Shown here one piece after another: positions 1-64,000 of a DNA stretch of 64,000 bases. The notes beneath the pieces are model-generated. The model worked only from the letters and a program-made list of their open reading frames with translations, did not search any database and was not told the origin of the DNA. The position numbers and the translations under genes are program-made. The stretch is taken from positions 1 through 64,000 of the forward strand of contig CAJOMU010000005.1 of NCBI GenBank assembly GCA_905235735.1, in the 5' to 3' direction. This DNA is from an uncultured Synergistales bacterium (GTDB lineage Bacteria > Synergistota > Synergistia > Synergistales > Aminobacteriaceae). Numbering within the stretch: the stretch's first letter is position 1; each line of letters begins with the position of its first letter.

Positions 1-24
1 TTAATTTTTCTGTAAGCGGTTTTT

Positions 25-32
25 CCTCCTTT
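25..32 (-). promoter_or_regulatory. RBS-like site for a gene running off the left edge
   Basis: On the minus strand an AAAGGAGG sequence lies about 60 nt downstream of the rpoB stop. In most bacteria rpoC follows rpoB, so this is probably the ribosome binding site of the next operon gene. No convincing start codon lies within the remaining bases. An ATG overlapping the site (33-35) opens a frame to the window edge, but its residues do not resemble the start of RpoC. Confidence 0.35.
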
Positions 33-89
33 CATAAAATTATAAATTTTCTAAGGTTTTATAACAGTTTTATAAATTTTGCCTAACTG

Positions 90-3000
90 TTACTTTGCCC
101 CCTCTCCATTGCTCTCAGGGTCATTAAATATATCAGGCACTTTACGTTCTGATTCTGAATCATCAAGCATTATTTCTCTGCTCATGTCCATTAAGTCCTC
201 TGCACTTGGTTCATCACTGCCGAACAACATATCAGACATCTCTGACATATCAGCTTTCGGTTCTAATTCCTTCTCTGGCTCAGTTTCTGCTTCAGTTTCC
301 GGCTCAGTTTCTGGTTCAGGTGCAGGCTGTGATTTTGCTCTGCTCTTTCTGGGTTTTTTCGGAACTGAGAATATCTCAGGCGGTTTACTTCCCATGAATA
401 CGGGCTTGTCATCTTCCTCAATCGGTATGTCTCCGTGTGTACCGTCATCGAATTCAACCTCAACATCGAGACCTAAACCCTGAAGCTCCTTCACCAATAC
501 TCTGAAACTCTCAGGCACTCCGGGCTTGACGAGGCTCTGACCTTTCACTATGCGTTCATATGTCTTATCACGTCCGCGAATGTCATCTGATTTCACCGTC
601 AGAATTTCCTGAAGTACATTTGCCGCACCGTAACCTTCAAGTGCCCATACTTCCATTTCTCCGAATCTCTGTCCTCCGAACTGTGCTTTTCCTCCCAAAG
701 GCTGCTGGGTGATTAAACTGTACGGGCCTGTTGAACGTGCATGAATCTTATCGTCAACCAGGTGATTCAGCTTCAGCATGTACATACATCCAATCGTAAC
801 CTTCTTGTCCATTGGTCTGCCAGTTCTGCCGTCTCTAATCGTAATCATTCCGTCCTCTGTTAAGTCCGGATACTTTTCTGCGGCTATCTTCTTCATCTCA
901 GAAAATATTTCAGTCTCATTCGCACCCTCGAATACGGGCGTTGATACGTGCCAGCCGTTATTGAACGCAACGAATCCCATTATGGTCTCAAGAACCTGAC
1001 CGAGATTCATTCGGCTGGGAACTCCGAGAGGATTTAATACAACATCAACGGGTGTTCCGTCAGGGAGATACGGCATATCTTCAACGGGAAGAATTCGACT
1101 CACAACTCCCTTGTTACCATGACGGCCTGCCATTTTGTCGCCGACCGTTATCTTTCTTCTCTGTGCTACATACACCTTGATTGAACGAATCACTCCTGAA
1201 CTCAATGCTTCGGGGCTTGTCTTTCTATCCATTTGCTTTATTGCTACTACTTTTCCCCATGAACCATTAGGCAGCTTCAATGAGTTATCGCGGACTTCTC
1301 TGGCTTTCTCTCCGAAAATTGCGCGTAACAATTTCTCTTCGGGTGTCTGGTCAGATTCACCTTTGGGTGTAACTTTTCCAACGAGAATATCTCCTGCACT
1401 GACCTCTGCACCTATTCGAATTATGCCGTTATCATCGAGATTACGAAGCATATCCTCGCCTACATTCGGAATATCGCGAGTGATTTCTTCTGCTCCGAGT
1501 TTTGTCTCTCGTGCATCAATTTCATATTCTTCTATGTGAATCGATGAGAATTTATCTTCCTTCACGAGATTTTCACTCAGCAGTATTGCATCTTCAAAGT
1601 TATAGCCTTCCCATGGAACGAATGCAACCAATACGTTATGGCCAAGTGCAAGTTCTCCGTTCTCTATGGCCTGACCGTCAGCTATGATGTCGCCCTTCAG
1701 AACCTTTTCGCCTTTCTTCACGAGAGGTCTCTGATGTATCAGCGTGGACTGATTTGAACGCCTGAACTTTATCAGTTCATATGCTCGTTCTTCCCCTCTC
1801 TTATTTTTTATCTTTATCTGCTCTGAATCTACATACGTTACTGTTCCGTCTTCCCTCGCTGTTACACATGAACCCGAATCTAACGCTATTCTGTGTTCAA
1901 TCCCCGTTCCTACTATCGGTGCTTCAGGAACTAAAAGCGGTACTGCCTGACGCTGCATGTTTGAACCCATTAATGCCCTGTTAGCATCATCATGTTCAAG
2001 GAACGGAATTAATGCCGTTGAAGGTGAAACTATCTGACGAGGTGATACGTCCATATAATTAACCTGGTCAGCAGGTACAGTTACGATTTCGTCTGCATGT
2101 CTTGTCGGACATGTTTCTCCTGCAATAGTTACACCGTCATCTTCAAGTTTCGTGTTCGCCATTGCAACATAACTCTTGTCTTCATCATCAGCAGATAACA
2201 GCACAACTTCATCCGTCAGTTTTCCGCCTTCAACTTTCCTTCGAGGCGTTACGAGGAAACCGTGTGAATTCAGACTTGCGTATGTCGTCAATGATGACAC
2301 TAATCCTATGTTCGGGCCTTCGGGAGTTTCAATCGGACATACTCTTCCGTAGTGCGTGTAGTGAACATCTCTTGCTTCAAATCCTGCTCTCTCTCTGCTC
2401 AATCCGCCTGGCCCAAGTGCAGACAATCTCCTTCTGTGCGTTACTTCTGCTAATGGGTTCGTCTGATCCATGAACTGCGATAACTGTCCTGAACCGAAAA
2501 ATTCTCTCAGACATGCAGCTACAGGACGTACATTGATTAATTCACGGCCTGTTACCTCATCGAGATTCGGAATCGTCGTCATTCTCTCTCTAACGATTCT
2601 TTCCATTCTGAGAAGTCCTATGCGTACCTGATTCTGCAAAAGCTCACCGATTGAACGTACTCTCCTGTTTCCGAGATGGTCTATGTCATCGCTTATCTTG
2701 TCTTCAGCCTTCATCGCAAACATCTCTTTCATGATCGCAATTATATCCTGAAGCGTAATAAGCCTCTCGTCCTCTGAGACGTTCATGTTCAAACGCCTGT
2801 TCAGCTTATATCTTCCTACTCTGCCGAGCGTATATCTCCTCGTGTCCTGAAGCAATCCCCTGAAATATTCTCTCGTATTCTCTACTCTCGCCTGATCATT
2901 TGGTCTCAGCTTCTTGAATATCTCCTGAATCGCTTCATCTGGATTCTTCGTCTTATCGCAGGCAAGTGTCCTCGCAAGTGCAGTATCCATATCGTAAATC

Positions 3001-3830
3001 ATTATGCCCGCATCTTTATCGGGATATGCCCTGCTAAGTTCAGATAATATTTCGTTTTTCAGCAATTCACCTTTAGCTACAATTAAGTTTCCTTCTTCGC
3101 CGTTGTCATATACATCTTCTGCCGACATATAGCCTAATATAGCATTGTCGAACTGTCTGAATACAGTTTCTATGCCGAGCAGCTCTATTATCTCTTCGTT
3201 ATTGCGTGCTCCCAATGCTTTTAACAGCCACGTTACTGGAAGCCGTCTCCTGTTGTCTATGTTCACGGTTATGTATTCCTTCTCTGATTCGGGCATCGCA
3301 AAATCAAGCCATGCTCCTCTGTCTGGAATCAATTTCGCTGAACATGCATCTCCTGAATGCGTGAAATATATTCCTGCCGAACGTGCGAGCTGATTTATCA
3401 CAACTCGTTCCGTTCCATTGATAATAAATGTTCCTCGCTCAGTCATTACAGGGAAATCACCTAAGAATATTTCTTTTGCTTCCTTGCTGACATGAGTCTT
3501 CGTGTTCGTGAGTCTTATCGTCGCTTTTATAGGACGTGCCCACGTCATATCTTTCTGCCTTGCTTGTTCTTCCGTTATCTTTGGAGCATCGATTGAATAG
3601 CTCACATATTCGAGCGCAAAATTTCCGTCATAGCTTTCTATCGGGAACACTTCTTCAAGCAATTCCTGAAGACCCTGAGAAAGTCTCTCTTCGGGTGCTG
3701 TGTTATCCTGATAGAACCATTGATATGATGCTCGCTGCACTTCTATCATGTCGGGCATCTCTGTTACGTCATGTGCGCGTCCGAATGTGTAACGCTTCCT
3801 TGTCTTACTGATTGGAATAAATTCAGGCAT
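90..3830 (-). CDS. rpoB: DNA-directed RNA polymerase subunit beta (RpoB) with a long acidic C-terminal tail
   Basis: This is the beta subunit of the core RNA polymerase, which forms much of the active cleft. It is 1246 residues. Hallmarks in order include the rifampicin-pocket segment with FMDQTNPL and [14 protein letters not shown], then [40 protein letters not shown], and the C-terminal [20 protein letters not shown] clamp sequence. The usual resistance positions look wild type, so the pocket is predicted to be rifampicin-sensitive. The conserved protein ends near residue 1136. The remaining ~110 residues are low-complexity, with a basic patch, [14 protein letters not shown] repeats and an acidic Met/Asp-rich end. 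The ATG has GGGGAGG about 5 nt upstream. No rplJ/rplL precedes it; a tRNA gene does, and the gene has its own strong promoter. Confidence 0.97.
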
Positions 3831-3899
3831 TATATACCTCCCCTGTTAGGCAAAGCCGCAGCAAATGCTACAGTCTGGTTACTATTGGTGCAATGAGGT

Positions 3900-3928
3900 A
3901 TAATAACAAAAGGATACGGCCATGTCAA
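3900..3928 (-). promoter_or_regulatory. Sigma-70-type promoter of rpoB
   Basis: On the minus strand a perfect -35 TTGACA (3923-3928) is followed after 17 bp by TATTAT (3900-3905). Transcription would start near 3892, giving a leader of about 60 nt before the rpoB ATG. This suggests rpoB(C) is a separate transcription unit here and is not read only from an upstream rpl operon. Confidence 0.75.
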
Positions 3929-3977
3929 GCAACATAGCAATATCCTTTTGAAGTTTTTGCGCTAAAAGCATTCTTGA

Positions 3978-4062
3978 TGCCCGATAGAGGACTCGAACCT
4001 CCACAGACTTTACGCCCACTAGAACCTGAATCTAGCGCGTCTACCAATTCCGCCAACCGGGC
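3978..4062 (-). tRNA. tRNA-Leu (anticodon CAG)
   Basis: This 85-nt gene has a seven-pair acceptor stem (GCCCGGT with ATCGGGC), a D-arm with GGCGGAATTGGTAGACGC, and an anticodon arm CTAGA-TTCAGGT-TCTAG that gives CAG. It also has a class II variable arm and the TTCGAGTCC T-loop. The discriminator is A. CCA is not encoded, since the sequence continues TCA. Confidence 0.95.
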
Positions 4063-4081
4063 GAAAAAATTATGTGAAAAT

Positions 4082-4109
4082 ATTTTATCAGTCTCTAAAT
4101 TTTTTGCAA
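4082..4109 (-). promoter_or_regulatory. Promoter of tRNA-Leu
   Basis: The minus strand carries TTGCAA (4104-4109), a 16-bp spacer and TAAAAT (4082-4087), placed about 20 bp upstream of the tRNA 5' end. Confidence 0.55.
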
Positions 4110-4181
4110 GCCCGAAAAAACATTCAGTGAAGTGTATAATTTTTCGCAATTCATATCTTTAAAGGAGTGATTCATAATATC

Positions 4182-5510
4182 ATGAACTTAGTCGTAATTG
4201 GCACCGGCTATGTAGGTCTCGTAACCGGTACTTGTCTCGCACGATATGGAAATAATGTTACGTGCGTCGACGTGAACGCAAAACGAATCGAAACTCTGAA
4301 CAAAGGCATCGTTCCTTTCTATGAACCTGGCCTCGAAGAAATGATGACCCGTAACATGAAAGAAGGAAGACTGCATTTTTCAAGGTCAACATCAGAGGCT
4401 TTAAATGACGCAGAAGTTTGCTTCATTTGCGTTGGCACTCCTCAATCTCCAGACGGAAGCGCAAATCTTCAGTTCATAGAGAGTGCTGCTCATGACATCG
4501 GCGAAGGTATGAAAGGTGATTTGCTCGTGGTCGTGAAATCTACTGTTCCTGCCGGCACAAATAAAATCGTTGAAGGCATAATACGTTCGGAACTTGAGAA
4601 TCGAAATGAGACTCATAAATTATTCATGGCCTCTAATCCTGAATTCCTTCGTGAGGGTTCATCACTAACAGATTTCCTTGAGCCTGACAGAGTTATTATC
4701 GGTGTGAATGATTCAGAAGCAAAAGATATTCTCTCTGAATTGTATTCGTTCCTTGAGCCTTCAAAATTATTGTTCATGGATACTGTCTCCGCTGAAATGT
4801 CAAAGTATGCCGCAAATGCAATGCTCGCATCAAGAATATCTTTCATGAATGAGATCGCAGGAATATGTGAACATGTAGGTGCTGATGTCGAATGCGTAAG
4901 ACGAGGAATAGGACTCGATGAACGAATCGGAAAGAAATTCCTCAAAGCAGGGTGCGGTTATGGTGGTTCATGCTTCCCCAAAGATGTTAGAGCTTTAAGA
5001 GATTTTGCGAGAGCTGCAGGTTATGAGCCGAAAATATTAACTGCCATTGATGAAGTGAATGAACGCGCAAAGGAATCAATGTTTGAGAAAATTGCGGGTA
5101 AATTCGATTCTCTGAATGGTAAGCTGATTGCAATTTGGGGATTATCATTCAAGCCTAAGACTTCAGACACAAGAGAAGCCCCTTCACATGTACTGATACG
5201 TTCACTGATTGATGCAGGTGCTTTGATTCACGCAAGCGACCCAAGAGCAATTGAGGAAACACGTGCAGTTATCGGTGAACATAAAGGTCTCGTTTACGTT
5301 CAGGATATTTATGACGCTGTTAATAATTCTGACGCTCTCGCAATCGTTACGGAATGGGACATATACAAGCAGCCAGATTTTAACCGAATGAAACGCCTGA
5401 TGAACAGGGCACTAATAATTGACGGAAGGAATTTGTATTCACCAAATGATATGAGGAGACGAGGATTTGAATACGTCTCTGTAGGAAGGCCGGAGGTGTT
5501 TGCTGAATGA
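4182..5510 (+). CDS. ugd: UDP-glucose 6-dehydrogenase
   Basis: It oxidises UDP-glucose to UDP-glucuronate in two NAD+-dependent steps, providing precursors for surface polysaccharides. The N-terminal Rossmann motif GTGYVGLVTG, the CVGTP segment, STVPAGT, NPEFLREGS, and the catalytic-cysteine motif GYGGSCFPKD (Cys about residue 264) are all present. The C-terminal UDP-binding domain carries WGLSFKPKTSDTREAPS. The start is ATG at 4182 (MNLVVIGTGYVG). A GTG at 4167 overlaps the AAAGGAG site and cannot be the start. The length of 442 aa is normal for the family. The stop overlaps the next gene by 4 nt, so the two are probably translationally coupled. Confidence 0.95.
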   Translation: MNLVVIGTGYVGLVTGTCLARYGNNVTCVDVNAKRIETLNKGIVPFYEPGLEEMMTRNMKEGRLHFSRSTSEALNDAEVCFICVGTPQSPDGSANLQFIESAAHDIGEGMKGDLLVVVKSTVPAGTNKIVEGIIRSELENRNETHKLFMASNPEFLREGSSLTDFLEPDRVIIGVNDSEAKDILSELYSFLEPSKLLFMDTVSAEMSKYAANAMLASRISFMNEIAGICEHVGADVECVRRGIGLDERIGKKFLKAGCGYGGSCFPKDVRALRDFARAAGYEPKILTAIDEVNERAKESMFEKIAGKFDSLNGKLIAIWGLSFKPKTSDTREAPSHVLIRSLIDAGALIHASDPRAIEETRAVIGEHKGLVYVQDIYDAVNNSDALAIVTEWDIYKQPDFNRMKRLMNRALIIDGRNLYSPNDMRRRGFEYVSVGRPEVFAE

Positions 5511-5941
5511 GAAAAATATTTGTATTCGTGATTGTGATTATGATGTGCTCTTTCGGGAGTGCATTTGCCGCCGATATTGTTAGCCTTGAACGTGAAGCTC
5601 AGGTATTGCGTGTAAATCTTAGGAGTGCAGAGAGTGCCGCAGAGAAAGAAGCAATACTTAGGAAAATAATCGATACATGCAAGGGTACAGAGGAAGCTGA
5701 AGCTGCATATTGGGATCTCGCTGACTTATACCTGAATGAATTTCCCAATGAACGAAGACGGGAAGCCGCAGAGATGTTAGAACTGTGCCTCAGAACATAC
5801 CCGAATTCAAACAAAAGCACAATGATTAAATGCAGACTCATTGACTTGTATGATGTGAGGAATAAGAGACGCACGGAACTCATAAATCAATTGAAGAATG
5901 ATAAGAATGTTCCTGAGATGATACGAAACTCACTGAATTAA
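5507..5941 (+). CDS. Small exported TPR-like protein of unknown function
   Basis: This 144-residue protein starts with a classical signal peptide (MRKIF, hydrophobic core, cleavage after AFA). The mature part is charged and helical: an ERE-rich coiled segment, then repeats resembling tetratricopeptides (EAAYWDLADLYLNEFPNER and MLELCLRTYPNSN). It is probably a periplasmic helical-repeat protein. It overlaps the ugd stop by 4 nt and precedes a strong terminator, so the two form a two-gene operon. I do not recognise a specific family, and no catalytic motif is visible. Confidence 0.75.
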   Translation: MRKIFVFVIVIMMCSFGSAFAADIVSLEREAQVLRVNLRSAESAAEKEAILRKIIDTCKGTEEAEAAYWDLADLYLNEFPNERRREAAEMLELCLRTYPNSNKSTMIKCRLIDLYDVRNKRRTELINQLKNDKNVPEMIRNSLN

Positions 5942-5950
5942 AATGTTAAA

Positions 5951-5986
5951 CCTCCCCCATTAATAGAGGGAGGAATTTTTTTTTTT
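5951..5986 (+). terminator. Rho-independent terminator after the ugd operon
   Basis: The stem CCTCCC/GGGAGG (5951-5956 and 5968-5973) is followed by a run of T up to 5986. It sits between convergent genes. The T-run is on the plus side only, so it mainly serves the plus-strand operon. Confidence 0.85.
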
Positions 5987-6419
5987 ACAGTGCTGAAAGT
6001 TCTGACTGGTCTACAAGTTTCACTCCTGCCTCATTAAGCACTGATGATGCCTTCACGTTATCATCCACTCTGAATATCATATACGCATTCTCCGATCTCT
6101 TGTTGCCGAGAATTGCATACATGTACTCAACGTTTATATCTGCATTGTGTAGAACCTCAAGTACCCTGCTCAAACCTCCCGGAACATTCGCTACTGATAC
6201 AGCAAGTACATCTGTTAAGCTGCTCACGAATCCCGAATCCTTTAGCACAGTTGCAGTCCCAAGAACATCATCAACAATCAGCCGAACGATTCCGAAATCA
6301 CTCGTCTCAGCAAGAGATAATCCCCGCATGTCTATATTCGCATCAGCAAGTACCTTCGTCATCTCAAAGAGGCATCCGGGTCTGTTCTCAAGAAAAACCG
6401 AAATCTGTTTCACGCTCAT
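5985..6419 (-). CDS. Tandem ACT-domain amino-acid-binding protein
   Basis: This 144-residue protein consists of two ACT domains. The first begins QISVFLENRPGCLFEMTKVL and ends near residue 65. The second begins VLAVSVANVPGGLSRVLEVL and continues to the C-terminus. Stand-alone double-ACT proteins bind amino acids and commonly sit beside phenylacetate-CoA ligase and indolepyruvate oxidoreductase genes, as here. It is the last gene of the iorA-iorB-paaK-ACT operon, 17 nt after paaK. The inferred role is to sense aromatic or branched amino acids for this pathway. No enzyme domain is attached. Confidence 0.88.
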   Translation of the reverse strand: MSVKQISVFLENRPGCLFEMTKVLADANIDMRGLSLAETSDFGIVRLIVDDVLGTATVLKDSGFVSSLTDVLAVSVANVPGGLSRVLEVLHNADINVEYMYAILGNKRSENAYMIFRVDDNVKASSVLNEAGVKLVDQSELSAL

Positions 6420-6436
6420 AGTTCACTCATCCTCTC

Positions 6437-7741
6437 TTATATCTTCCTGTTGTCTATCACACGCACAGCTTTTCCCTCACTGCGTACTATCGTCTTCGGT
6501 GCAACAAGCGTAACCTTTGCAGTAAGTCCGAGCATTGAACGCAAACCTTCAACGAGCTTGGCCTGTCTGCGGTTCACTTCGCCGAGATTATCCGTGAACA
6601 TCTCAGGTGTCATCTCAACACGTACATCAAGTGTGTCTGTGTTATTCACCCTTCCGACTATAATCTGATAGTTCGCAGGATAACCCTGATTGATGAGTAC
6701 TGTTTCAATCTGCGACGGGAATACGTTAACTCCGCGTATTATCAGCATGTCATCGGTTCTGCCTTTCAGTTTCGTCATTCGCACATGAGTTCTTCCGCAT
6801 GGACATGGCTCGTAATTCAGGCTCGTTATGTCGCGTGTCCTGTATCGTATCAGAGGGAACGCTTCCTTGTCTAACGTCGTGAATACCAATTCACCAAGAC
6901 TGCCTGCAGGTAATACTTCTCCTGTCTTAGGGTCAATAATCTCTGGAATGAAGTAGTCTTCATTGATGTGCATTCCTTTCTGATCTGAACACTCGAATGA
7001 TACTCCAGGCCCGCATAGTTCAGTCAGTCCGTAAATGTCGTATGCTTTGATTCCGAGTGTGGCTTCTATATCATGACGCATCTCTTCACTCCATGCTTCT
7101 GCACCGAAAATTCCAGCCTTCAATGGAATATCTTCAGGTGTCATTCCCATTTCCTTCATTCGTTCACCAATGAATGCCGCGTAACTTGGTGTACAGCATA
7201 ATATCGTTGCAGATAAATCTTTAATGAACATTATCTGTCTGTCCGTGTTACCTGATGACGTTGGAATTGTCAGCGATCCGACTAAATGACTTCCTCCATT
7301 AAGACCGGGACCTCCCGTGAACAATCCGTAACCGTATGAGACCTGCACAACATCATCTTGTGTTCCGCCTGCCGCAACTATCGCACGTGCACACATAGTT
7401 TCCCATATGTGAATGTCATTCATCGTGTAGAACGCAACTACTCTCTGTCCTGTTGTACCTGAAGTTGACTGAATACGCACGCAATCCCTCAATGGTTTTC
7501 CCATTAAGCCGTAAGGATATGCCTTGCGTAAATCATCTTTCGTAAGGAACGGGAGCTTGTACAAATCTTCCATCGACTTTATGTCGTCAGGTGTAACTCC
7601 TTTTTCCTTCATCTTCTCGCGGTAATACGGTACATCTTCCCATGCATGACGTACCTGCTTCAATAACTTTTCGTTCTGAAGTTCACGAATCTTATCGCGA
7701 GGCATTGTTTCTATTTCAGGCTGAAAATATCTCTTCTCCAT
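6437..7741 (-). CDS. paaK: Phenylacetate-CoA ligase family protein (AMP-forming)
   Basis: This is a 434-residue class I adenylate-forming enzyme of the PaaK type, which activates aryl-acetates to CoA thioesters or acts in the reverse direction. Visible motifs are the P-loop-like STSGTTGQRVVAFYT (about residues 90-105), YDIYGLTELCGPG, LIRYRTRD, and a C-terminal lid domain with MLIIRGVNVFPSQIE. The start is taken as the ATG at 7741 (MEKRYFQPEIETM). The in-frame ATG at 7753 overlaps the GGAG site that serves the downstream start. It lies 24 nt after iorB in the same operon, as seen in peptide-fermenting anaerobes. The true substrate (phenylacetate, indoleacetate or other) cannot be read from sequence. 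Confidence 0.9.
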   Translation of the reverse strand: MEKRYFQPEIETMPRDKIRELQNEKLLKQVRHAWEDVPYYREKMKEKGVTPDDIKSMEDLYKLPFLTKDDLRKAYPYGLMGKPLRDCVRIQSTSGTTGQRVVAFYTMNDIHIWETMCARAIVAAGGTQDDVVQVSYGYGLFTGGPGLNGGSHLVGSLTIPTSSGNTDRQIMFIKDLSATILCCTPSYAAFIGERMKEMGMTPEDIPLKAGIFGAEAWSEEMRHDIEATLGIKAYDIYGLTELCGPGVSFECSDQKGMHINEDYFIPEIIDPKTGEVLPAGSLGELVFTTLDKEAFPLIRYRTRDITSLNYEPCPCGRTHVRMTKLKGRTDDMLIIRGVNVFPSQIETVLINQGYPANYQIIVGRVNNTDTLDVRVEMTPEMFTDNLGEVNRRQAKLVEGLRSMLGLTAKVTLVAPKTIVRSEGKAVRVIDNRKI

Positions 7742-7765
7742 AAAGTTAATCATCTCCGTTTATAT

Positions 7766-8341
7766 TTATGCGTCTCTTCCAAGAGCAAACGCTTTCTTGT
7801 TCAGTTCAAGAAATTTCTTCGGTACACATGAATCTATTGCTTCGTCCCACGCACTTTGAGGAATGTCATCGAAATAATGACTGAGGCGGCCAAGTAAAAC
7901 CAAATTCACGGCTTTAGCACTTCCGGCTTCCTCTGCGAGTTTCAGACAGTCAAGAGCATCTACGTTTATGTTCAAGGCTTTCATCTTTGAGATTAAATCT
8001 TCGGGATATGACATTGCTCCTGTAAGAACTGGCATAGGATCAATCTGCTGTGTTGAGGTTACGATTCTTCCTTCGGGCTTCAGGTACTCGATGTATCTTG
8101 CTGCCTCTAAAAGTTCAAATGAAACTATGAAGTCAGCTCCGCATTTGTCGATTACAGGTGAATATACCTTGTCGCCATATCTGACATACGTAACAACACT
8201 TCCGCCTCTCTGACTCATTCCGTGAACCTCTGAGACTTTCACATCATATCCCTGACCAGTGAGAAGATGTCCCAACAATTTGCTCGCTAATACGCTTCCC
8301 TGTCCGCCTACACCGACAATCATTATGTTCTTCGTCTTCAT
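7766..8341 (-). CDS. iorB: Indolepyruvate:ferredoxin oxidoreductase, beta subunit
   Basis: It is the 191-residue gamma-type (POR_gamma) subunit of the two-subunit aryl-pyruvate oxidoreductase. The N-terminal motif MIVGVGGQGSVLASKLL and the conserved HGMSQRGGSV segment are typical. With IorA it oxidatively decarboxylates aryl pyruvates to aryl-acetyl-CoA and reduces ferredoxin. Its ATG follows the iorA stop with no gap, implying translational coupling and equal stoichiometry. Confidence 0.95.
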   Translation of the reverse strand: MKTKNIMIVGVGGQGSVLASKLLGHLLTGQGYDVKVSEVHGMSQRGGSVVTYVRYGDKVYSPVIDKCGADFIVSFELLEAARYIEYLKPEGRIVTSTQQIDPMPVLTGAMSYPEDLISKMKALNINVDALDCLKLAEEAGSAKAVNLVLLGRLSHYFDDIPQSAWDEAIDSCVPKKFLELNKKAFALGRDA

Positions 8342-10075
8342 CTACTTGGCCTCCTTTGATGATGTGAATGCATTGAACTTGCATAACTGTTCGCATACTC
8401 CGCACCCAACGCAAAGAGTTTCATCAACGTGAGCTTTGCCTTCCTTCATTGATAAGGCAGGGCATCCTATCTTCATGCATGATTTGCAGGCCATACACTT
8501 TGATGTGTTCACCTTCAGCGGAGGGTTATGCTTCACATACTTCAATAATGCACATGGCCTCCTCGAAATTATCACTGATGATTCATCTGCGCTTAATTCT
8601 TCCTTCAGCACATCATCGCATTCCTTCAGGTTATAGGGGTCAATCACTCGTACACGTTTGAATCCCATTGCCCTGCATAATGCTTCGAGGTCAATTTTTC
8701 CGGCAGGGTCTCCTTTAATGTTGTAACCTGTCGTTGGGTTCTGCTGATGTCCAGTCATGCCCGTTATCGAATTATCGAGAATGATAACGACACTCTTGCT
8801 TTGATTGTATGCAATGTTAGCTAGACCTGTCATACCCGAATGCATGAATGTTGAGTCGCCTATAACTGCAACTGCGTGTTCTCCGCCTGCCTTATTGAAT
8901 CCGTGAAGTGCACTCACTGATGCTCCCATGCATAATGTCATCTCCATTGCGGATAACGGAGCGACTGCACCTAGTGTATAGCACCCAATATCACCGAGCA
9001 CTGTACATTTGTTCTTGCTGAGTGTGTAGAACAGTCCGCGATGAGGACAGCCTGCACACATCATAGGAGGTCTTGCGGGAATTTTCTCATCGAGTTTCTT
9101 TGCGTCATAATGAATCTGATTCAGTTTCTCAGATATTATGTTCTGGCTCAATTCTCCTTCAATGGGGAATATGTTTTTACCGTCGGGATTTAATCCGAGT
9201 TCCCTGCAATATCCCTCAATGAATCCGTCAAGCTCCTCAACCACAACTAGACGTTCAACACTTTCTGCGAACGTTTTTATCTTTGCGTCAGGCAACGGCC
9301 AAATCATTCCGAGCTTCAGGACTGGATATGTATCACCGCATACCTCTTTGACATACTGATAGCATGTTGACGATGTGATTATTCCGATTGATTTATCATT
9401 TCCAGATTCGATTCTGTTGATGTCGATTCGTTCTGCAAGTTCCTGAAGTCTTCGCATTCTCTCTTCTACGATTGGGTGTCTTCGTATTGCATTGCCGGGC
9501 ATCATGACATACTTTGCTATGTTCTTTTCGTAGGGCTTCGCAGGTATTTGATTGCGTTCTCCTGTTTCAACGAGCGATTGTGAGTGTGCAATTCGGGTAC
9601 ACATCTTCAGCATAACAGGACAGTCATATTCCTCTGAAAGGTCATATGCTCTCCTGAAGAAGTCTAATGCCTCTTGTGAATTTGAAGGTTCAAGCATTGG
9701 AAGTTTAGCGGCTCTTGCATAATGCCGTGAGTCCTGTTCGTTTTGAGATGAATGCATTCCTGCATCATCTGCGACACAGATAACCATTCCTGCATTTATT
9801 CCTGTGTATGATAATGTGAATAACGGATCTGCGGCGACATTCAGACCGACATGTTTCATTCCGCAGAAACTTCTTTTACCTGCAAGTGATGCACCGAATG
9901 CCGTCTCCATTGCAACCTTTTCATTAGGTGCCCATTCGCAATATATCTCATTGAACTTTGCAGCTTCTTCTGTTATCTCGGTGCTTGGTGTACCTGGATA
10001 ACTTGACGCAACACAACAACCTGCCTCATATAATCCTCTTGCTGCGGCGGTGTTGCCCTGCATTAACTGTTTCAT
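8342..10075 (-). CDS. iorA: Indolepyruvate:ferredoxin oxidoreductase, alpha subunit
   Basis: It is the catalytic TPP and iron-sulfur subunit, acting on pyruvates derived from Trp, Phe and Tyr during amino-acid fermentation. The N-terminal POR domain includes SSYPGTPSTEITE and GMKHVGLNVAADP. The TPP domain has PPMMCAGCPHRG and the motif GDSTFMHSG followed by an Asn-containing segment. The C-terminus is a two-cluster ferredoxin module with CMACKSC and CVGCGVCEQLC. The start is ATG at 10075 (MKQLMQGNTAAARGL), preceded by AAAGGGGG; upstream in-frame starts lack a site. The length of 577 aa is slightly under the usual ~600. A TATAAT at 10116-10121 on the minus strand could be its -10, but no clear -35 is seen. 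Confidence 0.96.
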   Translation of the reverse strand: MKQLMQGNTAAARGLYEAGCCVASSYPGTPSTEITEEAAKFNEIYCEWAPNEKVAMETAFGASLAGKRSFCGMKHVGLNVAADPLFTLSYTGINAGMVICVADDAGMHSSQNEQDSRHYARAAKLPMLEPSNSQEALDFFRRAYDLSEEYDCPVMLKMCTRIAHSQSLVETGERNQIPAKPYEKNIAKYVMMPGNAIRRHPIVEERMRRLQELAERIDINRIESGNDKSIGIITSSTCYQYVKEVCGDTYPVLKLGMIWPLPDAKIKTFAESVERLVVVEELDGFIEGYCRELGLNPDGKNIFPIEGELSQNIISEKLNQIHYDAKKLDEKIPARPPMMCAGCPHRGLFYTLSKNKCTVLGDIGCYTLGAVAPLSAMEMTLCMGASVSALHGFNKAGGEHAVAVIGDSTFMHSGMTGLANIAYNQSKSVVIILDNSITGMTGHQQNPTTGYNIKGDPAGKIDLEALCRAMGFKRVRVIDPYNLKECDDVLKEELSADESSVIISRRPCALLKYVKHNPPLKVNTSKCMACKSCMKIGCPALSMKEGKAHVDETLCVGCGVCEQLCKFNAFTSSKEAK

Positions 10076-10258
10076 GAAAGAATTATCCCCCTTTGATTTT
10101 CGCGTGAATTTTAACATTATACTTTGCAATTTAAATCGCTCATTAATAAACCAGAATTCATAAACGAGAGTATATTTTGTGTATCAAAGTCAATATATTA
10201 AAATTTAAGTCAGCCAGAAAAAATTGACGATGATAAATGACAGGAGATTTTTACATTC

Positions 10259-12082
10259 ATGAATCTTATTCGGAGGAACATTGATGTCTTTGATGAAAAT
10301 TATCCGAGACTTGAGAAATATGCAAAGAGTGCAGAGAAATGCATTGATTCAGGAGAATATAATCTCTGCATGATCTATCTCGGAAGAATAGCAGAGACAA
10401 TCACGAAAATACTTTGCAGACGAAGCAATATCCCATGTGATAATGATGAACCTGATTTATTGCGTAAACTTCTTGACCGTGAACAGATTACGCAGAGCAT
10501 AAGACAGAAGATTAAAGCGATAACGGAACTTCATTATGATGCATCTCATGAGGGCTATAATTCAAAGACATCATGCAGAAGAATATATGAAGCAGCCGTA
10601 CAGTTATGTGAATGGTTCATATCGGTTCAGAGATTCGACTTCCTGAATAGTTTAATGACAACTGAACGGTACGAGAATACACGCTATCCATTCACGAAGC
10701 TCGCGAAATTTGGAAGAGATACAGAGAACAATATATATTCCCTCACTCGCTACGGTCTTCTTTGTGTCGGGAACATGGGAGAAGAAGTTTGTATGCTTCT
10801 AACGTTCAAGTTCATTCACATGATAACGGCTGAAAAGGTGAATGAATTCCGAACATTAGAAGAGGCTAACGGAAGAGATATAAATCTGAGATACATTGCA
10901 GAACAACTTGAACGAGATGATCCCAATCTCAAAACGATAGCGCACAGAGTACGAAAACTTGAACAGGCACTCAGAATAAAATTTCTTCTTCACTGCGGCA
11001 TCATAGGAGAAGAACAGAAAAATATCCTTCAGAATATGCTTGAACCAAGAAACGGAGCAGTTCACGGAGAGATTGAGATTGACGGAGATAATATCACATA
11101 CTACACGAGAAGACATGATAAATTCAATATGAATGCGAAGAAGCTGCTCAATGATACGCAGTCATTATGTGTGTGGCTGTTCAGAAAGTTCATTCATGCA
11201 GGCTGTATTTTCACAGGCAGAGTTGAAAGCATAAACGCAAATAGTATACGTGTGTCTTCAGGGCCTGTATACGGTTTCGTGAGCGGTGAAAATATTCTTG
11301 AAGGCCATGAATGCGAAACAGGAAAAGTATACCCCTTTGACGTTGTGAGTGTTGAAGGTAATCGCATAAATCTCGGAATGAAATGGATGACTCTAGCACG
11401 ACGCTATAGAGCATATCATAATGATCAGGAAGTGAGAGCTGTAGTTGTCAGTGTAGAAGAAGGACACGGTGTGAACGTTGAGATAAGAGACGGACAAGAG
11501 GAAGGACTTGGTGCATTCATACCGTCATTTGAAATGAACAATATGAATCTATCAGAAGGTCGGGAAATCAATGCGAAGGTTAAGGGCTTCACTGTAGGCA
11601 AGCCATATATGTTCCTCACGATGAAAGATGTTGTTCAAGATGAAAGAGAAGATATTGAAGCGATAACTGAGATAACTGAAGAAGAAAAACATGAACTTCA
11701 GAAACAATTCCTCAGAATATGCATGTCAGGCACAGAAGAAGAAATATCACGTGCAATATCTTCTGGAGTGAATATAAATGTCAGAAACAGATCTCAGGCG
11801 ACAGGTCTTATGTTTGCAGCACAGAGGAACACTGCACATGCTGTTGAAATTCTTATTGATGCGGGACTTGATATTGATATGCAGGACATTCACGGGAACA
11901 CTGCATTGATTTACGCTGCCTCATACAATAATGATGATGTGGTTGATATGCTCATAGGCAAGGGAGCAGAAGTGAACATAATCAATCATACGGGGCATAA
12001 GGCATTGAACTTTGCGAGGAAGAATTACAGGCTCAATGACACGGAAGCATTGAGAGTTCTTGAAGAACAGACGAAGAATTGA
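10259..12082 (+). CDS. Multidomain DUF4145/HEPN-like, S1-like and ankyrin-repeat protein
   Basis: I do not recognise this 607-residue protein as a characterised family. Residues ~1-130 resemble the all-helical DUF4145 type found beside restriction and RNA-targeting modules, with a degenerate ELHYDASHEG motif (His92, His97). Residues ~165-310 form a second helical domain containing EPRNGAVHG, which fits the HEPN ribonuclease pattern R-x4-H (Arg264, His269). Residues ~315-365 and ~387-440 look like two beta-rich S1/OB units (FTGRVESI...YGFVSGENI and RAVVVSVEEG...GAFIPSF). Residues ~480-600 hold ankyrin repeats (GNTALIYAASYNNDDVVDML). No signal peptide or membrane segment is visible. AGGAG lies 12 nt before the ATG. 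It stands alone. An RNA-directed sensor or effector is inference from domain content only. Confidence 0.75.
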   Translation: MNLIRRNIDVFDENYPRLEKYAKSAEKCIDSGEYNLCMIYLGRIAETITKILCRRSNIPCDNDEPDLLRKLLDREQITQSIRQKIKAITELHYDASHEGYNSKTSCRRIYEAAVQLCEWFISVQRFDFLNSLMTTERYENTRYPFTKLAKFGRDTENNIYSLTRYGLLCVGNMGEEVCMLLTFKFIHMITAEKVNEFRTLEEANGRDINLRYIAEQLERDDPNLKTIAHRVRKLEQALRIKFLLHCGIIGEEQKNILQNMLEPRNGAVHGEIEIDGDNITYYTRRHDKFNMNAKKLLNDTQSLCVWLFRKFIHAGCIFTGRVESINANSIRVSSGPVYGFVSGENILEGHECETGKVYPFDVVSVEGNRINLGMKWMTLARRYRAYHNDQEVRAVVVSVEEGHGVNVEIRDGQEEGLGAFIPSFEMNNMNLSEGREINAKVKGFTVGKPYMFLTMKDVVQDEREDIEAITEITEEEKHELQKQFLRICMSGTEEEISRAISSGVNINVRNRSQATGLMFAAQRNTAHAVEILIDAGLDIDMQDIHGNTALIYAASYNNDDVVDMLIGKGAEVNIINHTGHKALNFARKNYRLNDTEALRVLEEQTKN

Positions 12083-12098
12083 ACGCATAATTGAATTC

Positions 12099-12150
12099 TT
12101 GACATAAAATTTGGTTTGATGTATTTATTTTCGAGTTCTGTTGACATAAA
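12099..12150 (+). promoter_or_regulatory. Promoter region with a repeated TTGACATAAA box
   Basis: TTGACA (12099-12104), a 17-bp spacer and TATTTA (12122-12127) form a good sigma-70 promoter for the acyl-CoA synthetase operon. The same ten bases TTGACATAAA recur at 12141-12150, exactly 42 bp downstream. The second copy has only a poor -10 (TTTGAT at 12164-12169). It may be a second promoter or a regulator site. Confidence 0.5.
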
Positions 12151-12209
12151 GCGGGACTTTCATTTTGATTCATGATTTTGATTTACGAAAGAAGGAAAAT
12201 TTTTTCACA

Positions 12210-13841
12210 ATGCCCATTACAGATTTACTTGAGAGGAATTCAAAGCTATACGGAAATGAAGTAGCATTAGTAGAGATTAATCCGGAACTTGAAGAACCAA
12301 TACGCGCAACATGGAAAGAGTATGCATTGATTCAGCCGACATCATCGAAGCCATACAGACGCGAAATAACATGGGAAGTGTTCGATGAGAAAGCTAACAG
12401 GGTTGCGAACATGCTCTTGTCGCGAGGCATAAAGAAGGGTCAGAAGGTTGCGGTACTCCTAATGAACTGTCTCGAATGGCTGCCTATATACTTCGGTATT
12501 CTGAAGACAGGAGCAATAGCTGTTCCTCTGAACTTCAGATATTCATCAGACGAGATTGAATACTGCGTGAAACTTGCGGACGTTGATGTATTATTCTTTG
12601 GGCCAGAGTTCATTGGTAGAGTTGAGAACACAGTACTTGCACTCGGAGAACATTACCTGCTGTTTTTCGTTGGGACTAACTGTCCGTCATTTGCGGAGAG
12701 CTACAACGAAGCCGTGAATAACTGTTCATCAAGTGCACCGAAGATTCTGATTGAGGATTCAGATGAAGCAGCAATATATTTCTCATCAGGCACGACAGGA
12801 TTCCCGAAGGCAATTTTGCATAATCACACAGCGTTAATGCAATCGGCCAAAATGGAAGCGATTCATCATGAGACCACACATGAAGATGTATTCTTATGCA
12901 TTCCTCCGCTTTATCATACGGGAGCAAAAATGCACTGGTTCGGATCACTTTACACAGGAAGCCGCGCAGTAATTCTCAAGGGGACATCACCGAAAGCAAT
13001 TCTTGATGTTGTATCGTGGGAACATTGCACAATCGTATGGCTGTTAGTGCCATGGTGTCAGGACATACTGACTGCATTGGACAGAGGAGACATTAAACTT
13101 GAAGGCAGGCATTTATCACAATGGAGGCTTATGCATATTGGAGCACAGCCAGTACCGCCGTCATTGATTCGTCATTGGCTCGATTACTTCCCAAATCATA
13201 AATACGATACGAACTACGGGTTATCAGAATCAACTGGGCCGGGCTGTGTTCATCTTGGACTTGAGAACATTCATAAGGTCGGTGCAATCGGTATACCTGG
13301 TTACGGCTGGGAATTGAAGATTGTTGATGATAAAGGCGAGAACGTGAAGCAAGGTGAGACAGGAGAGTTATGCGTTAAAGGGCCGGGCGTAATGCTCTGT
13401 TACTATCACAATCCCGGTGCAACTCACGAGACCATAAAAGACGGCTGGCTTTTTACAGGAGACATGGCCATGATGGACGAAGACGGATTCGTTTATCTTG
13501 TTGACCGAAAGAAGGACGTTGTGATTATGGGAGGCGAAAATATTTATCCTGTTCAGATTGAGAATTTCCTTACTGCACACCCGAAGGTACATGATGTCGC
13601 TGTTATTGGTCTTCCTGATCCGAGACTGGGTGAAATTCCAGCGGCAATAATTCAGGTGAAGAAGGGAATGACATGCACAGCAGAAGAGATTGATAGATTC
13701 TGTTTAGACCTGCCGAGATATAAGCGTCCGAAGAGAATCATCTTTGCAGACGTACCGAGAAATCCGACGGGTAAGATAGAGAAGCCGAAACTGCGTGAAA
13801 TGTATGCGACAGGAAAGAGTTTCTTCGACAAGGAAGCATAA
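12210..13841 (+). CDS. AMP-dependent acyl-CoA synthetase (fatty-acid CoA-ligase type)
   Basis: This 543-residue class I adenylate-forming enzyme converts a carboxylic acid to its CoA thioester using ATP. Motifs include the P-loop YFSSGTTGFPKAILHNH, YGLSESTGPG, the GWLFTGDMAMMDEDGFVYLVDRKKD core with its Asp and Arg, and the catalytic lysine region NPTGKIEKPKLRE. The chosen start is ATG 12210, with GAAGGA 13 nt upstream. A TTG at 12165 in frame has no site. It is monocistronic or leads the downstream DUF4160/DUF2442/lgt set, with only 2 nt to the next gene. The domain pattern suggests medium- or long-chain or aryl acids; the specific substrate is unknown. Confidence 0.9.
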   Translation: MPITDLLERNSKLYGNEVALVEINPELEEPIRATWKEYALIQPTSSKPYRREITWEVFDEKANRVANMLLSRGIKKGQKVAVLLMNCLEWLPIYFGILKTGAIAVPLNFRYSSDEIEYCVKLADVDVLFFGPEFIGRVENTVLALGEHYLLFFVGTNCPSFAESYNEAVNNCSSSAPKILIEDSDEAAIYFSSGTTGFPKAILHNHTALMQSAKMEAIHHETTHEDVFLCIPPLYHTGAKMHWFGSLYTGSRAVILKGTSPKAILDVVSWEHCTIVWLLVPWCQDILTALDRGDIKLEGRHLSQWRLMHIGAQPVPPSLIRHWLDYFPNHKYDTNYGLSESTGPGCVHLGLENIHKVGAIGIPGYGWELKIVDDKGENVKQGETGELCVKGPGVMLCYYHNPGATHETIKDGWLFTGDMAMMDEDGFVYLVDRKKDVVIMGGENIYPVQIENFLTAHPKVHDVAVIGLPDPRLGEIPAAIIQVKKGMTCTAEEIDRFCLDLPRYKRPKRIIFADVPRNPTGKIEKPKLREMYATGKSFFDKEA

Positions 13842-13843
13842 AC

Positions 13844-14110
13844 ATGCCTGAACTAAGCCGTTTTTGTGGAATGATTATTTACATGCTGTTTTATGACATA
13901 GGACAGCATAATAAACCTCATGTTCACGTTTACTACGGTGAATATGAAGCAGTGATTGCTATTGACGGAGAACTTTTAGCAGGTTCTCTTCCAGTGAAAC
14001 AGATGAAGATTATTACAGGCTGGCTTGCTTTCCATGAAGAAGAAGCATACAGAGCATGGAATCTCGCTGTGAGAGGCGAACACTTTGATAAAATTCCGCC
14101 AATGAAGTGA
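13844..14110 (+). CDS. DUF4160 domain protein
   Basis: This 88-residue protein has the DUF4160 core: MIIYMLFYDIGQHNKPHVHVYYGEYEAVIAI, followed by GELLAGSLPVKQMKIITGWL and a helical tail. The HNKPHVHV His cluster is the family hallmark. DUF4160 genes are typically followed by DUF2442 genes, as here. The pair is often proposed to be a toxin-antitoxin-like module, though I know of no solid biochemical proof. It begins 2 nt after the acyl-CoA synthetase stop, using the AAGGA inside that gene's end. Confidence 0.88.
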   Translation: MPELSRFCGMIIYMLFYDIGQHNKPHVHVYYGEYEAVIAIDGELLAGSLPVKQMKIITGWLAFHEEEAYRAWNLAVRGEHFDKIPPMK

Positions 14111-14114
14111 GGTT

Positions 14115-14441
14115 ATGCAAATGTACATAGTAAATGATATTTGTTATGCAGGAAAACTCGAAGACGGAATAAAGATAATTGAAGCTAAACCATTAATAGG
14201 AGGCGTGATACTCGTAACATTTTCAACAGGTGAGAAACGTCTTTTTGATACGACACTTCTTGAAGGAAAAGCATTTAAACCTCTTGAAGATGAAAAAGTA
14301 TTCAACAATCCTGTTATCTTTCAGGGTGTCATTACATGGAATAACGGCGAAATAGATATTGCACCTGAGAAAGTCTACAAAGAGAGTTTTGCATACAGCA
14401 GCAAAGCAATACAAGGAGAAGAAATATGTACCCTACGTTAA
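14115..14441 (+). CDS. DUF2442 domain protein
   Basis: This 108-residue partner of the DUF4160 protein lies 4 nt downstream. The core IIEAKPLIGGVILVTFSTGEKRLFDTTLL, then FQGVITWNNGEIDIAPEKVY, matches DUF2442, a small beta-rich fold. Its last 16 nt overlap the start of the Lgt-like gene and contain that gene's ribosome binding site, so the module is transcriptionally and perhaps translationally linked to it. Confidence 0.88.
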   Translation: MQMYIVNDICYAGKLEDGIKIIEAKPLIGGVILVTFSTGEKRLFDTTLLEGKAFKPLEDEKVFNNPVIFQGVITWNNGEIDIAPEKVYKESFAYSSKAIQGEEICTLR

Positions 14442-15223
14442 TTCAGTTCGGGAGTTTCAGAATCGATACATACAGTGTGATATGGTTTATCGCACTCTCA
14501 ATCGCAATCATATGGAGCATAAAGAGACTGGCATTATATGAACTTGATGAAGATGAATCACGGCGCATAATGGCAATCTCATTCATGTGCATGATTCTCG
14601 GAGCAATGACTTTAGAACACATTCACGATATACCTTCATACGTCAGAAACCCTTCATCAATTCCTTCATTAAGCAATTGGGGACTGAGTGAAATGGGTGC
14701 ACTTCTCGGAGCATTCATCTCAGCATTAGTTCTATGCATTTTCAGCAAAAAAGTTTCATTCATGAAGCTCTGTGATACTACAATAATCCCTACAATGTTA
14801 TCAATCGCAATAGGACGATGGGGATGTTTCCTCAATGGCTGCTGTGTAGGACAGCCTTCAAATTTCTGCTTGGCCGTTCACTTTCCGTTTGATTCGGCAG
14901 GCATTACACGTCATCCAGTGCAGATATATTATTCCGTGATTGCATTCGTGATTGTGCTGTTCCTTCTGTATGCTGAGAAAAAGATTTTGCCACTTCAGAA
15001 GCAGAACTATCAGAAGAACTATCATTCAGTGATTACGCCTCTGGGAATCATTCTGTATTCGCTGATGAGATTCGCAATTGTGCCTGTCAGAGATGAACAT
15101 TCACTCTGGGTAATGATTAGATATATGGCTACATATCAGGTACTCGCTGCTATCTTTCCGTTAGTGTGCGTATGGCTGGTGTATAGTTTACTTAGGTTAA
15201 AAGTAGATAGTTCACATAAGTAA
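14426..15223 (+). CDS. lgt: Prolipoprotein diacylglyceryl transferase (Lgt) family protein
   Basis: This 265-residue integral membrane protein has about seven hydrophobic segments. The family signature appears as IGRWGCFLNGCCVG (about residues 130-143), with the essential Arg and Asn retained. The later HPVQIYYS matches the usual HPTQLYE. The enzyme moves diacylglycerol from phosphatidylglycerol to the lipobox cysteine of prolipoproteins. The Cys-rich signature and unusual loops make it divergent, so it could be a paralogue with another role rather than the housekeeping Lgt. AAGGAG lies about 8 nt upstream, within the end of the DUF2442 gene. Confidence 0.75.
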   Translation: MYPTLIQFGSFRIDTYSVIWFIALSIAIIWSIKRLALYELDEDESRRIMAISFMCMILGAMTLEHIHDIPSYVRNPSSIPSLSNWGLSEMGALLGAFISALVLCIFSKKVSFMKLCDTTIIPTMLSIAIGRWGCFLNGCCVGQPSNFCLAVHFPFDSAGITRHPVQIYYSVIAFVIVLFLLYAEKKILPLQKQNYQKNYHSVITPLGIILYSLMRFAIVPVRDEHSLWVMIRYMATYQVLAAIFPLVCVWLVYSLLRLKVDSSHK

Positions 15224-15298
15224 AACGAGGCATGAATGAAAATCAATGAGGCGTTAAAATAATGCGCTGTAAAAAAGATTATGGAGGAAATTCAAATT

Positions 15299-16744
15299 AT
15301 GACTAGAAAAAAATTTTTAGCGTTCACATTCGCGCTGATGCTGATGTTCGTGTATTCAGGGAGTGCACTCGCAGCATTCACGAAGGAGGATAACCCTATT
15401 GTACCAATCGTGAAGAATGCTTCAGTCGCTGTAGTGAATATTGATGTCGAGAAAGTAACAAGACGTTCAGTTTCACCATTCCCCTTCGATGATGATCCGT
15501 TCTTCAAGCATTTCTTTGGAGATTCATTCAAGGATTTCAATCGCTCAGTTCCTATGAAGGGCAGAGGTTCAGGTTTCATAGTAACGAAGGACGGACAAAT
15601 CTTAACGAACAATCACGTAGTCGATAATGTAGACAAGATAACGGTATCAGTTCTCCTCAAAGACGGAAGCAAGAAGACATATTCGGCAAAAGTTCTAGGC
15701 AATGACCCGACATATGACTTGGCCGTAATCAAGATTGAACCCGATGAAGATTTACCCGTTCTTGAACTCGGCGATTCAGATGCAGTTGAAGTAGGTGAAT
15801 GGGTTGTTGCGATAGGCAATCCCTTTGGCTTTGAACATACAATCACTGCGGGTGTAATTTCGGCCAAGAACAGAAGCATTCATACTCAGGAAGTGAACTT
15901 CGATGACTTCCTTCAGACTGATGCGGCAATCAATCCAGGCAACTCCGGCGGGCCATTGCTCGACATGAATGGAAAGGTCATAGGCATAAACACGGCAATC
16001 GTTCCTTACGCACAAGGTTTAGGATTTGCGATTCCAGTCAACAAAGCAAAAGAGATTATGAATGATTTGGTCTCATTCGGAAGAGTTAAACGAGGCTGGT
16101 TAGGAGTGAGCATAAGGGACATTGATGAAAAGATTGCAAGGGCATACGGCGTTAAAGGCACAGAGGGCGCAATGATAAATGATGTCTTCAAAGGCGACCC
16201 AGCAGATAAGGCCGGAATAAAACGCGGTGATGTTGTGATTGAAGTGAACGGCACAAAGATTAAGGATGCAAATTCATTCGTTCAGAAGGTAAGAACACTT
16301 GCACCGGACTCAACAGCTAAACTCGTTGTGATTCGCAAGGGCAAGAGAATGACATTCAACATAAAACTTGGAGAGCGTCCTGACAATGCCGACGGAAGAC
16401 CAGAGACTGCGAAGAGGAATAATGCCGCAAAGAGCAGAGGCGAAAGTGATTCATTGAAGGAATTCGGGATAACGAGAGTTGAGGAAATTAACGATTCACT
16501 AAGAAGACATTATAAGATTACTTCTTCAACTGAAGGATTAGTTGTTACGGAAGTAGACAGGAATTCAGAGGTATCATCTGAAATACGCGAGGGTGATTTG
16601 ATTCTTGAAGTGAATTCCCACGAGGTCAGGACTACAGATGATCTGAAGAATGCAGTCAGTGATGATGAAGCGGTTGTACTGATGATTGAACGTGAAGGTT
16701 CAACATTCATCATAGTGATAAGCAAGCCAGAAATTAAGAAGTAA
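15299..16744 (+). CDS. degP: Periplasmic serine protease of the DegP/HtrA (Do) family
   Basis: It degrades and chaperones misfolded envelope proteins. The start is ATG 15299 (MTRKKFLAF), with the GGAGG at 15283 upstream. An earlier ATG at 15281 overlaps that site. A signal peptide ends near ALA (~residue 25). The chymotrypsin-like domain has the full triad: His106 in LTNNHVV, Asp140 in YDLAVI, and Ser216 in GNSGGPL. Two PDZ domains follow (~residues 275-370 and ~395-478). The length of 481 is typical of Do proteases. Its own terminator follows, so it is a single-gene unit. Confidence 0.95.
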   Translation: MTRKKFLAFTFALMLMFVYSGSALAAFTKEDNPIVPIVKNASVAVVNIDVEKVTRRSVSPFPFDDDPFFKHFFGDSFKDFNRSVPMKGRGSGFIVTKDGQILTNNHVVDNVDKITVSVLLKDGSKKTYSAKVLGNDPTYDLAVIKIEPDEDLPVLELGDSDAVEVGEWVVAIGNPFGFEHTITAGVISAKNRSIHTQEVNFDDFLQTDAAINPGNSGGPLLDMNGKVIGINTAIVPYAQGLGFAIPVNKAKEIMNDLVSFGRVKRGWLGVSIRDIDEKIARAYGVKGTEGAMINDVFKGDPADKAGIKRGDVVIEVNGTKIKDANSFVQKVRTLAPDSTAKLVVIRKGKRMTFNIKLGERPDNADGRPETAKRNNAAKSRGESDSLKEFGITRVEEINDSLRRHYKITSSTEGLVVTEVDRNSEVSSEIREGDLILEVNSHEVRTTDDLKNAVSDDEAVVLMIEREGSTFIIVISKPEIKK

Positions 16745-16768
16745 AACAGTTACACGCAAGATTACATG

Positions 16769-16799
16769 ACGGGATTCTCATGAAGAGAGTCCCGTTTTT
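16769..16799 (+). terminator. Terminator after degP
   Basis: The stem CGGGATTCTC/GAGAGTCCCG (with one G-U pair) has a four-base loop and is followed by TTTTT at 16795-16799. Confidence 0.88.
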
Positions 16800-16808
16800 G
16801 ATTCATCA

Positions 16809-17794
16809 TTATCTTTCCTCAAAGCCATGAATCTTTTTTCCCGTTCCGAACTCGTAACAGCTCTTGAAATTCCCTTCAACCATCTCTCTGACATCTTCAG
16901 CAGTGTAGAACGCAGTATGAGGACTGAGAATGACATTCGGAAATGAACGAAGTATTGCGAGCTTATGATTAATCATAACTTCACCCATGAGGTTATAGTA
17001 GTACAATCCGTTCTCGAACTCCACAACATCAAGTACAGCACCTCCGAGTTTCCCGCTTTCGATTCCATTAATGAGTGCTTCAGAATCAATCAGCTTTCCT
17101 CTCGCAGTGTTTATGATATATGCTCCTTCCTTCATCTTTGCTATGCTCTCATCATTGATGATGTGATGATTAGCTTCATTTGCATTCATGTGAAGAGTAA
17201 TGATGTCCGACTCCTTCAGAAGCGTATCGAGGTCAGCATAAGCTGCGAACTTTTAACGCTTTCCTTCTCGTAAACATCATATGCGAGTATCCTGCACCCG
17301 AAGCCTGAGAGATGCTTAATGACAGTCTCACCGATTTTCCCTGTGCCCATAACACCGACAGTGCATTGTGAAAAGTCGCGGCCAAGTTTATTTTTCAGTG
17401 AGTAGTCTTGAAGTTCAGTGCGCTTCAGTATATGTGCAAACCGTCTTACGCTTGCGAGCATGAGCATAATCGCATAGTCAGCTACTCCTGTAGGCGTGTA
17501 TGTAACATTGTCTACTTTCATTCCGAGTTCACGTGCTGCATTCAAATCAACATGGTCATAACCGATTGAACGCGTGAGAATATATTTCACTCCGACATCA
17601 TGAAACGCTTTGAGTACATTCGCGGACATATCACAAGGTGTACAGCTCATGCCATCACAGCCTGAAGCAAGAGATATGTTTTCATCGTTTGGGTATTCGG
17701 TCGTGTATGTGAAATCGATTCCGTATTTGTCTTTCATCTCATGACAGAAAATGAGTTCATCATATTCTCTGAGGGCATAAAAACAGATTTTCAT
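16809..17794 (-). pseudogene. D-lactate dehydrogenase (VanH-like D-2-hydroxyacid dehydrogenase), frameshifted
   Basis: Two adjacent frames together make one D-2-hydroxyacid dehydrogenase of about 328 residues. The N-terminal part (17216-17794) has LTRSIGYDHVDL, the catalytic-Arg region, and the NAD motif VGVMGTGKIGETV. The C-terminal part (from ~17250 down to 16809) has NTARGKLIDSEAL, GAVLDVVEFENG and NVILSPHTAFYT, with the catalytic His. The shift maps to a run of four T at 17251-17254 (AAAA in the gene). Adding one A restores VKKFAAYADLDTLL across the joint. A site AGGAGG precedes the ATG. The cause could be a real one-base deletion, programmed slippage or a homopolymer sequencing error. 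If intact, the enzyme would reduce pyruvate to D-lactate. Confidence 0.85.
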
Positions 17795-17889
17795 TATCGA
17801 GGCACCTCCTGAAAAATTACTACTTTGAATAGATTGTGCTATTATACGAAAATTATCTATCTGTATAAACCTTAGGGGGAATTAGAAGT

Positions 17890-18825
17890 TTGTCAGCGAT
17901 TGCAGTGGTAGGTTCATTGAACATTGACCTTGTTATACGTGCATCACATTGTCCGAAAGCCGGAGAGACCGTAGTGGGAAATTCATTCGGCATGGCAGGA
18001 GGAGGAAAGGGTTCAAATCAGGCATTAGCGGCGGTAAGACTGAACGCGAAATCATACATGATAGGCTGTGTAGGCAATGATGATTTCGGAAGGAGACTGC
18101 GAAGTGTTCTGAATGAAAACGGAGTAGACTGCACTCACCTTGAGACACGCAAAGACGCTGCGACAGGTACAGCAGTCATAACAGTAAATGATGAAGGTGA
18201 AAGCTCAATAGCAATATCGCAGGGAGCAAATTCACTTTTGGATTCACAAGCAATAATAGGCGCAAAAAATATCTTCGAGGCTTCAGACTGTGCATTGTTC
18301 CAAATGGAAAGCCCTGCACGAACCGTAGTATCTGGTCTGAAACTCGCAAAGCAATCTGGATGTAAAACTTTTCTGTCAGCAGAACCGCCTTTCTCTTTAC
18401 CCGGTGAAGTATGGACAAGCATAGACTATTTGATTCTCAATGAGAGAGCATTAAGTTTTTATGCGGGCACTTCTGATTCGCATTCGATAATAGAAATGGC
18501 ACAGGAAATTCAGCGAAGAGGAGTACGCTGTCTTGTCGTAACGCAGAGTGCAAAAGGCGGAATGATATTCACGAATGACGGAGAATATTTTTCGTTCGAT
18601 GCGTTCAGTATCAATGCAGTCGATAACACTGGTGCACGTGATGCCTTCTGTGCGGGACTGGCCGTAGCGTTGAGTGAGGGAATGCAGCTAAAGTATGCGG
18701 CGAGATTCGGTGCTGCGTGTGGTGCTCTTGCGTGTACTAAGATAGGAGCGCATCCGTCTCTGCCATGGCGGCATCAGGTGAGTGCATTGCTTGGCGAAAC
18801 AGCCGATGATGAATATGAGCTTTAA
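17890..18825 (+). CDS. PfkB-family carbohydrate kinase (ribokinase-like)
   Basis: This 311-residue kinase has the N-terminal VVGSLNIDLVIRA and substrate-binding GGKGSNQALAAVRL. The C-terminal signature reads VDNTGARDAFCAGLAVAL. The canonical motif is GAGDAF; the second Gly of the anion hole is Arg here, while the catalytic Asp remains. It probably phosphorylates a sugar or nucleoside such as ribose. The start is TTG 17890, with AGGGGG 9 nt upstream; no ATG fits. It is followed after 27 nt by an antiporter gene with the same kind of TTG start and site, so they form an operon. Confidence 0.85.
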   Translation: MSAIAVVGSLNIDLVIRASHCPKAGETVVGNSFGMAGGGKGSNQALAAVRLNAKSYMIGCVGNDDFGRRLRSVLNENGVDCTHLETRKDAATGTAVITVNDEGESSIAISQGANSLLDSQAIIGAKNIFEASDCALFQMESPARTVVSGLKLAKQSGCKTFLSAEPPFSLPGEVWTSIDYLILNERALSFYAGTSDSHSIIEMAQEIQRRGVRCLVVTQSAKGGMIFTNDGEYFSFDAFSINAVDNTGARDAFCAGLAVALSEGMQLKYAARFGAACGALACTKIGAHPSLPWRHQVSALLGETADDEYEL

Positions 18826-18852
18826 ATTTATTCCTATAGGGGGTAATTTATT

Positions 18853-20169
18853 TTGGAGGAATACACGTACTTACTTAGCCTGTGTGTAATCATATCGTCC
18901 ACAAAGATATTCAGCATAATATCACGTCGTGCGCAATTGCCTCAGGTTGTTGGTGCACTGATGGCAGGATTATTTTTCGGGCCTGCGGTGCTTGGAGCAA
19001 TAACATCGAAGATGTTCGGGATTCAATTGTGCCTGATGCCTTCACCGTTATTATCACGTCTTGCTGAACTCGGAGTTATCGTTATCATGTTCACCGCAGG
19101 AATGGAGACGGAACTTGACGAACTGAAAGCGTCCGGCAAAGTTGGATTCGTAGTTGCACTTCTCGGAGTTATATTCCCGCTTGGAATGGGAGCGGCATTG
19201 ATGTACATCTTCGATGACAATGTTACGTTTGCATCAGCAATATTTGTCGGTGCGGTCTTAACGGCTACGTCAGTGTCAATTACGGTTGAGGCATTAAAGG
19301 AACTCGGAAAGATGTCAACGAAAGTCGGAAACGTAATCTTAGCGGCGGCATTGATAGACGATATTCTTGGCCTTATCTGCTTAACGCTCGTAACGGGCAT
19401 TGCAGGAGGGGACGTAAACATCTGGTTAGTTCTCGTGAGGATAATCGGATTCTTCTTGTTCTTGGGCATATGTGGATTGTCATATAACAACTTCATGAAA
19501 TGGTATGTCGATAAGCAGGAGAAAGAGAGATTACAGCGTTATCCTGTAATGGGATTTGCATTCTGTCTGTTTATGGCGTGGGCGGCAGAAGTAGTATTCG
19601 GAGTTGCGGACATAATTGGAGCATTTGCTGCTGGAATGATAATCGCAATGTCTCCGAAGGGGCAATATATCGCAAGCAAGTTTGACACGATAGCATATCT
19701 CTTACTGACACCTGTATTCTTTGCGAACATTGGACTTGAAGTTACACTGCCTGCAATGTCGTATCATCTTCTTGCATTCACGATAGCACTCTTAGCCGTT
19801 GGAATAATCTCAAAGCTATTGGGGTGTGGAATTGGAGCAAAGATGTGTGGGTTTGACAAACAGCAAAGCTATCAGATAGGTCTGGGAATGGTATGCAGAG
19901 GAGAGGTTGCGCTTATAGTTGCTGGTAAGGGAATGGCCATGAATTTAATCAGTGAGGATTATCTTGGCCCAATCGTAATTATGATAATCGTCTGCACAAT
20001 CATCACACCGATATTCCTCAAGAGGGCGTTCAAGGGTCAGGACGATGTTGTGGGAGATACGATATTCGAGGATTCGTTCATGATAACGGAACAGGCGGAT
20101 GAACTTGCAGAGGAGATATTCCATAGGAGATTACTGCTTAACATGAGAGATGAGGCATATCATCCTTAA
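18853..20169 (+). CDS. CPA2-family cation/proton antiporter (KefB/NapA type, membrane domain only)
   Basis: This 438-residue protein has about 12-13 transmembrane segments. Sequences such as QLPQVVGALMAGLFFGPAVLG, ELGVIVIMFTAGMETELDEL and the antiporter core AALIDDILGLICL (two Asp in the ion path) mark the monovalent cation:proton antiporter-2 family. There is no TrkA-N or RCK domain; the C-terminus is a short acidic tail. It likely exchanges Na+ or K+ for H+. The start is TTG 18853, with AGGGGG 9 nt upstream. Confidence 0.9.
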   Translation: MEEYTYLLSLCVIISSTKIFSIISRRAQLPQVVGALMAGLFFGPAVLGAITSKMFGIQLCLMPSPLLSRLAELGVIVIMFTAGMETELDELKASGKVGFVVALLGVIFPLGMGAALMYIFDDNVTFASAIFVGAVLTATSVSITVEALKELGKMSTKVGNVILAAALIDDILGLICLTLVTGIAGGDVNIWLVLVRIIGFFLFLGICGLSYNNFMKWYVDKQEKERLQRYPVMGFAFCLFMAWAAEVVFGVADIIGAFAAGMIIAMSPKGQYIASKFDTIAYLLLTPVFFANIGLEVTLPAMSYHLLAFTIALLAVGIISKLLGCGIGAKMCGFDKQQSYQIGLGMVCRGEVALIVAGKGMAMNLISEDYLGPIVIMIIVCTIITPIFLKRAFKGQDDVVGDTIFEDSFMITEQADELAEEIFHRRLLLNMRDEAYHP

Positions 20170-20177
20170 AAAAAATT

Positions 20178-20207
20178 TGCCTCCCCGTTTTTGAGGAGGC
20201 ATTTTTT
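20178..20207. terminator. Bidirectional terminator between convergent genes
   Basis: The stem TGCCTCC/GGAGGCA (20178-20184, 20195-20201) is flanked by TTTTTT on the right and a nine-A run on the left, so it can stop transcripts from both sides. Its right side reaches the stop codon of the FGGY kinase gene. Confidence 0.88.
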
Positions 20208-21678
20208 AGTTCAATGTGAAAGGTATATCTGGAAGCGTTAATTTCTTTCCTGGTATGTATCTTCCTGTCTCAGTCAGTCCTTCATGAAGTTTCGATTTCA
20301 TATCATCAATATCTCCTACAGCATACGCACCTGCAAGAGCATTAAGAGCTAGTGCACCTCCAGTTTTAAGAGTGAGTGTTTCCGCCTGAATCATATCGGC
20401 CTTAATCTGATTCCATAACGGAGACTTACTGCCTCCTTCTGTGATTATGATTCTGTCTACTGGTGTCCCTGATGCTCTGCACCTGTCTGCAATCTCTGAA
20501 TACTCTCCTGCAATCGCCTCTAGAACTGATCGCCATAGCACGAACTGATTCGTATTCATTCCCATGTTGATGAAACAGCCGTGAACGTTTTCAAATCCTT
20601 TTGGGCCTCCAGTGAGATATGGAAGGAATCTTACGCCTTCAGAGCCAGCTGGAACATTCTTTGCTCCTTCACTCAGAAAGTCATAATATGAATCATCGCC
20701 CTCTTTGTTGCACACGTTATCCCTGAACCATCGCAAGGCCAAGCCTCCAGTCCGAACGAAGCCCCAGTAAAAATATGTGTCAGGCAATGTCCCCGAATTG
20801 AAGATTAAACCGTTACCCTTTTTGCTCAGTCCCGGAACGATTCCGTCAGTCGAAATGCAGAACATTGAACACGTACCTGCAACATCAACCGCATGACCAG
20901 GTTCATATACTCCGCACGCAAGAAGGGACTGCATTGTGTCGCCTGCACCCGCACATATCGCAATGCCTTCAGGAAGTCCAGTGTACTCTGATGCATCATG
21001 AGACAACCTGCCAATCACATCATACGGTCTCTTTATGGTAGGCATGAGTTCGCGTTTTATTCCGAGAATATCAAGCTGTTCATCAGACCATGCTTTAGCT
21101 TTCACGTCATAGCCAAGTCCCCAGCCCGACATTGCTCCCCAGTCGATGAATGCATCTCCAGCTTTGAGACCTGCGAGCCTCATCATGATATACGGAGCAT
21201 TGTGAATGAATTTGCGAATGTCTTTTGCGTTCGGAGAGTTCCTGAGAAGCCATCGTGCATGTAACGCAGGAAAGAGACATAAAGGTTCAGGGTTGCCTGT
21301 CTCTTCTGCCCATATGCTGAGATTCATTGACGCTAAACTGTCAGCGTCTTCCTGTGTCCGTGAGTCGAGATAATTTATGTACGGTGTGATTGCGATTCCT
21401 TCTTCGTTCACGCCTGCAACCCCGCATATGATTCCGTCTCCCATGACTGCCCTGACCGAATGAGGGTTTATGCCTTTAGCTTTCAATTGTTCTGCACATG
21501 ACTTCATTCCCTTCAATGCAAGTTCATAGTATTCGTGAACATTCATTTGTACCCAGCCTGCATGAGGGTAATACAACGTTGTGGGATTCACATTGACTGC
21601 TATCTGTGTGCCATTTTCATCATAAACTGCAACCTTTACGCTCTGAGTGCCTGCGTCAAAACAAAGATAATAATTCAA
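20206..21678 (-). CDS. FGGY-family carbohydrate kinase
   Basis: This 490-residue kinase resembles xylulokinase/ribulokinase relatives. The N-terminal phosphate-binding segment is CFDAGTQSVKVAVYDENG. The catalytic core has CAGAGDTMQSLLACG and DVAGTCSMF. The C-terminal FGGY domain includes IIITEGGSKSPLWNQIKAD and ALALNALAGAYAVG. It would phosphorylate a pentose, pentulose or polyol. The start is TTG 21678, with AGGAGG 13 nt upstream. The sugar cannot be assigned. No transporter is adjacent, but a polyol dehydrogenase and ABC importer lie at 56759-63455. Confidence 0.9.
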   Translation of the reverse strand: MNYYLCFDAGTQSVKVAVYDENGTQIAVNVNPTTLYYPHAGWVQMNVHEYYELALKGMKSCAEQLKAKGINPHSVRAVMGDGIICGVAGVNEEGIAITPYINYLDSRTQEDADSLASMNLSIWAEETGNPEPLCLFPALHARWLLRNSPNAKDIRKFIHNAPYIMMRLAGLKAGDAFIDWGAMSGWGLGYDVKAKAWSDEQLDILGIKRELMPTIKRPYDVIGRLSHDASEYTGLPEGIAICAGAGDTMQSLLACGVYEPGHAVDVAGTCSMFCISTDGIVPGLSKKGNGLIFNSGTLPDTYFYWGFVRTGGLALRWFRDNVCNKEGDDSYYDFLSEGAKNVPAGSEGVRFLPYLTGGPKGFENVHGCFINMGMNTNQFVLWRSVLEAIAGEYSEIADRCRASGTPVDRIIITEGGSKSPLWNQIKADMIQAETLTLKTGGALALNALAGAYAVGDIDDMKSKLHEGLTETGRYIPGKKLTLPDIPFTLN

Positions 21679-21716
21679 AATTCTTAGTGCACCTCCTGAA
21701 AGAATTATAGTTCATG

Positions 21717-21758
21717 AAAAAAGCCCTCCCTCATTCACTATCGAATAAAGGAGGACTT
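21717..21758 (-). terminator. Terminator after the surface-protein gene
   Basis: On the minus strand AAGTCCTCC pairs with GGAGGGCTT (21750-21758 with 21721-21729) and is followed by TTTTTT. It terminates transcription coming from 21820. Confidence 0.8.
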
Positions 21759-21819
21759 AATTCGTGTTTTAGTCTGCGTTAAAACTTGTTATTGCGTATA
21801 TCTTGCGTATATTACTGTC

Positions 21820-23799
21820 TTACTTTTTGCGTCTTGCGATGAATGCACCCAGTACTGCGAGTGCCAATGCTGAGAATCCTGCAGTGCATCCGCCGCCACC
21901 TGAGCTTCCTGGTACTGAGCCTCTATTGACTACAGCACTTACTGTTGTTGTTGCTGTATCAGTTCCGTTTGTGCCTGTAACCGTAACTGTGTAAGTGCCT
22001 GCCGCTGACGGTTTGAGTGTCAGTGTACTTCCGCTTACTGTTGCCGTAAGTCCTGTTGATGGGCTGACTGTTGCACTGTACGTTACAGTTGCACCAACGA
22101 AGTTAGAGCTGAGTGTTACAGTCTGAGCCGGAGCTGACGGCCTTGCGAACGTTACCGTTGCGGGTGATGCAGAGATAGCAAATGCTGTTTCACTGCCACT
22201 GTTTACTGTAACGCTTATTATAGCTTCTCTAGTATAAGTGCCGTTAGTGCCCGTAACCGTAACAGTGTAGCTTCCTGCCGCTGACGGCGTGAGTGTCAGG
22301 ATGTTTTCGCTTACTGTCGCCGCAAGTCCTCCAGTTAATGGGCTGACTGTTACATCGTATGTCGTACCCTCGCGATTGGAGCTGAGTGTTACTGTCTGAG
22401 CCGCCGCTGTTGGGCTGTCGAATGTTACACTCGTCCGTGAAGGTGTAATCGTCAATTCATCTGCCCCCTTCAGTGTCGTTGCAATAGCTGGCCTCGATGC
22501 TCCCTGAGTGGCCGCAAGCTGGAACGCTACATAGCCCCTCGTAACTCTTGAACTTGAACTGAATATATCATTGACCGACAAAGCAACAAGTGATGTACCT
22601 TCCGCATTAGCCTTGAAGAAACCTGCATTTGCCTTACTATCTTCCTTCGTTGCACCATCTCTGAAAAACTCAAGTGCTGCGTTACTTGCAAGATCATTGG
22701 CTGTCTTTGCTCCCCTGTCGAATGATACAGCCGCAATGTACCATGTTGCTGTGGACGGGGCATTGATGCCAGGCATCGTTACAAGCGTGAATATGCTATC
22801 TTCCTCAAGAGAGTCTTTCTCGTTATCAGTGTATTCCCACCCTGTTGATGACACTGCGTCTGCAGGAATGATCTTAAACTCCGTACCGGTCAGAAGGCGC
22901 TCGCTCACGTTGGTTGAGAATGTAGACGTTGAACTTACAACTTTCTCCTCCGTGTAGGTAACAGTTTTAGTTTCTGCAACATCTGCAACATCTGCAACTG
23001 GCAGCGTGATAACCGGCTGATAAACTTCTCCGGCTTTCATAAACATCGCTACTGTAACAAGTCCGGGAACTACGTCAGACTTATCTTCACCAGGAACAGT
23101 GTCGATCGATTCGCCCTTACTATTGAAGAATGCGTATGCACCTTCCTCCGCCTGTGCTCTGACACTTAGGGAAGCTGAACGAGTGCCGCCGCCTACTGGG
23201 TTAGCATCAAATCCCAGCCTTTTCCCATACGAATACTTAGGCATCTGTGATGAGAAGTTGTGTACACCATCAGTCTTTGAGCGAACCTGATCAAATGTTG
23301 CAGCAGGCGTTTGACCAGTACCATTATTCTTGGCTGCCCACTCAGCTGTAACATTATCCTTGGGCTTACTACTCGTGGGGAATTCCAAATCTGTCTTGTT
23401 ACCAGGTGTAGCACCGCTAAATGCTGGTGATAAACTTATCAGATTACTAACTGCATTAACAATAGTCCGTGTGAAGTTCTGTAACAACTGAGCAAATGTA
23501 TCCTTCTGCGCATCCGTAAAATCATCGTTTTTTGAAAGCAGATAACTTGCTGCCACATCAGGGTATGCTTCCATAGTGACCTTACCTGAATCTCCTCTGC
23601 TCACTGCCGGGATAACAAAAGCCTCTGTAGTTACTGTCTCTGTTACTGTACTTGTTTGTGCTCCCTCTGATCCCTCTGAGCCAGTCTCAGGGTCTTGAGG
23701 AGTTCCATGACCAGCAATGTCATCAGTACTTGCCGCGAATGCACTGCCTGCAACTACCAACATTGCAACTACCATAAACAACGCAAAAAACTTTTTCAT
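21820..23799 (-). CDS. Exported surface protein with Ig-like repeats and a Synergist-type C-terminal sorting signal
   Basis: This 659-residue protein starts at ATG 23799 (MKKFFALFMVVAML), with AAAGGAG upstream. A signal peptide is cleaved near AFA. The N-terminal two thirds are polar and Ser/Thr/Asp-rich, without a recognised family. Two Ig-like beta units of ~80 residues follow, each built as AQTVTLSSN...SPxTGxxATVS...LTxxPSAAGxYTVTVTGTNGT. The C-terminus is GSSGGGGCTAGFSALALAVL then ARRKK. That layout (Gly-rich box with Cys, hydrophobic helix, basic end) is the Synerg-CTERM type restricted to Synergistetes, read by a dedicated sorting/processing system. A cell-surface location is inferred. 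Confidence 0.85.
   Translation of the reverse strand: MKKFFALFMVVAMLVVAGSAFAASTDDIAGHGTPQDPETGSEGSEGAQTSTVTETVTTEAFVIPAVSRGDSGKVTMEAYPDVAASYLLSKNDDFTDAQKDTFAQLLQNFTRTIVNAVSNLISLSPAFSGATPGNKTDLEFPTSSKPKDNVTAEWAAKNNGTGQTPAATFDQVRSKTDGVHNFSSQMPKYSYGKRLGFDANPVGGGTRSASLSVRAQAEEGAYAFFNSKGESIDTVPGEDKSDVVPGLVTVAMFMKAGEVYQPVITLPVADVADVAETKTVTYTEEKVVSSTSTFSTNVSERLLTGTEFKIIPADAVSSTGWEYTDNEKDSLEEDSIFTLVTMPGINAPSTATWYIAAVSFDRGAKTANDLASNAALEFFRDGATKEDSKANAGFFKANAEGTSLVALSVNDIFSSSSRVTRGYVAFQLAATQGASRPAIATTLKGADELTITPSRTSVTFDSPTAAAQTVTLSSNREGTTYDVTVSPLTGGLAATVSENILTLTPSAAGSYTVTVTGTNGTYTREAIISVTVNSGSETAFAISASPATVTFARPSAPAQTVTLSSNFVGATVTYSATVSPSTGLTATVSGSTLTLKPSAAGTYTVTVTGTNGTDTATTTVSAVVNRGSVPGSSGGGGCTAGFSALALAVLGAFIARRKK
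21925..22430 (-). repeat. Tandem duplicated Ig-like coding units
   Basis: Two ~250-bp units in the surface-protein gene encode near-identical stretches: AQTVTLSSN near the start and PSAAG-YTVTVTGTNGT near the end of each. The copies have diverged at many codons, so the duplication is not very recent. Confidence 0.7.
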
Positions 23800-23874
23800 A
23801 AAAACAAAGCACTCCTTTCGGATAAAATTAAAATTTGAATATGTAAAATGTAAAAACACATAATACACGCAAAA

Positions 23875-24792
23875 CTACGTTGAACATTTTACACTGCTAT
23901 AATTTTTTGTCAATTCATAACTCACTTTTTTTTTTTTTTTTTTTAATCCGAGAATCGATAATGCATTCTCAGAAAATATTTTCCTCTTTTCACTCTCATT
24001 TAATGGAAGTTCATTCAGTAATCTCATGCTCTCACTCTGACTTGCCCACGGCGAATCACTTCCGAATATCACTCGTTCTGCTCCAAATTCACGAATCATT
24101 CTCACAAATTCATCTGCACATAACATTCTGCACTCATCTTCACTCGAATAATAGCCGTCATCATTGGGAGTGAATGCACCGAGTGAAAATGCCGTGTCCA
24201 TGTATATATGTGTATCTGCAAACAGCTCAAGGGATTCATTCCAGCATCGCCAGCCTCCCATATGTGCAAGTATGATTCTCTCATTGCCCGATGATTTCAA
24301 TGCTCGCAGAATTTTTTCAGGCATCGCGTTTTCATTGCCGGGAAATCCTATGTCATAGCCAGCATGAAGCATTACCCAAAGACCAAGTTCACCTGCACAT
24401 TCAAGAATTCGTATGTATCTCTCATCATCTATGGGAGCGTTCTGGTATACAGGATGAAGTTTGATTCCCTTTATGCCATGTTCAGATATGCGCCCCAACT
24501 CCGAAGCGTAATCTTTAAAGTCAGGGTGCATTGCTCCAAATGAAAGTATTCCCGTCGAATCAAATCTATCATTGATGTTAATAGAAGAATTGTTGATGCT
24601 CATGACCTGATTCGGATTCGTTGCTACCGGCTGAATAACTGAGCATGATATTCCAGACTCACGCATTGAATTCATAAGTCCGTTCAACGTTCCGTCAGTG
24701 AATGCAATCGTATGGCTCTTGGCCTTCAGCGAATCAATTGCACGTTTCGCAATCTTATCCGGGAATGTGTGAGTGTGAATGTCAATCATCAC
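23875..24792 (-). CDS. Metal-dependent amidohydrolase (Amidohydro_2 / TIM-barrel)
   Basis: This 305-residue protein begins MMIDIHTHTFPDKIAKRAI; the HTH pair binds metal. Further barrel-strand motifs are GIKLHPVYQ (Lys/His), HAGYDIGFPG, ILAHMGGWR and the terminal Asp in VIFGSDSPWASQSE. Family members hydrolyse or decarboxylate small cyclic or aromatic acids; the substrate is unknown. The start overlaps the symporter stop by 11 nt, so the two are co-translated and perhaps metabolise what the symporter imports. The normal C-terminus appears to be ENALSILGL; beyond it, a run of 19 A encodes six lysines and a 17-residue extension. Confidence 0.85.
   Translation of the reverse strand: MMIDIHTHTFPDKIAKRAIDSLKAKSHTIAFTDGTLNGLMNSMRESGISCSVIQPVATNPNQVMSINNSSININDRFDSTGILSFGAMHPDFKDYASELGRISEHGIKGIKLHPVYQNAPIDDERYIRILECAGELGLWVMLHAGYDIGFPGNENAMPEKILRALKSSGNERIILAHMGGWRCWNESLELFADTHIYMDTAFSLGAFTPNDDGYYSSEDECRMLCADEFVRMIREFGAERVIFGSDSPWASQSESMRLLNELPLNESEKRKIFSENALSILGLKKKKKKVSYELTKNYSSVKCST
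23926..23944 (+). repeat. Homopolymer of 19 T (poly-A in the amidohydrolase gene)
   Basis: It lies at the very 3' end of the amidohydrolase frame. One extra A would end the protein as KKKKKKSEL; the present length gives a longer tail ending SSVKCST. Such runs are slippage-prone in replication, transcription and sequencing. Confidence 0.95.
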
Positions 24793-26350
24793 CGAGTGCT
24801 TTCGACTGCCTTATCGTTACCGTGCGTGTGTAGCATGAGAACGCATCCTCTATGAATGCCTTATCGGGTTTCGGTGTGATGAAGCTGATTACCGGCACAA
24901 TCACGAACCCTGCAAGCATACAGAATGCACCCGCGTTAATAGGTGATTGAAGAATCGCGGGGAAGTTTGGACGAATGAAAATGTTCAATGTCATCACTAC
25001 ACTTGAGAATATGAAGTTTACCCAGCATGATAACTTCGTAACTCCCTTCCAATATAAGCTGTACATGAACGGTGCTAGGAATGCTCCGGCTAATGCTCCC
25101 CATGATACGCCCATTAACTGCGCAATGAACGTTACGTTTGAACTGTACTGAATGAGCGCGAGAATGACTGATATTATAATGAAGACTATGATTAGAATTC
25201 TCATAGTGAATACCTGCTTCTTCTCGTCCATGTCCTTGATGATATGGCCTTTGAGCAAATCAAGCGTGAGTGTTGAACTTGATGCAAGAACCAGAGATGA
25301 CAGAGTAGACATTGAAGCTGAGAGTACGAGAATAACAACTACGCCGAGCAGAATATCAGGAAGGTTTGAGAGCATGACGGGAATAACCGAATCATAACCT
25401 TCAGCAGGTACACCAAGTCCCGCAGGGTCTAACTGTGATGTGAATAGTCTTCCGAATCCTCCGAGAAAATAACATCCTCCCGCAATTACGACAGCAAAGA
25501 GCGTAGATATTACTGTGCCTTTCGTGATGTCGCTCTCATTCTTAATCGCATAAAATTTCTGTACCATTTGAGGAAGTCCCCATGTACCCAAGCTCGTTAA
25601 GATGACTACAAACATCAAGTTCAATGGGTCAGGCCCTAAGAATGACGCGAAGATTCCGGGAGATTTTGCGAGTGCAGTTGATGCGTGAGGGTCTGATACG
25701 CTTGCAAGTCCTGCAAGTGCGTTCAATAATCCTCCCTGTGATGAGATGACTGCAATTATCACTGCGCTAATTCCGAAGAGCATTATGATTCCCTGTATGA
25801 AATCATTAATCGCTGTGGCCATGTATCCGCCTGCAACAACGTATATTCCCGTTAAGACCGCCATGAAGATGACGCATACTGAATAGTCTACGCTGAATGC
25901 CATTCCGAACAGCCTGCTCAATCCGTTATATAAGCTCGCAGTGTACGGAATCAAAAATACGAAGCATATTATAGATGCAGCTATTTTGAGTGCATCACTC
26001 TTGAATCTTTTTCCGAAGAAGTCAGGCATTGTTGCGCTCGATAGATACTGACTCATGATTCGTGTTCTGCGGCCAAGTATTGCCCAAGCCATTAACGAAC
26101 CTATGAATGCATTTCCAAGTCCTGCCCACGTTGCCGCAATTCCGTAACGCCATCCGAATTGACCGGCATATCCCACGAACACGACTGCTGAGAAATAGCT
26201 TGTACCGTATGCAAATGCTGTTAGCCATGGCCCTACTGCCCGTCCTCCGAGAACAAAGCCGCTGACATCTGTTGAATGCTTCCGGCAGTATAAACCGATA
26301 GCGAGCATCAAACCGAAGAATACAACAACAAGTAAGATTTTGATGAACAT
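24782..26350 (-). CDS. Sodium:solute symporter (SSS family)
   Basis: This 522-residue protein has about 13 transmembrane segments. Typical SSS sequences are SGFVLGGRAVGPWLTAFAYG near residue 30, the Na+-site region SYFSAVVFVGYAGQFGW, VVAGGYMATAINDFIQGIIM and the long C-terminal helices. It imports an organic solute with Na+. The substrate is not readable; the coupled amidohydrolase gene suggests a small organic acid or amide. Confidence 0.92.
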   Translation of the reverse strand: MFIKILLVVVFFGLMLAIGLYCRKHSTDVSGFVLGGRAVGPWLTAFAYGTSYFSAVVFVGYAGQFGWRYGIAATWAGLGNAFIGSLMAWAILGRRTRIMSQYLSSATMPDFFGKRFKSDALKIAASIICFVFLIPYTASLYNGLSRLFGMAFSVDYSVCVIFMAVLTGIYVVAGGYMATAINDFIQGIIMLFGISAVIIAVISSQGGLLNALAGLASVSDPHASTALAKSPGIFASFLGPDPLNLMFVVILTSLGTWGLPQMVQKFYAIKNESDITKGTVISTLFAVVIAGGCYFLGGFGRLFTSQLDPAGLGVPAEGYDSVIPVMLSNLPDILLGVVVILVLSASMSTLSSLVLASSSTLTLDLLKGHIIKDMDEKKQVFTMRILIIVFIIISVILALIQYSSNVTFIAQLMGVSWGALAGAFLAPFMYSLYWKGVTKLSCWVNFIFSSVVMTLNIFIRPNFPAILQSPINAGAFCMLAGFVIVPVISFITPKPDKAFIEDAFSCYTRTVTIRQSKALGDD

Positions 26351-26495
26351 AAATTTTGTCTCACTTTCCGAATTAAAATCAAGTGGAAAGATTAAGACTT
26401 TGCGAATTCAGAATCAAGAATCATAAATGACACTCTGAAACATGCTCTGATTTTGGGAATTATGATTAGATATGCTTGTGAAAGAATAAAAAATT

Positions 26496-26571
26496 TGGCT
26501 CCACCACCAGGACTCGAACCTGGAACCTAATGATTAACAGTCATCCGCGCTGCCGATTGCGCTATGGTGGA
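26496..26571 (-). tRNA. tRNA-Asn (anticodon GTT)
   Basis: The acceptor stem TCCACCA/TGGTGGA, D-arm, anticodon loop with GTT, and T-loop TTCGAGTCC are all present. The discriminator is G and the CCA end is encoded (26496-26498). Confidence 0.96.
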
Positions 26572-26587
26572 ACGCAAAACGAAGAGA

Positions 26588-26616
26588 ATTTTAATCTCAC
26601 ATTCGGATTTTGTCAA
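26588..26616 (-). promoter_or_regulatory. Promoter of tRNA-Asn
   Basis: The minus strand has a perfect TTGACA (26611-26616), a 17-bp spacer and TAAAAT (26588-26593), about 17 bp before the tRNA. Confidence 0.75.
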
Positions 26617-26663
26617 CTAATGCTATGATTCACTCAATAAATTTTCAGGAGGCAATTTCTTTT

Positions 26664-27605
26664 ATGAACCGTAAACTTTTGACATTTATATTAGTTCTCT
26701 GTGTGATAATGTTCGCAAGTTCAGCTTGGCCTGACTTCGGAAGTTTTTCGGGGAACTCTGATTACGGCGGGCATAGTTCATCATCAGGAAGTTCATCGTC
26801 AGGAAGTTCATCACGTTCATCAGGAGGCGGCAGTTACAGTTCGGGAGCTGGTTTCGATTTCAGTTTCGGATATACGGCAGGCTTTCTCTCGGACTCAGGT
26901 GATGACTTAGGCACAACGTTTCTTGCAGTTGCGGCGGTAGTGATATGGATAGCAATAGCATACTCACGAAACAAGAGTAAACGTAAACGTGAAGAGTTCA
27001 GAAACATAATCGTAGAAGAGGCACGCAATCTGAATCCAATGAATGAATACAGAGAACAAGACCCTGAATTTAATGAGGGAAGGATTAAGTCTATGATGTC
27101 GAATCTATATGTTCAGATGCAAGATACATGGCATAAGAAGGATATTTCAAGTCTGAGGCCGTACATGACAGATGAATTCTATTCGCAGATGGACAGACAG
27201 CTTGATGCATTCAGGAGGACAGGCAGAACGGATTGCACAGAAAGAATTGCAGTGCTATCTGTTGAGCTGAAAGGCTGGTATCAGTCCGGCGGAATGGATT
27301 ACATCGTTGTGAGACTGCAATCGCGAATCGTGTCGTATGTTGTTGAGGACAGAACCGGCAAAGTTGTAGCAGGAGATATGAACCGCGAGAAATTCATGGA
27401 GTATGAGATAGAACTCTCACGTAAGACAGGAACATTAACGAATCCTGAAGGCGATGACGTAAAGACCGAGACATGTCCTCACTGCGGTGCACCTCTGAAA
27501 CTCAATGCATCTGCACAGTGCGAATACTGCGGAAGTGTAATCACGAGGGTAAATACGAACTGGGCAATCTCAAGTATGAAGGGAATATCACAGAGGACAG
27601 CGTAA
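26664..27605 (+). CDS. Membrane-anchored TIM44-like protein with C-terminal zinc ribbon
   Basis: This 313-residue protein starts at ATG 26664, with CAGGAGG upstream. It has an N-terminal signal or anchor, then a Ser/Gly-rich linker full of SSGSSSSG-type repeats. A second hydrophobic helix (FLAVAAVVIWIAIAYS) is followed by a basic segment. The TIM44-like domain spans about residues 150-265 (SMMSNLYVQMQDTWHKKDIS...LRPYMTDEFY). A zinc ribbon CPHCGAP...CEYCGS follows. Such proteins occur in many bacteria with unknown function. It probably sits in the membrane with the TIM44 domain cytosolic. A terminator follows. Confidence 0.82.
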   Translation: MNRKLLTFILVLCVIMFASSAWPDFGSFSGNSDYGGHSSSSGSSSSGSSSRSSGGGSYSSGAGFDFSFGYTAGFLSDSGDDLGTTFLAVAAVVIWIAIAYSRNKSKRKREEFRNIIVEEARNLNPMNEYREQDPEFNEGRIKSMMSNLYVQMQDTWHKKDISSLRPYMTDEFYSQMDRQLDAFRRTGRTDCTERIAVLSVELKGWYQSGGMDYIVVRLQSRIVSYVVEDRTGKVVAGDMNREKFMEYEIELSRKTGTLTNPEGDDVKTETCPHCGAPLKLNASAQCEYCGSVITRVNTNWAISSMKGISQRTA

Positions 27606-27620
27606 AGTTAAAATATTAAA

Positions 27621-27651
27621 GCCGGAGTACAAGATCGCTCCGGCATTTTTT
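27621..27651 (+). terminator. Terminator after the TIM44-like gene
   Basis: The stem GCCGGAG/CTCCGGC (27621-27627, 27638-27644) has a 10-base loop, and TTTTTT follows at 27646-27651. Confidence 0.9.
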
Positions 27652-27661
27652 ATGTCATATC

Positions 27662-30600
27662 TTATGCTTTGAGTGCTTCATTCAATCCGTTCCAGTCCAT
27701 ATTTCTAGCTGACGTTTCAATCTTCTCAAATCTTGCAGCTTCACTCTCTGGGATTCGATACTTCCTGACCTCCTCAATCACACTGTCAATCGCATCAATG
27801 TCAAAGCTGGCTGAAAATTCCTTTATGGCCTCGTATGCCTCACTCAATGACTCACGCGAAATCTCTGGAGCTGATTCTCGTGCTTTATCCTTTGACGCGT
27901 ATAACGGTGAAAGCGTATCAATCAGACTTCGGTAATCCTCAAGGAGTTTAGGTGTACGTTCCTGAATCTGAAGCAGTGAATTTTCAGACAAATCATTTCC
28001 GCAGTCCTCAAGATGTCTCGCCTCATCTGAGAGTTTCAATGCACCGATTAATCTCGCTGAACTCTTCAGTGCATGTACTTTTATCGTGTAGTTCTTATAG
28101 TCTCCGTTCATGAAGAATAATTCGATTGCGTTTGAGTTCTCGTTGATTGAACGGTAGAACTGTTCAAGTGTTCGGGCTAATATCTCTTCGTTCGAGCATA
28201 CTCTGACTGCATCATCATAACTCAATCCCTCTGCTGTTTCATAGAACTCTTCAAGCTCAGTATTTCCTGAGTCAGTTTCGTTAGTACTGTCATCATCGGC
28301 GAATGTCTTCTGAAGCATAACTTTCGATTCTGGAAGATATTTCACAAGCATATCCTCGATTGCAGGGCCTTCAACAGGTTTCGATAAGTAGTTCGTGAAT
28401 CCGAGACGCAGATATTCTTCACGTGCACCGCTCACAGCATCTGCCGTAAGACATATAACCGGCGTATCATGATTCATTCCTCCATCCTGACTGCGAATGT
28501 TCTGCATGGCCTCTGTTCCGTCCATCTGGGGCATTCTCTGATCCATGAAGATTAAATCATAACGCATCTTCTTGGTGAGTGATAATGCTTCAAATCCGCT
28601 TGAGGCAGTATCAATCTTAATCTCAGTTTTGCTTAGTAGACCTTCAACGACCGTAAGATTCATATCAGTATCATCAACAACAAGTATATGTGCCTCTGGT
28701 GCTCTGAATGATTCTCTGTATGCTCTCATGCTCTGAATGTACTGATTGAACTTCTCCTGAAAGTTTCCGATTGCCTCATCACGAATGATTTTCTGCGGAA
28801 GTCTTATTGTAAACGTTGAGCCTTTTCCGTATTCACTTTCAACATTTACTTCACCGTTCATCATCTCAAGAAGATTCTTCGTGATTGACAGTCCCAATCC
28901 AGTACCTTCAACTGTGCTGTTGCGTTCGAGGTCAACACGCTGGAATTTCCCGAACAATTTCGGAAGGTCTTCGCTCTTAATGCCTATGCCTGTATCTTTG
29001 ACGGTGAAGACGAGATCAATCATATCATCATTGCGAACTCCTTCAACATGAAACGATACGCTGCCTTTATCCGTATATTTCACCGCGTTATTCAGAATGT
29101 TCACGACAACCTGACGTACACGAACAGGGTCTCCGTAAAGCTCATCGGGAAGTGTCTCATCAACATTAACGTGAAACTCAAGATTTTTCTGCTTGGCCTT
29201 GAAGATTATCATGTTTGTAACGTCATTCAGAACGGAACTTAGCTTGTAATTCGCATCAACGATTTCCATTTTACCGGCTTCAATCTTCGAGAAGTCCAGT
29301 ATGTCATTGATGATTGAGAGCAAATTCTTTCCTGCACTCTCAACGTTACGGGCATATTTCGTAATCTTCTTATCTTTACTTTCCCGAATTATCATCTCAT
29401 TCATACCTAAGACCGCGTTAATTGGAGTTCTAATCTCGTGGGACATGCTCGCAAGAAATTCACTCTTTGCAGTGTTAGCTTTTTCCGCATGAGCCTTCGC
29501 AATCTCTAACAATTTTTCGCGTTCACTTCTGACAGAAAATATGCTGAGCAGAATCACGAGACTTATTACGCATAATCCCATTTGAATCAGGTTGTTCTTT
29601 ATCAGTGATGCCCGTATGACGTAATAGTCCATGCCTCCGCTTATGACTACCCTGACATCGTTATAGACTTCCTGACGCATCCATATTGCCGACACGAAAA
29701 ACAGAAGAAGGAGCATTGCAGTCCATACCATAATGGAATTTCCGAAACGCCTGCTCTTATCCTTACCGACAATGTACCTGAAGAAAGCGAGGCCGAGAAT
29801 GCCCCACACAGTGAGAATCAAATATGATTCAGGGGAGAGTGTGCTTATTGCCCAGAAATTGGGAACGACAGCGAGAATGAAAAATCCGACGGATATTATG
29901 ACACCCAAAGCTCCGATGAATTGAACTCCGCGTTTGCCTTCCTTCCATGCAAATTTGAATGCCGCCGCTGAAGTGTAACCGTAAACTATTGTTGCGCCCA
30001 CCGAAGTAACATCAACAATCCAACCTACAGCAGTTCGTCCCATGAACGGAATGAATATTGATACGGCCATGATGACCATGATGCATTTCGCAGGTGTTTT
30101 GAATCTTCCGAGTGAATGAAACTTTTCGGAGATAATGCCTTCATCAGCGACTGCATATAGCAGACGTGAAGCCGCAACATAATTCCCTACTATGCCTGTA
30201 ACAACTCCTCCGATTAGAGTGAACGCAAGAACAATAAGCCCTGCATTGCCCATAATCTTTTGTGTAGCGAAGAAAACAGGAAGACCTTTGAGACCTTCGA
30301 GATTGCCGATGTCTTTTATGTATGCAGTCCAGTCCGAATAACCTTCAGGCTGAACTGTAACTGCGAGCCACGTCAGGAATGTATAAGCTATTCCTCCTGC
30401 GATTACTGCTGAGGCCATGATGAGAAATGATTTCCTGACGGAGAATTTGAATTCGCCTGTTGAATGCGATACTGATTCAAATCCAACGAATGCCCATGGT
30501 ACTAATGCCGCTACCTGTATAACCTGAACGTAAACTTTTTCGCCGTCAGAGAACCATGCCTGAGACATACTTGCTCCATTAGTCTTAACGAGTGCGACGC

Positions 30601-31138
30601 ATAGACAGAAGACGATTCCGAAAAACAGAATCAGAGCCATTAATGTCTGAACGAAACCTGTCAATTTCCCGCTGAATATGCAGATGAATCCGAATAATAA
30701 TATTGCACCTATGGATACGAGTGCTTCACCGAAATAGACATCATAGCCTGCAACAGTGTAATGAAACCCGAACTGAAAGATTCCGCCTGCAAGATTTCTC
30801 GCGATGAGAACGAGTGCAGTTGCGTTAGCCCAGAGTATTGCTATGTATGTCAGAATGAGAAACCACGAGCACAGGAAGCCGTGATCATATCCGAAAGCCT
30901 CTTTTGTATAAGTGAAAGCACCTCCGCTGCCTGCGTAATGATTCATAAGGTAGTGATAGTTGAAGCTGATGATGAGCATTAATGCCGCGCCTATCGACAT
31001 TCCGATAATTGTTCCCATTGGGCCAGCTGTTGGAAGGAATGTTGTGCCCGGCATCATGAAAGCTCCCCATCCTACAGTACAACCGAAAGCGAGAGACCAT
31101 GCACCTAAAGGCGATAAATATCTGTCAGGTTTCTTCAT
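27662..31138 (-). CDS. Amino-acid permease fused to a hybrid histidine kinase (APC-HisKA-HATPase-REC-HPt)
   Basis: This is a 1158-residue single frame. Residues ~1-450 are an APC-superfamily permease (SPLGAWSLAFGCTVGWGAFM, GSGGAFTYTKEAFGYDHGF) with about 12 membrane helices; one or two more helices precede residue 540. A coiled linker leads to the HisKA box SMSHEIRTPINAVLG (His567) and a HATPase with NNAVKYTD, DTGIGI and GTGLGLSI. A receiver domain ends the relay core (VDDTDMN, Asp866 in LIFMDQRMPQMDG), followed by an HPt domain (His1022 in KVHALKSSARLIG) and a helical tail. All phosphorelay residues are present. It is likely a transporter-type receptor for an amino acid. No output regulator gene is adjacent. 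Confidence 0.93.
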   Translation of the reverse strand: MKKPDRYLSPLGAWSLAFGCTVGWGAFMMPGTTFLPTAGPMGTIIGMSIGAALMLIISFNYHYLMNHYAGSGGAFTYTKEAFGYDHGFLCSWFLILTYIAILWANATALVLIARNLAGGIFQFGFHYTVAGYDVYFGEALVSIGAILLFGFICIFSGKLTGFVQTLMALILFFGIVFCLCVALVKTNGASMSQAWFSDGEKVYVQVIQVAALVPWAFVGFESVSHSTGEFKFSVRKSFLIMASAVIAGGIAYTFLTWLAVTVQPEGYSDWTAYIKDIGNLEGLKGLPVFFATQKIMGNAGLIVLAFTLIGGVVTGIVGNYVAASRLLYAVADEGIISEKFHSLGRFKTPAKCIMVIMAVSIFIPFMGRTAVGWIVDVTSVGATIVYGYTSAAAFKFAWKEGKRGVQFIGALGVIISVGFFILAVVPNFWAISTLSPESYLILTVWGILGLAFFRYIVGKDKSRRFGNSIMVWTAMLLLLFFVSAIWMRQEVYNDVRVVISGGMDYYVIRASLIKNNLIQMGLCVISLVILLSIFSVRSEREKLLEIAKAHAEKANTAKSEFLASMSHEIRTPINAVLGMNEMIIRESKDKKITKYARNVESAGKNLLSIINDILDFSKIEAGKMEIVDANYKLSSVLNDVTNMIIFKAKQKNLEFHVNVDETLPDELYGDPVRVRQVVVNILNNAVKYTDKGSVSFHVEGVRNDDMIDLVFTVKDTGIGIKSEDLPKLFGKFQRVDLERNSTVEGTGLGLSITKNLLEMMNGEVNVESEYGKGSTFTIRLPQKIIRDEAIGNFQEKFNQYIQSMRAYRESFRAPEAHILVVDDTDMNLTVVEGLLSKTEIKIDTASSGFEALSLTKKMRYDLIFMDQRMPQMDGTEAMQNIRSQDGGMNHDTPVICLTADAVSGAREEYLRLGFTNYLSKPVEGPAIEDMLVKYLPESKVMLQKTFADDDSTNETDSGNTELEEFYETAEGLSYDDAVRVCSNEEILARTLEQFYRSINENSNAIELFFMNGDYKNYTIKVHALKSSARLIGALKLSDEARHLEDCGNDLSENSLLQIQERTPKLLEDYRSLIDTLSPLYASKDKARESAPEISRESLSEAYEAIKEFSASFDIDAIDSVIEEVRKYRIPESEAARFEKIETSARNMDWNGLNEALKA

Positions 31139-31232
31139 GTGATTCTTCTCCTCTTAAGATAAAACTGAGTAAGTCTTTGAAAGTATACAACAGCAGATAG
31201 AACAGGCAAAACGCAAAAAGAAAAGTAAACAC

Positions 31233-31263
31233 AAAAAAACCGGAAGCCTTTTAAGACCTCCGG
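31233..31263 (-). terminator. Terminator after groEL
   Basis: On the minus strand CCGGAGGTC pairs with GGCTTCCGG (two G-U pairs) and is followed by TTTTTTT (31233-31239). Confidence 0.85.
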
Positions 31264-31289
31264 CTGATGATTCAAAACTTCTGTTGAGA

Positions 31290-32954
<1,665 letters not shown>

Positions 32955-33245
32955 CTATTTCTCTATGATTGCAAGCACATCGCGCTCACTGAATATCACA
33001 AGTTCTTCACCGTCAACAGTTACTTCTGTTCCTGCGTACTTGCTGAATATGATTCTGTCTCCAACTTTCACTTCTACGGGCTGTTTCTGTCCATTATCGA
33101 GGACTTTTCCTGTTCCTACTGCAATAACTTCGCCTTCAGTCGGCTTTTCTTTTGCTGTATCCGGAAGAAGGATTCCGCCTTTTGTTTTTTCATCGCGTGT
33201 TACGACTTTCACTACTATTCTGTCGCCCAATGGTTTGAGTTTCAT
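32955..33245 (-). CDS. groS: 10-kDa co-chaperonin GroES
   Basis: This 96-residue heptameric lid protein of GroEL reads [13 protein letters not shown] at its start. It has a mobile loop ([20 protein letters not shown]) and a [17 protein letters not shown] core. It is the first gene of the operon, with a GAGGAGG site in the leader just before the ATG. Confidence 0.98.
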
Positions 33246-33268
33246 TTTCTATTATGCCTCCTCTTTTA

Positions 33269-33295
33269 ATGGCACTCAATATTACAGAGTGCTAA
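33269..33295. promoter_or_regulatory. CIRCE operator (HrcA binding site)
   Basis: On the minus strand TTAGCACTC, nine bases, then GAGTGCCAT form the CIRCE inverted repeat, with two mismatches at the outer end. It lies between the groES promoter and its ribosome binding site, where HrcA normally represses at low temperature. hrcA itself is not in the window. Confidence 0.92.
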
Positions 33296-33310
33296 TCAAC
33301 AACGCGGGGA

Positions 33311-33339
33311 ATGATAAACCTATGAAGTGAAAAACGCAA
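33311..33339 (-). promoter_or_regulatory. groESL promoter
   Basis: The minus strand has TTGCGT (33334-33339), a 17-bp spacer and TATCAT (33311-33316). Transcription from here would begin about 8 bp before the CIRCE element. Confidence 0.65.
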
Positions 33340-33367
33340 TAGTTAATTTTACGTAGGCATGTCTGAT

Positions 33368-33398
33368 TTGACGCTGAACTTGCTTTAACATTTATACT
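33368..33398 (+). promoter_or_regulatory. Probable promoter of the cupin-CMD operon
   Basis: TTGACG (33368-33373) is followed by TTTATA after 17 bp or TATACT after 19 bp. The gene's AGAAGGAG site follows at about 33420. Confidence 0.45.
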
Positions 33399-33435
33399 TT
33401 CAAAATCAAAAATTTTTTCAGAAGGAGATAATTTA

Positions 33436-33843
33436 ATGACAGAACCATTAAGCGTATTCCCAATCGGAGAATCAAACAACGCATACGCACAGTACTTTGA
33501 TGGTCAGAGTTATCTTGCTGCGATTTCAACTGAGCAGGTCGGAATCTTCAATGTAACTTTTGAACCTGGCTGCCGTAATCACTGGCACATTCACCACGCA
33601 AAAACTGGAGGAGGTCAGATACTAATCGTTGTTGCAGGACGCGGTTACTATCAGGAAGAAGGAAAGCCTGCTCAGGAATTGAAGCCCGGAGATGTAGTGA
33701 ATATCCCTGCGAACGTAAAGCACTGGCACGGTGCAGCAAAAGATTCATGGTTTCAGCATCTCGCGGTTGAAGTTGCAGGTGAAGAAACATCAAATGAATG
33801 GTGCGAAGCTGTTTCACCGGAAGAATATGAAAAATTGAAATGA
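33436..33843 (+). CDS. Small cupin-domain protein
   Basis: This 135-residue single cupin has the metal-binding motif HWHIHHAK followed by a Gly-rich turn, VAGRGYYQEEGKP, and the second motif PANVKHWHGAAK. Single cupins of this type are often encoded beside carboxymuconolactone decarboxylase-like genes, as here. The reaction is unknown. AGAAGGAG precedes the ATG. Confidence 0.88.
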   Translation: MTEPLSVFPIGESNNAYAQYFDGQSYLAAISTEQVGIFNVTFEPGCRNHWHIHHAKTGGGQILIVVAGRGYYQEEGKPAQELKPGDVVNIPANVKHWHGAAKDSWFQHLAVEVAGEETSNEWCEAVSPEEYEKLK

Positions 33844-33855
33844 GGAGGATATTCA

Positions 33856-34617
33856 ATGAGAATAATTTTGCTTGGAGTGATTATCGTTATGGTTATGAGT
33901 TCATGCCTTTATGCTAATGTTGAGGAGTTCAAATCAACTGATCCGGAATTTTATGCGTTCTTCCGAAATTTCGCAGGCGTTGAAGTTCCTGCACAGTCAA
34001 AATTAGATTCACGCACAAGATACATGGCCATACTTGCGACATTAATGGGCTGTCAGGGAATCGATGAGTTCAAAGCCATTCTTCCTGATGCAATCGAAGC
34101 AGGGGTTAAACCTTCGGAAGTGAAAGAGATAATCTATCAGGGTACAGCGTATTTAGGAATTGGCAGAACATATGCATTCCTGAAATCCGCAAATGAGATA
34201 TTCAAAACGCTCAACATAACCCTTCCTCTTGAGAATGCATCAACGACGACACCAGAGAATCGAATCGAGAAAGGCAATGAAGCTCAGGTGAAAATTTTCG
34301 GTGATGGCATGAAAGGCTTTCAGAATTCCGGGCCTGAAGAGACAAGGCATATTAACAGGTGGCTTGCGGGAAATTGTTTCGGGGATTACTACACGCGTAA
34401 AGGACTCACTCTCAGAGAACGAGAGATGATTACGTTCTGCTATATATCCGCTCAGGGAGGGTGCGAACCTCAGCTCATCGCTCATGCAAAAGGCAACATG
34501 AACACAGGCAACGATAAAGCATTCCTGATTGATGTCGTATCACAATGCCTGCCGTACATAGGTTATCCGAGAAGTCTCAACGCAATTTCATGCATCAATA
34601 AGGCTGCAGAGAATTAA
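33856..34617 (+). CDS. Exported protein with two carboxymuconolactone decarboxylase (AhpD-like) domains
   Basis: This 253-residue protein starts with a hydrophobic leader (MRIILLGVIIVMVMSSC). The Cys in VMSSC could be a lipobox, making it a lipoprotein; cleavage after LYA is the alternative. Two CMD-like helical domains follow (~residues 40-110 and ~145-240). They share the pattern RTRYMAILATLMGCQG...EIIYQGTAYLG and LREREMITFCYISAQGG. The CxxC redox pair of AhpD is not present. It is 12 nt downstream of the cupin gene. CMD proteins are usually cytosolic, so the export signal is notable. Confidence 0.85.
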   Translation: MRIILLGVIIVMVMSSCLYANVEEFKSTDPEFYAFFRNFAGVEVPAQSKLDSRTRYMAILATLMGCQGIDEFKAILPDAIEAGVKPSEVKEIIYQGTAYLGIGRTYAFLKSANEIFKTLNITLPLENASTTTPENRIEKGNEAQVKIFGDGMKGFQNSGPEETRHINRWLAGNCFGDYYTRKGLTLREREMITFCYISAQGGCEPQLIAHAKGNMNTGNDKAFLIDVVSQCLPYIGYPRSLNAISCINKAAEN

Positions 34618-34640
34618 ACCTCGAAGTAATAAACTTTCAG

Positions 34641-34675
34641 CCGTACTTGTACTTTGCAAGTGCGGTTAATTTTTT
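34641..34675 (+). terminator. Terminator after the cupin-CMD operon
   Basis: The stem CCGTACTTG/CAAGTGCGG (one G-U pair, 34641-34649 with 34657-34665) is followed after TTAA by TTTTTT. Confidence 0.82.
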
Positions 34676-35571
34676 ATATCCCCGTTCCAATCTTCATTAA
34701 TCGGAATTGCTCCCAATCTAATTAACTCTATGTTGCCGGGATAATCCGCGTCTCTGCAAAATAATTTGCACCATTTATGCTTCAGATTCTCAGTCGCTCC
34801 TGTCCATGTTCCTCCCTTCCCTGAATCAGATTTTATTATCACAGACGCTTCTGAATGTGCATAGATGTATCTGTTCCTCGACATTGCATTTCCGACATTG
34901 AAACCTGCATCAGGATTCACCTCTGAAAGAATTAATCTCTTACCGGAAGTTACGTTCTTGCGGATGTCTTTCTTCTTCAGCATGGCCGATAATCCTCCCG
35001 CAATGTATTCTATCAGCGGCATTCCCTCATCAAATGCTGTCTGTGCTGCTATCGAATCAACTCCCTTAGCTCCTCCCGATACAACTCCGAGTTTATATGC
35101 GCATGTCTTCTTCACAGTCATTCTCGTAAATTCTTCATCGTCAGAATCAATTTCTCTTGAGCCTGCATAACCTACAACAGAAAGTTCTGCAATCGAAATA
35201 TCACCTGAACAGTAAAACATAGGCGGACATTTCTGCTTCAGCCTCATCTTGAGCTTAACAGGATATTCTCTGTCTGCACGCGTGTAAATGTTTATTCCCT
35301 CTGATGCATACCTGCTCACTTCCGCGAATAAACCTGCACTTCTGTCAATAAGACGCATTAATCTCTCTGCAAAGTCCCTGTCGCAATATAACCGTGAAAT
35401 CATATCGTCTTCTGTGAAATTCAGAATGTCTTTAGGTTCGAGTTTATTCCTCATGAGTTCCTCTGCAACTTTGCTCCATTCCGATATACTTAATGGTTCA
35501 GTTCCTTCAGGAGCGCAAAGATGTGAACAGAATATTATGATTGCCTGTGAATTTTCGTTCATGTCCCTCAT
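34666..35571 (-). CDS. DprA/Smf-like Rossmann protein
   Basis: This 301-residue protein carries the DNA-processing A fold at ~130-290: VVGYAGSREI, VSGGAKGVDSIAAQTAFDEG, and the later NAMSRNRYIYAHSEASVII with the GKGGTWTGATENL nucleotide/DNA loop. The N-terminal ~100 residues are helical and not conserved with competence DprA, and a C-terminal winged helix is absent. The start overlaps the upstream RecQ stop by 4 nt, indicating a coupled pair. The pairing suggests a helicase-linked DNA role, possibly in defence. It is not a typical housekeeping dprA. Confidence 0.85.
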   Translation of the reverse strand: MRDMNENSQAIIIFCSHLCAPEGTEPLSISEWSKVAEELMRNKLEPKDILNFTEDDMISRLYCDRDFAERLMRLIDRSAGLFAEVSRYASEGINIYTRADREYPVKLKMRLKQKCPPMFYCSGDISIAELSVVGYAGSREIDSDDEEFTRMTVKKTCAYKLGVVSGGAKGVDSIAAQTAFDEGMPLIEYIAGGLSAMLKKKDIRKNVTSGKRLILSEVNPDAGFNVGNAMSRNRYIYAHSEASVIIKSDSGKGGTWTGATENLKHKWCKLFCRDADYPGNIELIRLGAIPINEDWNGDIKN

Positions 35572-37622
35572 ACCTCTGAACTGTCAGCAAGTGTAAACGG
35601 ATAAACTTCAATGCACCCTGCTTCCATGAGCTTATACCCGCATACCGTGAGTGTCCATTTTGAATCTACAATATCATCAACAAGAATCACTTTTGCAGGA
35701 AGCCTCTTAATCTTCACATAAAATGACTGTCTTGCATTCTCACACTGATACGCACTGTTCTCCATATCCTTCTGAGGTTCAGCAGGCAGTTTACCAAGTG
35801 CGTCATAAAGTGTGATATGCATTCTTGACGCTAATCTTGAAGCAAAATCACTCACAATATCAGAGCGCAATGAAGGTACAAATGTAATCGCTCTCACTCT
35901 CTTTTGATTCACTAGGGGCATTAGGACTTCAGCGGCACGTTCAACAAGTTCATCTGAGAATCTGCCCGTCTCATATTTCCCTTCACGAACCATTTCTCCA
36001 TAACCCGAATCACCGTACTTCGAGAGGCATATTCCGTTCATGTTCACATAGTCTATCTTCTTTCTGTCAGGCCACAACTTGCGGGGAAGAATCTCAAGTA
36101 CACGCGAATTTATCCATGTCTCAGCGATTATCAGACTTGAAGATTTAAGCGTCAGGTCAGGATACACATAATGCCTAAGACAATTAGAACATCTTCCGCA
36201 GTCATTCTCTTCATCATCATCTAGACAGTTCACGATGAACTTGCTGTAACATTCATTCGTGTGTATCAGTTCATTCATCTGTTTCATCTCCTGCTTTCTT
36301 ATGCGCGTAATCTCCTGATAATGCTTTGAGTCATAAACGAATCTCTTTGCCGATGCATAATATGCGCTGCCTTCCTTAAAGATAAATCCGTCATTCTCAA
36401 GGAAATCTAATGCCTTCATCACTCTTGTATGTCTGATATTCAACGATGCTTCAATTTCAGTCAGCTTCACTCCCTCACCTGACGATATGACGTTATAAAT
36501 GCTTCTGCTCTCACCTCGTGTAGGGAATGCCGTCTCAATGAAGAAATTATTTATTCTCTCGTCATCATTTCCGCCTGACATGAGAAACGCATATGCATCT
36601 GAAAGATTGCGTCCTGCACGTCCAATCTGCTGATAGTATGAAACTATATTTGCCGGTGTCTGATAGTGAATCACAAATGCTATGTCTCCTTTATCGTATC
36701 CCATTCCTAATTTTACGGTCGCTATTATCGCTTTGATTCTGTTATCGTGAAATTTCTCTATTGCCTCAGTGTTAATCGTCTCATCATTCCCGGAGTAATA
36801 CGGCATAGTGTTAATTCCGTTGTGATTCAGGAAAGCGGATAAATCTTCGCAGTCCCTTCGTGTAAGACAGTAAATTATACCCGTACCCGGAAGTTTACTG
36901 AGGTTCTCAAGAAGCCACGCATAACGTTTAGCTTTACTGTCCAGTTTTAGAATCTGAATGTGAAGTGATTCACGCGTGAGTTTACCTCTTGAGACGTAAA
37001 CATCATCGCCGAGTTGAGTGCATAAATCATTAACCACTCTGTCATTTGCTGTAGCTGTTACCGCTAAGACTGATACGTTTGCAGGCATGTCTGATATTAT
37101 GCGTCCGAGTTTACCATATTCAAGCCTGAAATCATGACCCCAGTCAGAGATACAATGAGCCTCATCGATAACGAATAGGCCGATTTTGAATCTGTGAAGT
37201 GAACTCTGAATGTCTGATGCAAAGAGTGTTTCAGGGGTTACAAATATAACATCAAGTTCATCATTCTTCATGCTCTCGATAATCTCTGCTCTTCTGTCTT
37301 TAACTGTGCTGTTCAGGACATCGCATTTCAGATTCATTTTCTCTGCCATTTCCTTTTGGTTATCCATGAGAACAAGTAACGGACTGACGACCATAGTCAT
37401 GCCGCGTTTCTTTTTTCTGAGCATTTTTGCGCTGATGAAGTAAACGAGACTTTTACCCCAGCCTGTACGCTGAACAACGAGAGTTCGTTTTCTCATCATT
37501 ACAGATTCTATTGCCTCGTACTGTCCTTCTCTGAAAGATGCTTTCAATCCGTATGTCTTCTTCAGAATCTCACGTGCATAGTAAAATATTCTTCCGTCAT
37601 GAATGCTGTACTTAGGCGACAG
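35568..37622 (-). CDS. RecQ-type helicase fused to a C-terminal phosphoribosyltransferase domain
   Basis: This 684-residue protein has RecQ motifs FREGQ, TGWGKSLVY (Walker A), VIDEAHCISDWGHDFR (DEAH box), AVTATA and QQIGRAGR. A zinc site DCGRCSNC follows, then winged-helix-like sequence. There is no HRDC domain. Residues ~530-684 form a ComF-like phosphoribosyltransferase with the PRPP loop VILVDDIVDSKWTLT. The start is assigned to CTG 37622, six bases after GGAGGG. The later TTG at 37547 would cut off the conserved ILKKTYGLKASFREGQ segment and lacks a site. No ATG, GTG or TTG lies between the upstream stop and that TTG. The gene is coupled to the DprA-like gene. Confidence 0.88.
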   Translation of the reverse strand: MSPKYSIHDGRIFYYAREILKKTYGLKASFREGQYEAIESVMMRKRTLVVQRTGWGKSLVYFISAKMLRKKKRGMTMVVSPLLVLMDNQKEMAEKMNLKCDVLNSTVKDRRAEIIESMKNDELDVIFVTPETLFASDIQSSLHRFKIGLFVIDEAHCISDWGHDFRLEYGKLGRIISDMPANVSVLAVTATANDRVVNDLCTQLGDDVYVSRGKLTRESLHIQILKLDSKAKRYAWLLENLSKLPGTGIIYCLTRRDCEDLSAFLNHNGINTMPYYSGNDETINTEAIEKFHDNRIKAIIATVKLGMGYDKGDIAFVIHYQTPANIVSYYQQIGRAGRNLSDAYAFLMSGGNDDERINNFFIETAFPTRGESRSIYNVISSGEGVKLTEIEASLNIRHTRVMKALDFLENDGFIFKEGSAYYASAKRFVYDSKHYQEITRIRKQEMKQMNELIHTNECYSKFIVNCLDDDEENDCGRCSNCLRHYVYPDLTLKSSSLIIAETWINSRVLEILPRKLWPDRKKIDYVNMNGICLSKYGDSGYGEMVREGKYETGRFSDELVERAAEVLMPLVNQKRVRAITFVPSLRSDIVSDFASRLASRMHITLYDALGKLPAEPQKDMENSAYQCENARQSFYVKIKRLPAKVILVDDIVDSKWTLTVCGYKLMEAGCIEVYPFTLADSSEV

Positions 37623-37685
37623 TTTAATCCCTCCAGTGTGAAAGTGAGTACTATATTATAGAAAATTTCTTAAGGAGTGAATATC

Positions 37686-38390
37686 TTGCTCGATAAAATT
37701 TTTGATGTCATGTTCTCATCTGGTGCATTGAAATATTTCGGTGCGTTCATGTGGGGAATAGCAAGCGTAATATTAAGTCCATGTGGAATAAGTTCAGTTC
37801 CTCTTGTCGTAAGTTACATCACTAACACCGATACACCCTCGCGATTTCGTGCGTTCATCATATCATGTGCATTCTGTCTCGGAATAATCTTCAACTTGAT
37901 GCTTGTTGCGTTCGTTACGTCTGGAATAGGAATGCTTCTCGGAGGTTACGAGAGATTTCTGACGCTGATAGTTGCGATTGTATTCATCATAATGGGATTG
38001 CATTTAATCGGAATAATTCACATTCGGTTCTTCTCGTTAGGTTCGGGGGGAAAGGGAAATGAATCGCAAAACATAAAGGGTGCAATCATTCTCGGAATTG
38101 TATCGGGGCTTGCACTTGGCCCATGTTCAATTGCGTATGTCAGTCCTGTATTATCGCTTGCAATGTCGCAAGCATCAGAAGGATTCATTTATGCGGCTGG
38201 ATTGATTCTCTCTTATGCATTGGGATATAGCTTTGTGCTTGTGATTGCCGGGACATTTGCGCAAGTTTTCACAGGTTTCCTTCAGAGTGAACGAGGCGAT
38301 AAGGTGTTACGTGCAGTGAATGTGATATGCGGAATTGCATTGATATTGGGAGGAGGATATTTGATTCGTGAAATGATGTATGTGATGTAA
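37686..38390 (+). CDS. CcdA/DsbD-like thiol-disulfide transmembrane protein
   Basis: This 234-residue protein has six to seven membrane segments. Two half-repeats each contain a Pro-Cys in a helix: SVILSPCGISSVPLVVSYI and GLALGPCSIAYVSPVLSLA. These are the redox Cys positions of CcdA proteins, which carry electrons from cytosolic thioredoxin to the periplasm. The start is TTG 37686, 8 nt after AAGGAG. A GTG at 37677 overlaps that site. It diverges from the RecQ gene. Confidence 0.88.
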   Translation: MLDKIFDVMFSSGALKYFGAFMWGIASVILSPCGISSVPLVVSYITNTDTPSRFRAFIISCAFCLGIIFNLMLVAFVTSGIGMLLGGYERFLTLIVAIVFIIMGLHLIGIIHIRFFSLGSGGKGNESQNIKGAIILGIVSGLALGPCSIAYVSPVLSLAMSQASEGFIYAAGLILSYALGYSFVLVIAGTFAQVFTGFLQSERGDKVLRAVNVICGIALILGGGYLIREMMYVM

Positions 38391-38402
38391 GAGGCCGGCA
38401 AT

Positions 38403-38435
38403 AAAAAAACGCAGACCCCTAAAAGAAGTCTGCGT
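38403..38435 (-). terminator. Terminator after the TRAP operon
   Basis: The minus-strand stem ACGCAGAC/GTCTGCGT (38428-38435 with 38409-38416) is followed by TTTTTTT. Confidence 0.88.
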
Positions 38436-38448
38436 AATGAATTTCGTA

Positions 38449-40452
38449 TCAGCGGTTCATAATGTAAACTGCAATCAGTATAACTAATCCTGCAATCGTC
38501 GTCGCTGGCCATACACTTAAACATAAAACACCTGACACGCATAGAAGTATTCGCATGATGAGATTCAGATTCGTTTTAAGGTATCCCATCCACATTCCTG
38601 CAAATGAAATCACTGCTCCTATTCCACTCACTAATGCCCAGCATATTTGTATCCATGAACCTTGCATCAGTAATCCGGGATCGTAACAGAACGCAAAAGG
38701 AACAACATACGCTAAGAATCCTAATTGCATTGCCTGAAATCCTGTTTTATTGGGATTCGAATCTGCAATCGAACTCGCCGCATATGCCGCTAATGCAACT
38801 GGTGGCGTTATGTTCGAGATTATCGCGTAATAGAACACAAACATATGTGCCGCAATCGGAGGAAATCCTAACTTCACGAGTATCGGTGCTCCTAATGCCG
38901 CCGCAAGTATGTACGCTCCTGTTGTAGGCAGTCCCATTCCGAGAAGTGTAGCAATGAGCATCACGAGTACAAGTGCAAGAAGAGGAACATCTCCCGCAAA
39001 CGAAATCACAAATCCTACGAGCTTTCCTCCGATACCTGTCAATGATACTGCTCCGAGAACTATTCCCGCTGTCGCACATGCAACACATACTAACGGTATT
39101 CCCTGTGCACCCTGTTCAATCGCATCAATGAACTCACGCGTATTCATTCCTGGATTGAACATCGAAGCTATCAGCATATATGCACCGATTATCACGAATT
39201 GCATTCCGGGTTTTATGCCGTTCATCAGTTCTGGCTTTAACGTGATGGCTGTTCCCAGACCAAGAGACACTAACGCAACGATTAAGGCCATGACCTTTTG
39301 CAGTGATGTAGTCTCAGGCTTGAAGTTGAAGAATGATACTAACCACGCAAGTCCTATTCCGAGTAATGCCGCCCTCATCGGTGTATATCCAATCAGCAGG
39401 AACACTATTAATCCTACAATCGGAGCTATCATGTAAAATCTGCTCAATACATCACGCTTCGTCGGAAGGTCTTTAGGGTCTAATCCTTTAAGGCCGGTCT
39501 TCAATGCTCGAAGTCTCACCATGAGGAACAATGCGCCGTAATATAATAATGCAGGGAATATCGCCGCAATCATTACTTCACGATACTGAATCCCTAAGAA
39601 CGATGCCATTAGAAACGCTCCTGCTCCCATAATCGGAGGCATTATCTGTCCGCCTGAACTCGCAACTGCCTCAACCGCTCCCGCAAAGTACGGTTCATAT
39701 CCGATCTTCATCATCAATGGAATCGTGAACGTTCCTGTGCCGTATACATTCGCAACTGCTGAACCCGAAATCGATCCGAATAAACACGAACTCAATACTG
39801 CAATTTGTGCCGGTCCTCCCGGAGTTGTCCCTGTGAATGCCTGCGCGACACTCATGAACCAATCACCTGCACCTGACTTCTCAAGGAATGCACCGAATAT
39901 CAGGAATATCATTACGTATGTAGCTGACACTCCCAGAGGTGATGAGAATATTCCTTCGTCAGTGAGGTATAACTGTTCAATGATTTCTGGATACGAAAAT
40001 GGGAATCCCTGAAGCAGTCCGGGTAACTTGTAGCCGTAAAGCATGTATGCCGCAAAAATTGCCGCAATCAATGACAATGGAAGTCCAACAATTCGACGCG
40101 TTCCCTCAAGAAGCAATATCACAAGCAGTGAACCTAATACTAACTGTGCTGTCGTTAATGGGTCTATCTGCTGAATTCGTTCGGTTATGGCCGTATAGTT
40201 GACCATAGAGTATATTCCAGGTGCTGCCGCAAGTACCGCAAGTATCCAGTCGTAAATAGGAACTCTGTCCTTCGGTGCACTCTTCGTCATCGGGAACAGA
40301 ACAAACGCTAACGGTAGTACAAACGCAAGATGAATCGTCCGCTGTAAAAATGCCTCATAGTTTCCGGCTGACGCAGTGAAGAGATGAAAGACACCCATAC
40401 ACAGAACATATAAATATATGAATGCCTTTGTGTAGCCTGATAGTTTACGCAT
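38449..40452 (-). CDS. TRAP transporter permease, fused small and large subunits (TAXI-associated)
   Basis: This 667-residue protein has about 18 membrane segments. The N-terminal ~150 residues act as the DctQ-like part, and the rest is the DctM-like part, with FGSISGSAVANVYGTGTFTIP, EAVASSGGQIMPPIMGAGAFLMA and GMGLPTTGAYILAAALGAP. Such fused permeases pair with TAXI receptors. The start overlaps the receptor's stop by one base (TAATG), so the two are translationally coupled. Na+-driven uptake of an organic acid or glutamate-like solute is likely. Confidence 0.95.
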   Translation of the reverse strand: MRKLSGYTKAFIYLYVLCMGVFHLFTASAGNYEAFLQRTIHLAFVLPLAFVLFPMTKSAPKDRVPIYDWILAVLAAAPGIYSMVNYTAITERIQQIDPLTTAQLVLGSLLVILLLEGTRRIVGLPLSLIAAIFAAYMLYGYKLPGLLQGFPFSYPEIIEQLYLTDEGIFSSPLGVSATYVMIFLIFGAFLEKSGAGDWFMSVAQAFTGTTPGGPAQIAVLSSCLFGSISGSAVANVYGTGTFTIPLMMKIGYEPYFAGAVEAVASSGGQIMPPIMGAGAFLMASFLGIQYREVMIAAIFPALLYYGALFLMVRLRALKTGLKGLDPKDLPTKRDVLSRFYMIAPIVGLIVFLLIGYTPMRAALLGIGLAWLVSFFNFKPETTSLQKVMALIVALVSLGLGTAITLKPELMNGIKPGMQFVIIGAYMLIASMFNPGMNTREFIDAIEQGAQGIPLVCVACATAGIVLGAVSLTGIGGKLVGFVISFAGDVPLLALVLVMLIATLLGMGLPTTGAYILAAALGAPILVKLGFPPIAAHMFVFYYAIISNITPPVALAAYAASSIADSNPNKTGFQAMQLGFLAYVVPFAFCYDPGLLMQGSWIQICWALVSGIGAVISFAGMWMGYLKTNLNLIMRILLCVSGVLCLSVWPATTIAGLVILIAVYIMNR

Positions 40453-41453
40453 TATTTCTTCAGCTCACTCCAGAATTTTACACTGCCCTCATGCGCTGGT
40501 ACTCTATCTGGAAGTGCAATCGATGGCTCAAGTTCGGACATGTCTTTTACTGCCGCAACAAGTTCTGCTTTGTGTTCCCAGATTGCTTTGTTCAGTTCGT
40601 ACACTAACGATTCAGGAAGGTCTTTGCGAATCACTATGCATGTGTAATCTCCGACAACTTTAACGGGTTCTGCACCTTTCGGTACTGATTTGTAGATGCC
40701 CGGCTCAATCGTAAGCGTAACTGTTCCGTATGCCTCTGCAAGTTTGTCGAGTGCTTCCTGTCCGACCGGCAGGAGTACAACGTCTAACTGGCTCTCAATG
40801 TTCATTACGACTGAAGCAATTTTGCCGACTGAGAACGCGAAACAGTCAAGGTGATTATCTGCGAGAAGGTCAGCACCTCCGTCATATGATGCGTACTCAA
40901 CACTTCCGCCCCAATCCTGAAATGTTTTCTTGTAGTCGAAGCCGTAACCCTTATCGAATAACGCCTTAATCACGAACTCTGAACTTGTTCCAGGTTTCAA
41001 TGTCGCGAATCTCATCGGAAGTTTCTTCGCAATTATATCTTCAACAGATTTGATTTTATTCTTCTCTGCGAAGTCCTTGCGCATTATGAAATACGTGTAC
41101 TGCGTGTAGAGGTTCGACATTATGACTGCGTTGTTCACTGCACGTCCTTTGAAATCAGCTTCACCTTTGAGTGCTGCACCGAGCAGTGATGTTACGGAGA
41201 AACCTAAATCGCCGCGTCTTGCGTGAGCGTTGAGAATGTTAGATACACCTCCGCCTGATGAACTTGTGGTTTGAGGGAGACCTGCACCTGTCCACATTTC
41301 AGATAATGCTGTGCCTAATGCAAACCAGTTTCCGCCTGGAGGGCCTGCCATGAACCGAAGCTGATCGGGCCAGCCGGTTTTGTCCTGAGCGGATGAAACA
41401 GAGACGAGCAATGTAACGATTAACACTGCGATGAATAAACGAGATGACTTCAT
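40452..41453 (-). CDS. TAXI-family TRAP transporter solute-binding receptor
   Basis: This 333-residue periplasmic receptor starts at ATG 41453 (MKSSRLFIAVLIVTLL), with AGGAGTG upstream. A signal peptide is cut near SSA. The family pattern RFMAGPPGGNWFALGTALSEMW, then TTSSSGGGVSNILNAHARRGDLGFS, lies at the N-terminus of the mature protein. TAXI proteins bind small carboxylates or amino acids. It is the first gene of the two-gene operon. Confidence 0.94.
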   Translation of the reverse strand: MKSSRLFIAVLIVTLLVSVSSAQDKTGWPDQLRFMAGPPGGNWFALGTALSEMWTGAGLPQTTSSSGGGVSNILNAHARRGDLGFSVTSLLGAALKGEADFKGRAVNNAVIMSNLYTQYTYFIMRKDFAEKNKIKSVEDIIAKKLPMRFATLKPGTSSEFVIKALFDKGYGFDYKKTFQDWGGSVEYASYDGGADLLADNHLDCFAFSVGKIASVVMNIESQLDVVLLPVGQEALDKLAEAYGTVTLTIEPGIYKSVPKGAEPVKVVGDYTCIVIRKDLPESLVYELNKAIWEHKAELVAAVKDMSELEPSIALPDRVPAHEGSVKFWSELKK

Positions 41454-41549
41454 GAATGAATCACTCCTGTGTGAAAGAATTTGATAGTGAAAGAATTGTA
41501 CCAAAGTGCAAGAACATTCTGCAAGTTGAAAATGCGGTTATTAAGTTTG

Positions 41550-41574
41550 CGGCAGAGATTCGGAATCCCTGCCG
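41550..41574. terminator. Perfect hairpin between the Sel1 and TAXI genes
   Basis: Eleven paired bases (CGGCAGAGATT/AATCCCTGCCG with one G-U) flank a three-base loop. There is no clear T-run on the minus side, so it may be a weak or Rho-assisted terminator for the Sel1 gene, or an RNA-stability element. Confidence 0.4.
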
Positions 41575-41586
41575 TTGTGTGTGAAA

Positions 41587-43464
41587 TTATTCCCCGTTTC
41601 TGTTCATGGAAGCGAGTGCATCACGTGCAGGCGGGTATGCTTGAACCACAGCCTTACCGTACCATTCACGAGCTTTCTGCAAGTCCTTGTTCACACCCCA
41701 GCCGTACCTGTAGCAAAGTCCAAGCCTGTATTGAGCCTCAGCATGTCCAGCGTTTGCGGCCTTCAAGAAATACTCAACAGCCTTCTTGTCGTTTTCGAGA
41801 CCTCCTATGCGATAATATTTATAGCCCAGCTGGAACGCTTCTTCTGCATCTTGCGGTGTGAGCGTCTTCGGTGCGGAGGTCTGCTCCAATTCTCTGTTCA
41901 TGTCATCGAGTACATCACGTGCATTCTGGTGTCCCTGAGCCGCAGCCTTACTGAGCCATTCACGCGCTTTCTGCAAGTCCTTGTTCACACCGTAGCCGTA
42001 CCTGTAGCAAGCTCCAAGCGATAATTGGGCCTTAGCATGTCCAGCGTTTGCGGCCAGCAAGTAATAATAAACAGCCTCCTTATAATCTTTGGCAACTCCT
42101 GTGCCCCAAAAATATTTCTCGCCCAGCTGGTACGCTTCTTCTTGCGCCTCTTTGGAATCAAGTGCACCCTTCTCCATTTGTGCGAAAAGCATTCCGCTGA
42201 CTTTCGATTCATATCCGAAATCGAGATTTACCGCTATGCAGTCCATTCCCCTGCTCTTGTCGCCGAGAAGGAAATACGCAACTCCCAGGAAGAGATTATT
42301 TGCCCAGTCATTTTTTGAAGTGTTCTCATAAATAATTTCAAGCTGTCCGAGAATCTCATCTTTCACTTCCTCAAGAGGTTTACCTTCTGCCGCTATGTCC
42401 TGAACTCTGAACTTTGCAGCCTCAAGTTTATACGGGTCTCGTCTCAATACAGGCCGCCATACTTCATTGAATTTCGCAAAAAATTTCCGTGCATCACTTA
42501 GATTTCCTGCCTCCTGTGCTGTCTTTGCTCTGAAGTACCAGTAGGGAGGATACACGCGGAATTCATCTTCAAGTGTTCTAAGCATTCGTGAACGTCTCGA
42601 TATGTCTTCCTCCTGAACTGCGCGGTAAAAATTCTGAAGGCTGTTCTGCGTGAGCCTGTACGCATCTGGAAGTCTGTACTGACGAAGCAAGCTCCATGAT
42701 GATTGAAGAAGTCTTTGCTGAAGTGCGTTGCATTCTTCCATGTCCTGACGTTCCAACTGCCACATTGAGGCTTTTAGTTCTTCTTTGAGCATGGCCTCAT
42801 CAGCTTTCATTTCATCGCGAAGTCCTGACAGCCTTACGCGTTCCTGTTCGAGTTGACTTTCTGCACGTCTGCGTTCACGTTCTGCCCTCTCAAGTTTTGC
42901 ATCCTGCCTCTGATAGTCCGAGTATGCTTCTGCGGAATCAAATACCATTCCCCCAACTGCAAATACATTTCCGCTGAAGAATGACACGCATGATATGGCC
43001 ATGTTGCCTAGCCAGCTGTACACGACATCATTACGTTTGCTTTTAGCTTTTTCAGCATCACTTGAAGCATAATTGACTTCATTCTGTGCGGATTTGATTC
43101 GGGTTTCCGTCATGTAAATATTCGAGAGTGCATACGTGATTCGTCTCTGCTCTGCTGCATCATAATAGCTTTTGAGACGTTTGCTGTCCTCTTCGCTGAT
43201 TCGCTTGCTGCTGATTATGCCGAGCAAATCACGATAGAGTGCGGTCATGTCCTTGTCGCTTTCAATATTGCCTAGACTAAGATTGTTGATGATGTTCGTG
43301 TACTCCTCCTCAAGTACTGCTTTGCTCTTCGTGGTGAGAATTCGATTCACCGATACGATTGCCATATTGAGAGCTAACATTGTGTGCTGAGGGTCATAAT
43401 CTTCTGCATATGAAGGCTGACAGAAGAGCATAACCGATAAAATTAAAACTGAAACTTTCTTCAT
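41587..43464 (-). CDS. Exported coiled-coil and Sel1-repeat protein
   Basis: This 625-residue protein has a signal peptide (MKKVSVLILSVMLF, cleavage near SYA). Residues ~60-260 are highly charged and helical. They include a hydrophobic patch (MAISCVSFFSGNVFAVGGMVF) and a coiled coil rich in ERERRRAESQLEQERVRL. Residues ~290-440 are helical, TPR-like. The C-terminus holds two duplicated Sel1 blocks (EAxYYYLLAANAGHAKAQLSLGACYRYGYGVNKDLQKARE type). It is likely a periplasmic scaffold; no enzyme motif is visible. The ~250-bp Sel1 block is repeated in the DNA at about 41590-41835 and 41890-42135. Confidence 0.82.
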   Translation of the reverse strand: MKKVSVLILSVMLFCQPSYAEDYDPQHTMLALNMAIVSVNRILTTKSKAVLEEEYTNIINNLSLGNIESDKDMTALYRDLLGIISSKRISEEDSKRLKSYYDAAEQRRITYALSNIYMTETRIKSAQNEVNYASSDAEKAKSKRNDVVYSWLGNMAISCVSFFSGNVFAVGGMVFDSAEAYSDYQRQDAKLERAERERRRAESQLEQERVRLSGLRDEMKADEAMLKEELKASMWQLERQDMEECNALQQRLLQSSWSLLRQYRLPDAYRLTQNSLQNFYRAVQEEDISRRSRMLRTLEDEFRVYPPYWYFRAKTAQEAGNLSDARKFFAKFNEVWRPVLRRDPYKLEAAKFRVQDIAAEGKPLEEVKDEILGQLEIIYENTSKNDWANNLFLGVAYFLLGDKSRGMDCIAVNLDFGYESKVSGMLFAQMEKGALDSKEAQEEAYQLGEKYFWGTGVAKDYKEAVYYYLLAANAGHAKAQLSLGACYRYGYGVNKDLQKAREWLSKAAAQGHQNARDVLDDMNRELEQTSAPKTLTPQDAEEAFQLGYKYYRIGGLENDKKAVEYFLKAANAGHAEAQYRLGLCYRYGWGVNKDLQKAREWYGKAVVQAYPPARDALASMNRNGE

Positions 43465-43515
43465 GATATATTCTCCTTTCGTGTTAATGGAATATGGTAA
43501 TTATAGAACACAGCT

Positions 43516-43524
43516 TGATATAAT
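43516..43524 (+). promoter_or_regulatory. Extended -10 promoter of uvrC (probable leaderless mRNA)
   Basis: TG-A-TATAAT is a perfect extended -10 ending only nine bases before the uvrC ATG. The start of transcription should fall about two to three bases before the ATG. No Shine-Dalgarno sequence is present and the -35 is poor. A minus-strand TATAAT at 43500-43505 could serve the Sel1 gene in the opposite direction. Confidence 0.55.
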
Positions 43525-43533
43525 GCGTCCATT

Positions 43534-44976
43534 ATGGAACAGAAAATTTCAGACATTCTCAAGAATTTACCGCAGAAGCCCGGAGTGTATTTGATGAGGG
43601 ATATTGACGGAAAAGTGATTTACGTCGGCAAGGCAAAAAAACTCAAGCGAAGAGTGTCATCGTATTTCCGTCATCATGCATCGCCTCGATTGAACAAACT
43701 CGTCTCATTGATTGCGGACATCTCAACAATACGAACGGAGACTGAAGCGGAAGCATTAATTGTTGAGGCAAAATTGATTCGGAGGTATTCGCCGTTCTTC
43801 AACATTGAGCTTAAAATGGGTGATAAGTATCCGTATGTGAAGATAACGAATGAAGAATATCCTCGTCTCGAAATCACAAGACATAAATGCAATGACGGAG
43901 CACTGTATCTTGGCCCGTTTGTTGATGCAGGGAACATAAGAAACCTAATGAGACTTTCAGAACGATATTTCCCTTTGAGAGTGTGTACGAAGAAGATAAC
44001 TCCTGATTCAAATAAGCGTCCATGCATTGAGTACGGTCTTGGCCATTCTATGGGAGCATGTGCAGCCCTGTGCACAAAGTCAGAATATCTTGAACGTGCA
44101 GCAGATATTGTATTGCTGTTTGAGGGGAAATCCGCAGAATTAGTTGAACGTCTTCGTAATCGCATGAATGAATGTGCGAATAAACTTGAGTTCGAGAAGG
44201 CAGCAAGATACAGGGATACGATTCGGGCAATATGGAAACTGACGAGACAGAAAATATCTTCAGCATTGCAGGAAGACTTAGACAATGAGACATGGAATGT
44301 GCTCAATCGAATTCAGGAATTGTTTCATCTTCATGTTCTGCCGTTCAGGATTGATGCGTTTGATATTTCGCATACACATGGACATGATACATATGGGTGC
44401 TGTGTAGTGTTTGAGCAGGGGAGGCCAAGTCCGAATTTGTATCGAAGGTTCAGGATACGTTCACTTGAAGACGGAGAGATAAATGATTTTGCATCGATGT
44501 ACGAGACAGTGAAGAGGCGTTACCGTCATGTACTGGATAATTCGGAGCCTTCACCGCAGTTAGTATTGATTGACGGAGGAGCTGAACAGTTAGAGTATGC
44601 AGAGAGAGCGATACATGAACTCGGAATGAATTTGCCGATGATTGCACTGGCAAAACGAGAGGAACTGATATTCCTTCCGAATCAGAAAGAGCCATTGAGG
44701 TTAGAGCGAGATGATTCAGCATTGCAATTATTGCAGAGACTACGAGATGAGGTTCACAGGTATTCGATTACGACGCACAGACATGCGAGGGGATTGCATG
44801 TGAGGCATTCGAGGCTTGATGATATTGAAGGGATTGGAAAGAAGACGGCTGCGGAATTGCTTGTGAAGTTTGGAAGTGTGAAGAGGATAGCGATGCTGAG
44901 TGCAGAGGAATTAATGAAGGTTCCAGGTATTGGGCCAATAACAGCGAAGAAGATTCTTGATGCATTGAATGAGTGA
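43534..44976 (+). CDS. uvrC: Excinuclease ABC subunit C, short form lacking the central segment
   Basis: UvrC makes both incisions in nucleotide excision repair. This 480-residue version has the GIY-YIG nuclease (KPGVYLMRDIDGKVIYVGKAK to VEAKLIRRYSPFFN), the Cys region, and the UVR helix (~195-235, ANKLEFEKAARYRDTIRAI). It also has the RNase H-like nuclease (Asp274 in DAFDISHTHG, Asp347 in LVLIDGGAEQL) and a C-terminal helix-hairpin-helix pair (IEGIGKKTAAELL, VPGIGPITAKKIL). Usual UvrC is ~600 aa. The ~110-130 residues that normally join UVR to the RNase H domain are absent. Catalytic residues of both nucleases are intact. Confidence 0.93.
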   Translation: MEQKISDILKNLPQKPGVYLMRDIDGKVIYVGKAKKLKRRVSSYFRHHASPRLNKLVSLIADISTIRTETEAEALIVEAKLIRRYSPFFNIELKMGDKYPYVKITNEEYPRLEITRHKCNDGALYLGPFVDAGNIRNLMRLSERYFPLRVCTKKITPDSNKRPCIEYGLGHSMGACAALCTKSEYLERAADIVLLFEGKSAELVERLRNRMNECANKLEFEKAARYRDTIRAIWKLTRQKISSALQEDLDNETWNVLNRIQELFHLHVLPFRIDAFDISHTHGHDTYGCCVVFEQGRPSPNLYRRFRIRSLEDGEINDFASMYETVKRRYRHVLDNSEPSPQLVLIDGGAEQLEYAERAIHELGMNLPMIALAKREELIFLPNQKEPLRLERDDSALQLLQRLRDEVHRYSITTHRHARGLHVRHSRLDDIEGIGKKTAAELLVKFGSVKRIAMLSAEELMKVPGIGPITAKKILDALNE

Positions 44977-45024
44977 TATAATTTTTACGAACTTTACGAA
45001 AATACATGAAAGGAGATATTGACA

Positions 45025-45774
45025 ATGTCAGAAAATTCTGTGTATAATGCTCACAGCTCACAGGACTGCTTGCTTTCACTTTATATCATAATTCCCGCCT
45101 ACAATGAATTTATAAATATATCACACATAATCGAAGAATGGTATCCAGTAGTTGAGAAACATGATGCAGATGCTTCATCACGTCTGGTGGTAATTGATGA
45201 CGGAAGCAAGGATAACACGCTTTCAATTCTTGAAAACTTATCACGAACACACAAACTTCTTAAACCAATCACGAAATCAAACGGAGGTCATGGTTCTGCA
45301 GTTCTCACAGGCTACAGGTATGCAATAGAACACGGAGCAGATTATATCTTTCAGACAGATTCAGATGGTCAGTTTGAATCGTTCTGGGAATTACGCAATG
45401 ATTATGATGCAGTCATAGGGAACAGACCAGTACGTGGGGACGGGGCACAAAGGAAATTTGTTGAGAAAGTTCTATGCTTTCTTTTGCGAATCATCTTCGG
45501 TGTTAATGTTCCAGACGCAAACGCACCTTTCAGACTGATGAAGAGTTCTCTTGTAGCAAAATACATTTCAAAGCTACCGAAAGATTTCAATCTTCCCAAT
45601 GCGATGCTTACGACATACTTCGCATATTTCAATGAACACATCATATTCAGAGATATAACCTTCAGGCCAAGACAGGGCGGTGTGAATTCAATCAATTTTA
45701 GAAAGATTATCAGAATCGGAATCAAAGCATTAAAAGATTTCATTCAGCTTAGGAAGAATCTCTGTGAGGCTTAA
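45025..45774 (+). CDS. Family 2 glycosyltransferase (polyprenyl-phosphate hexosyltransferase-like)
   Basis: This 249-residue protein has the GT-A fold: YIIIPAYNEFINISHIIEEW, VIDDGSKDNTL, SNGGHGSAVLTGYRYAIEHG and the DxD-like TDSDGQFE. The closest well-known relatives move mannose or glucose from a nucleotide sugar to a lipid phosphate carrier. The next gene is a GT-C membrane glycosyltransferase that would use such a lipid-linked sugar. The start is ATG 45025, with AAAGGAG 11 nt upstream. The TTG at 45019 is too close to that site. Confidence 0.88.
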   Translation: MSENSVYNAHSSQDCLLSLYIIIPAYNEFINISHIIEEWYPVVEKHDADASSRLVVIDDGSKDNTLSILENLSRTHKLLKPITKSNGGHGSAVLTGYRYAIEHGADYIFQTDSDGQFESFWELRNDYDAVIGNRPVRGDGAQRKFVEKVLCFLLRIIFGVNVPDANAPFRLMKSSLVAKYISKLPKDFNLPNAMLTTYFAYFNEHIIFRDITFRPRQGGVNSINFRKIIRIGIKALKDFIQLRKNLCEA

Positions 45775-45776
45775 CC

Positions 45777-46910
45777 ATGAAGAAAAATAACAGCACAATA
45801 TTCTGTCTGGCACTTCTTGCCGGAATAACACTGCGCTTTGTCATTATGACATTGGGACATAATTTTGACTTCGACAGCTATTGTATCGTGGGTGAACTTG
45901 CAGCCAGTGGGAAAAATATTTACGCTAATACAGGAAGATATAACTATGGGCCTGTATGGTTCACTCTTCTGGGAATATTTTGGAAAATAGCATCTCATTT
46001 TTAGCAGAACATTCTAGTATTCAGAATATTAATCGTATCCACACTCACGATAGCAGATATTCTAATTGCAAAAGTTATATCTAAGAGGGCCAGTAAATTA
46101 TGGGGAGCTTTATTTTTCCTGAATCCTATGTCGTTAATCATTACTGGACTTCATAACCAGTTCGATAATCTCGCTGTCTTTTTTGGCTTATGCGGTATTT
46201 TATGCATTGAAGCATCTTCTGCTGAACGTGATATAAAGTTCCAAGACATAGCTGGAATATTTTTCTTATCATTCAGCTTAATCACGAAACATATTCTATG
46301 GGCATTTCCTCTATACATATTATTCAGCACAAAGATTGATTCACGCAAAAAAATTCTCTATGCATTTATTCCTCCTTTTATGTTCCTTATCAGCTTCCTT
46401 CCTTTTATAAGCGAGGGCTGGCATGGGATAGTTCATAATGTATTCTTGTACAGATCATTTAATAATTTTCCGTTGTTTGCGTTGAACATCTGGAATAAAT
46501 TCGGAATATATATCCCATTGCAAAAATATATATTAGTTCCATTGTTCGGCATATTAATATTATGCAGTGCTTACATGTTCAGATGCGAGAATATCTTTGA
46601 TTCTTTTATGCTGTATACAATCTCTCTCGTATGTTTTTCATCGGCAATAGCTAACCAGTATCTTATTATTCCATGCATGGCTGTGATTTTCCTTATGCAC
46701 AGAAAGTCATTGTTGTATTTTATTGTAGGAGCAATTTTCCTGTCATGTAATGCACTTCAATTACCACATTATCTTCACAAATATTTTGGACTACCAATCA
46801 ATATATTTATACGAGTCATTAGCGAAGGAGTTATGTACATGTACCCATTATTCTCATGGATACTCCTTCTGTACCTGATACTCTATTACATGCAAAAAAG
46901 TTCGCATTAA
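45777..46910 (+). pseudogene. GT-C-type membrane glycosyltransferase interrupted by an in-frame amber codon
   Basis: One continuous frame of 378 codons is broken only by a TAG at 46002-46004 (codon 76). Before it lies FDFDSYCIVGELAASGKNIY...RYNYGPVWFTLLGIFW; after it the frame continues QNILVFRILIVSTLTIADIL...NPMSLIITGLHNQFDNLAV. Together these give the about ten membrane helices and loop motifs of a DUF2029/mannosyltransferase-like GT-C enzyme. The TAG is likely a nonsense mutation or base-call error. TAG is a normal stop elsewhere in the window (iorA, groES), so the code is not reassigned. It lies 2 nt after the GT2 gene. Confidence 0.8.
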
Positions 46911-46935
46911 ATTTTTGTTTTTCAGGTCATGAGGC

Positions 46936-46941
46936 TATAAT
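46936..46941 (+). promoter_or_regulatory. Candidate -10 of the P-type ATPase gene
   Basis: A perfect TATAAT lies about 40 bp before the ATG, preceded by a T-rich, weak -35 (TTGTTT or TTTTGT, 15-17 bp away). Confidence 0.4.
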
Positions 46942-46981
46942 CAACATATAAATATAAATTCAAAATGGAGGAATAGTATAT

Positions 46982-49534
46982 ATGATTGAGATTCATGGCC
47001 TCAATGACTCCGAAGTACAATCTAGCCGCGAGCAATATGGCTCAAACGTTTTAACCGAACTTCCGCGTGAACCTCTATTCAGGAAATTCCTGAATAACCT
47101 CTCTGACCCCATGATCATAATTCTTCTTTGTGCACTAGCAATTCAGTTAGTGCTCTTCTTCTTGGGTCGCGCAGAATGGTTTGAACCCGTCGGTATCCTC
47201 GTCGCTATCCTGATTGCCGGAGGAGTATCGTCAATCACGGAATATCAGCAGGAAGAAAAAGCATCTGCACTGAAGCATCAGCAGGAAGACGGTGAAATGA
47301 CGAAAGTTATTCGAAACGGCAGCATTCATGAAATTCATGTGAGTGATGCGGTAACGAATGACATCGTATTTCTTCAGGCAGGCGACAAAATTCCCGCTGA
47401 CGGAATAATGATTCAGGGAAGCATTAAGGTTGACCAGTCAGCTTTGAACGGTGAAACCGAAGAAGCCGAAAAGAATCCAAATCCCGATAACGAGTCCTAC
47501 GACATAAAAGACCTCCTCAATAAGTACTATGTGTATCGCGGAACTGTCGTTTGTTCTGGCGAAGGTTACATGAAGGTCTCCGTTGTAGGCGACAAGACAT
47601 TGTTCGGTGAACTTGCACTCGAAGTTCAGGAGGCACAGAGGAAAACACCTCTTCAGGTCAAACTCGGAAAACTCGCACATCAAATTTCAGTCTTCGGTTA
47701 CACAGGAGCAATCGCAATCGTTCTCGGAATTCTTGCACGTACTTTCATAACTCACACTGCACCCGCTGATGTTTACGGTTGGATTCGTCTTCTCGTTGAT
47801 GCAATCACCGTAGCTGTAACTATCGTTGTATGTGCTGTACCCGAAGGTCTGCCTATGCTTACGTCTATTCTGATGTCGTTCCAGTCAATGAGAATGGCAG
47901 GCGATAACGTTCTTGTCCGGAAGATTAACGGATTGGAGACAGCAGGAAGCCTTAACTTATTGTTCAGCGATAAGACAGGCACGATTACGGAAGGCAGATT
48001 AAGTATTGCAGAGATAGCCGCGAGTGATGCAAAGGTCTACAAATCACTCGATGAACTTCCTGATGAAATGCTTGAAGACCTTCTTGCAGGTGCAGGAGTG
48101 AATAACAGTGCCAGTATTGGAGACGGAGCAGTAATAGGAGGCAACAGTACAGACAGAGCATTAATGTCATTCTTCCTGAATCATGATGAGCTTGTGAAAA
48201 AGATTGAGGCCAAGAAGAAGAAAGTGAAAAACTTTGAGGCGTTCAATTCCGATAAGAAGACATCAAGCGTTGAATTCAATGACGGAGTGATATACATCAA
48301 AGGTGCACCTGAGAAGATAATTACTCACTGCAAGAATCTCACTGACAGAAAGAAGCTCGAAAAATACATTAACACTCAGGCTGACCGTGCAATGAGATTA
48401 CTCGCAATCGCAAAAGATTCAGGTGCAGGTATGGAACTCGTATGCGTACTGAGTATCCGCGATAACGTTCGCAAAGAGGCAGTTGATGCAATCAGGCAGG
48501 TACGCAAGGCAGGAATTCAAGTAGTAATGGTTACAGGCGACAGAAAAGAGACAGCTGTGGCAATCGCAAAGGAAGCAGGATTAATTTCAAGTCCCGAAGA
48601 AGTTGCAATGACATCGCAGGAAATGTCAGAGAAGACTGATGATGAACTGAAAGCAATTCTTCCGAACTTACGCGTAATCTCCCGTGCACTTCCTTCCGAC
48701 AAGAGCAGGCTCGTTAAGATTGCACAGGAATTGAATCTTGTTGTCGGCATGACAGGAGACGGAGTGAATGATTCACCCGCACTGAAGAAAGCAGATGTAG
48801 GTTTCGCAATGGGATCAGGAACTGAAGTAGCGAAGGAAGCAGGAGACATTACGATTCTCGATGACAACTTCAAGTCGATCGCAAAGGCAATTCTTTACGG
48901 ACGCACGATGTTCAAGAGCATTCGGAAGTTCTTAGTCTTTCAGCTCACGGTTAATGTTGCGGCAGTCGTTACATGTTTCTTAGGGCCTATGTTCGGTCAG
49001 AATGTCGTCCTCACTGTCATTCAGTTACTCCTCATCAATCTTGCAATGGATACACTCGCGGCAATAGCATTCGGTTCGGAGCCTCCGAGACAGGAATACA
49101 TGAATGATAAGCCGATTCCCAGAGATGAGAACATAATCACAAAGTCAATGCTCAATGATATACTTTCAGGAGCAGCATACGTAACGTTGATAAGTCTCGC
49201 AGTACTCTTCTTCCCGCCGATAAAGAGACTATTCGGGAATGCTGATATTGTTTATCTGAGGACTGCATTGTTTGCAGTATTCATGATGTCGATAACGTTC
49301 AATGGTCTGAGCATGGCCTCATCGAAAAACTGCGTGTTTGTGATGCTGTTCATATTCGTACTGCAATGGGTATTCATTGAGTTTGGCGGAGAAGTTCTTA
49401 ATGTTGAGGCATTGAGTCTTGATTCATGGCTGAACTGTTTCGTACTTGCGTTCATGGTTATTCCAGTGAAGTGGGCAATCAAGCACATATCTTTTGCGGA
49501 CATTCTAAATCTGAAGAGATTTATATACGAGTAG
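46982..49534 (+). CDS. Cation-transporting P-type ATPase (Ca2+-ATPase, P2 type)
   Basis: This 850-residue pump has an N-terminal cation-ATPase domain, the actuator loop with VDQSALNGETE, and the M4 ion-site motif VVCAVPEGLPM. The phosphorylation motif is SDKTGTITEG (Asp330), with nucleotide-binding YIKGAPEKI and the hinge MTGDGVNDSPALKKADVG. The M6 sequence NLAMDTLAAIAFG carries the Asn/Asp of Ca2+ pumps. It probably exports Ca2+ (Mn2+ is possible). GGAGG lies 10 nt before the ATG. It has its own terminator. Confidence 0.93.
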   Translation: MIEIHGLNDSEVQSSREQYGSNVLTELPREPLFRKFLNNLSDPMIIILLCALAIQLVLFFLGRAEWFEPVGILVAILIAGGVSSITEYQQEEKASALKHQQEDGEMTKVIRNGSIHEIHVSDAVTNDIVFLQAGDKIPADGIMIQGSIKVDQSALNGETEEAEKNPNPDNESYDIKDLLNKYYVYRGTVVCSGEGYMKVSVVGDKTLFGELALEVQEAQRKTPLQVKLGKLAHQISVFGYTGAIAIVLGILARTFITHTAPADVYGWIRLLVDAITVAVTIVVCAVPEGLPMLTSILMSFQSMRMAGDNVLVRKINGLETAGSLNLLFSDKTGTITEGRLSIAEIAASDAKVYKSLDELPDEMLEDLLAGAGVNNSASIGDGAVIGGNSTDRALMSFFLNHDELVKKIEAKKKKVKNFEAFNSDKKTSSVEFNDGVIYIKGAPEKIITHCKNLTDRKKLEKYINTQADRAMRLLAIAKDSGAGMELVCVLSIRDNVRKEAVDAIRQVRKAGIQVVMVTGDRKETAVAIAKEAGLISSPEEVAMTSQEMSEKTDDELKAILPNLRVISRALPSDKSRLVKIAQELNLVVGMTGDGVNDSPALKKADVGFAMGSGTEVAKEAGDITILDDNFKSIAKAILYGRTMFKSIRKFLVFQLTVNVAAVVTCFLGPMFGQNVVLTVIQLLLINLAMDTLAAIAFGSEPPRQEYMNDKPIPRDENIITKSMLNDILSGAAYVTLISLAVLFFPPIKRLFGNADIVYLRTALFAVFMMSITFNGLSMASSKNCVFVMLFIFVLQWVFIEFGGEVLNVEALSLDSWLNCFVLAFMVIPVKWAIKHISFADILNLKRFIYE

Positions 49535-49556
49535 TTATATAACAGAGAATGTTTGC

Positions 49557-49593
49557 TGTCCTCCCGAAATTTGATTCAGGAGGACAATTTTTT
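49557..49593 (+). terminator. Terminator after the P-type ATPase gene
   Basis: The stem TGTCCTCC/GGAGGACA (49557-49564, 49579-49586) is followed by TTTTTT. It lies upstream of the true start of the next gene, which supports the TTG start chosen there. Confidence 0.9.
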
Positions 49594-49662
49594 ATTTGCG
49601 GACTATTTAATGTGAGTATAATTGATTACAGTAAACTAATTATCATGGAAGGAGATGTTATC

Positions 49663-52077
49663 TTGCCGCGCTATGTTTGTGTTCACGGACACTTCTATCA
49701 GCCTCCAAGAGAAAACCCATGGCTCGAAACCGTAGAGCTTCAGGAAAGTGCTGCTCCCTGGCATGACTGGAACGCAAGAATATCATCGGAATGTTACAGC
49801 CGTAACGCCGCATCAAGAATCCTCAACGATGAAGGATACATCAGAAAAATCTGCAACAATTATTCAAGAATAAGTTTCAATATTGGCCCAACACTCTTAA
49901 CTTGGCTCGAAGAAAATGACTCTCTATGTTATGAATCAATACTCGAAGCCGATAAAATTGGCCGGAAAAAATTCTCAGGTCATGGCCCTGCAATGGCACA
50001 AGTCTACAATCATATTATCATGCCGTTAGCATCAAGGCGCGACAAAGAGACTCAGGTCAAATGGGGAATATGTGACTTCATGAAGCGATATAACCGAATG
50101 CCCGAAGGAATGTGGCTCGCTGAATGTGCAGTCGATACTGAAACTCTCGAAGTACTCGCAGAAAATGGAATTGCTTTCACTGTATTGTCTCCGTGGCAGG
50201 CTCAGTCAGTACGCACTAAAGGTTACGGAGGGTGGCAGGACGTAAGCGGTGCACAAATTGATTCAAGATGTTCATACGTGTGCAATCTGCCTTCAGGACG
50301 AAGTATCGCAATATTCTTTTACGACGGCGTTCTGTCTCAGAGAATCGCATTTGCAGGCTTACTCAATGACGGTGGAAATTTCGCACGCGAACTCATGACC
50401 TCAAACCCTAATCCAGGTCAGCCGGTGTTATGCAACGTTGCTACTGACGGTGAGTCATATGGTCATCATCACAAACATGGAGACATGGCATTAGCTTACT
50501 GCCTCGACTGCATTGAATATTCTTCTGATGCTCAGCTTACAGTTTACGGTGAATATCTCGCGTTCTATCCTCCTGAACGTGAAGTTAAGATAATCGAAAA
50601 TTCTTCATGGAGCTGTGCACATGGTGTTGAACGCTGGCGAAGTGATTGCTCATGCGGTGCAGGTACTCCTAATTGTCATCACAAATGGAGAAAGCCGCTT
50701 AGAGTTGCAATGAATTATCTTCGTGATGAACTTGCAGATTTATTCGAGAGTGAGAAATTATTCTCCGATGTCTGGGATGCAAGAAACAAATACATAGATG
50801 TAATTCTCGACAGGAGCATTGAAAACGTAAATGAATTTCTTAAACGCAATGCATCTCATGAACTCAATGAAGACGAAAAGGTTCGTGCACTCTCATTAAT
50901 GGAAATGGAAAGAAATTCACTCTTAATGTTCACATCATGCGGGTGGTTCTTCGATGAAATTTCCAGAATCGAACCCGTTCAGATTATGCGTTATTCCGCA
51001 AGAGCAATTGACCTCGCAAAGACACTCTTCAACGAGGACTTAGAGCCTGCATACCTGAAACTTTTAGCTGAAGCTCCAAGCAACGTACCCGAACTCAAAG
51101 ACGGTGCGAAGATTTATGAACTTCAGGCGAAACAGGGAAGTGCAGACAGGGTTCAAATGGCCGCGTATTATGGAATTGCATCACTGCTGAAGGATTTCAA
51201 TCAGAATTTCTCTGAAGGTTGCTGGGATATGTCTGGAAGTGCATTGAAGATAGGCAATGATGATTCAGTTTCATTCTCAGCGGGGAAAGTTCACGTTCAA
51301 TCGAGAGTTACTCTTGAGGAAGGGAATTACATCTTCGCTGTTAATCATAACGGAGGAACATTAATAGTATGCGGAATAGCTGAAGATGATAATCCTGAAA
51401 GTGCACTTACGTTTGATGAAGTGAAAAAACTTCAGGCACTCTTCAATGACGATAACAAAGAAGCATTGTTATTCGAGAGATTCGGATACAATCAGTTCAC
51501 ATTAACGAACATTCCGACTGACGCAAGACATAGAGTGTTAAGCGAGCTTCTTCATCAGGACGTAATGAAACTCGAAGAGACTGTGAAGACTATGGTGAAA
51601 GATTATGATCAGCTCCTCGAATATCTTACGCTCCTGAATTCAAAGCCTCCTGCAATCATCATTAATGCTGCTGAATTCACATTGACAAGCGAGATTGTTA
51701 CGAGACTCGAAAGTTCACACCCTGATGTGCAAGGTATAAGACGTGCATTTGATTTCGCATCATTCTGGCAGGTTAAGCCCGATGAAGAGAGAATACGTTT
51801 TGCATTTTCAGACTGCATCAACGGGATTCTAACTGAGCTTTGCATGGCGGGATTAAATCTGAAATCGATTGAGGATTTGAATGAGCTGATTAAACTTTTC
51901 ACGGAAAAATTTGAATGGTATTTGAGCCTTGATGAATCTCAGAACCTATATTATGAGCTTCTGAAGGAACACGGGCCTCATATGAATAATGAGCCTGAGA
52001 GAATGAGAAATGCATTCTATGAGCTTGGGCATCTGCTGAAGTTTTCCGATGAACTGTTAAACAAGATGAGCAGATAA
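49663..52077 (+). CDS. GH57-family glycoside hydrolase with a DUF3536 C-terminal domain
   Basis: This 804-residue protein begins PRYVCVHGHFYQPPRENPWLE, the first GH57 motif. Others include RISFNIGPTLLTWLE, the GHGPAMAQVYNHIIMPLA segment, GMWLAECAVDTETLEVLAENGI with the probable nucleophile Glu, and NVATDGESYGHHHKHGD. DUF3536 occupies roughly residues 400-700. GH57 members act on alpha-glucans or branch glycogen; this DUF3536 subgroup is uncharacterised. The start is TTG 49663, 8 nt after AAGGAG. The ATG at 49645 overlaps or precedes the site, and a terminator lies just upstream. Confidence 0.9.
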   Translation: MPRYVCVHGHFYQPPRENPWLETVELQESAAPWHDWNARISSECYSRNAASRILNDEGYIRKICNNYSRISFNIGPTLLTWLEENDSLCYESILEADKIGRKKFSGHGPAMAQVYNHIIMPLASRRDKETQVKWGICDFMKRYNRMPEGMWLAECAVDTETLEVLAENGIAFTVLSPWQAQSVRTKGYGGWQDVSGAQIDSRCSYVCNLPSGRSIAIFFYDGVLSQRIAFAGLLNDGGNFARELMTSNPNPGQPVLCNVATDGESYGHHHKHGDMALAYCLDCIEYSSDAQLTVYGEYLAFYPPEREVKIIENSSWSCAHGVERWRSDCSCGAGTPNCHHKWRKPLRVAMNYLRDELADLFESEKLFSDVWDARNKYIDVILDRSIENVNEFLKRNASHELNEDEKVRALSLMEMERNSLLMFTSCGWFFDEISRIEPVQIMRYSARAIDLAKTLFNEDLEPAYLKLLAEAPSNVPELKDGAKIYELQAKQGSADRVQMAAYYGIASLLKDFNQNFSEGCWDMSGSALKIGNDDSVSFSAGKVHVQSRVTLEEGNYIFAVNHNGGTLIVCGIAEDDNPESALTFDEVKKLQALFNDDNKEALLFERFGYNQFTLTNIPTDARHRVLSELLHQDVMKLEETVKTMVKDYDQLLEYLTLLNSKPPAIIINAAEFTLTSEIVTRLESSHPDVQGIRRAFDFASFWQVKPDEERIRFAFSDCINGILTELCMAGLNLKSIEDLNELIKLFTEKFEWYLSLDESQNLYYELLKEHGPHMNNEPERMRNAFYELGHLLKFSDELLNKMSR

Positions 52078-52087
52078 AGATTTACGA

Positions 52088-52122
52088 GGCTTCCTGAAAA
52101 ATGATTCGGGAAGTCTTTTTTT
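52088..52122 (+). terminator. Terminator after the GH57 gene
   Basis: The stem GGCTTCCTG/CGGGAAGTC (two G-U pairs) is followed by TTTTTTT at 52116-52122. Confidence 0.85.
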
Positions 52123-52175
52123 GCGGCCATGTTGATATAATTAGCTCAGCAAAATTTTTTTGAGGTGATATTATT

Positions 52176-52592
52176 TTGTTCTGGATAATGAGAATCAAAA
52201 ATTACTTAATGAAATTCCTCAAGCCGTCTTTATACATCAGCGGACTTGATTACTTCATAAAGCTCTGGAATCAATCTGCACCCAAAGAACGCGGAATATT
52301 GTTGCTCGTGTTCTCCCCAATGTTCTTATGCACTGGCGGATTAATCTTCAGCATAATATATTTCGTTCTGTTTGTGCTGCCGTCATTCTTATTCGGTATT
52401 CTGGGGTGGGGATTGCTTGCGGCGTTGTTCGGTGCAGGCGGAAGATACTGCTTCAAATATTTCACTGGCAAGAGCATTCCCGAAAGTGAATTCAGATCAC
52501 CATGGTCATCATCGTCAACGTCAGAAACATCATCGCAGGCAGAATCAGAGCATGAAGTGATAGAAGCGCAGATAGTAGACGCGAAAAAGTGA
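52176..52592 (+). CDS. Small membrane protein of unknown function
   Basis: This 138-residue protein has two or three membrane segments (GILLLVFSPMFLCTGGLIFSII, FVLPSFLFGILGWGLLAALFG) between a basic N-terminus and a Ser/Glu-rich cytosolic tail ending EVIEAQIVDAKK. The start is TTG 52176, with GAGGTG 8 nt upstream. It overlaps the NikR start (TGATG), suggesting coupling. I recognise no family; a link to nickel handling is guesswork from position. Confidence 0.7.
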   Translation: MFWIMRIKNYLMKFLKPSLYISGLDYFIKLWNQSAPKERGILLLVFSPMFLCTGGLIFSIIYFVLFVLPSFLFGILGWGLLAALFGAGGRYCFKYFTGKSIPESEFRSPWSSSSTSETSSQAESEHEVIEAQIVDAKK

Positions 52593-53014
52593 TGTCATGT
52601 GATGAAAGAGACAAGCTGATTAGATTCAGCATAACAGTGCCGGAAAAATTACTATGCGAGTTCGAGAAGTATTATTATACTGAGGAACGCGATAACAGAT
52701 CTGAAGCTGTAAGGTCTCTAATGCGGAGCTATGTTGCAGGTGAAAGGTGGAAGTGCAGCGACGGTGAAATTTTTGCGACCGTAACGATAGTATATGATCA
52801 TCATCTTCCTGAACTAACGAGGAAACTCACACTTGCACAGCATGATAACGGTGATGTGATAATCTGCTCAACGCACGTGCACATAAATCATGAGACATGT
52901 CTTGAATGCATAATAACAAAGGGCCTCTCGAATCAGATTCAGAGATTCACAGAGACCCTCAAGAATATTAGAGGAATTAAGAGTGTGAATGTGAACGTAA
53001 CTTCGGAGATTTGA
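52592..53014 (+). CDS. nikR: Nickel-responsive transcriptional regulator NikR
   Basis: This 140-residue protein pairs an N-terminal ribbon-helix-helix domain (LIRFSITVPEKLLCEFEKYY, RSEAVRSLMRSYV) with a C-terminal ACT-like domain. All four high-affinity Ni2+ ligands are present: His84 (LAQHDNG), His95 and His97 (THVHINH) and Cys103 (ETCLE). It would repress nickel uptake when nickel is sufficient. No nik or cbi transporter or nickel enzyme is adjacent. The start ATG 52592 overlaps the stop of the upstream gene. Confidence 0.93.
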   Translation: MSCDERDKLIRFSITVPEKLLCEFEKYYYTEERDNRSEAVRSLMRSYVAGERWKCSDGEIFATVTIVYDHHLPELTRKLTLAQHDNGDVIICSTHVHINHETCLECIITKGLSNQIQRFTETLKNIRGIKSVNVNVTSEI

Positions 53015-53494
53015 TTACACTCCGAGACTGTCAGCCCACTTCTTTAATTCATCAACTGATGTTCGCCTGTTGAATAATTTCCCTTCACGTATACTTGCTT
53101 TCGGTGCACTCGCCTTCAATCCTTCAGCTGCCTGCCCGAAACCTGAACCTCCAGACGTAGCGAATAATATTATCGTCTTGCCGGAGAAATCATATGCCTC
53201 AAGAAACGTATTGATGATTGTCGGTGCTACATACCACCATATCGGGAAGCCTAAGAATATTACATCATGGCCTTCAATCTTTGCGTTCTTGTCTGCAAGT
53301 TCAGGACGTGATGATTTATCTTTCATCTCAAGACTGCTTCTTGAGTTTGAATTGTTCCAGCTCAAATCTGCGCTCGTGTATGGAACTTTCGGTTTTATCT
53401 CGTAGATGTCAGCTCCAATTGCCTCTGCAAGTTTCTTCGCTACACTGCCTGTAACACCGCTCGCTGAAAAATATGCAACTAACTTTTTGCTCAT
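53015..53494 (-). CDS. Flavodoxin
   Basis: This 159-residue protein begins KKLVAYFSASGVTGSVAKKLAEAIGADIYEIKP, with the FMN phosphate loop SASGVTGSVA. FLGFPIWWYVAPTIINTFLE and TIILFATSGGSGFGQ carry the isoalloxazine-binding loops. It is a short electron carrier of the flavodoxin_4 type. It lies 3 nt downstream of the Fe-type alcohol dehydrogenase, so they are co-transcribed and could share a redox role. Confidence 0.92.
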   Translation of the reverse strand: MSKKLVAYFSASGVTGSVAKKLAEAIGADIYEIKPKVPYTSADLSWNNSNSRSSLEMKDKSSRPELADKNAKIEGHDVIFLGFPIWWYVAPTIINTFLEAYDFSGKTIILFATSGGSGFGQAAEGLKASAPKASIREGKLFNRRTSVDELKKWADSLGV

Positions 53495-53497
53495 GAA

Positions 53498-54664
53498 TCA
53501 CATGCTCCTCTTCAAAATATCAATCACTTCATCATGTGTCAGCTTCTTATAGCCTCCATTAAGAATGAACGTTGCCTTTGCAATTCCCTCGTACATATCT
53601 TCCGTAACTCCGAGTTCCTTTAAGCTCATGACAACTCCAATCTCACGCATCCATGATTCAAATGCCTTCAGTCCTTCGTCTGCTAACTGCAAATCAGTTT
53701 TGCCTTCAGGATTGATTCCCCATACATTAACTGCAAAACGCGCAAATTTTTTCAGTCCTGCATTCATGATTGTGCGATAGTATGCGAGTGATACTGCCGA
53801 AAGTGTCATGCCGTGAGTTGCATTCGTATATGCTCCTACCGCCTGACCTATCATGTGAACCATCCAGTCCTGAGATTTTGCCTTGCCGATTAACGTGTTC
53901 AATGCCCATGTTGCCGTCCACATGATATTACTGCGTGCTTCGTAATCGCGAGGATTCTTTACGGCAATTCTTGAACTGTGCACGAGTGATTTCATCAGAC
54001 CCTCCGAAATATAATCCGATGTGTTGTCGTCCTCGCCTGAAAGATACTGTTCCAGAATATGGCACATGATGTCAAAGAAACCTGCGACCATTTGATACTG
54101 AGGGACAGTGAAAGTGTATTCGGGATTCAGGATTGAGAACTTCGGAAATACATTGTCTCCAAAGATATGGCCGATTTTAAGTTTCTGTTCGTGATTCGTG
54201 ATTACACTTCCGCCATTCATTTCGCTTCCTGTTCCGACCATTGTTAAGACGCATCCAACGGGAATAATCTTGCACGTGGGTTCTTCCATTCTCAGAAAAT
54301 ATTTGTCCCATGCATCTTCTTCGCAATATGCTGACACTGATACTGCCTTTGAGTAGTCGCATACACTTCCACCTCCGACAGCAAGAATCAAATCAACGTG
54401 ATTCTCTTTTGCGAGCTTGGCACCCTCATATAGCTTTTCGATTGTCGGGTTGGCCATGACTCCGGGAAGTTCAATTATATTCTTTCCGCAGTCCTTGAGT
54501 ATCGCAACTATCTCGTCATAAAGTCCGCTCTTCTTGATTGATCCTCCGCCGTATGTGAGAAGGATATTCTTTCCGTATTTAGAAAGCTCATCTTTGAGTG
54601 AAGCTAATGCATTCTTTCCGAAATGTATACGCGTTGGATTTGAATACATGAAATCGCCTAACAT
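53498..54664 (-). CDS. Iron-containing alcohol dehydrogenase (butanol dehydrogenase/YqhD-like)
   Basis: This 388-residue NAD(P)-dependent dehydrogenase has the cofactor motif LLTYGGGSIKKSGLYDEI and AVGGGSVCDYSKAVSV. The metal ligands lie in GFFDIMCHILEQYL (Asp, His) and MVHMIGQAVGAYTNATHGMTL (two His). It reduces aldehydes or oxidises alcohols in fermentation. AAAGGAG precedes the ATG. The flavodoxin gene follows directly, and a symporter remnant lies upstream. Confidence 0.93.
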   Translation of the reverse strand: MLGDFMYSNPTRIHFGKNALASLKDELSKYGKNILLTYGGGSIKKSGLYDEIVAILKDCGKNIIELPGVMANPTIEKLYEGAKLAKENHVDLILAVGGGSVCDYSKAVSVSAYCEEDAWDKYFLRMEEPTCKIIPVGCVLTMVGTGSEMNGGSVITNHEQKLKIGHIFGDNVFPKFSILNPEYTFTVPQYQMVAGFFDIMCHILEQYLSGEDDNTSDYISEGLMKSLVHSSRIAVKNPRDYEARSNIMWTATWALNTLIGKAKSQDWMVHMIGQAVGAYTNATHGMTLSAVSLAYYRTIMNAGLKKFARFAVNVWGINPEGKTDLQLADEGLKAFESWMREIGVVMSLKELGVTEDMYEGIAKATFILNGGYKKLTHDEVIDILKRSM

Positions 54665-54697
54665 GTTTGAATCTCTCCTTTGTTTTTGTTATTGCGG

Positions 54698-54758
54698 AAT
54701 GATAGCATGTTAAACCTTACTTTATTGCAAATCCTTCGTTTATCCGTAAAATTTTTCC
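54698..54758 (-). repeat. 61-bp imperfect repeat, copy 1 (symporter 3' end)
   Basis: It covers the last codons (EKFYG, stop) of the symporter plus its downstream spacer. 54 of 61 positions match copy 2 at 56436-56496. Confidence 0.85.
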
Positions 54759-56377
54759 ATGTCCAGTATCTTTTCATTTGAACTTACTACTAATGTCGAT
54801 GCTACTGCACTGAAACCGTTCACAGGAGGATGCATGAAATGCTGAAGCGCATCAATACCCATAATGATCCCTAGTGCCTCTGCAGGAACTCCTAACTGTG
54901 AAATAGCAATAGAAATACACACAAGCGATGCACCTGTTATGCCCGGAGCACTGACAGTTAAAATCGTAACATATATTATAAACGGGAGAATACTTTCTAC
55001 AGGGACATTAACGCCGTAGATTTTCGCGAGCATCAGTGAACTTAATGCTGTATACGTTGCAGAAGCATCAAGGCTTATTGTTGCACCAAAAGGAATCGAG
55101 AATGAATATATACGCTTAGGTACTCCCATTTCATCGCAGGCATTCATATTGCTGGGAATAGAACCCGTTGTTGATGATGACATTGCAAGTAACGCATACG
55201 GAAAAAATTTCTTCAGTGCATGAATCGGATTGAGCTTCCCAAAAATAAGAATATGAAGACATGACATAATCCAAAGACAGATCATACCTGCCACAATTGA
55301 AGCTATGAATCCCGTGAATGAGAGCAGAATTTTTGAGTCAGTCGTGAGAAGTGAAGAAAGTATAGAACAAAATCCGGCTAACGGAAGAAAACACATAATG
55401 ATTTTTGTGATTGCCATGAAAAGCTGACAGCATGAATCAAAAAATTCACGCAGAGGCTTCGCTGATTCTCATATTGTAAGAAGACCTGCACCGCATAAAA
55501 ACGCGAGGAATAAAACTTGAAACATATTCATCTCAAGGAAGGGACGCAGAAAATTTGACGGTACAATATTAACAATGACATCGCTATTAGGAATTGACGC
55601 AGCAGATACAGCAGGATTAGATGCCACGAGATGAATGCCTTCGCAGGGCTGTAACAGGAAAAATATTCCGACACCTATACATGTAGCCATGAACATTTTT
55701 ATCAGGAATGCACTCACAATCTTTAAGCCTACGCGCCCAAGCTCGGAGAAATTCTTGAATGGTGAAATGCAGTTCACGATTGCAAAGAATATCAGAGGAG
55801 TTACGATAGCTTTTATGATGTTCATGTACATAGTGTTAAAAGGCACAAGAACAATGCTGTTTACAGCAGAACATAATGACTCCGATGCGAAATTCTTCAT
55901 CAAAGCTCCTATGATAACTGCCGAGATTAAAGCCGTAAGCGTCAACCAGAAAGCAGCTCTGTTTGAACGTACAGCAATAACCGTTATGATATTGAATCCG
56001 CGCCTGTGTGAATATCTCAGTCTGTCTTCAAATGAATGAAGCAGGATATTCTGTATTGCCTCGTAAGCTGCGGGCATGCCTTCTTCATCGAATGAGATTC
56101 CTGGATTCAAAGTCTCCAGAAAATCAAATTTTTCGCCTGGCACTGTGAGTTTCACTGTTATTCTGCCGAAGAATTTTTTGATGCTCACATAAAATGCTCC
56201 GCCTTCTTTGAGGTTTCCATGTTCAATGAGATGCGTCAATGATTCTTCTGCCATTAAATTTGCACGTGATTCTTCGTTGGAATTGAGGTGATATTTCTTC
56301 AGGTGTTCTCTGATGAAACTTAATGCTTCACTTATTGAAGCGATCTTTGAATTTGAATTTACACTGAATTTTTTCAT
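54740..56377 (-). pseudogene. Dicarboxylate/amino acid:cation symporter with N-terminal GHKL-like domain, broken by an opal codon
   Basis: One frame of 545 codons is interrupted only by TGA at 55469-55471 (codon 303). It reads FLCGAGLLTI, stop, ESAKPLREFFDSC, where relatives have Gly-Glu. GGA to TGA is the simplest change. Residues ~1-130 resemble an RsbW-like ATPase (NLMAEESLTHLIEHGN...KLTVPGEKFDF) with a degenerate G box. Residues ~135-545 are an SLC1/DAACS glutamate or dicarboxylate carrier (AIVTPLIFFAIVNCI, MSSSTTGSIPSNM, SIPFGATISLDASATY, APGITGASL). TGA is a normal stop elsewhere, so reassignment is not supported. Confidence 0.82.
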
Positions 56378-56395
56378 CTTTCCGTCCTTCCTGTA

Positions 56396-56434
56396 TCAGC
56401 ATAATTTATCTCCGTCTTTTGTTTCGTTGGGCTT
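56396..56434 (-). pseudogene. Remnant of a csaA-like gene 3' end
   Basis: The minus strand reads KPNETKDGDKLC then stop, matching the CsaA tail [12 protein letters not shown] at 63514-63549. A 26-base stretch (56394-56419 and 63512-63537) is identical. Nothing of the rest of the gene remains. Confidence 0.75.
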
Positions 56435-56435
56435 A

Positions 56436-56496
56436 AATGATAGCATGTTAAACCCTATTTGATTGAAAATCCTTCATTTATTTGTAAAATTTTTCC
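56436..56496 (-). repeat. 61-bp imperfect repeat, copy 2 (remnant of a second symporter 3' end)
   Basis: On the minus strand it encodes EKFYK, stop, then the same spacer sequence as copy 1. Upstream similarity to the symporter ends at once, so only the tail of a former paralogue seems to survive. Confidence 0.8.
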
Positions 56497-56569
56497 CTCA
56501 TCACATTAATCGCAGTAAAACCCTTAATTTTACCTACGAGGATATAAGACGTAATATAGTGTAGTTTTC

Positions 56570-56598
56570 TTGCTTTTCTGTTCTGTCGTCTGTATAAT
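56570..56598 (+). promoter_or_regulatory. Promoter of the polyol dehydrogenase-ABC operon
   Basis: TTGCTT (56570-56575), a 17-bp spacer and a perfect TATAAT (56593-56598). The predicted leader is about 155 nt and passes through the IS-end remnant. Confidence 0.65.
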
Positions 56599-56625
56599 TA
56601 TATGCACAATTCCAAAAAATTAAAT

Positions 56626-56730
56626 ATGGCTAGGGCATCGGCCATTAGCGGATACAAAGTAAGGCTAGAGCGATCTGGCAGTGTTGTTGAAGTTAGAGTC
56701 CCCTGCTTCTAAGCGTGGGCAGGATGCCAA
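56626..56730 (+). mobile_element. Remnant of an IS200/IS605-type right end (tnpB 3' end)
   Basis: A 28-codon frame (56626-56712) ends SGSVVEVRVPCF, stop. It is followed by a short inverted repeat (CCTGC/GCAGG) and GGATGCCAA. The run GGCAGTGTTGTTGAAGTTAG, then a C-rich/G-rich hairpin around the stop codon, is the layout I know from the 3' ends of tnpB genes, where it doubles as omega-RNA scaffold. The rest of the element is missing. The whole stretch 56378-56758 has no intact gene; it holds this remnant, the csaA and symporter tails, and the operon promoter. Confidence 0.5.
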
Positions 56731-56758
56731 ATACTCAAAAATGAGGAGGTATTGTAGC

Positions 56759-57847
56759 ATGGCAGTAAGAGGGAGTATCCCAGAGACCATGAAGGCACTG
56801 GTAGCTTACTCAAAGGATAATTACCGTTTTGAAGCGGCTTATCCTACGCCGAAATGTGGCCCGGATGACATTATCATCAAGACTGAGGGTTGCGGCATTT
56901 GTACTTCAGACGTGAAGTGCTATCACAAGGCAGGACGTTATTGGGGCGAAGGTGTTATGCCCGCATGGGTAAAACCGCCTTTCATTCCAGGACACGAATT
57001 CTTCGGGCGTGTAGTTCAGCTAGGAGAAAACGTTGAAGGCTATGAAATTGGCGAACGTCTGGCGGCGGATCAGATAGTGCCTTGCGGAAAGTGCAAGTTC
57101 TGCAAAACTGGTCGTTACTGGATGTGTCAGCCACACGATATGTTAGGCTACATGTCGTACACGAATGGCGGAATGGCGGAGTATGTCCGTTACACGAAGA
57201 ACTGCGTCGTTCATAAAGTTCCTTCAGATTTAGCGTTCGAGAAAGCATTGCTGATTGAGCCGTATAGCTGTTCAAAACATGCAGTAGACAGAGCTTCAGT
57301 TACGAATGAAGACGTGCTTGTGATTTCAGGTTCAGGAACACTTGGGCTTGGCATGATCACATACGCGAGGATGAAGAACCCGAAACTCTTAATCGCTCTC
57401 GATATGGTAGACGCAAGGCTTGAGAAAGCTAAGGAGTTTGGTGCGGATCTTGTATTCAATCCAGGCAAATGCGACATTGAGAAGGAGATTAAGGCACTGA
57501 CGGAAGGCTACGGCTGTGATATTTACATTGAGGCAACGGGGCATCCGTCAAGCGTAATTCAGGGACTTCGAGTGATTCGCAAGATGGGAACGTTCGTAGA
57601 GTTCAGTGTGTTCGGTCAGGAAACCACAGTAGATTGGTCAATCATTGGAGACGGGAAGGAACTCAATCTTCTTGGAGCACACCTTAGCCCTTATGCGTAT
57701 CCGTTTGTGATTGAGAATCTTGCGAACGGGAAACTCAAAACAGATGGTGTTGTTACGCACCTGTTCAGGCTTGAAGAATGGGAAAAAGCCTTTGAGCAGG
57801 CAGCAGGCGGTTGTGGAGATCTGAAAGTCGGATTTAAATTCGACTAA
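56759..57847 (+). CDS. Zinc-type polyol dehydrogenase (erythritol/L-threitol dehydrogenase-like)
   Basis: This 362-residue medium-chain dehydrogenase starts at ATG 56759 (MAVRGSIPETMKALVAY), nine bases after GAGGAGG. Catalytic Zn motifs are GCGICTSDVKCYHKAG and PGHEFFGRV. The structural Zn loop is PCGKCKFCKTGRYWMC. The Rossmann segment is VISGSGTLGLGMI. The N-terminal pattern and the Trp/Pro-rich loop resemble the erythritol/L-threitol dehydrogenase branch, so a sugar alcohol substrate is likely but not proven. It is the first gene of an operon with an ABC importer, which should supply the polyol. Confidence 0.88.
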   Translation: MAVRGSIPETMKALVAYSKDNYRFEAAYPTPKCGPDDIIIKTEGCGICTSDVKCYHKAGRYWGEGVMPAWVKPPFIPGHEFFGRVVQLGENVEGYEIGERLAADQIVPCGKCKFCKTGRYWMCQPHDMLGYMSYTNGGMAEYVRYTKNCVVHKVPSDLAFEKALLIEPYSCSKHAVDRASVTNEDVLVISGSGTLGLGMITYARMKNPKLLIALDMVDARLEKAKEFGADLVFNPGKCDIEKEIKALTEGYGCDIYIEATGHPSSVIQGLRVIRKMGTFVEFSVFGQETTVDWSIIGDGKELNLLGAHLSPYAYPFVIENLANGKLKTDGVVTHLFRLEEWEKAFEQAAGGCGDLKVGFKFD

Positions 57848-57900
57848 GCTGTATTTGTGCTGATTTATCAGCTGATTTATCATAGGGAGGGAATGTAATA

Positions 57901-59262
57901 ATGATTAAAAAATTTGTAGCTGTTGTTTTGACTGCGCTTATGGTTATGTGCGCTGGTGCCGCATTTGCCGACATCAACTGGAAAGCATACGAGGGAACGA
58001 CCATCAATGTAATGTTCAACGAGCATACATACGCGAACGCGATTATAGCAAAGATGGCAGATTTCGAGAAATTGACAGGTATCAAAGTTGTGTACTCAAC
58101 CACACCAGAGACCAACTATTTCGACAAGTTGAACACAGCTCTTAGCAGCCGTACAGGTGATCCTGATATTTTCATGACTGGTGCTTATCAGACTTGGGAA
58201 TATGCTCCTGCTGGTTACATGGAGCCACTTGATGCTTACATTCAGGATAGCAGCAAGACATCAGAGTCATACAAGTACGATGACTTTATTCCCGGAATCA
58301 TCAATGCACTGAAGTGGGACTTAGTACCAGGACACCCAGTAGGCAAAGGCAAACTGTGGGCACTTCCAATGGGCTGGGAGATAAACACGCTGACCTACAA
58401 CAAGAAAATCTTTGAGGCAAAAGGTATCAAGGTTCCGACAACGACAAAAGAGCTTTATGATGCGGCAGTAGCATTGAAAGAACATGCGGGAAGCGGCACA
58501 TACGGATTAGCAGTACGAGGCACAAGAGACTGGGGAACAATACACCCTGCTTATATGTCATTGTTCGCAACATGGGGAGCAAAGGACTTTGTAACTGAGG
58601 GCGGCAAATTAGTCTGCAAGTTAGACTCCAAAGAAGCGATAGAGATGACGGATTACTGGGTAAAGTTAATCAAGGCAGGCGGTGCACCTCAGTGGTCAAC
58701 GTATGGCTGGGAACTTTGCGGTGCTGATCTTGGAGCAGGAAAAGCGGCTATGATGTGGGACGCAGACAGAGGCGGTTACACACAGAACGTAGAGGGAGCA
58801 TCAGCAGAGGCAGGCAACCTTGCATTCAGCGGAATCCCACTGCCAGAAGGTGTAAAAGTACAGCGTTCAAATCTTTGGGCATGGTCAATGGGAATGAACG
58901 CCTACTCAAAGAATAAAGACGCAGCGTGGCTCTTCCTTCAGTACTTCACGAGTCCTGAATTCATGCTTTACTCCGGAACTGAAGGTGATTGCACAGATAC
59001 ACCGCGTCAGTCAGTCATGAGCAGCAAAGCCTACAGAGACATAGTAAACAAGGCAGAAGGTTATCTGAAGTCATTCGAGGAAGTCTCAGCCAATGCAACG
59101 ATATTCTTCACACCTCAGCCCTATTTCTTCGAGACCACAACAATGTGGGCAGAAGTCCTTCAGGATCTTGTCGTAACCAATAAATACAAATCCACAGAAG
59201 AAGCTATGAAGCAGCTCGCCGAAAAACTCACTGACTTGGTTTCAGACCTGGAAGTTGAGTAA
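57901..59262 (+). CDS. ABC sugar/polyol transporter, extracellular solute-binding protein
   Basis: This 453-residue family 1 solute-binding protein has signal peptide MIKKFVAVVLTALMVM with cleavage near AFA. The mature start INVMFNEHTYANAIIAKMADFEKLTGIKV, plus DPDIFMTGAYQTWEYAPAG and the C-terminal helices, match MalE/UgpB-like binders. AGGGAGG precedes the ATG. A hairpin with a short T-run just after the gene would raise its mRNA relative to the permease genes. Confidence 0.93.
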   Translation: MIKKFVAVVLTALMVMCAGAAFADINWKAYEGTTINVMFNEHTYANAIIAKMADFEKLTGIKVVYSTTPETNYFDKLNTALSSRTGDPDIFMTGAYQTWEYAPAGYMEPLDAYIQDSSKTSESYKYDDFIPGIINALKWDLVPGHPVGKGKLWALPMGWEINTLTYNKKIFEAKGIKVPTTTKELYDAAVALKEHAGSGTYGLAVRGTRDWGTIHPAYMSLFATWGAKDFVTEGGKLVCKLDSKEAIEMTDYWVKLIKAGGAPQWSTYGWELCGADLGAGKAAMMWDADRGGYTQNVEGASAEAGNLAFSGIPLPEGVKVQRSNLWAWSMGMNAYSKNKDAAWLFLQYFTSPEFMLYSGTEGDCTDTPRQSVMSSKAYRDIVNKAEGYLKSFEEVSANATIFFTPQPYFFETTTMWAEVLQDLVVTNKYKSTEEAMKQLAEKLTDLVSDLEVE

Positions 59263-59298
59263 ATGCACATCGAGATAAATTCAGAGTAAGCAAACACA

Positions 59299-59344
59299 AA
59301 AGCATTGAGTGAAAGGTTTTAGTGGCCTATCCTCAGTGCTTTTT
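59299..59344 (+). terminator. Intra-operon hairpin (attenuator-like) between binding protein and permeases
   Basis: AAAGCATTGAG (59299-59309) pairs with CTCAGTGCTTT (59332-59342, one G-U), followed by five T. Such partial terminators let binding protein exceed membrane subunits. Confidence 0.7.
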
Positions 59345-59366
59345 CATTAAGTTAGGAGGAGTAAAA

Positions 59367-60296
59367 ATGTCCACCACCAGTAATTCAATTACCCCCGACC
59401 TGAATAAACTTCCGTTCAAAACGAGGATACGCCCTTATCTCATAGTAGCTCCGGCACTCATCATAACGATCGGTATCATGATACCCTTCATTATGGCGAT
59501 ATTCCTCTCGCTGACAAATTATTCGTTCCGTCGTCCCACGTTCTCATTTATTGCCTTTCAGAACTGGAGCAGGATACTAAGTTCAAGAGAGTTCTGGCAT
59601 GCACTGTGGGTTACAATTCAGTATGCATTCTTCAGCACATTGGTAGAAATGGTTCTCGGAGTATGTATAGCAATGCTGCTGAACAGTCTCAATAACTGGT
59701 TCTCAAAATTCCTTAGAGTAGCATTGATATTCCCGTTGATGATTGCACCGATTACGGCAACAATAGTTTGGCAGCTCATGCTTAACAGTTCCGTCGGCAT
59801 TGTTGAAAAGTTCCTGAACATCTTCGGAGTGTTTAATTTTCCATGGGCAGCAGCACCATCGACAGCAATGCTTACTGTGGTAATGATTGACATGTGGGTT
59901 AATACATCTTTCGTAATGCTCTTAGTTCTTGCAGGCTTACAGTCTCTGCCTAAATCTCCGTTTGAATCAGCCAAGATCGATGGCGGAAGTGCGTGGTTCA
60001 ACTTCGTTAATCTCACACTCCCAATGCTGAAGCCAAGCCTCTATATCGCTTTACTGTTCCGTCTTATGTCAGCTCTTCAGGAATATGCAATTATCTTCGG
60101 ACTCACTAAAGGCGGTCCTGGCGATACTCTCATGAACCTGTCGCTTACTTCATATCAGACTGGCTTTAAGTTCCAGAGGATCGGACAATCTCTGCCGTAT
60201 ATTCTTGTGCTGTGGATAATCGTGTTCTTTACTGCAAAATTCATCGTGAAGAAGCAGAGAGCCGCTCAGAGACAAGCAGCTGGTCTTGAGAGTTAA
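59367..60296 (+). CDS. ABC transporter permease (MalF/UgpA type)
   Basis: This 309-residue protein has six membrane helices. The EAA loop reads ESAKIDGGSAWFNFVNLTLPMLKPSL, which contacts the ATPase. The start is ATG 59367 (MSTTSNS), with TAGGAGGAG upstream. Earlier in-frame starts fall in the terminator hairpin region. It pairs with the next permease to form the channel. Confidence 0.94.
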   Translation: MSTTSNSITPDLNKLPFKTRIRPYLIVAPALIITIGIMIPFIMAIFLSLTNYSFRRPTFSFIAFQNWSRILSSREFWHALWVTIQYAFFSTLVEMVLGVCIAMLLNSLNNWFSKFLRVALIFPLMIAPITATIVWQLMLNSSVGIVEKFLNIFGVFNFPWAAAPSTAMLTVVMIDMWVNTSFVMLLVLAGLQSLPKSPFESAKIDGGSAWFNFVNLTLPMLKPSLYIALLFRLMSALQEYAIIFGLTKGGPGDTLMNLSLTSYQTGFKFQRIGQSLPYILVLWIIVFFTAKFIVKKQRAAQRQAAGLES

Positions 60297-60322
60297 AAAC
60301 ACAATCGAAGGAGGAAAGAAAC

Positions 60323-61147
60323 ATGAATAAAGGGTCAAAACGTCTTCTGACAATAACACAGAATGGACTGCTGTTTATTTACGCGATATTCGCATTATTC
60401 CCGCTCATCTGGATGGTGCTTTTGTCCATTAAGTCAGACACACAGATGTACACAACGACGTTCAATTTCACGCCTACGCTTTCAAACTATACAGAAGTTC
60501 TCCTGAAGACTGATTACTTCAAGTATCTCCTTGACAGTCTTATCGTTGCCGGCGGTGCTGTCATTATCTCCGTCATAGCTGGTGTACCTGCGGCCTATGC
60601 ATTGGCACGCTACGACTTCAAGAAAAAAGAGGATATTGCATTTCAGATACTTTCGTTTAAGTTTGCGCCTGAAATCCTGGTTGTGCTTCCGCTGTTCATG
60701 ATTTATCAGACACTGGGTCTTTACGATTCATACTTCGGGCTTATCTGGGTATATCAATTAATCTCAATGCCGCTTTTAATCTGGGTTGTCAGAGGTTACT
60801 TTGAAGATATTTCAGTTGAGATAGAACATGCGGCTCAGGTTGACGGGTATTCGTGGTATCAGATTTTCTTCAAGATGCTGCTGCCGCTTATTAAACCCGG
60901 TCTCGTGTCGGCAGCTTTGCTCGCGTTCATCTTTGCATGGAACACTTTCACATTCCCGCTGTTGCTGGCAGGATCAAAGATACAGCCTATCACTGTCGCT
61001 ATAACTAAATTTCTTGGTACTGATACTGCACACTACGGACAACTTGCCGTTGCCGCTACAGTTTCCGCACTGCCAGCGATTATTTTCGCTCTGTGCATTC
61101 AGAAACATCTTGTTCGCGGTCTCAGCTTCGGTGCTGTTAAGGGATAA
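60323..61147 (+). CDS. ABC transporter permease (MalG/UgpE type)
   Basis: This 274-residue protein has six membrane helices and the EAA loop EHAAQVDGYSWYQIFFKMLLPLIKPGL. GAAGGAGG lies about 7 nt before the ATG. It is the second half of the importer channel. Confidence 0.94.
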   Translation: MNKGSKRLLTITQNGLLFIYAIFALFPLIWMVLLSIKSDTQMYTTTFNFTPTLSNYTEVLLKTDYFKYLLDSLIVAGGAVIISVIAGVPAAYALARYDFKKKEDIAFQILSFKFAPEILVVLPLFMIYQTLGLYDSYFGLIWVYQLISMPLLIWVVRGYFEDISVEIEHAAQVDGYSWYQIFFKMLLPLIKPGLVSAALLAFIFAWNTFTFPLLLAGSKIQPITVAITKFLGTDTAHYGQLAVAATVSALPAIIFALCIQKHLVRGLSFGAVKG

Positions 61148-61159
61148 GGAGGTAAGGTA

Positions 61160-62335
61160 ATGTCGAGAATAACACTTGAGAATATCCACAAGACTTTTGG
61201 AAAAGTTAAAGCTCTTGATGGTGTCAGCATTGATGTAAAAGACAAGGAGTTCTTCGTTCTGTTCGGGCCGGCAGGTGCAGGAAAGACTACAATTCTCAAC
61301 TGCATAGCGGGTATTGCAATGCCCGAAGAAGGTGTAGTCAAATTCGATGGCGAAATCATAAACCTCGTTGAAACTGCAAAACGAAATGTAGCTATGGTCT
61401 TTGAGAATTACGCTTTGTATCCGCAGATGACCGTTTATGACAACATGGCCTCACCTTTACGCAGTGATCTATACAGGCAGAATGAGGACGTTATTAAAGA
61501 ACGTGTCTATGCGGCGGCAAAGATGATGAAAATGGAAAACCTTCTTGAACGTCTGCCGAGTCAGCTCTCAAACGGACAAAAACAGCGTGTTGCTATGGGA
61601 CGTGCTCTTGTTCGTACTCCGAATGTCTTCCTAATGGACGAGCCTTTAGCACACCTCGACGCTAAACTCAGAAACGCAATGCGCACTGAACTGAAGGAAA
61701 TGCAGGCCAATTTCGGCACTACCAGTATATACGTTACGCATGACTTCATGGAGGCAATGTCGCTCGGAGACAGAATAGCAATCGTGAATCAGGGAAAGAT
61801 AGTGCAGATAGGAACACCTGATGACATATATTATCTTGCTTGCAACGAATTTGTGGCTCAGCTTATGGGCGATCCTGAGATAAATATTCTTTCGGGTCTT
61901 CTTAGGAAAAACGGGGATAACTACAGCTTCCTATCGAACGGTTCAGAGTTTGTACTTCCTGCTGATGCGGCGTTAATGAACAAACTTGCGGCTTACGATG
62001 GGAAATCCGTAGACATCGGAATACGTCCGCAGCATGTGATGTATTCATTCAGCAAAGATGCTGGATACCGCGACTATCAGGTGTACAGCTATGAAAGCAT
62101 CGGGAACAAGTCCGTAATCGAAGCATATCCTGCCGGACATAGCGGACGCGGAGATACTCATACACATGTCAGAATGATTGCGCCAAACGGTTTGACTATC
62201 AAGATTGACCAGTTGATTTACATTGATTTCAAACTTGATCACACAATGTTCTTCGATGGCAGCAGCAAAGAATTTATCGGTTGTTACAACGAGGCTGGAA
62301 TAAGGGCGTTATCAGCTGGAAAGGAGGAAGCATAA
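61160..62335 (+). CDS. ABC transporter ATP-binding protein 1 (MalK/UgpC type)
   Basis: This 391-residue ATPase has Walker A GPAGAGKTT, signature LSNGQKQRVAMGRAL (Gly to Asn in LSGGQ), Walker B VFLMDEPLAHLD and switch His in YVTHDFMEAM. The usual Q-loop Gln is Glu here (MVFENYALYPQMT). Residues ~240-391 form the regulatory OB (TOBE) domain. It probably works as a heterodimer with the next gene's product, which starts 1 nt after this stop codon. Confidence 0.94.
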   Translation: MSRITLENIHKTFGKVKALDGVSIDVKDKEFFVLFGPAGAGKTTILNCIAGIAMPEEGVVKFDGEIINLVETAKRNVAMVFENYALYPQMTVYDNMASPLRSDLYRQNEDVIKERVYAAAKMMKMENLLERLPSQLSNGQKQRVAMGRALVRTPNVFLMDEPLAHLDAKLRNAMRTELKEMQANFGTTSIYVTHDFMEAMSLGDRIAIVNQGKIVQIGTPDDIYYLACNEFVAQLMGDPEINILSGLLRKNGDNYSFLSNGSEFVLPADAALMNKLAAYDGKSVDIGIRPQHVMYSFSKDAGYRDYQVYSYESIGNKSVIEAYPAGHSGRGDTHTHVRMIAPNGLTIKIDQLIYIDFKLDHTMFFDGSSKEFIGCYNEAGIRALSAGKEEA

Positions 62336-62336
62336 C

Positions 62337-63455
62337 ATGGCAGGATTGAAGCTGGTACACCTCTACAAGAGGTATGAGAACAGCGGGAAGAAAAAGAGCA
62401 TTCAGAATAACTATGCCGTGAACGATCTGAACCTTGAGTGCGCTCAGGGTGAATTTCTTGCACTGCTTGGGCCATCAGGCTGCGGTAAAACTACAACACT
62501 GCGAATGACTGCGGGACTTGAGGACATTACGAAGGGCGATATTTATATCGGCGACACACGCGTCAATGATTTAGCTCCAAAGGATCGACACATCGGCCTC
62601 GCTTTTGAGGACTACGCTATGTACCCTCCCATGACTGTCTACGAAAATATAGCGTTCAACCTCAGAGCTAAGAAAGTCGACAAGAATGAAATAGACCGCC
62701 GTGTCAGAGAAATAGCACCATTGATGCAGGTTGAAGATATTCTCGACACAATGCCCGTGAAATTATCAGGCGGACAGAAACAGCGTGTAAACATTGCAAG
62801 AGCTATTATCCGTCGTCCTGAACTCCTCCTCATGGATGAGCCTCTTTCACACCTTGACGGTAAGGCACGACAGGCAATGCGTGTTGAGATAAAGCGGTTG
62901 ATAAACGAGATAAAATGCACCACAGTGTATGTTACACACGATCAGCTTGAGGCCATGTCTCTGGCTGACAGGATAGCGATCATTAACTTCGGTGTATTGC
63001 AGCAGGTTGGTACTCCGGCTGAAGTATACGACAACCCAGTTAATGAGTTCGTTGCTTCTTTCATTGGTGAACCGCCCATGAACATCATGGAGACAAAGAT
63101 CATCAAGAAAGATGGAAACTTCTTCTTCACGTTTGAAGGCTCTGACCTGAATATCCATGTGCCTGAACGTTATTACAGCGTTATCGAGGACGGCTTCAAA
63201 TGCAAAATGGGTGTGCGTCCTATGGATTTGCTAATCGGGGATGAGAATTCAAAAGGTACACCTGAAAGAATAGCCACATTCGAGAACTTAGGTGATGAAC
63301 GCCGTATCGGTATTCGCGTCGGCAATACACTGATGATGTTGATCACGGAAAACGAGAGACGTTACAAGAGCGGAGACATAATCAGGCTGGAAGTACGCGG
63401 AGAGAAGACACACCTGTTTGATTTAGAGACAGGCAACAGAATACGTGAGAAGTAA
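62337..63455 (+). CDS. ABC transporter ATP-binding protein 2 (MalK/UgpC type)
   Basis: This 372-residue ATPase has Walker A GPSGCGKTT, an intact LSGGQKQRVNIARAI signature, Walker B LLLMDEPLSHLD and YVTHDQLEAMSLAD. The Q-loop position is again Glu (LAFEDYAMYPPMT). A C-terminal TOBE domain is present. The paired, non-identical ATPases and the odd Q-loops suggest a specialised heterodimeric importer. It is the last gene of the polyol operon; a terminator follows. Confidence 0.94.
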   Translation: MAGLKLVHLYKRYENSGKKKSIQNNYAVNDLNLECAQGEFLALLGPSGCGKTTTLRMTAGLEDITKGDIYIGDTRVNDLAPKDRHIGLAFEDYAMYPPMTVYENIAFNLRAKKVDKNEIDRRVREIAPLMQVEDILDTMPVKLSGGQKQRVNIARAIIRRPELLLMDEPLSHLDGKARQAMRVEIKRLINEIKCTTVYVTHDQLEAMSLADRIAIINFGVLQQVGTPAEVYDNPVNEFVASFIGEPPMNIMETKIIKKDGNFFFTFEGSDLNIHVPERYYSVIEDGFKCKMGVRPMDLLIGDENSKGTPERIATFENLGDERRIGIRVGNTLMMLITENERRYKSGDIIRLEVRGEKTHLFDLETGNRIREK

Positions 63456-63484
63456 CAATTCCCCAATCTACAAGAACGAAAGAG

Positions 63485-63512
63485 GAGGCTTGCGTTTTTG
63501 CAGGCCTCTTTT
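63485..63512 (+). terminator. Terminator after the polyol ABC operon
   Basis: The stem GAGGCTTGC/GCAGGCCTC (one G-U pair) has a six-base loop and is followed by TTTT. It directly abuts the convergent csaA stop. Confidence 0.82.
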
Positions 63513-63513
63513 A

Positions 63514-63849
63514 TCAGCATAATTTATCTCCGTCTTTCACTTCTTCGGGTTTATCGGGAACTGCTAATACGATTCCTTCTTTGCTGTCTGTTCCTAGCAC
63601 TAAGACTTCACTCATGAAATCTGCAATTTGTCTCGCAGGAAAATTAACGACCGCTAGAATCTTTTTGCCGGTTAAATCTTCCGGTTGATACAGCTTCGTT
63701 ATCTGTGCAGATGATTTCTTTATCCCGATTTCATCACCGAAATCTATTGTGAGTTTGTAGGCTGGCTTTCTTGCCTTCGGAAATGTTTCGGCCTTTATAA
63801 TTGTTCCTGCTCTTATGTCTAACTTTGCAAAGTCTTCATATACTGCCAT
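63514..63849 (-). CDS. csaA: CsaA-like tRNA-binding-domain protein
   Basis: This 111-residue protein is a stand-alone EMAP/Trbp OB fold. It reads [32 protein letters not shown], then [19 protein letters not shown] and [21 protein letters not shown]. CsaA dimers bind tRNA and have chaperone-like activity linked to protein export. GGAGTG precedes the ATG. It is complete. Its last codons are duplicated as a remnant at 56396-56434. Confidence 0.93.
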
Positions 63850-63896
63850 AAAATGAAATCACTCCTTCGTCTTTCATGAATGAAATAATATATCGT

Positions 63897-63941
63897 AAAA
63901 AATAAACCGGGCTTCTCATTTGAATTCGAGAATCACCCGGT
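63897..63941 (-). terminator. Terminator of the gene entering from the right edge
   Basis: On the minus strand ACCGGG...CCCGGT encloses an inner TTCTC/GAGAA stem and is followed by TTTATTTTTT. Confidence 0.8.
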
Positions 63942-63957
63942 CTTGTTTCATCTTGAA

Positions 63958-64000
63958 CTAGAAATTTGCTGCACTATGTCCTGCAATACGTCCGAATATC
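63958..64000 (-). CDS. C-terminal end of a probable flavoprotein (fumarate reductase/flavocytochrome c type)
   Basis: Only 13 codons are in the window. They read FGRIAGHSAANF, then TAG. GRIAGxxAA is the usual end of FAD-dependent fumarate or urocanate reductase-like proteins. The match is short, so the call is tentative. Confidence 0.5.
   Translation of the reverse strand, partial: IFGRIAGHSAANF

What the first reader, a model, noticed from the sequence alone, without database searches (positions are those of the whole stretch)
10259..12082. Unusual DUF4145/HEPN-like, S1-like and ankyrin-repeat protein
One frame joins two helical domains, the second with an R-x4-H motif (Arg264/His269) typical of HEPN ribonucleases, two OB/S1-like units and ankyrin repeats. 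This is an effector-like, RNA-binding and protein-sensing combination. I know of no described protein with this order. It sits alone between metabolic operons.
Basis: partly seen in the sequence, partly recalled or inferred. Interest (0 to 1): 0.75.

Follow-up and report, generated by a model that had tools for sequence, protein, structure and literature searches.

The report
Ankyrin-tailed tandem HEPN ribonuclease, rumen Synergistaceae
A rumen bacterium carries a probable RNA-cutting protein built from one dead and one apparently live HEPN domain, two RNA-binding S1 domains and an ankyrin protein-binding tail; most relatives keep the gene at the same place in the genome, yet in some species pairs it has diverged far more than its neighbours, as genes used in biological conflict often do, though no function has been tested.

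Summary
The reading frame is real and its parts are as described: two homologous DUF4145/HEPN domains, a pair of S1 (OB-fold) domains and one ankyrin module. The second HEPN domain carries R264-N265-x-A267-x-H269, unchanged in 25 of 25 aligned proteins; the first has lost the motif. Strong matches are in 36 of 43 genomes of the genus and 0 of 38 other genomes of the family; most sit divergent from an iorA-like gene. Ankyrin modules vary in number. New here: against the sister species G012, 31 window ORFs (this one included) have median identity 95.3% and dS 0.28, whereas this gene has 63% and dS 1.34, and the divergence begins and ends about at the gene. That points to replacement by a divergent allele at a fixed locus; of seven close pairs it is clear in two, partial in one, absent in two, not judgeable in two. 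Best explanation: an RNase whose live HEPN domain is controlled by its dead twin and the ankyrin tail, in phage defence or stress. Catalysis, target, trigger and role are untested. RNase L is an analogue, not a family. New variant of a known kind.

The parts
10259..12082 (+). whole gene, 607 aa, tandem HEPN + 2 S1 + ankyrin
10295..10630 (+). HEPN1 (residues 13-124), DUF4145-like, motif lost (pseudo-HEPN)
   Evidence: match to AF_0298 HEPN Z 13.9; the place of R264 is mostly K, the place of H269 is His in 2 of 25 rows
10694..11191 (+). HEPN2 (residues 146-311), predicted catalytic
   Evidence: hhalign to HEPN1 probability 99.5; Pfam DUF4145 over cut-off in 5 of 7 HEPN2 domains scanned, not in the window's own nor in L048
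11048..11065 (+). RNGAVH, the R-x4-H motif (R264, N265, A267, H269)
   Evidence: R, N, A, H invariant in 25 of 25
10805..10963 (+). insertion in HEPN2 (about residues 183-235), in the alignment full length only in the window protein and L040; a shorter one in L042
   Evidence: alignment A4
11201..11383 (+). first S1/OB domain (residues about 315-375)
   Evidence: strands; Pfam S1 in 17 of 20 relatives
11420..11626 (+). second S1/OB domain (residues about 388-456); lacking in three of 20 relatives (L034, L037, L038)
11693..12070 (+). C-terminal ankyrin module (residues 479-604)
   Evidence: (208.9 bits, with a model built from such modules)
8342..10129 (-). iorA-like gene (TPP enzyme / POR_N / ferredoxin domains; the name indolepyruvate ferredoxin oxidoreductase alpha is recalled), divergent conserved neighbour
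12165..13841 (+). AMP-binding (acyl-CoA ligase-like) gene, frequent downstream neighbour

Best explanation
A gated endoribonuclease. HEPN2 cuts RNA with R264/N265/H269 (inferred from the motif). HEPN1 is a catalytically dead partner that pairs with HEPN2 or holds it off (inferred). The two S1 domains grip RNA or the ribosome (inferred from fold). The C-terminal ankyrin modules bind a protein or other ligand that releases or blocks cleavage (inferred). The gene mostly stays at one core locus but its alleles are replaced by divergent ones from time to time, as expected if it is in conflict with phages or other mobile elements; the likeliest use is phage defence or stress dormancy by RNA cleavage. 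Shown by computation: architecture, motif invariance, genus restriction in the genomes searched, common locus, outlying divergence in some species pairs. Not shown: catalysis, target, trigger, defence.
For: HEPN fold for HEPN1; HEPN1 and HEPN2 homologous; R-N-x-A-x-H in 25 of 25, a polar residue after R being typical where the motif is kept (PMC3710099, passages seen); S1 and ankyrin folds; divergence peak at the gene in window against G012 and raised dS in L045/L062; other proteins with HEPN-like and ankyrin parts in the same genus (L082, L084, L086).
Against: No defence genes seen beside it: neighbours scanned are metabolic. Two of seven close pairs (L051/L053, L050/L059) show ordinary divergence, and in L045/L062 a nearby 290-aa gene is even less conserved (61%, dS 1.01). 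A pattern scan of viral contigs found no relative. The PADLOC hits with a family-like name cover only the ankyrin or the HEPN part. No antitoxin-like partner is seen. HEPN2 has only a middling match to Csm6 (Z 7.5), in the range the tool calls a common arrangement, and another Csm6 chain aligns to HEPN1 instead (Z 7.7). A test of whether iorA and the gene share a history gave a weak but positive correlation, so some vertical descent remains.
Confidence: 0.5

Rival explanations
1. A housekeeping RNA-processing or RNA-decay factor of this genus (for example rRNA or mRNA processing on ribosomes through the S1 domains), not a conflict gene.
For: Mostly syntenic and in 36 of 43 genus genomes; one copy in the own genome, its other listed matches being ankyrin only; strong purifying selection in HEPN2 of close pairs (dN/dS about 0.02, 0.04 and 0.09 in L051/L053, L050/L059, L044/L046).
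Against: No strong match in 7 genus genomes, three of them 97% complete, nor in 38 genomes of other genera; outlying divergence and variable ankyrin number.
Confidence: 0.25
2. A protein injected into or released on other cells (rumen protozoa, competitors) through a type IV machine, ankyrins binding host proteins.
For: Ankyrin matches abound in the genus; the own genome has a VirB4-like ORF (partial match, 48.9 bits); weak ankyrin-only similarity to Dot/Icm effector models, far below their cut-offs.
Against: No signal sequence seen by eye; VirB4 may be conjugative; no secretion gene among the neighbours scanned.
Confidence: 0.1
3. A non-catalytic RNA-binding regulator: both HEPN domains bind RNA, as proposed for MtlR-type HEPN domains.
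For: HEPN1 lacks the motif; the abstract of PMC3710099 (seen) says that some HEPN domains lacking it probably bind RNA.
Against: R, N and H of HEPN2 are invariant in 25 of 25.
Confidence: 0.15

Closest known systems
DUF4145/HEPN domains of type I restriction endonuclease-like proteins (PRK11448) and PADLOC candidate PDC-M16A
   Same: Nearest sequence match of HEPN1 (PRK11448 44.3 bits, residues 6-124; PDC-M16A residues 6-130, 34.3 bits); a HEPN1-like stretch also in a 1125-aa ORF of another family of the order
   Different: Far below the PRK11448 cut-off of 729 bits; only the HEPN part matches; here the domain is duplicated and joined to S1 and ankyrin
RNase L and other eukaryotic HEPN-ankyrin fusions (KEN with ankyrin; DZIP3/hRUL138 with ankyrin: table in PMC3710099, passages seen; RNase L mechanism recalled)
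   Same: Ankyrin plus HEPN-superfamily domain in one chain; idea of ligand-gated RNA cleavage
   Different: Domain order reversed relative to RNase L (recalled), no kinase-like domain, S1 pair present, HEPN of DUF4145 type, bacterial; no 2-5A evidence
Csm6 (CARF-HEPN RNase)
   Same: HEPN2 half of the model aligns with a Csm6 chain (Z 7.5)
   Different: No CARF domain reported by Pfam; match of middling strength, and a Csm6 chain also aligns with HEPN1
HepT / MntA-HepT toxins
   Same: HEPN fold (6m6w Z 10.0 for HEPN1); weak NCBIfam HepT hit to HEPN2 (E 0.025); R-x4-H motif
   Different: No nucleotidyltransferase gene among the neighbours scanned
Ribosomal protein S1
   Same: S1 domain pair
   Different: Two S1 domains only, fused to HEPN and ankyrin

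Membership tests
HEPN superfamily | HEPN helical fold | tested here: met
   HEPN1 against 2hsb Z 13.9, rmsd 2.3, 112 aligned; ROQ domain rows reach 12.2; HEPN2 homologous to HEPN1 by profile
HEPN superfamily | R-x4-6-H motif with polar residue after R | tested here: met
   HEPN2 25 of 25 rows; HEPN1 lacks it
HEPN superfamily | metal-independent RNase activity | not testable with these tools
   needs bench assay
DUF4145 (PF13643) | score over Pfam cut-off | tested here: met
   whole window protein 27.6 against 23.1 bits; its single domains fall below (19.9 and 15.0); 5 of 7 HEPN2 and 0 of 3 HEPN1 domains scanned exceed it; six-frame scan of own genome finds none at E 0.001
S1 RNA-binding domain | S1/OB fold | tested here: met
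   Foldseek to bS1 E 1.4e-7 and 2.4e-6; Pfam S1 in 17 of 20 relatives, not in the window protein
Ankyrin repeat proteins | ankyrin repeats over cut-off | tested here: met
   Ank_2 56.3 against 27.3 bits
RNase L | ankyrin, pseudokinase and KEN in that order (recalled) | tested here: not met
   no kinase family in the Pfam scan, ankyrin at the C-terminus
MNT-HEPN toxin-antitoxin | adjacent MNT antitoxin gene | tested here: not met
   adjacent genes are an iorA-like and an AMP-binding gene by Pfam
Csm6 | CARF plus HEPN | tested here: inconclusive
   no CARF family in the Pfam scan and the N-terminal domain is a HEPN fold, but HEPN2 has Csm6 rows of middling Z

The most novel reading that the evidence does not exclude
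A bacterial counterpart of RNase L arrived at separately: a core-locus immune RNase whose ankyrin tail senses an invader product and whose sensor and RNase alleles are replaced between species at a fixed site, so that each species carries its own version of one conserved immune gene outside any defence island.
Probability: 0.25. Interest if true: 0.78.

Novelty: new variant of a known kind. Interest (0 to 1): 0.55.

Why it matters
HEPN RNases are often toxins or parts of restriction and CRISPR systems (PMC3710099, passages seen); here one is joined to S1 and ankyrin domains, sits alone in the core genome and yet in some species pairs diverges like a conflict gene. If the ankyrin tail gates cleavage it would be a bacterial test case for RNase L-like control, and it suggests that defence genes outside islands might be found by a divergence peak between conserved neighbours.

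Tried and rejected
Viral contigs: 30 pattern stretches, none confirmed as a relative. PHROGs: weak hits only, best for the window protein E 0.013, for L050 a 'DNA binding protein' family at E 8.7e-5. PDB sequence search with the HEPN alignment: one hit at E 0.94, a chloroplast ribosomal S1. Foldseek with the HEPN model: 0 matches at E 0.001; HEPN-type entries are ranks 2 to 4 (E 0.44 to 0.97, probability 1.00), rank 1 being an unrelated viral protein. Csm6 as the parent of HEPN2: not settled. A Mantel test of iorA against the gene gave a weak correlation (rho 0.27, p 0.032, n 19 including the window). HEPN1 changing faster than HEPN2: seen in 4 of 7 close pairs, about level in 2, reversed in 1, so not claimed. 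A small coiled-coil, membrane-like ORF between iorB and iorA in some loci was considered as a partner and dropped: present in 4 of the 5 loci printed (the fifth ORF, from L024, does not resemble the others), absent from the window, no Pfam match for the one scanned. Papers: searches listed no description of this architecture; that is all that supports 'not in print', and the library lacks most subscription journals. Of these, passages of PMC3710099 and PMC8195603 were seen; the others as search listings only.

Rows dropped: L039 (5' truncated) from A1 and A2; L063 and L065 (5' truncated) from A3, A4 and the later comparisons; L049 and L057 (cut at contig ends) from the C-terminal comparison; L049, L057, L042 and L043 from the rows used to build the ankyrin-module model. 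In one search, 18 of 51 window ORFs had no match in the fetched G012 stretches and 2 a partial one; these 20 were not used.

Full report
What is there. The frame 10259-12082 (+) encodes 607 aa. Pfam finds ankyrin repeats (E 4.9e-15) and DUF4145 (E 3e-6 over two stretches). An AlphaFold model of the whole protein has mean pLDDT 86.3 and pTM 0.64; one of residues 1-327 has 87.6 and 0.83. Residues 13-124 match solved HEPN proteins, best AF_0298 at Z 13.9; ROQ domain rows reach 12.2. Foldseek places the middle on ribosomal protein S1 and the end on designed ankyrin proteins.

Two HEPN domains, one apparently live. Profile comparison of residues 1-128 with 141-314 gives probability 99.5 and E 1.5e-22, so they look like a duplication. 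In 25 aligned proteins (window plus 24 of the 26 loci; two 5'-truncated loci left out) R264, N265, A267 and H269 are invariant, whereas in HEPN1 the place of R is mostly K (16 of 25) and the place of H is His in 2 of 25. The passages seen of PMC3710099 say that where the motif is kept the residue after R is mostly N, D or H, that the His was essential in RNase L, RloC and PrrC, and that the Arg was needed in RNase L's KEN domain and PrrC.

Family and distribution. With a HEPN-S1 model, 36 of 43 genomes of the genus have a strong match (E about 1e-68 or better); 7 do not (G002, G006, G015, G019, G067, G073, G074). At the loose threshold of E 0.001, 80 of 81 genomes of the family match, but the best listed match among the 38 of other genera is E 6.5e-19, a HEPN1-like stretch in a 259-aa frame of G095. 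Most other listed ones cover the S1 part in frames of about 500 to 600 aa; I take these for ribosomal protein S1, having translated only the own genome's. In 149 genomes of the order, 27 match at E 1e-8: 25 strong ones, all in this genus, G015 weakly, and G140 with a HEPN1-like stretch in a 1125-aa ORF. A pattern scan of the genome-contig collection (84,980 species by its description) gave 26 loci, all titled Synergistaceae, Synergistales or Fretibacterium, 23 of them with ruminant sample names; such a scan reaches near relatives only.

Locus. Of 24 loci compared, 20 carry an iorA match, 19 of them within about 360 bases and divergent; in L043 it is about 4 kb away; L051, L053, L054 and L056 have none, L053 having about 100 and L056 under 800 bases upstream. 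L025 (G011), from the other set, also lacks the usual neighbours. An AMP-binding gene often follows. For the 7 genomes without the gene, iorA was found in 4 at E 1e-50, and other genes lie beside it there.

Ankyrin tail. A model built from the last modules of 21 proteins (about 122 aa) finds one module in the window protein, in L058 and in the truncated L049, two or more whole or partial ones in the other 22, and eight hits in L052. Last modules mostly score 160 to 212 bits, which the construction favours, but L042, not used in building, also reaches 159.7; inner ones score 11 to 120. Exceptions: L043 and L064 end with weaker modules, and L049 and L057 are cut at contig ends.

Outlying divergence. 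Against the sister species G012, six flanking genes show 95 to 100% identity and dS 0.27 to 0.44, while this gene shows 63% and dS 1.34, with 1.4 to 3.3 in HEPN and S1 parts and 0.57 in the ankyrin part. DNA identity falls from about 93% to about 65% in the stretch between iorA and the gene and recovers within the ankyrin part. Among 31 window ORFs compared, this one included (two of them hit the same G012 frame), the median is 95.3% and dS 0.28; the next lowest identity is 86.1% (5507-5938) and the next highest dS 0.65 (rpoB). The high synonymous divergence speaks for replacement by an older, divergent allele rather than fast protein change alone.

How general. Six further close pairs were examined, with approximate domain limits. 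L045/L062: gene dS 1.09 (HEPN1 1.69) against 0.49 to 0.68 in eight other genes, but a ninth has 1.01 and only 61% identity. L044/L046: only HEPN1 (0.82) and inner ankyrins (0.66) raised. L044/L049 and L048/L062: neighbours too diverged to judge. L051/L053 (two neighbours to compare) and L050/L059 (four): no rise. So replacement is episodic, clear in 2 of 7 pairs counting the window pair; the last two also suggest that the gene has no built-in high synonymous rate.

Related designs in the genus. L082 has a DUF4145-like part plus ankyrins, L084 (in G015, which lacks the S1 form) two HEPN-like parts plus ankyrins with RNNFAH in the second, and L086 a DUF4145-like gene directly downstream of the family gene (read by eye, not scanned with Pfam). 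HEPN joined to ankyrin thus seems to recur.

Mechanism. Motif, fold and constraint support an RNase in HEPN2. That HEPN1 is a dead partner, that S1 domains hold RNA and that the ankyrin tail gates activity are inferences. Phage defence is the likeliest role given the divergence and the company HEPN domains keep, but the metabolic setting and lack of defence neighbours count against it. Verdict: real, an architecture of known parts that my searches did not find described, function open.

Noticed in passing
13844-14441 (+): Two small adjacent genes, DUF4160 (76.5 bits) and DUF2442 (26.4 bits) by Pfam, a possible toxin-antitoxin-like pair (recalled). Whether G012 has it cannot be told, as its contig ends inside the preceding gene.
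   Followed up: partly
93-3830 (-): rpoB (Pfam) has dS 0.65 against G012, the second highest of the 31 ORFs compared.
   Followed up: no
L029:7311-7718, L035:3683-4021, L033:5742-6224, L026:5319-5867: A coiled-coil, membrane-like small gene lies between iorB and iorA in several relatives; absent from the window; no Pfam match for the L033 copy.
   Followed up: partly
G000 contigs C1, C3, C5, C18, C29, C10: The own genome has 16 ankyrin matches in six or seven frames and one partial VirB4-like match (C10).
   Followed up: partly
L086:2689-3330: A second DUF4145-like gene with RN-x3-H and a short ankyrin remnant sits directly downstream of the family gene in G003.
   Followed up: partly

What the first reader, a model, noticed from the sequence alone, without database searches (positions are those of the whole stretch)
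34666..37622. RecQ-phosphoribosyltransferase fusion translationally coupled to a DprA-like protein
The helicase carries a ComF-like PRPP-binding domain in place of HRDC and overlaps a non-competence DprA-like gene by 4 nt. Helicase, PRTase and DprA/LOG-type nucleotide-binding folds recur in predicted conflict systems. The pair could be a two-gene DNA-defence or DNA-uptake module.
Basis: partly seen in the sequence, partly recalled or inferred. Interest (0 to 1): 0.65.

Follow-up and report, generated by a model that had tools for sequence, protein, structure and literature searches.

The report
PsyrTA toxin–antitoxin pair in Fretibacterium
This two-gene unit is a known kind of bacterial self-poison and antidote pair (PsyrTA, also called RqlHI), found as a come-and-go accessory in a gut bacterium; the system itself is not new, but comparing relatives points to the part of the enzyme that probably makes it poisonous.

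Summary
[quoted passage not shown] It is already a named system. The helicase matches PADLOC PsyrT over its full length (E=4e-228) and the partner matches PsyrA (E=3e-84). This is PsyrTA = RqlHI, an experimentally supported toxin–antitoxin pair that is listed among defence systems. The host is Fretibacterium (Synergistota). The pair is accessory: 4 of 43 genomes of the genus carry it, always beside ccdA, and a sister species has a clean empty site there. Closest outside relatives are in gut Clostridia. Paired homologues elsewhere lie among restriction–modification, BREX, CBASS, Septu and Hma genes; antitoxin-less homologues do not. The window copy is not in a defence island. The antitoxin lacks the usual C-terminal extension. 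New here: among 117 homologues scored, a PRTase-domain lysine (K621 here) is present in 83 of 88 with an antitoxin and 0 of 29 without. The window copy has it, and the PRPP-site acids, so it is predicted to be active and antitoxin-dependent. Verdict: new member of a known kind, with one testable new observation.

The parts
35568..37622 (-). psyrT (rqlH): RecQ-like helicase with C-terminal PRTase; CTG start proposed, first common start codon TTG at 37547
37629..37634 (-). GGAGGG Shine-Dalgarno-like site 6 nt before the proposed CTG start
   Evidence: sequence; inference
37026..37529 (-). DEAD helicase domain (Walker A RTGWGKS, DEAH box)
36606..36914 (-). Helicase C-terminal domain (QxxGRAGR)
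36177..36350 (-). RecQ Zn-binding segment with four cysteines (C461, C478, C481, C484 in P0001 numbering)
35571..36125 (-). PRTase domain, in the place where other RecQ proteins have HRDC
35736..35774 (-). QK-M-NS-Q-N motif (Q620, K621, Q629, N632), kept in paired and lost in solo homologues
35652..35687 (-). PRPP-binding loop ILVDDIVDSKWT; D656 corresponds to RqlH D663, which is needed for toxicity
34666..35571 (-). psyrA (rqlI): DprA-like antitoxin, short form (301 aa; 298 aa from ATG 35562)
34676..37672 (.). stretch absent from sister genome G059, which has 3 bp there between decarboxylase and ccdA genes (empty site)

Best explanation
A chromosomal PsyrTA (RqlHI) toxin–antitoxin pair. PsyrT is a RecQ-like ATP-dependent helicase whose C-terminal ComF/ShosT-type PRTase is the toxic part. 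PsyrA, a DprA/SLOG-fold protein translated right behind it, binds and restrains it. Most likely working mode (inferred from RqlHI and ShosTA): the helicase brings the PRTase to DNA or senses DNA processing. When PsyrA is lost, titrated or signalled, for example during phage or plasmid replication, the PRTase consumes PRPP or perturbs the nucleotide pool or DNA-linked nucleotides. That causes DNA damage, SOS and growth arrest, giving abortive defence or maintenance by addiction. Shown here: domain anatomy, intact active-site residues, conserved pairing, purifying selection, patchy presence, defence neighbourhoods of paired homologues. Inferred: toxicity, neutralisation, trigger and chemistry in this copy.
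For: PADLOC PsyrT and PsyrA full-length matches. RqlH toxicity needs its PRTase domain and D663, and RqlI binds and restrains it (PMC4670107); the equivalent D656 and helicase K60/DEAH are intact here. Model matches are ComF and ShosT for the PRTase, ShosA and DprA for the partner. ShosTA is a characterised defence TA: ShosT is a PRTase and pyrophosphatase that disturbs purine metabolism, ShosA binds DNA (review PMC12593503). Patchy in genus and family, with an empty site. Paired homologues lie among RM, BREX, CBASS, AbiE, Septu and Hma genes; 86 neighbours of solo homologues gave no PADLOC hit at the same cut-off. K621 is kept only where an antitoxin is present.
Against: No toxicity, binding or phage data exist for this copy. 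The window copy is not in a defence island. PsyrTA showed no anti-phage effect in E. coli NILS69. The antitoxin lacks the C-terminal extension found in most relatives, though RqlI residues 1-320 suffice. PRTase toxicity and defence were shown in relatives only.
Confidence: 0.9

Rival explanations
1. A DNA-repair or genome-maintenance helicase pair: PRTase and PsyrA jointly process damaged or modified nucleotides, and toxicity appears only when the partner is removed.
For: Russell and Mulvey proposed a cooperative DNA function. Helicase motifs are intact. The partner is the recombination mediator DprA's relative.
Against: Absent from 39 of 43 genomes of the genus, with a clean empty site in a near-identical sister; defence-linked neighbourhoods of paired homologues; relatives outside the phylum are closer than those within the family.
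Confidence: 0.12
2. A DNA-uptake (natural transformation) module built from ComF-like and DprA-like parts.
For: Fold similarity of PRTase to ComF and of partner to DprA.
Against: The genome has separate canonical DprA and ComF genes. The partner scores 68.9 bits against the 191.15-bit DprA cut-off. No competence genes flank it; no transformation was detected for ExPEC carrying rqlHI.
Confidence: 0.03
3. A purely selfish addiction module with no benefit to the host.
For: TA logic; patchy distribution; also on an E. coli plasmid and other replicons.
Against: Four Fretibacterium species keep it at the same chromosomal spot, and the two compared are under purifying selection; association of homologues with defence genes.
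Confidence: 0.2

Closest known systems
PsyrTA / RqlHI (Pseudomonas syringae psyrTA, Sberro 2013; E. coli F11 rqlHI, Russell and Mulvey 2015)
   Same: Same domain order (RecQ helicase, Zn segment, PRTase), same partner, same gene order, same catalytic residues; full-length profile matches to both proteins.
   Different: The antitoxin is the short form (about 300 aa) lacking the C-terminal extension of RqlI (400 aa). Host is Synergistota, nearest kin are gut Clostridia, at a fixed locus outside defence islands.
ShosTA (PDB 8zva-8zvd; anti-phage in Rousset 2022, PMC9122126)
   Same: PRTase toxin plus DprA-like antitoxin; ShosT and ShosA are among the closest solved folds of the two models.
   Different: ShosT has no helicase (own knowledge and PMC9122126); the partner is far nearer PsyrA than ShosA (E 3e-84 against 2.5e-23).
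Mycobacterium smegmatis RqlH type (solo)
   Same: Helicase with C-terminal PRTase domain.
   Different: No antitoxin partner; in the sampled solos the K621 motif is lost and flanks show no defence genes.
Housekeeping RecQ, DprA and ComFC
   Same: Shared domains.
   Different: Below the curated cut-offs of the RecQ, DprA and comF models; separate DprA and ComF genes are in the genome.

Membership tests
PsyrTA (RqlHI) | PsyrT: RecQ-type helicase with C-terminal PRTase | tested here: met
   PDLC03928 E=3.8e-228, positions 8-685 of 689; PRTase fold model
PsyrTA (RqlHI) | PsyrA: DprA-like protein directly downstream on the same strand | tested here: met
   PDLC03927 E=2.6e-84; 4-nt overlap or 5-nt gap
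PsyrTA (RqlHI) | Intact helicase residues (RqlH K49, D148) and PRPP-site acid (RqlH D663) | tested here: met
   K60, D156 and D652/D653/D656 present and conserved in the family
PsyrTA (RqlHI) | Toxin harmful alone, neutralised by partner through binding | not testable with these tools
   shown for RqlHI only (PMC4670107)
PsyrTA (RqlHI) | Anti-phage activity | not testable with these tools
   listed in PADLOC; no activity detected for E. coli NILS69 PsyrTA
ShosTA | PRTase toxin without helicase, partner best matching ShosA | tested here: not met
   PRTase is fused to RecQ; PsyrA beats ShosA by 200 bits
RecQ equivalog (TIGR01389) | score above 640.2 bits | tested here: not met
   322.8 bits; no HRDC domain
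DprA equivalog (TIGR00732) | score above 191.15 bits | tested here: not met
   68.9 bits; a canonical DprA is elsewhere in the genome
ComF (TIGR00201) | score above 233.55 bits | tested here: not met
   21.1 bits at this locus

The most novel reading that the evidence does not exclude
The PRTase-domain lysine K621 (with K552) is the switch between a toxic, antitoxin-dependent PsyrT and a detoxified solo RqlH. Lineages that lack the antitoxin also lack this lysine, which would explain why many bacteria tolerate RqlH without RqlI.
Probability: 0.5. Interest if true: 0.5.

Novelty: new member of a known kind. Interest (0 to 1): 0.33.

Why it matters
It corrects a would-be new defence candidate to a named toxin–antitoxin system and extends that system to Fretibacterium with exchange across gut phyla. 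The K621 contrast gives a direct test of an open question in the RqlHI literature: why solo RqlH is tolerated, when the original authors saw no major sequence difference.

Tried and rejected
Viral contigs scanned with P0001 alone found nothing; with the alignment, only L159 and L160 were full-length homologues. No phage record held a full homologue. Terminal repeats at the insertion: only 7-bp matches, so no sign of a mobile-element mechanism. The first K621 test counted L114 and L257 as solo; closer scans found their PsyrA, so the corrected count is used. Promoter-like sites were fewer than in shuffles, so none is claimed. Papers of Sberro 2013 and of the M. smegmatis RqlH study were not held.

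Full report
What is there. Window 35568-37622 (minus) encodes a RecQ-like helicase: DEAD, Helicase_C and Zn-binding segments, no HRDC, and a C-terminal domain that Pfam does not recognise. PADLOC names the whole protein PsyrT (E=3.8e-228) and the next gene, 34666-35571, PsyrA (E=2.6e-84; ShosA is a distant second). The C-terminal domain is a PRTase: its profile hits PRPP synthetases and HGPRTs at the PRPP loop, and its AlphaFold2 model (pLDDT 94.8) best matches H. pylori ComF (Z 15.5) and ShosT bound to PRPP-Mg (Z 12.4). The PsyrA model (pLDDT 95.7) best matches ShosA, then DprA.

What is known. In E. coli F11, RqlH alone causes SOS and filamentation. This needs the PRTase domain and D663. RqlI binds RqlH and restrains it, and its C-terminal HTH is dispensable (PMC4670107). 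Iyer and colleagues had already noted the helicase-PRTase plus DprA pair (PMC5512222), and Rousset et al. grouped shosTA, syrTA and rqlHI as DprA-antitoxin systems (PMC9122126). Defence by PsyrTA itself is weakly supported: a native-host test found none (PMC12409345). ShosTA, the nearest analogue, is reported to act as a PRTase and pyrophosphatase that disturbs purine metabolism (review PMC12593503).

Membership. Helicase residues (K60, D156) and PRPP-site acids (D652, D653, D656) are intact. Gene order and spacing match. Both genes are under purifying selection against G022 (dN/dS about 0.16 and 0.15). Canonical DprA and ComF lie elsewhere in the genome.

Accessory, not housekeeping. The genus is Fretibacterium (the record matching carrier G061 is named so). 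True PsyrT is found in 4 of 43 genomes of the genus and 6 of 83 of the family (the lower-scoring rows there match only the helicase part), with PsyrA in the same six. In all four genus carriers the pair lies beside ccdA, divergently. Sister genome G059, whose flanking proteins are mostly 93-99% identical, has 3 bp where the window has 2,997 bp (34676-37672). Carriers are scattered on a ccdA tree. The same locus plus scatter suggests old presence with repeated loss, or exchange within the genus; these tools do not separate the two.

Wider kin. On a PsyrT tree the Fretibacterium copies form a strongly supported group with Oscillospiraceae and other gut Clostridia, apart from the two other carriers of the same family, which have long antitoxins. 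This indicates transfer between gut phyla. Antitoxins come in a long form (about 405-470 aa), a short form (about 285-355 aa, as here) or are absent (mostly Actinomycetota).

Neighbourhoods. Paired homologues: between hsdS and hsdR on an E. coli plasmid; beside pglX and pglZ with Cas9 nearby in Clostridium nigeriense, and with a CBASS cyclase and phospholipase, AbiEii and a type I methyltransferase on contig L159. Among 85 neighbours of 11 paired loci, 60 PADLOC models matched at E<=1e-40 (type I RM, Hma, Septu and others; several models can match one protein); among 86 neighbours of 11 solo loci, none did. The solo set is mainly actinobacterial, so phylum is a confounder. The window's own neighbours gave no defence match.

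A new observation. Of all columns, K621 in a QK-M-NS-Q-N motif of the PRTase best separates paired from solo homologues. It was seen first in 81 homologues, then checked in an independent draw from two phyla: 33 of 34 paired had QK and 4 of 5 solo lacked it, the fifth proving to be paired. Corrected total: 83 of 88 paired, 0 of 29 solo. On a helicase-only tree the 6 independent contrasts go the expected way (5.7 on average) and none the other way (median p 0.03). The fit is correlational and few independent events carry it. Russell and Mulvey reported no major sequence difference between the two classes, so this is a testable refinement. The window copy has K621 and K552, so it is predicted to be toxic and antitoxin-dependent.

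Verdict. New member of a known kind. The mechanism (PRTase toxin on a helicase, DprA-fold antitoxin) is inferred from relatives.

Noticed in passing
window 27662-31138 (-): A single 1158-aa protein joins an amino-acid permease to a hybrid histidine kinase, response regulator and Hpt domain; in sister genome G059 it appears as two ORFs.
   Followed up: partly
L062:8144-10480 and L063:7257-9554: Next to PsyrTA in two genomes of the same family lies an AAA_13 ATPase (L062 copy matches PADLOC PDC-S06) fused to an HRDC domain, the very domain that the neighbouring RecQ-like helicase lacks.
   Followed up: partly
L159:1216-17152: A contig from the viral collection carries AbiE, CBASS, PsyrTA and type I RM genes in a row (RM subunits beyond the methyltransferase by reading): a defence island, perhaps not a phage.
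   Followed up: partly
L085:3205-22034: In Clostridium nigeriense, PsyrTA lies between pglX and pglZ of a BREX locus, with a GmrSD/Orf5-like gene and Cas9 nearby.
   Followed up: partly
L060:7606-9453: In carrier G031 a TROVE-domain (Ro-like) protein lies on the far side of ccdA.
   Followed up: no
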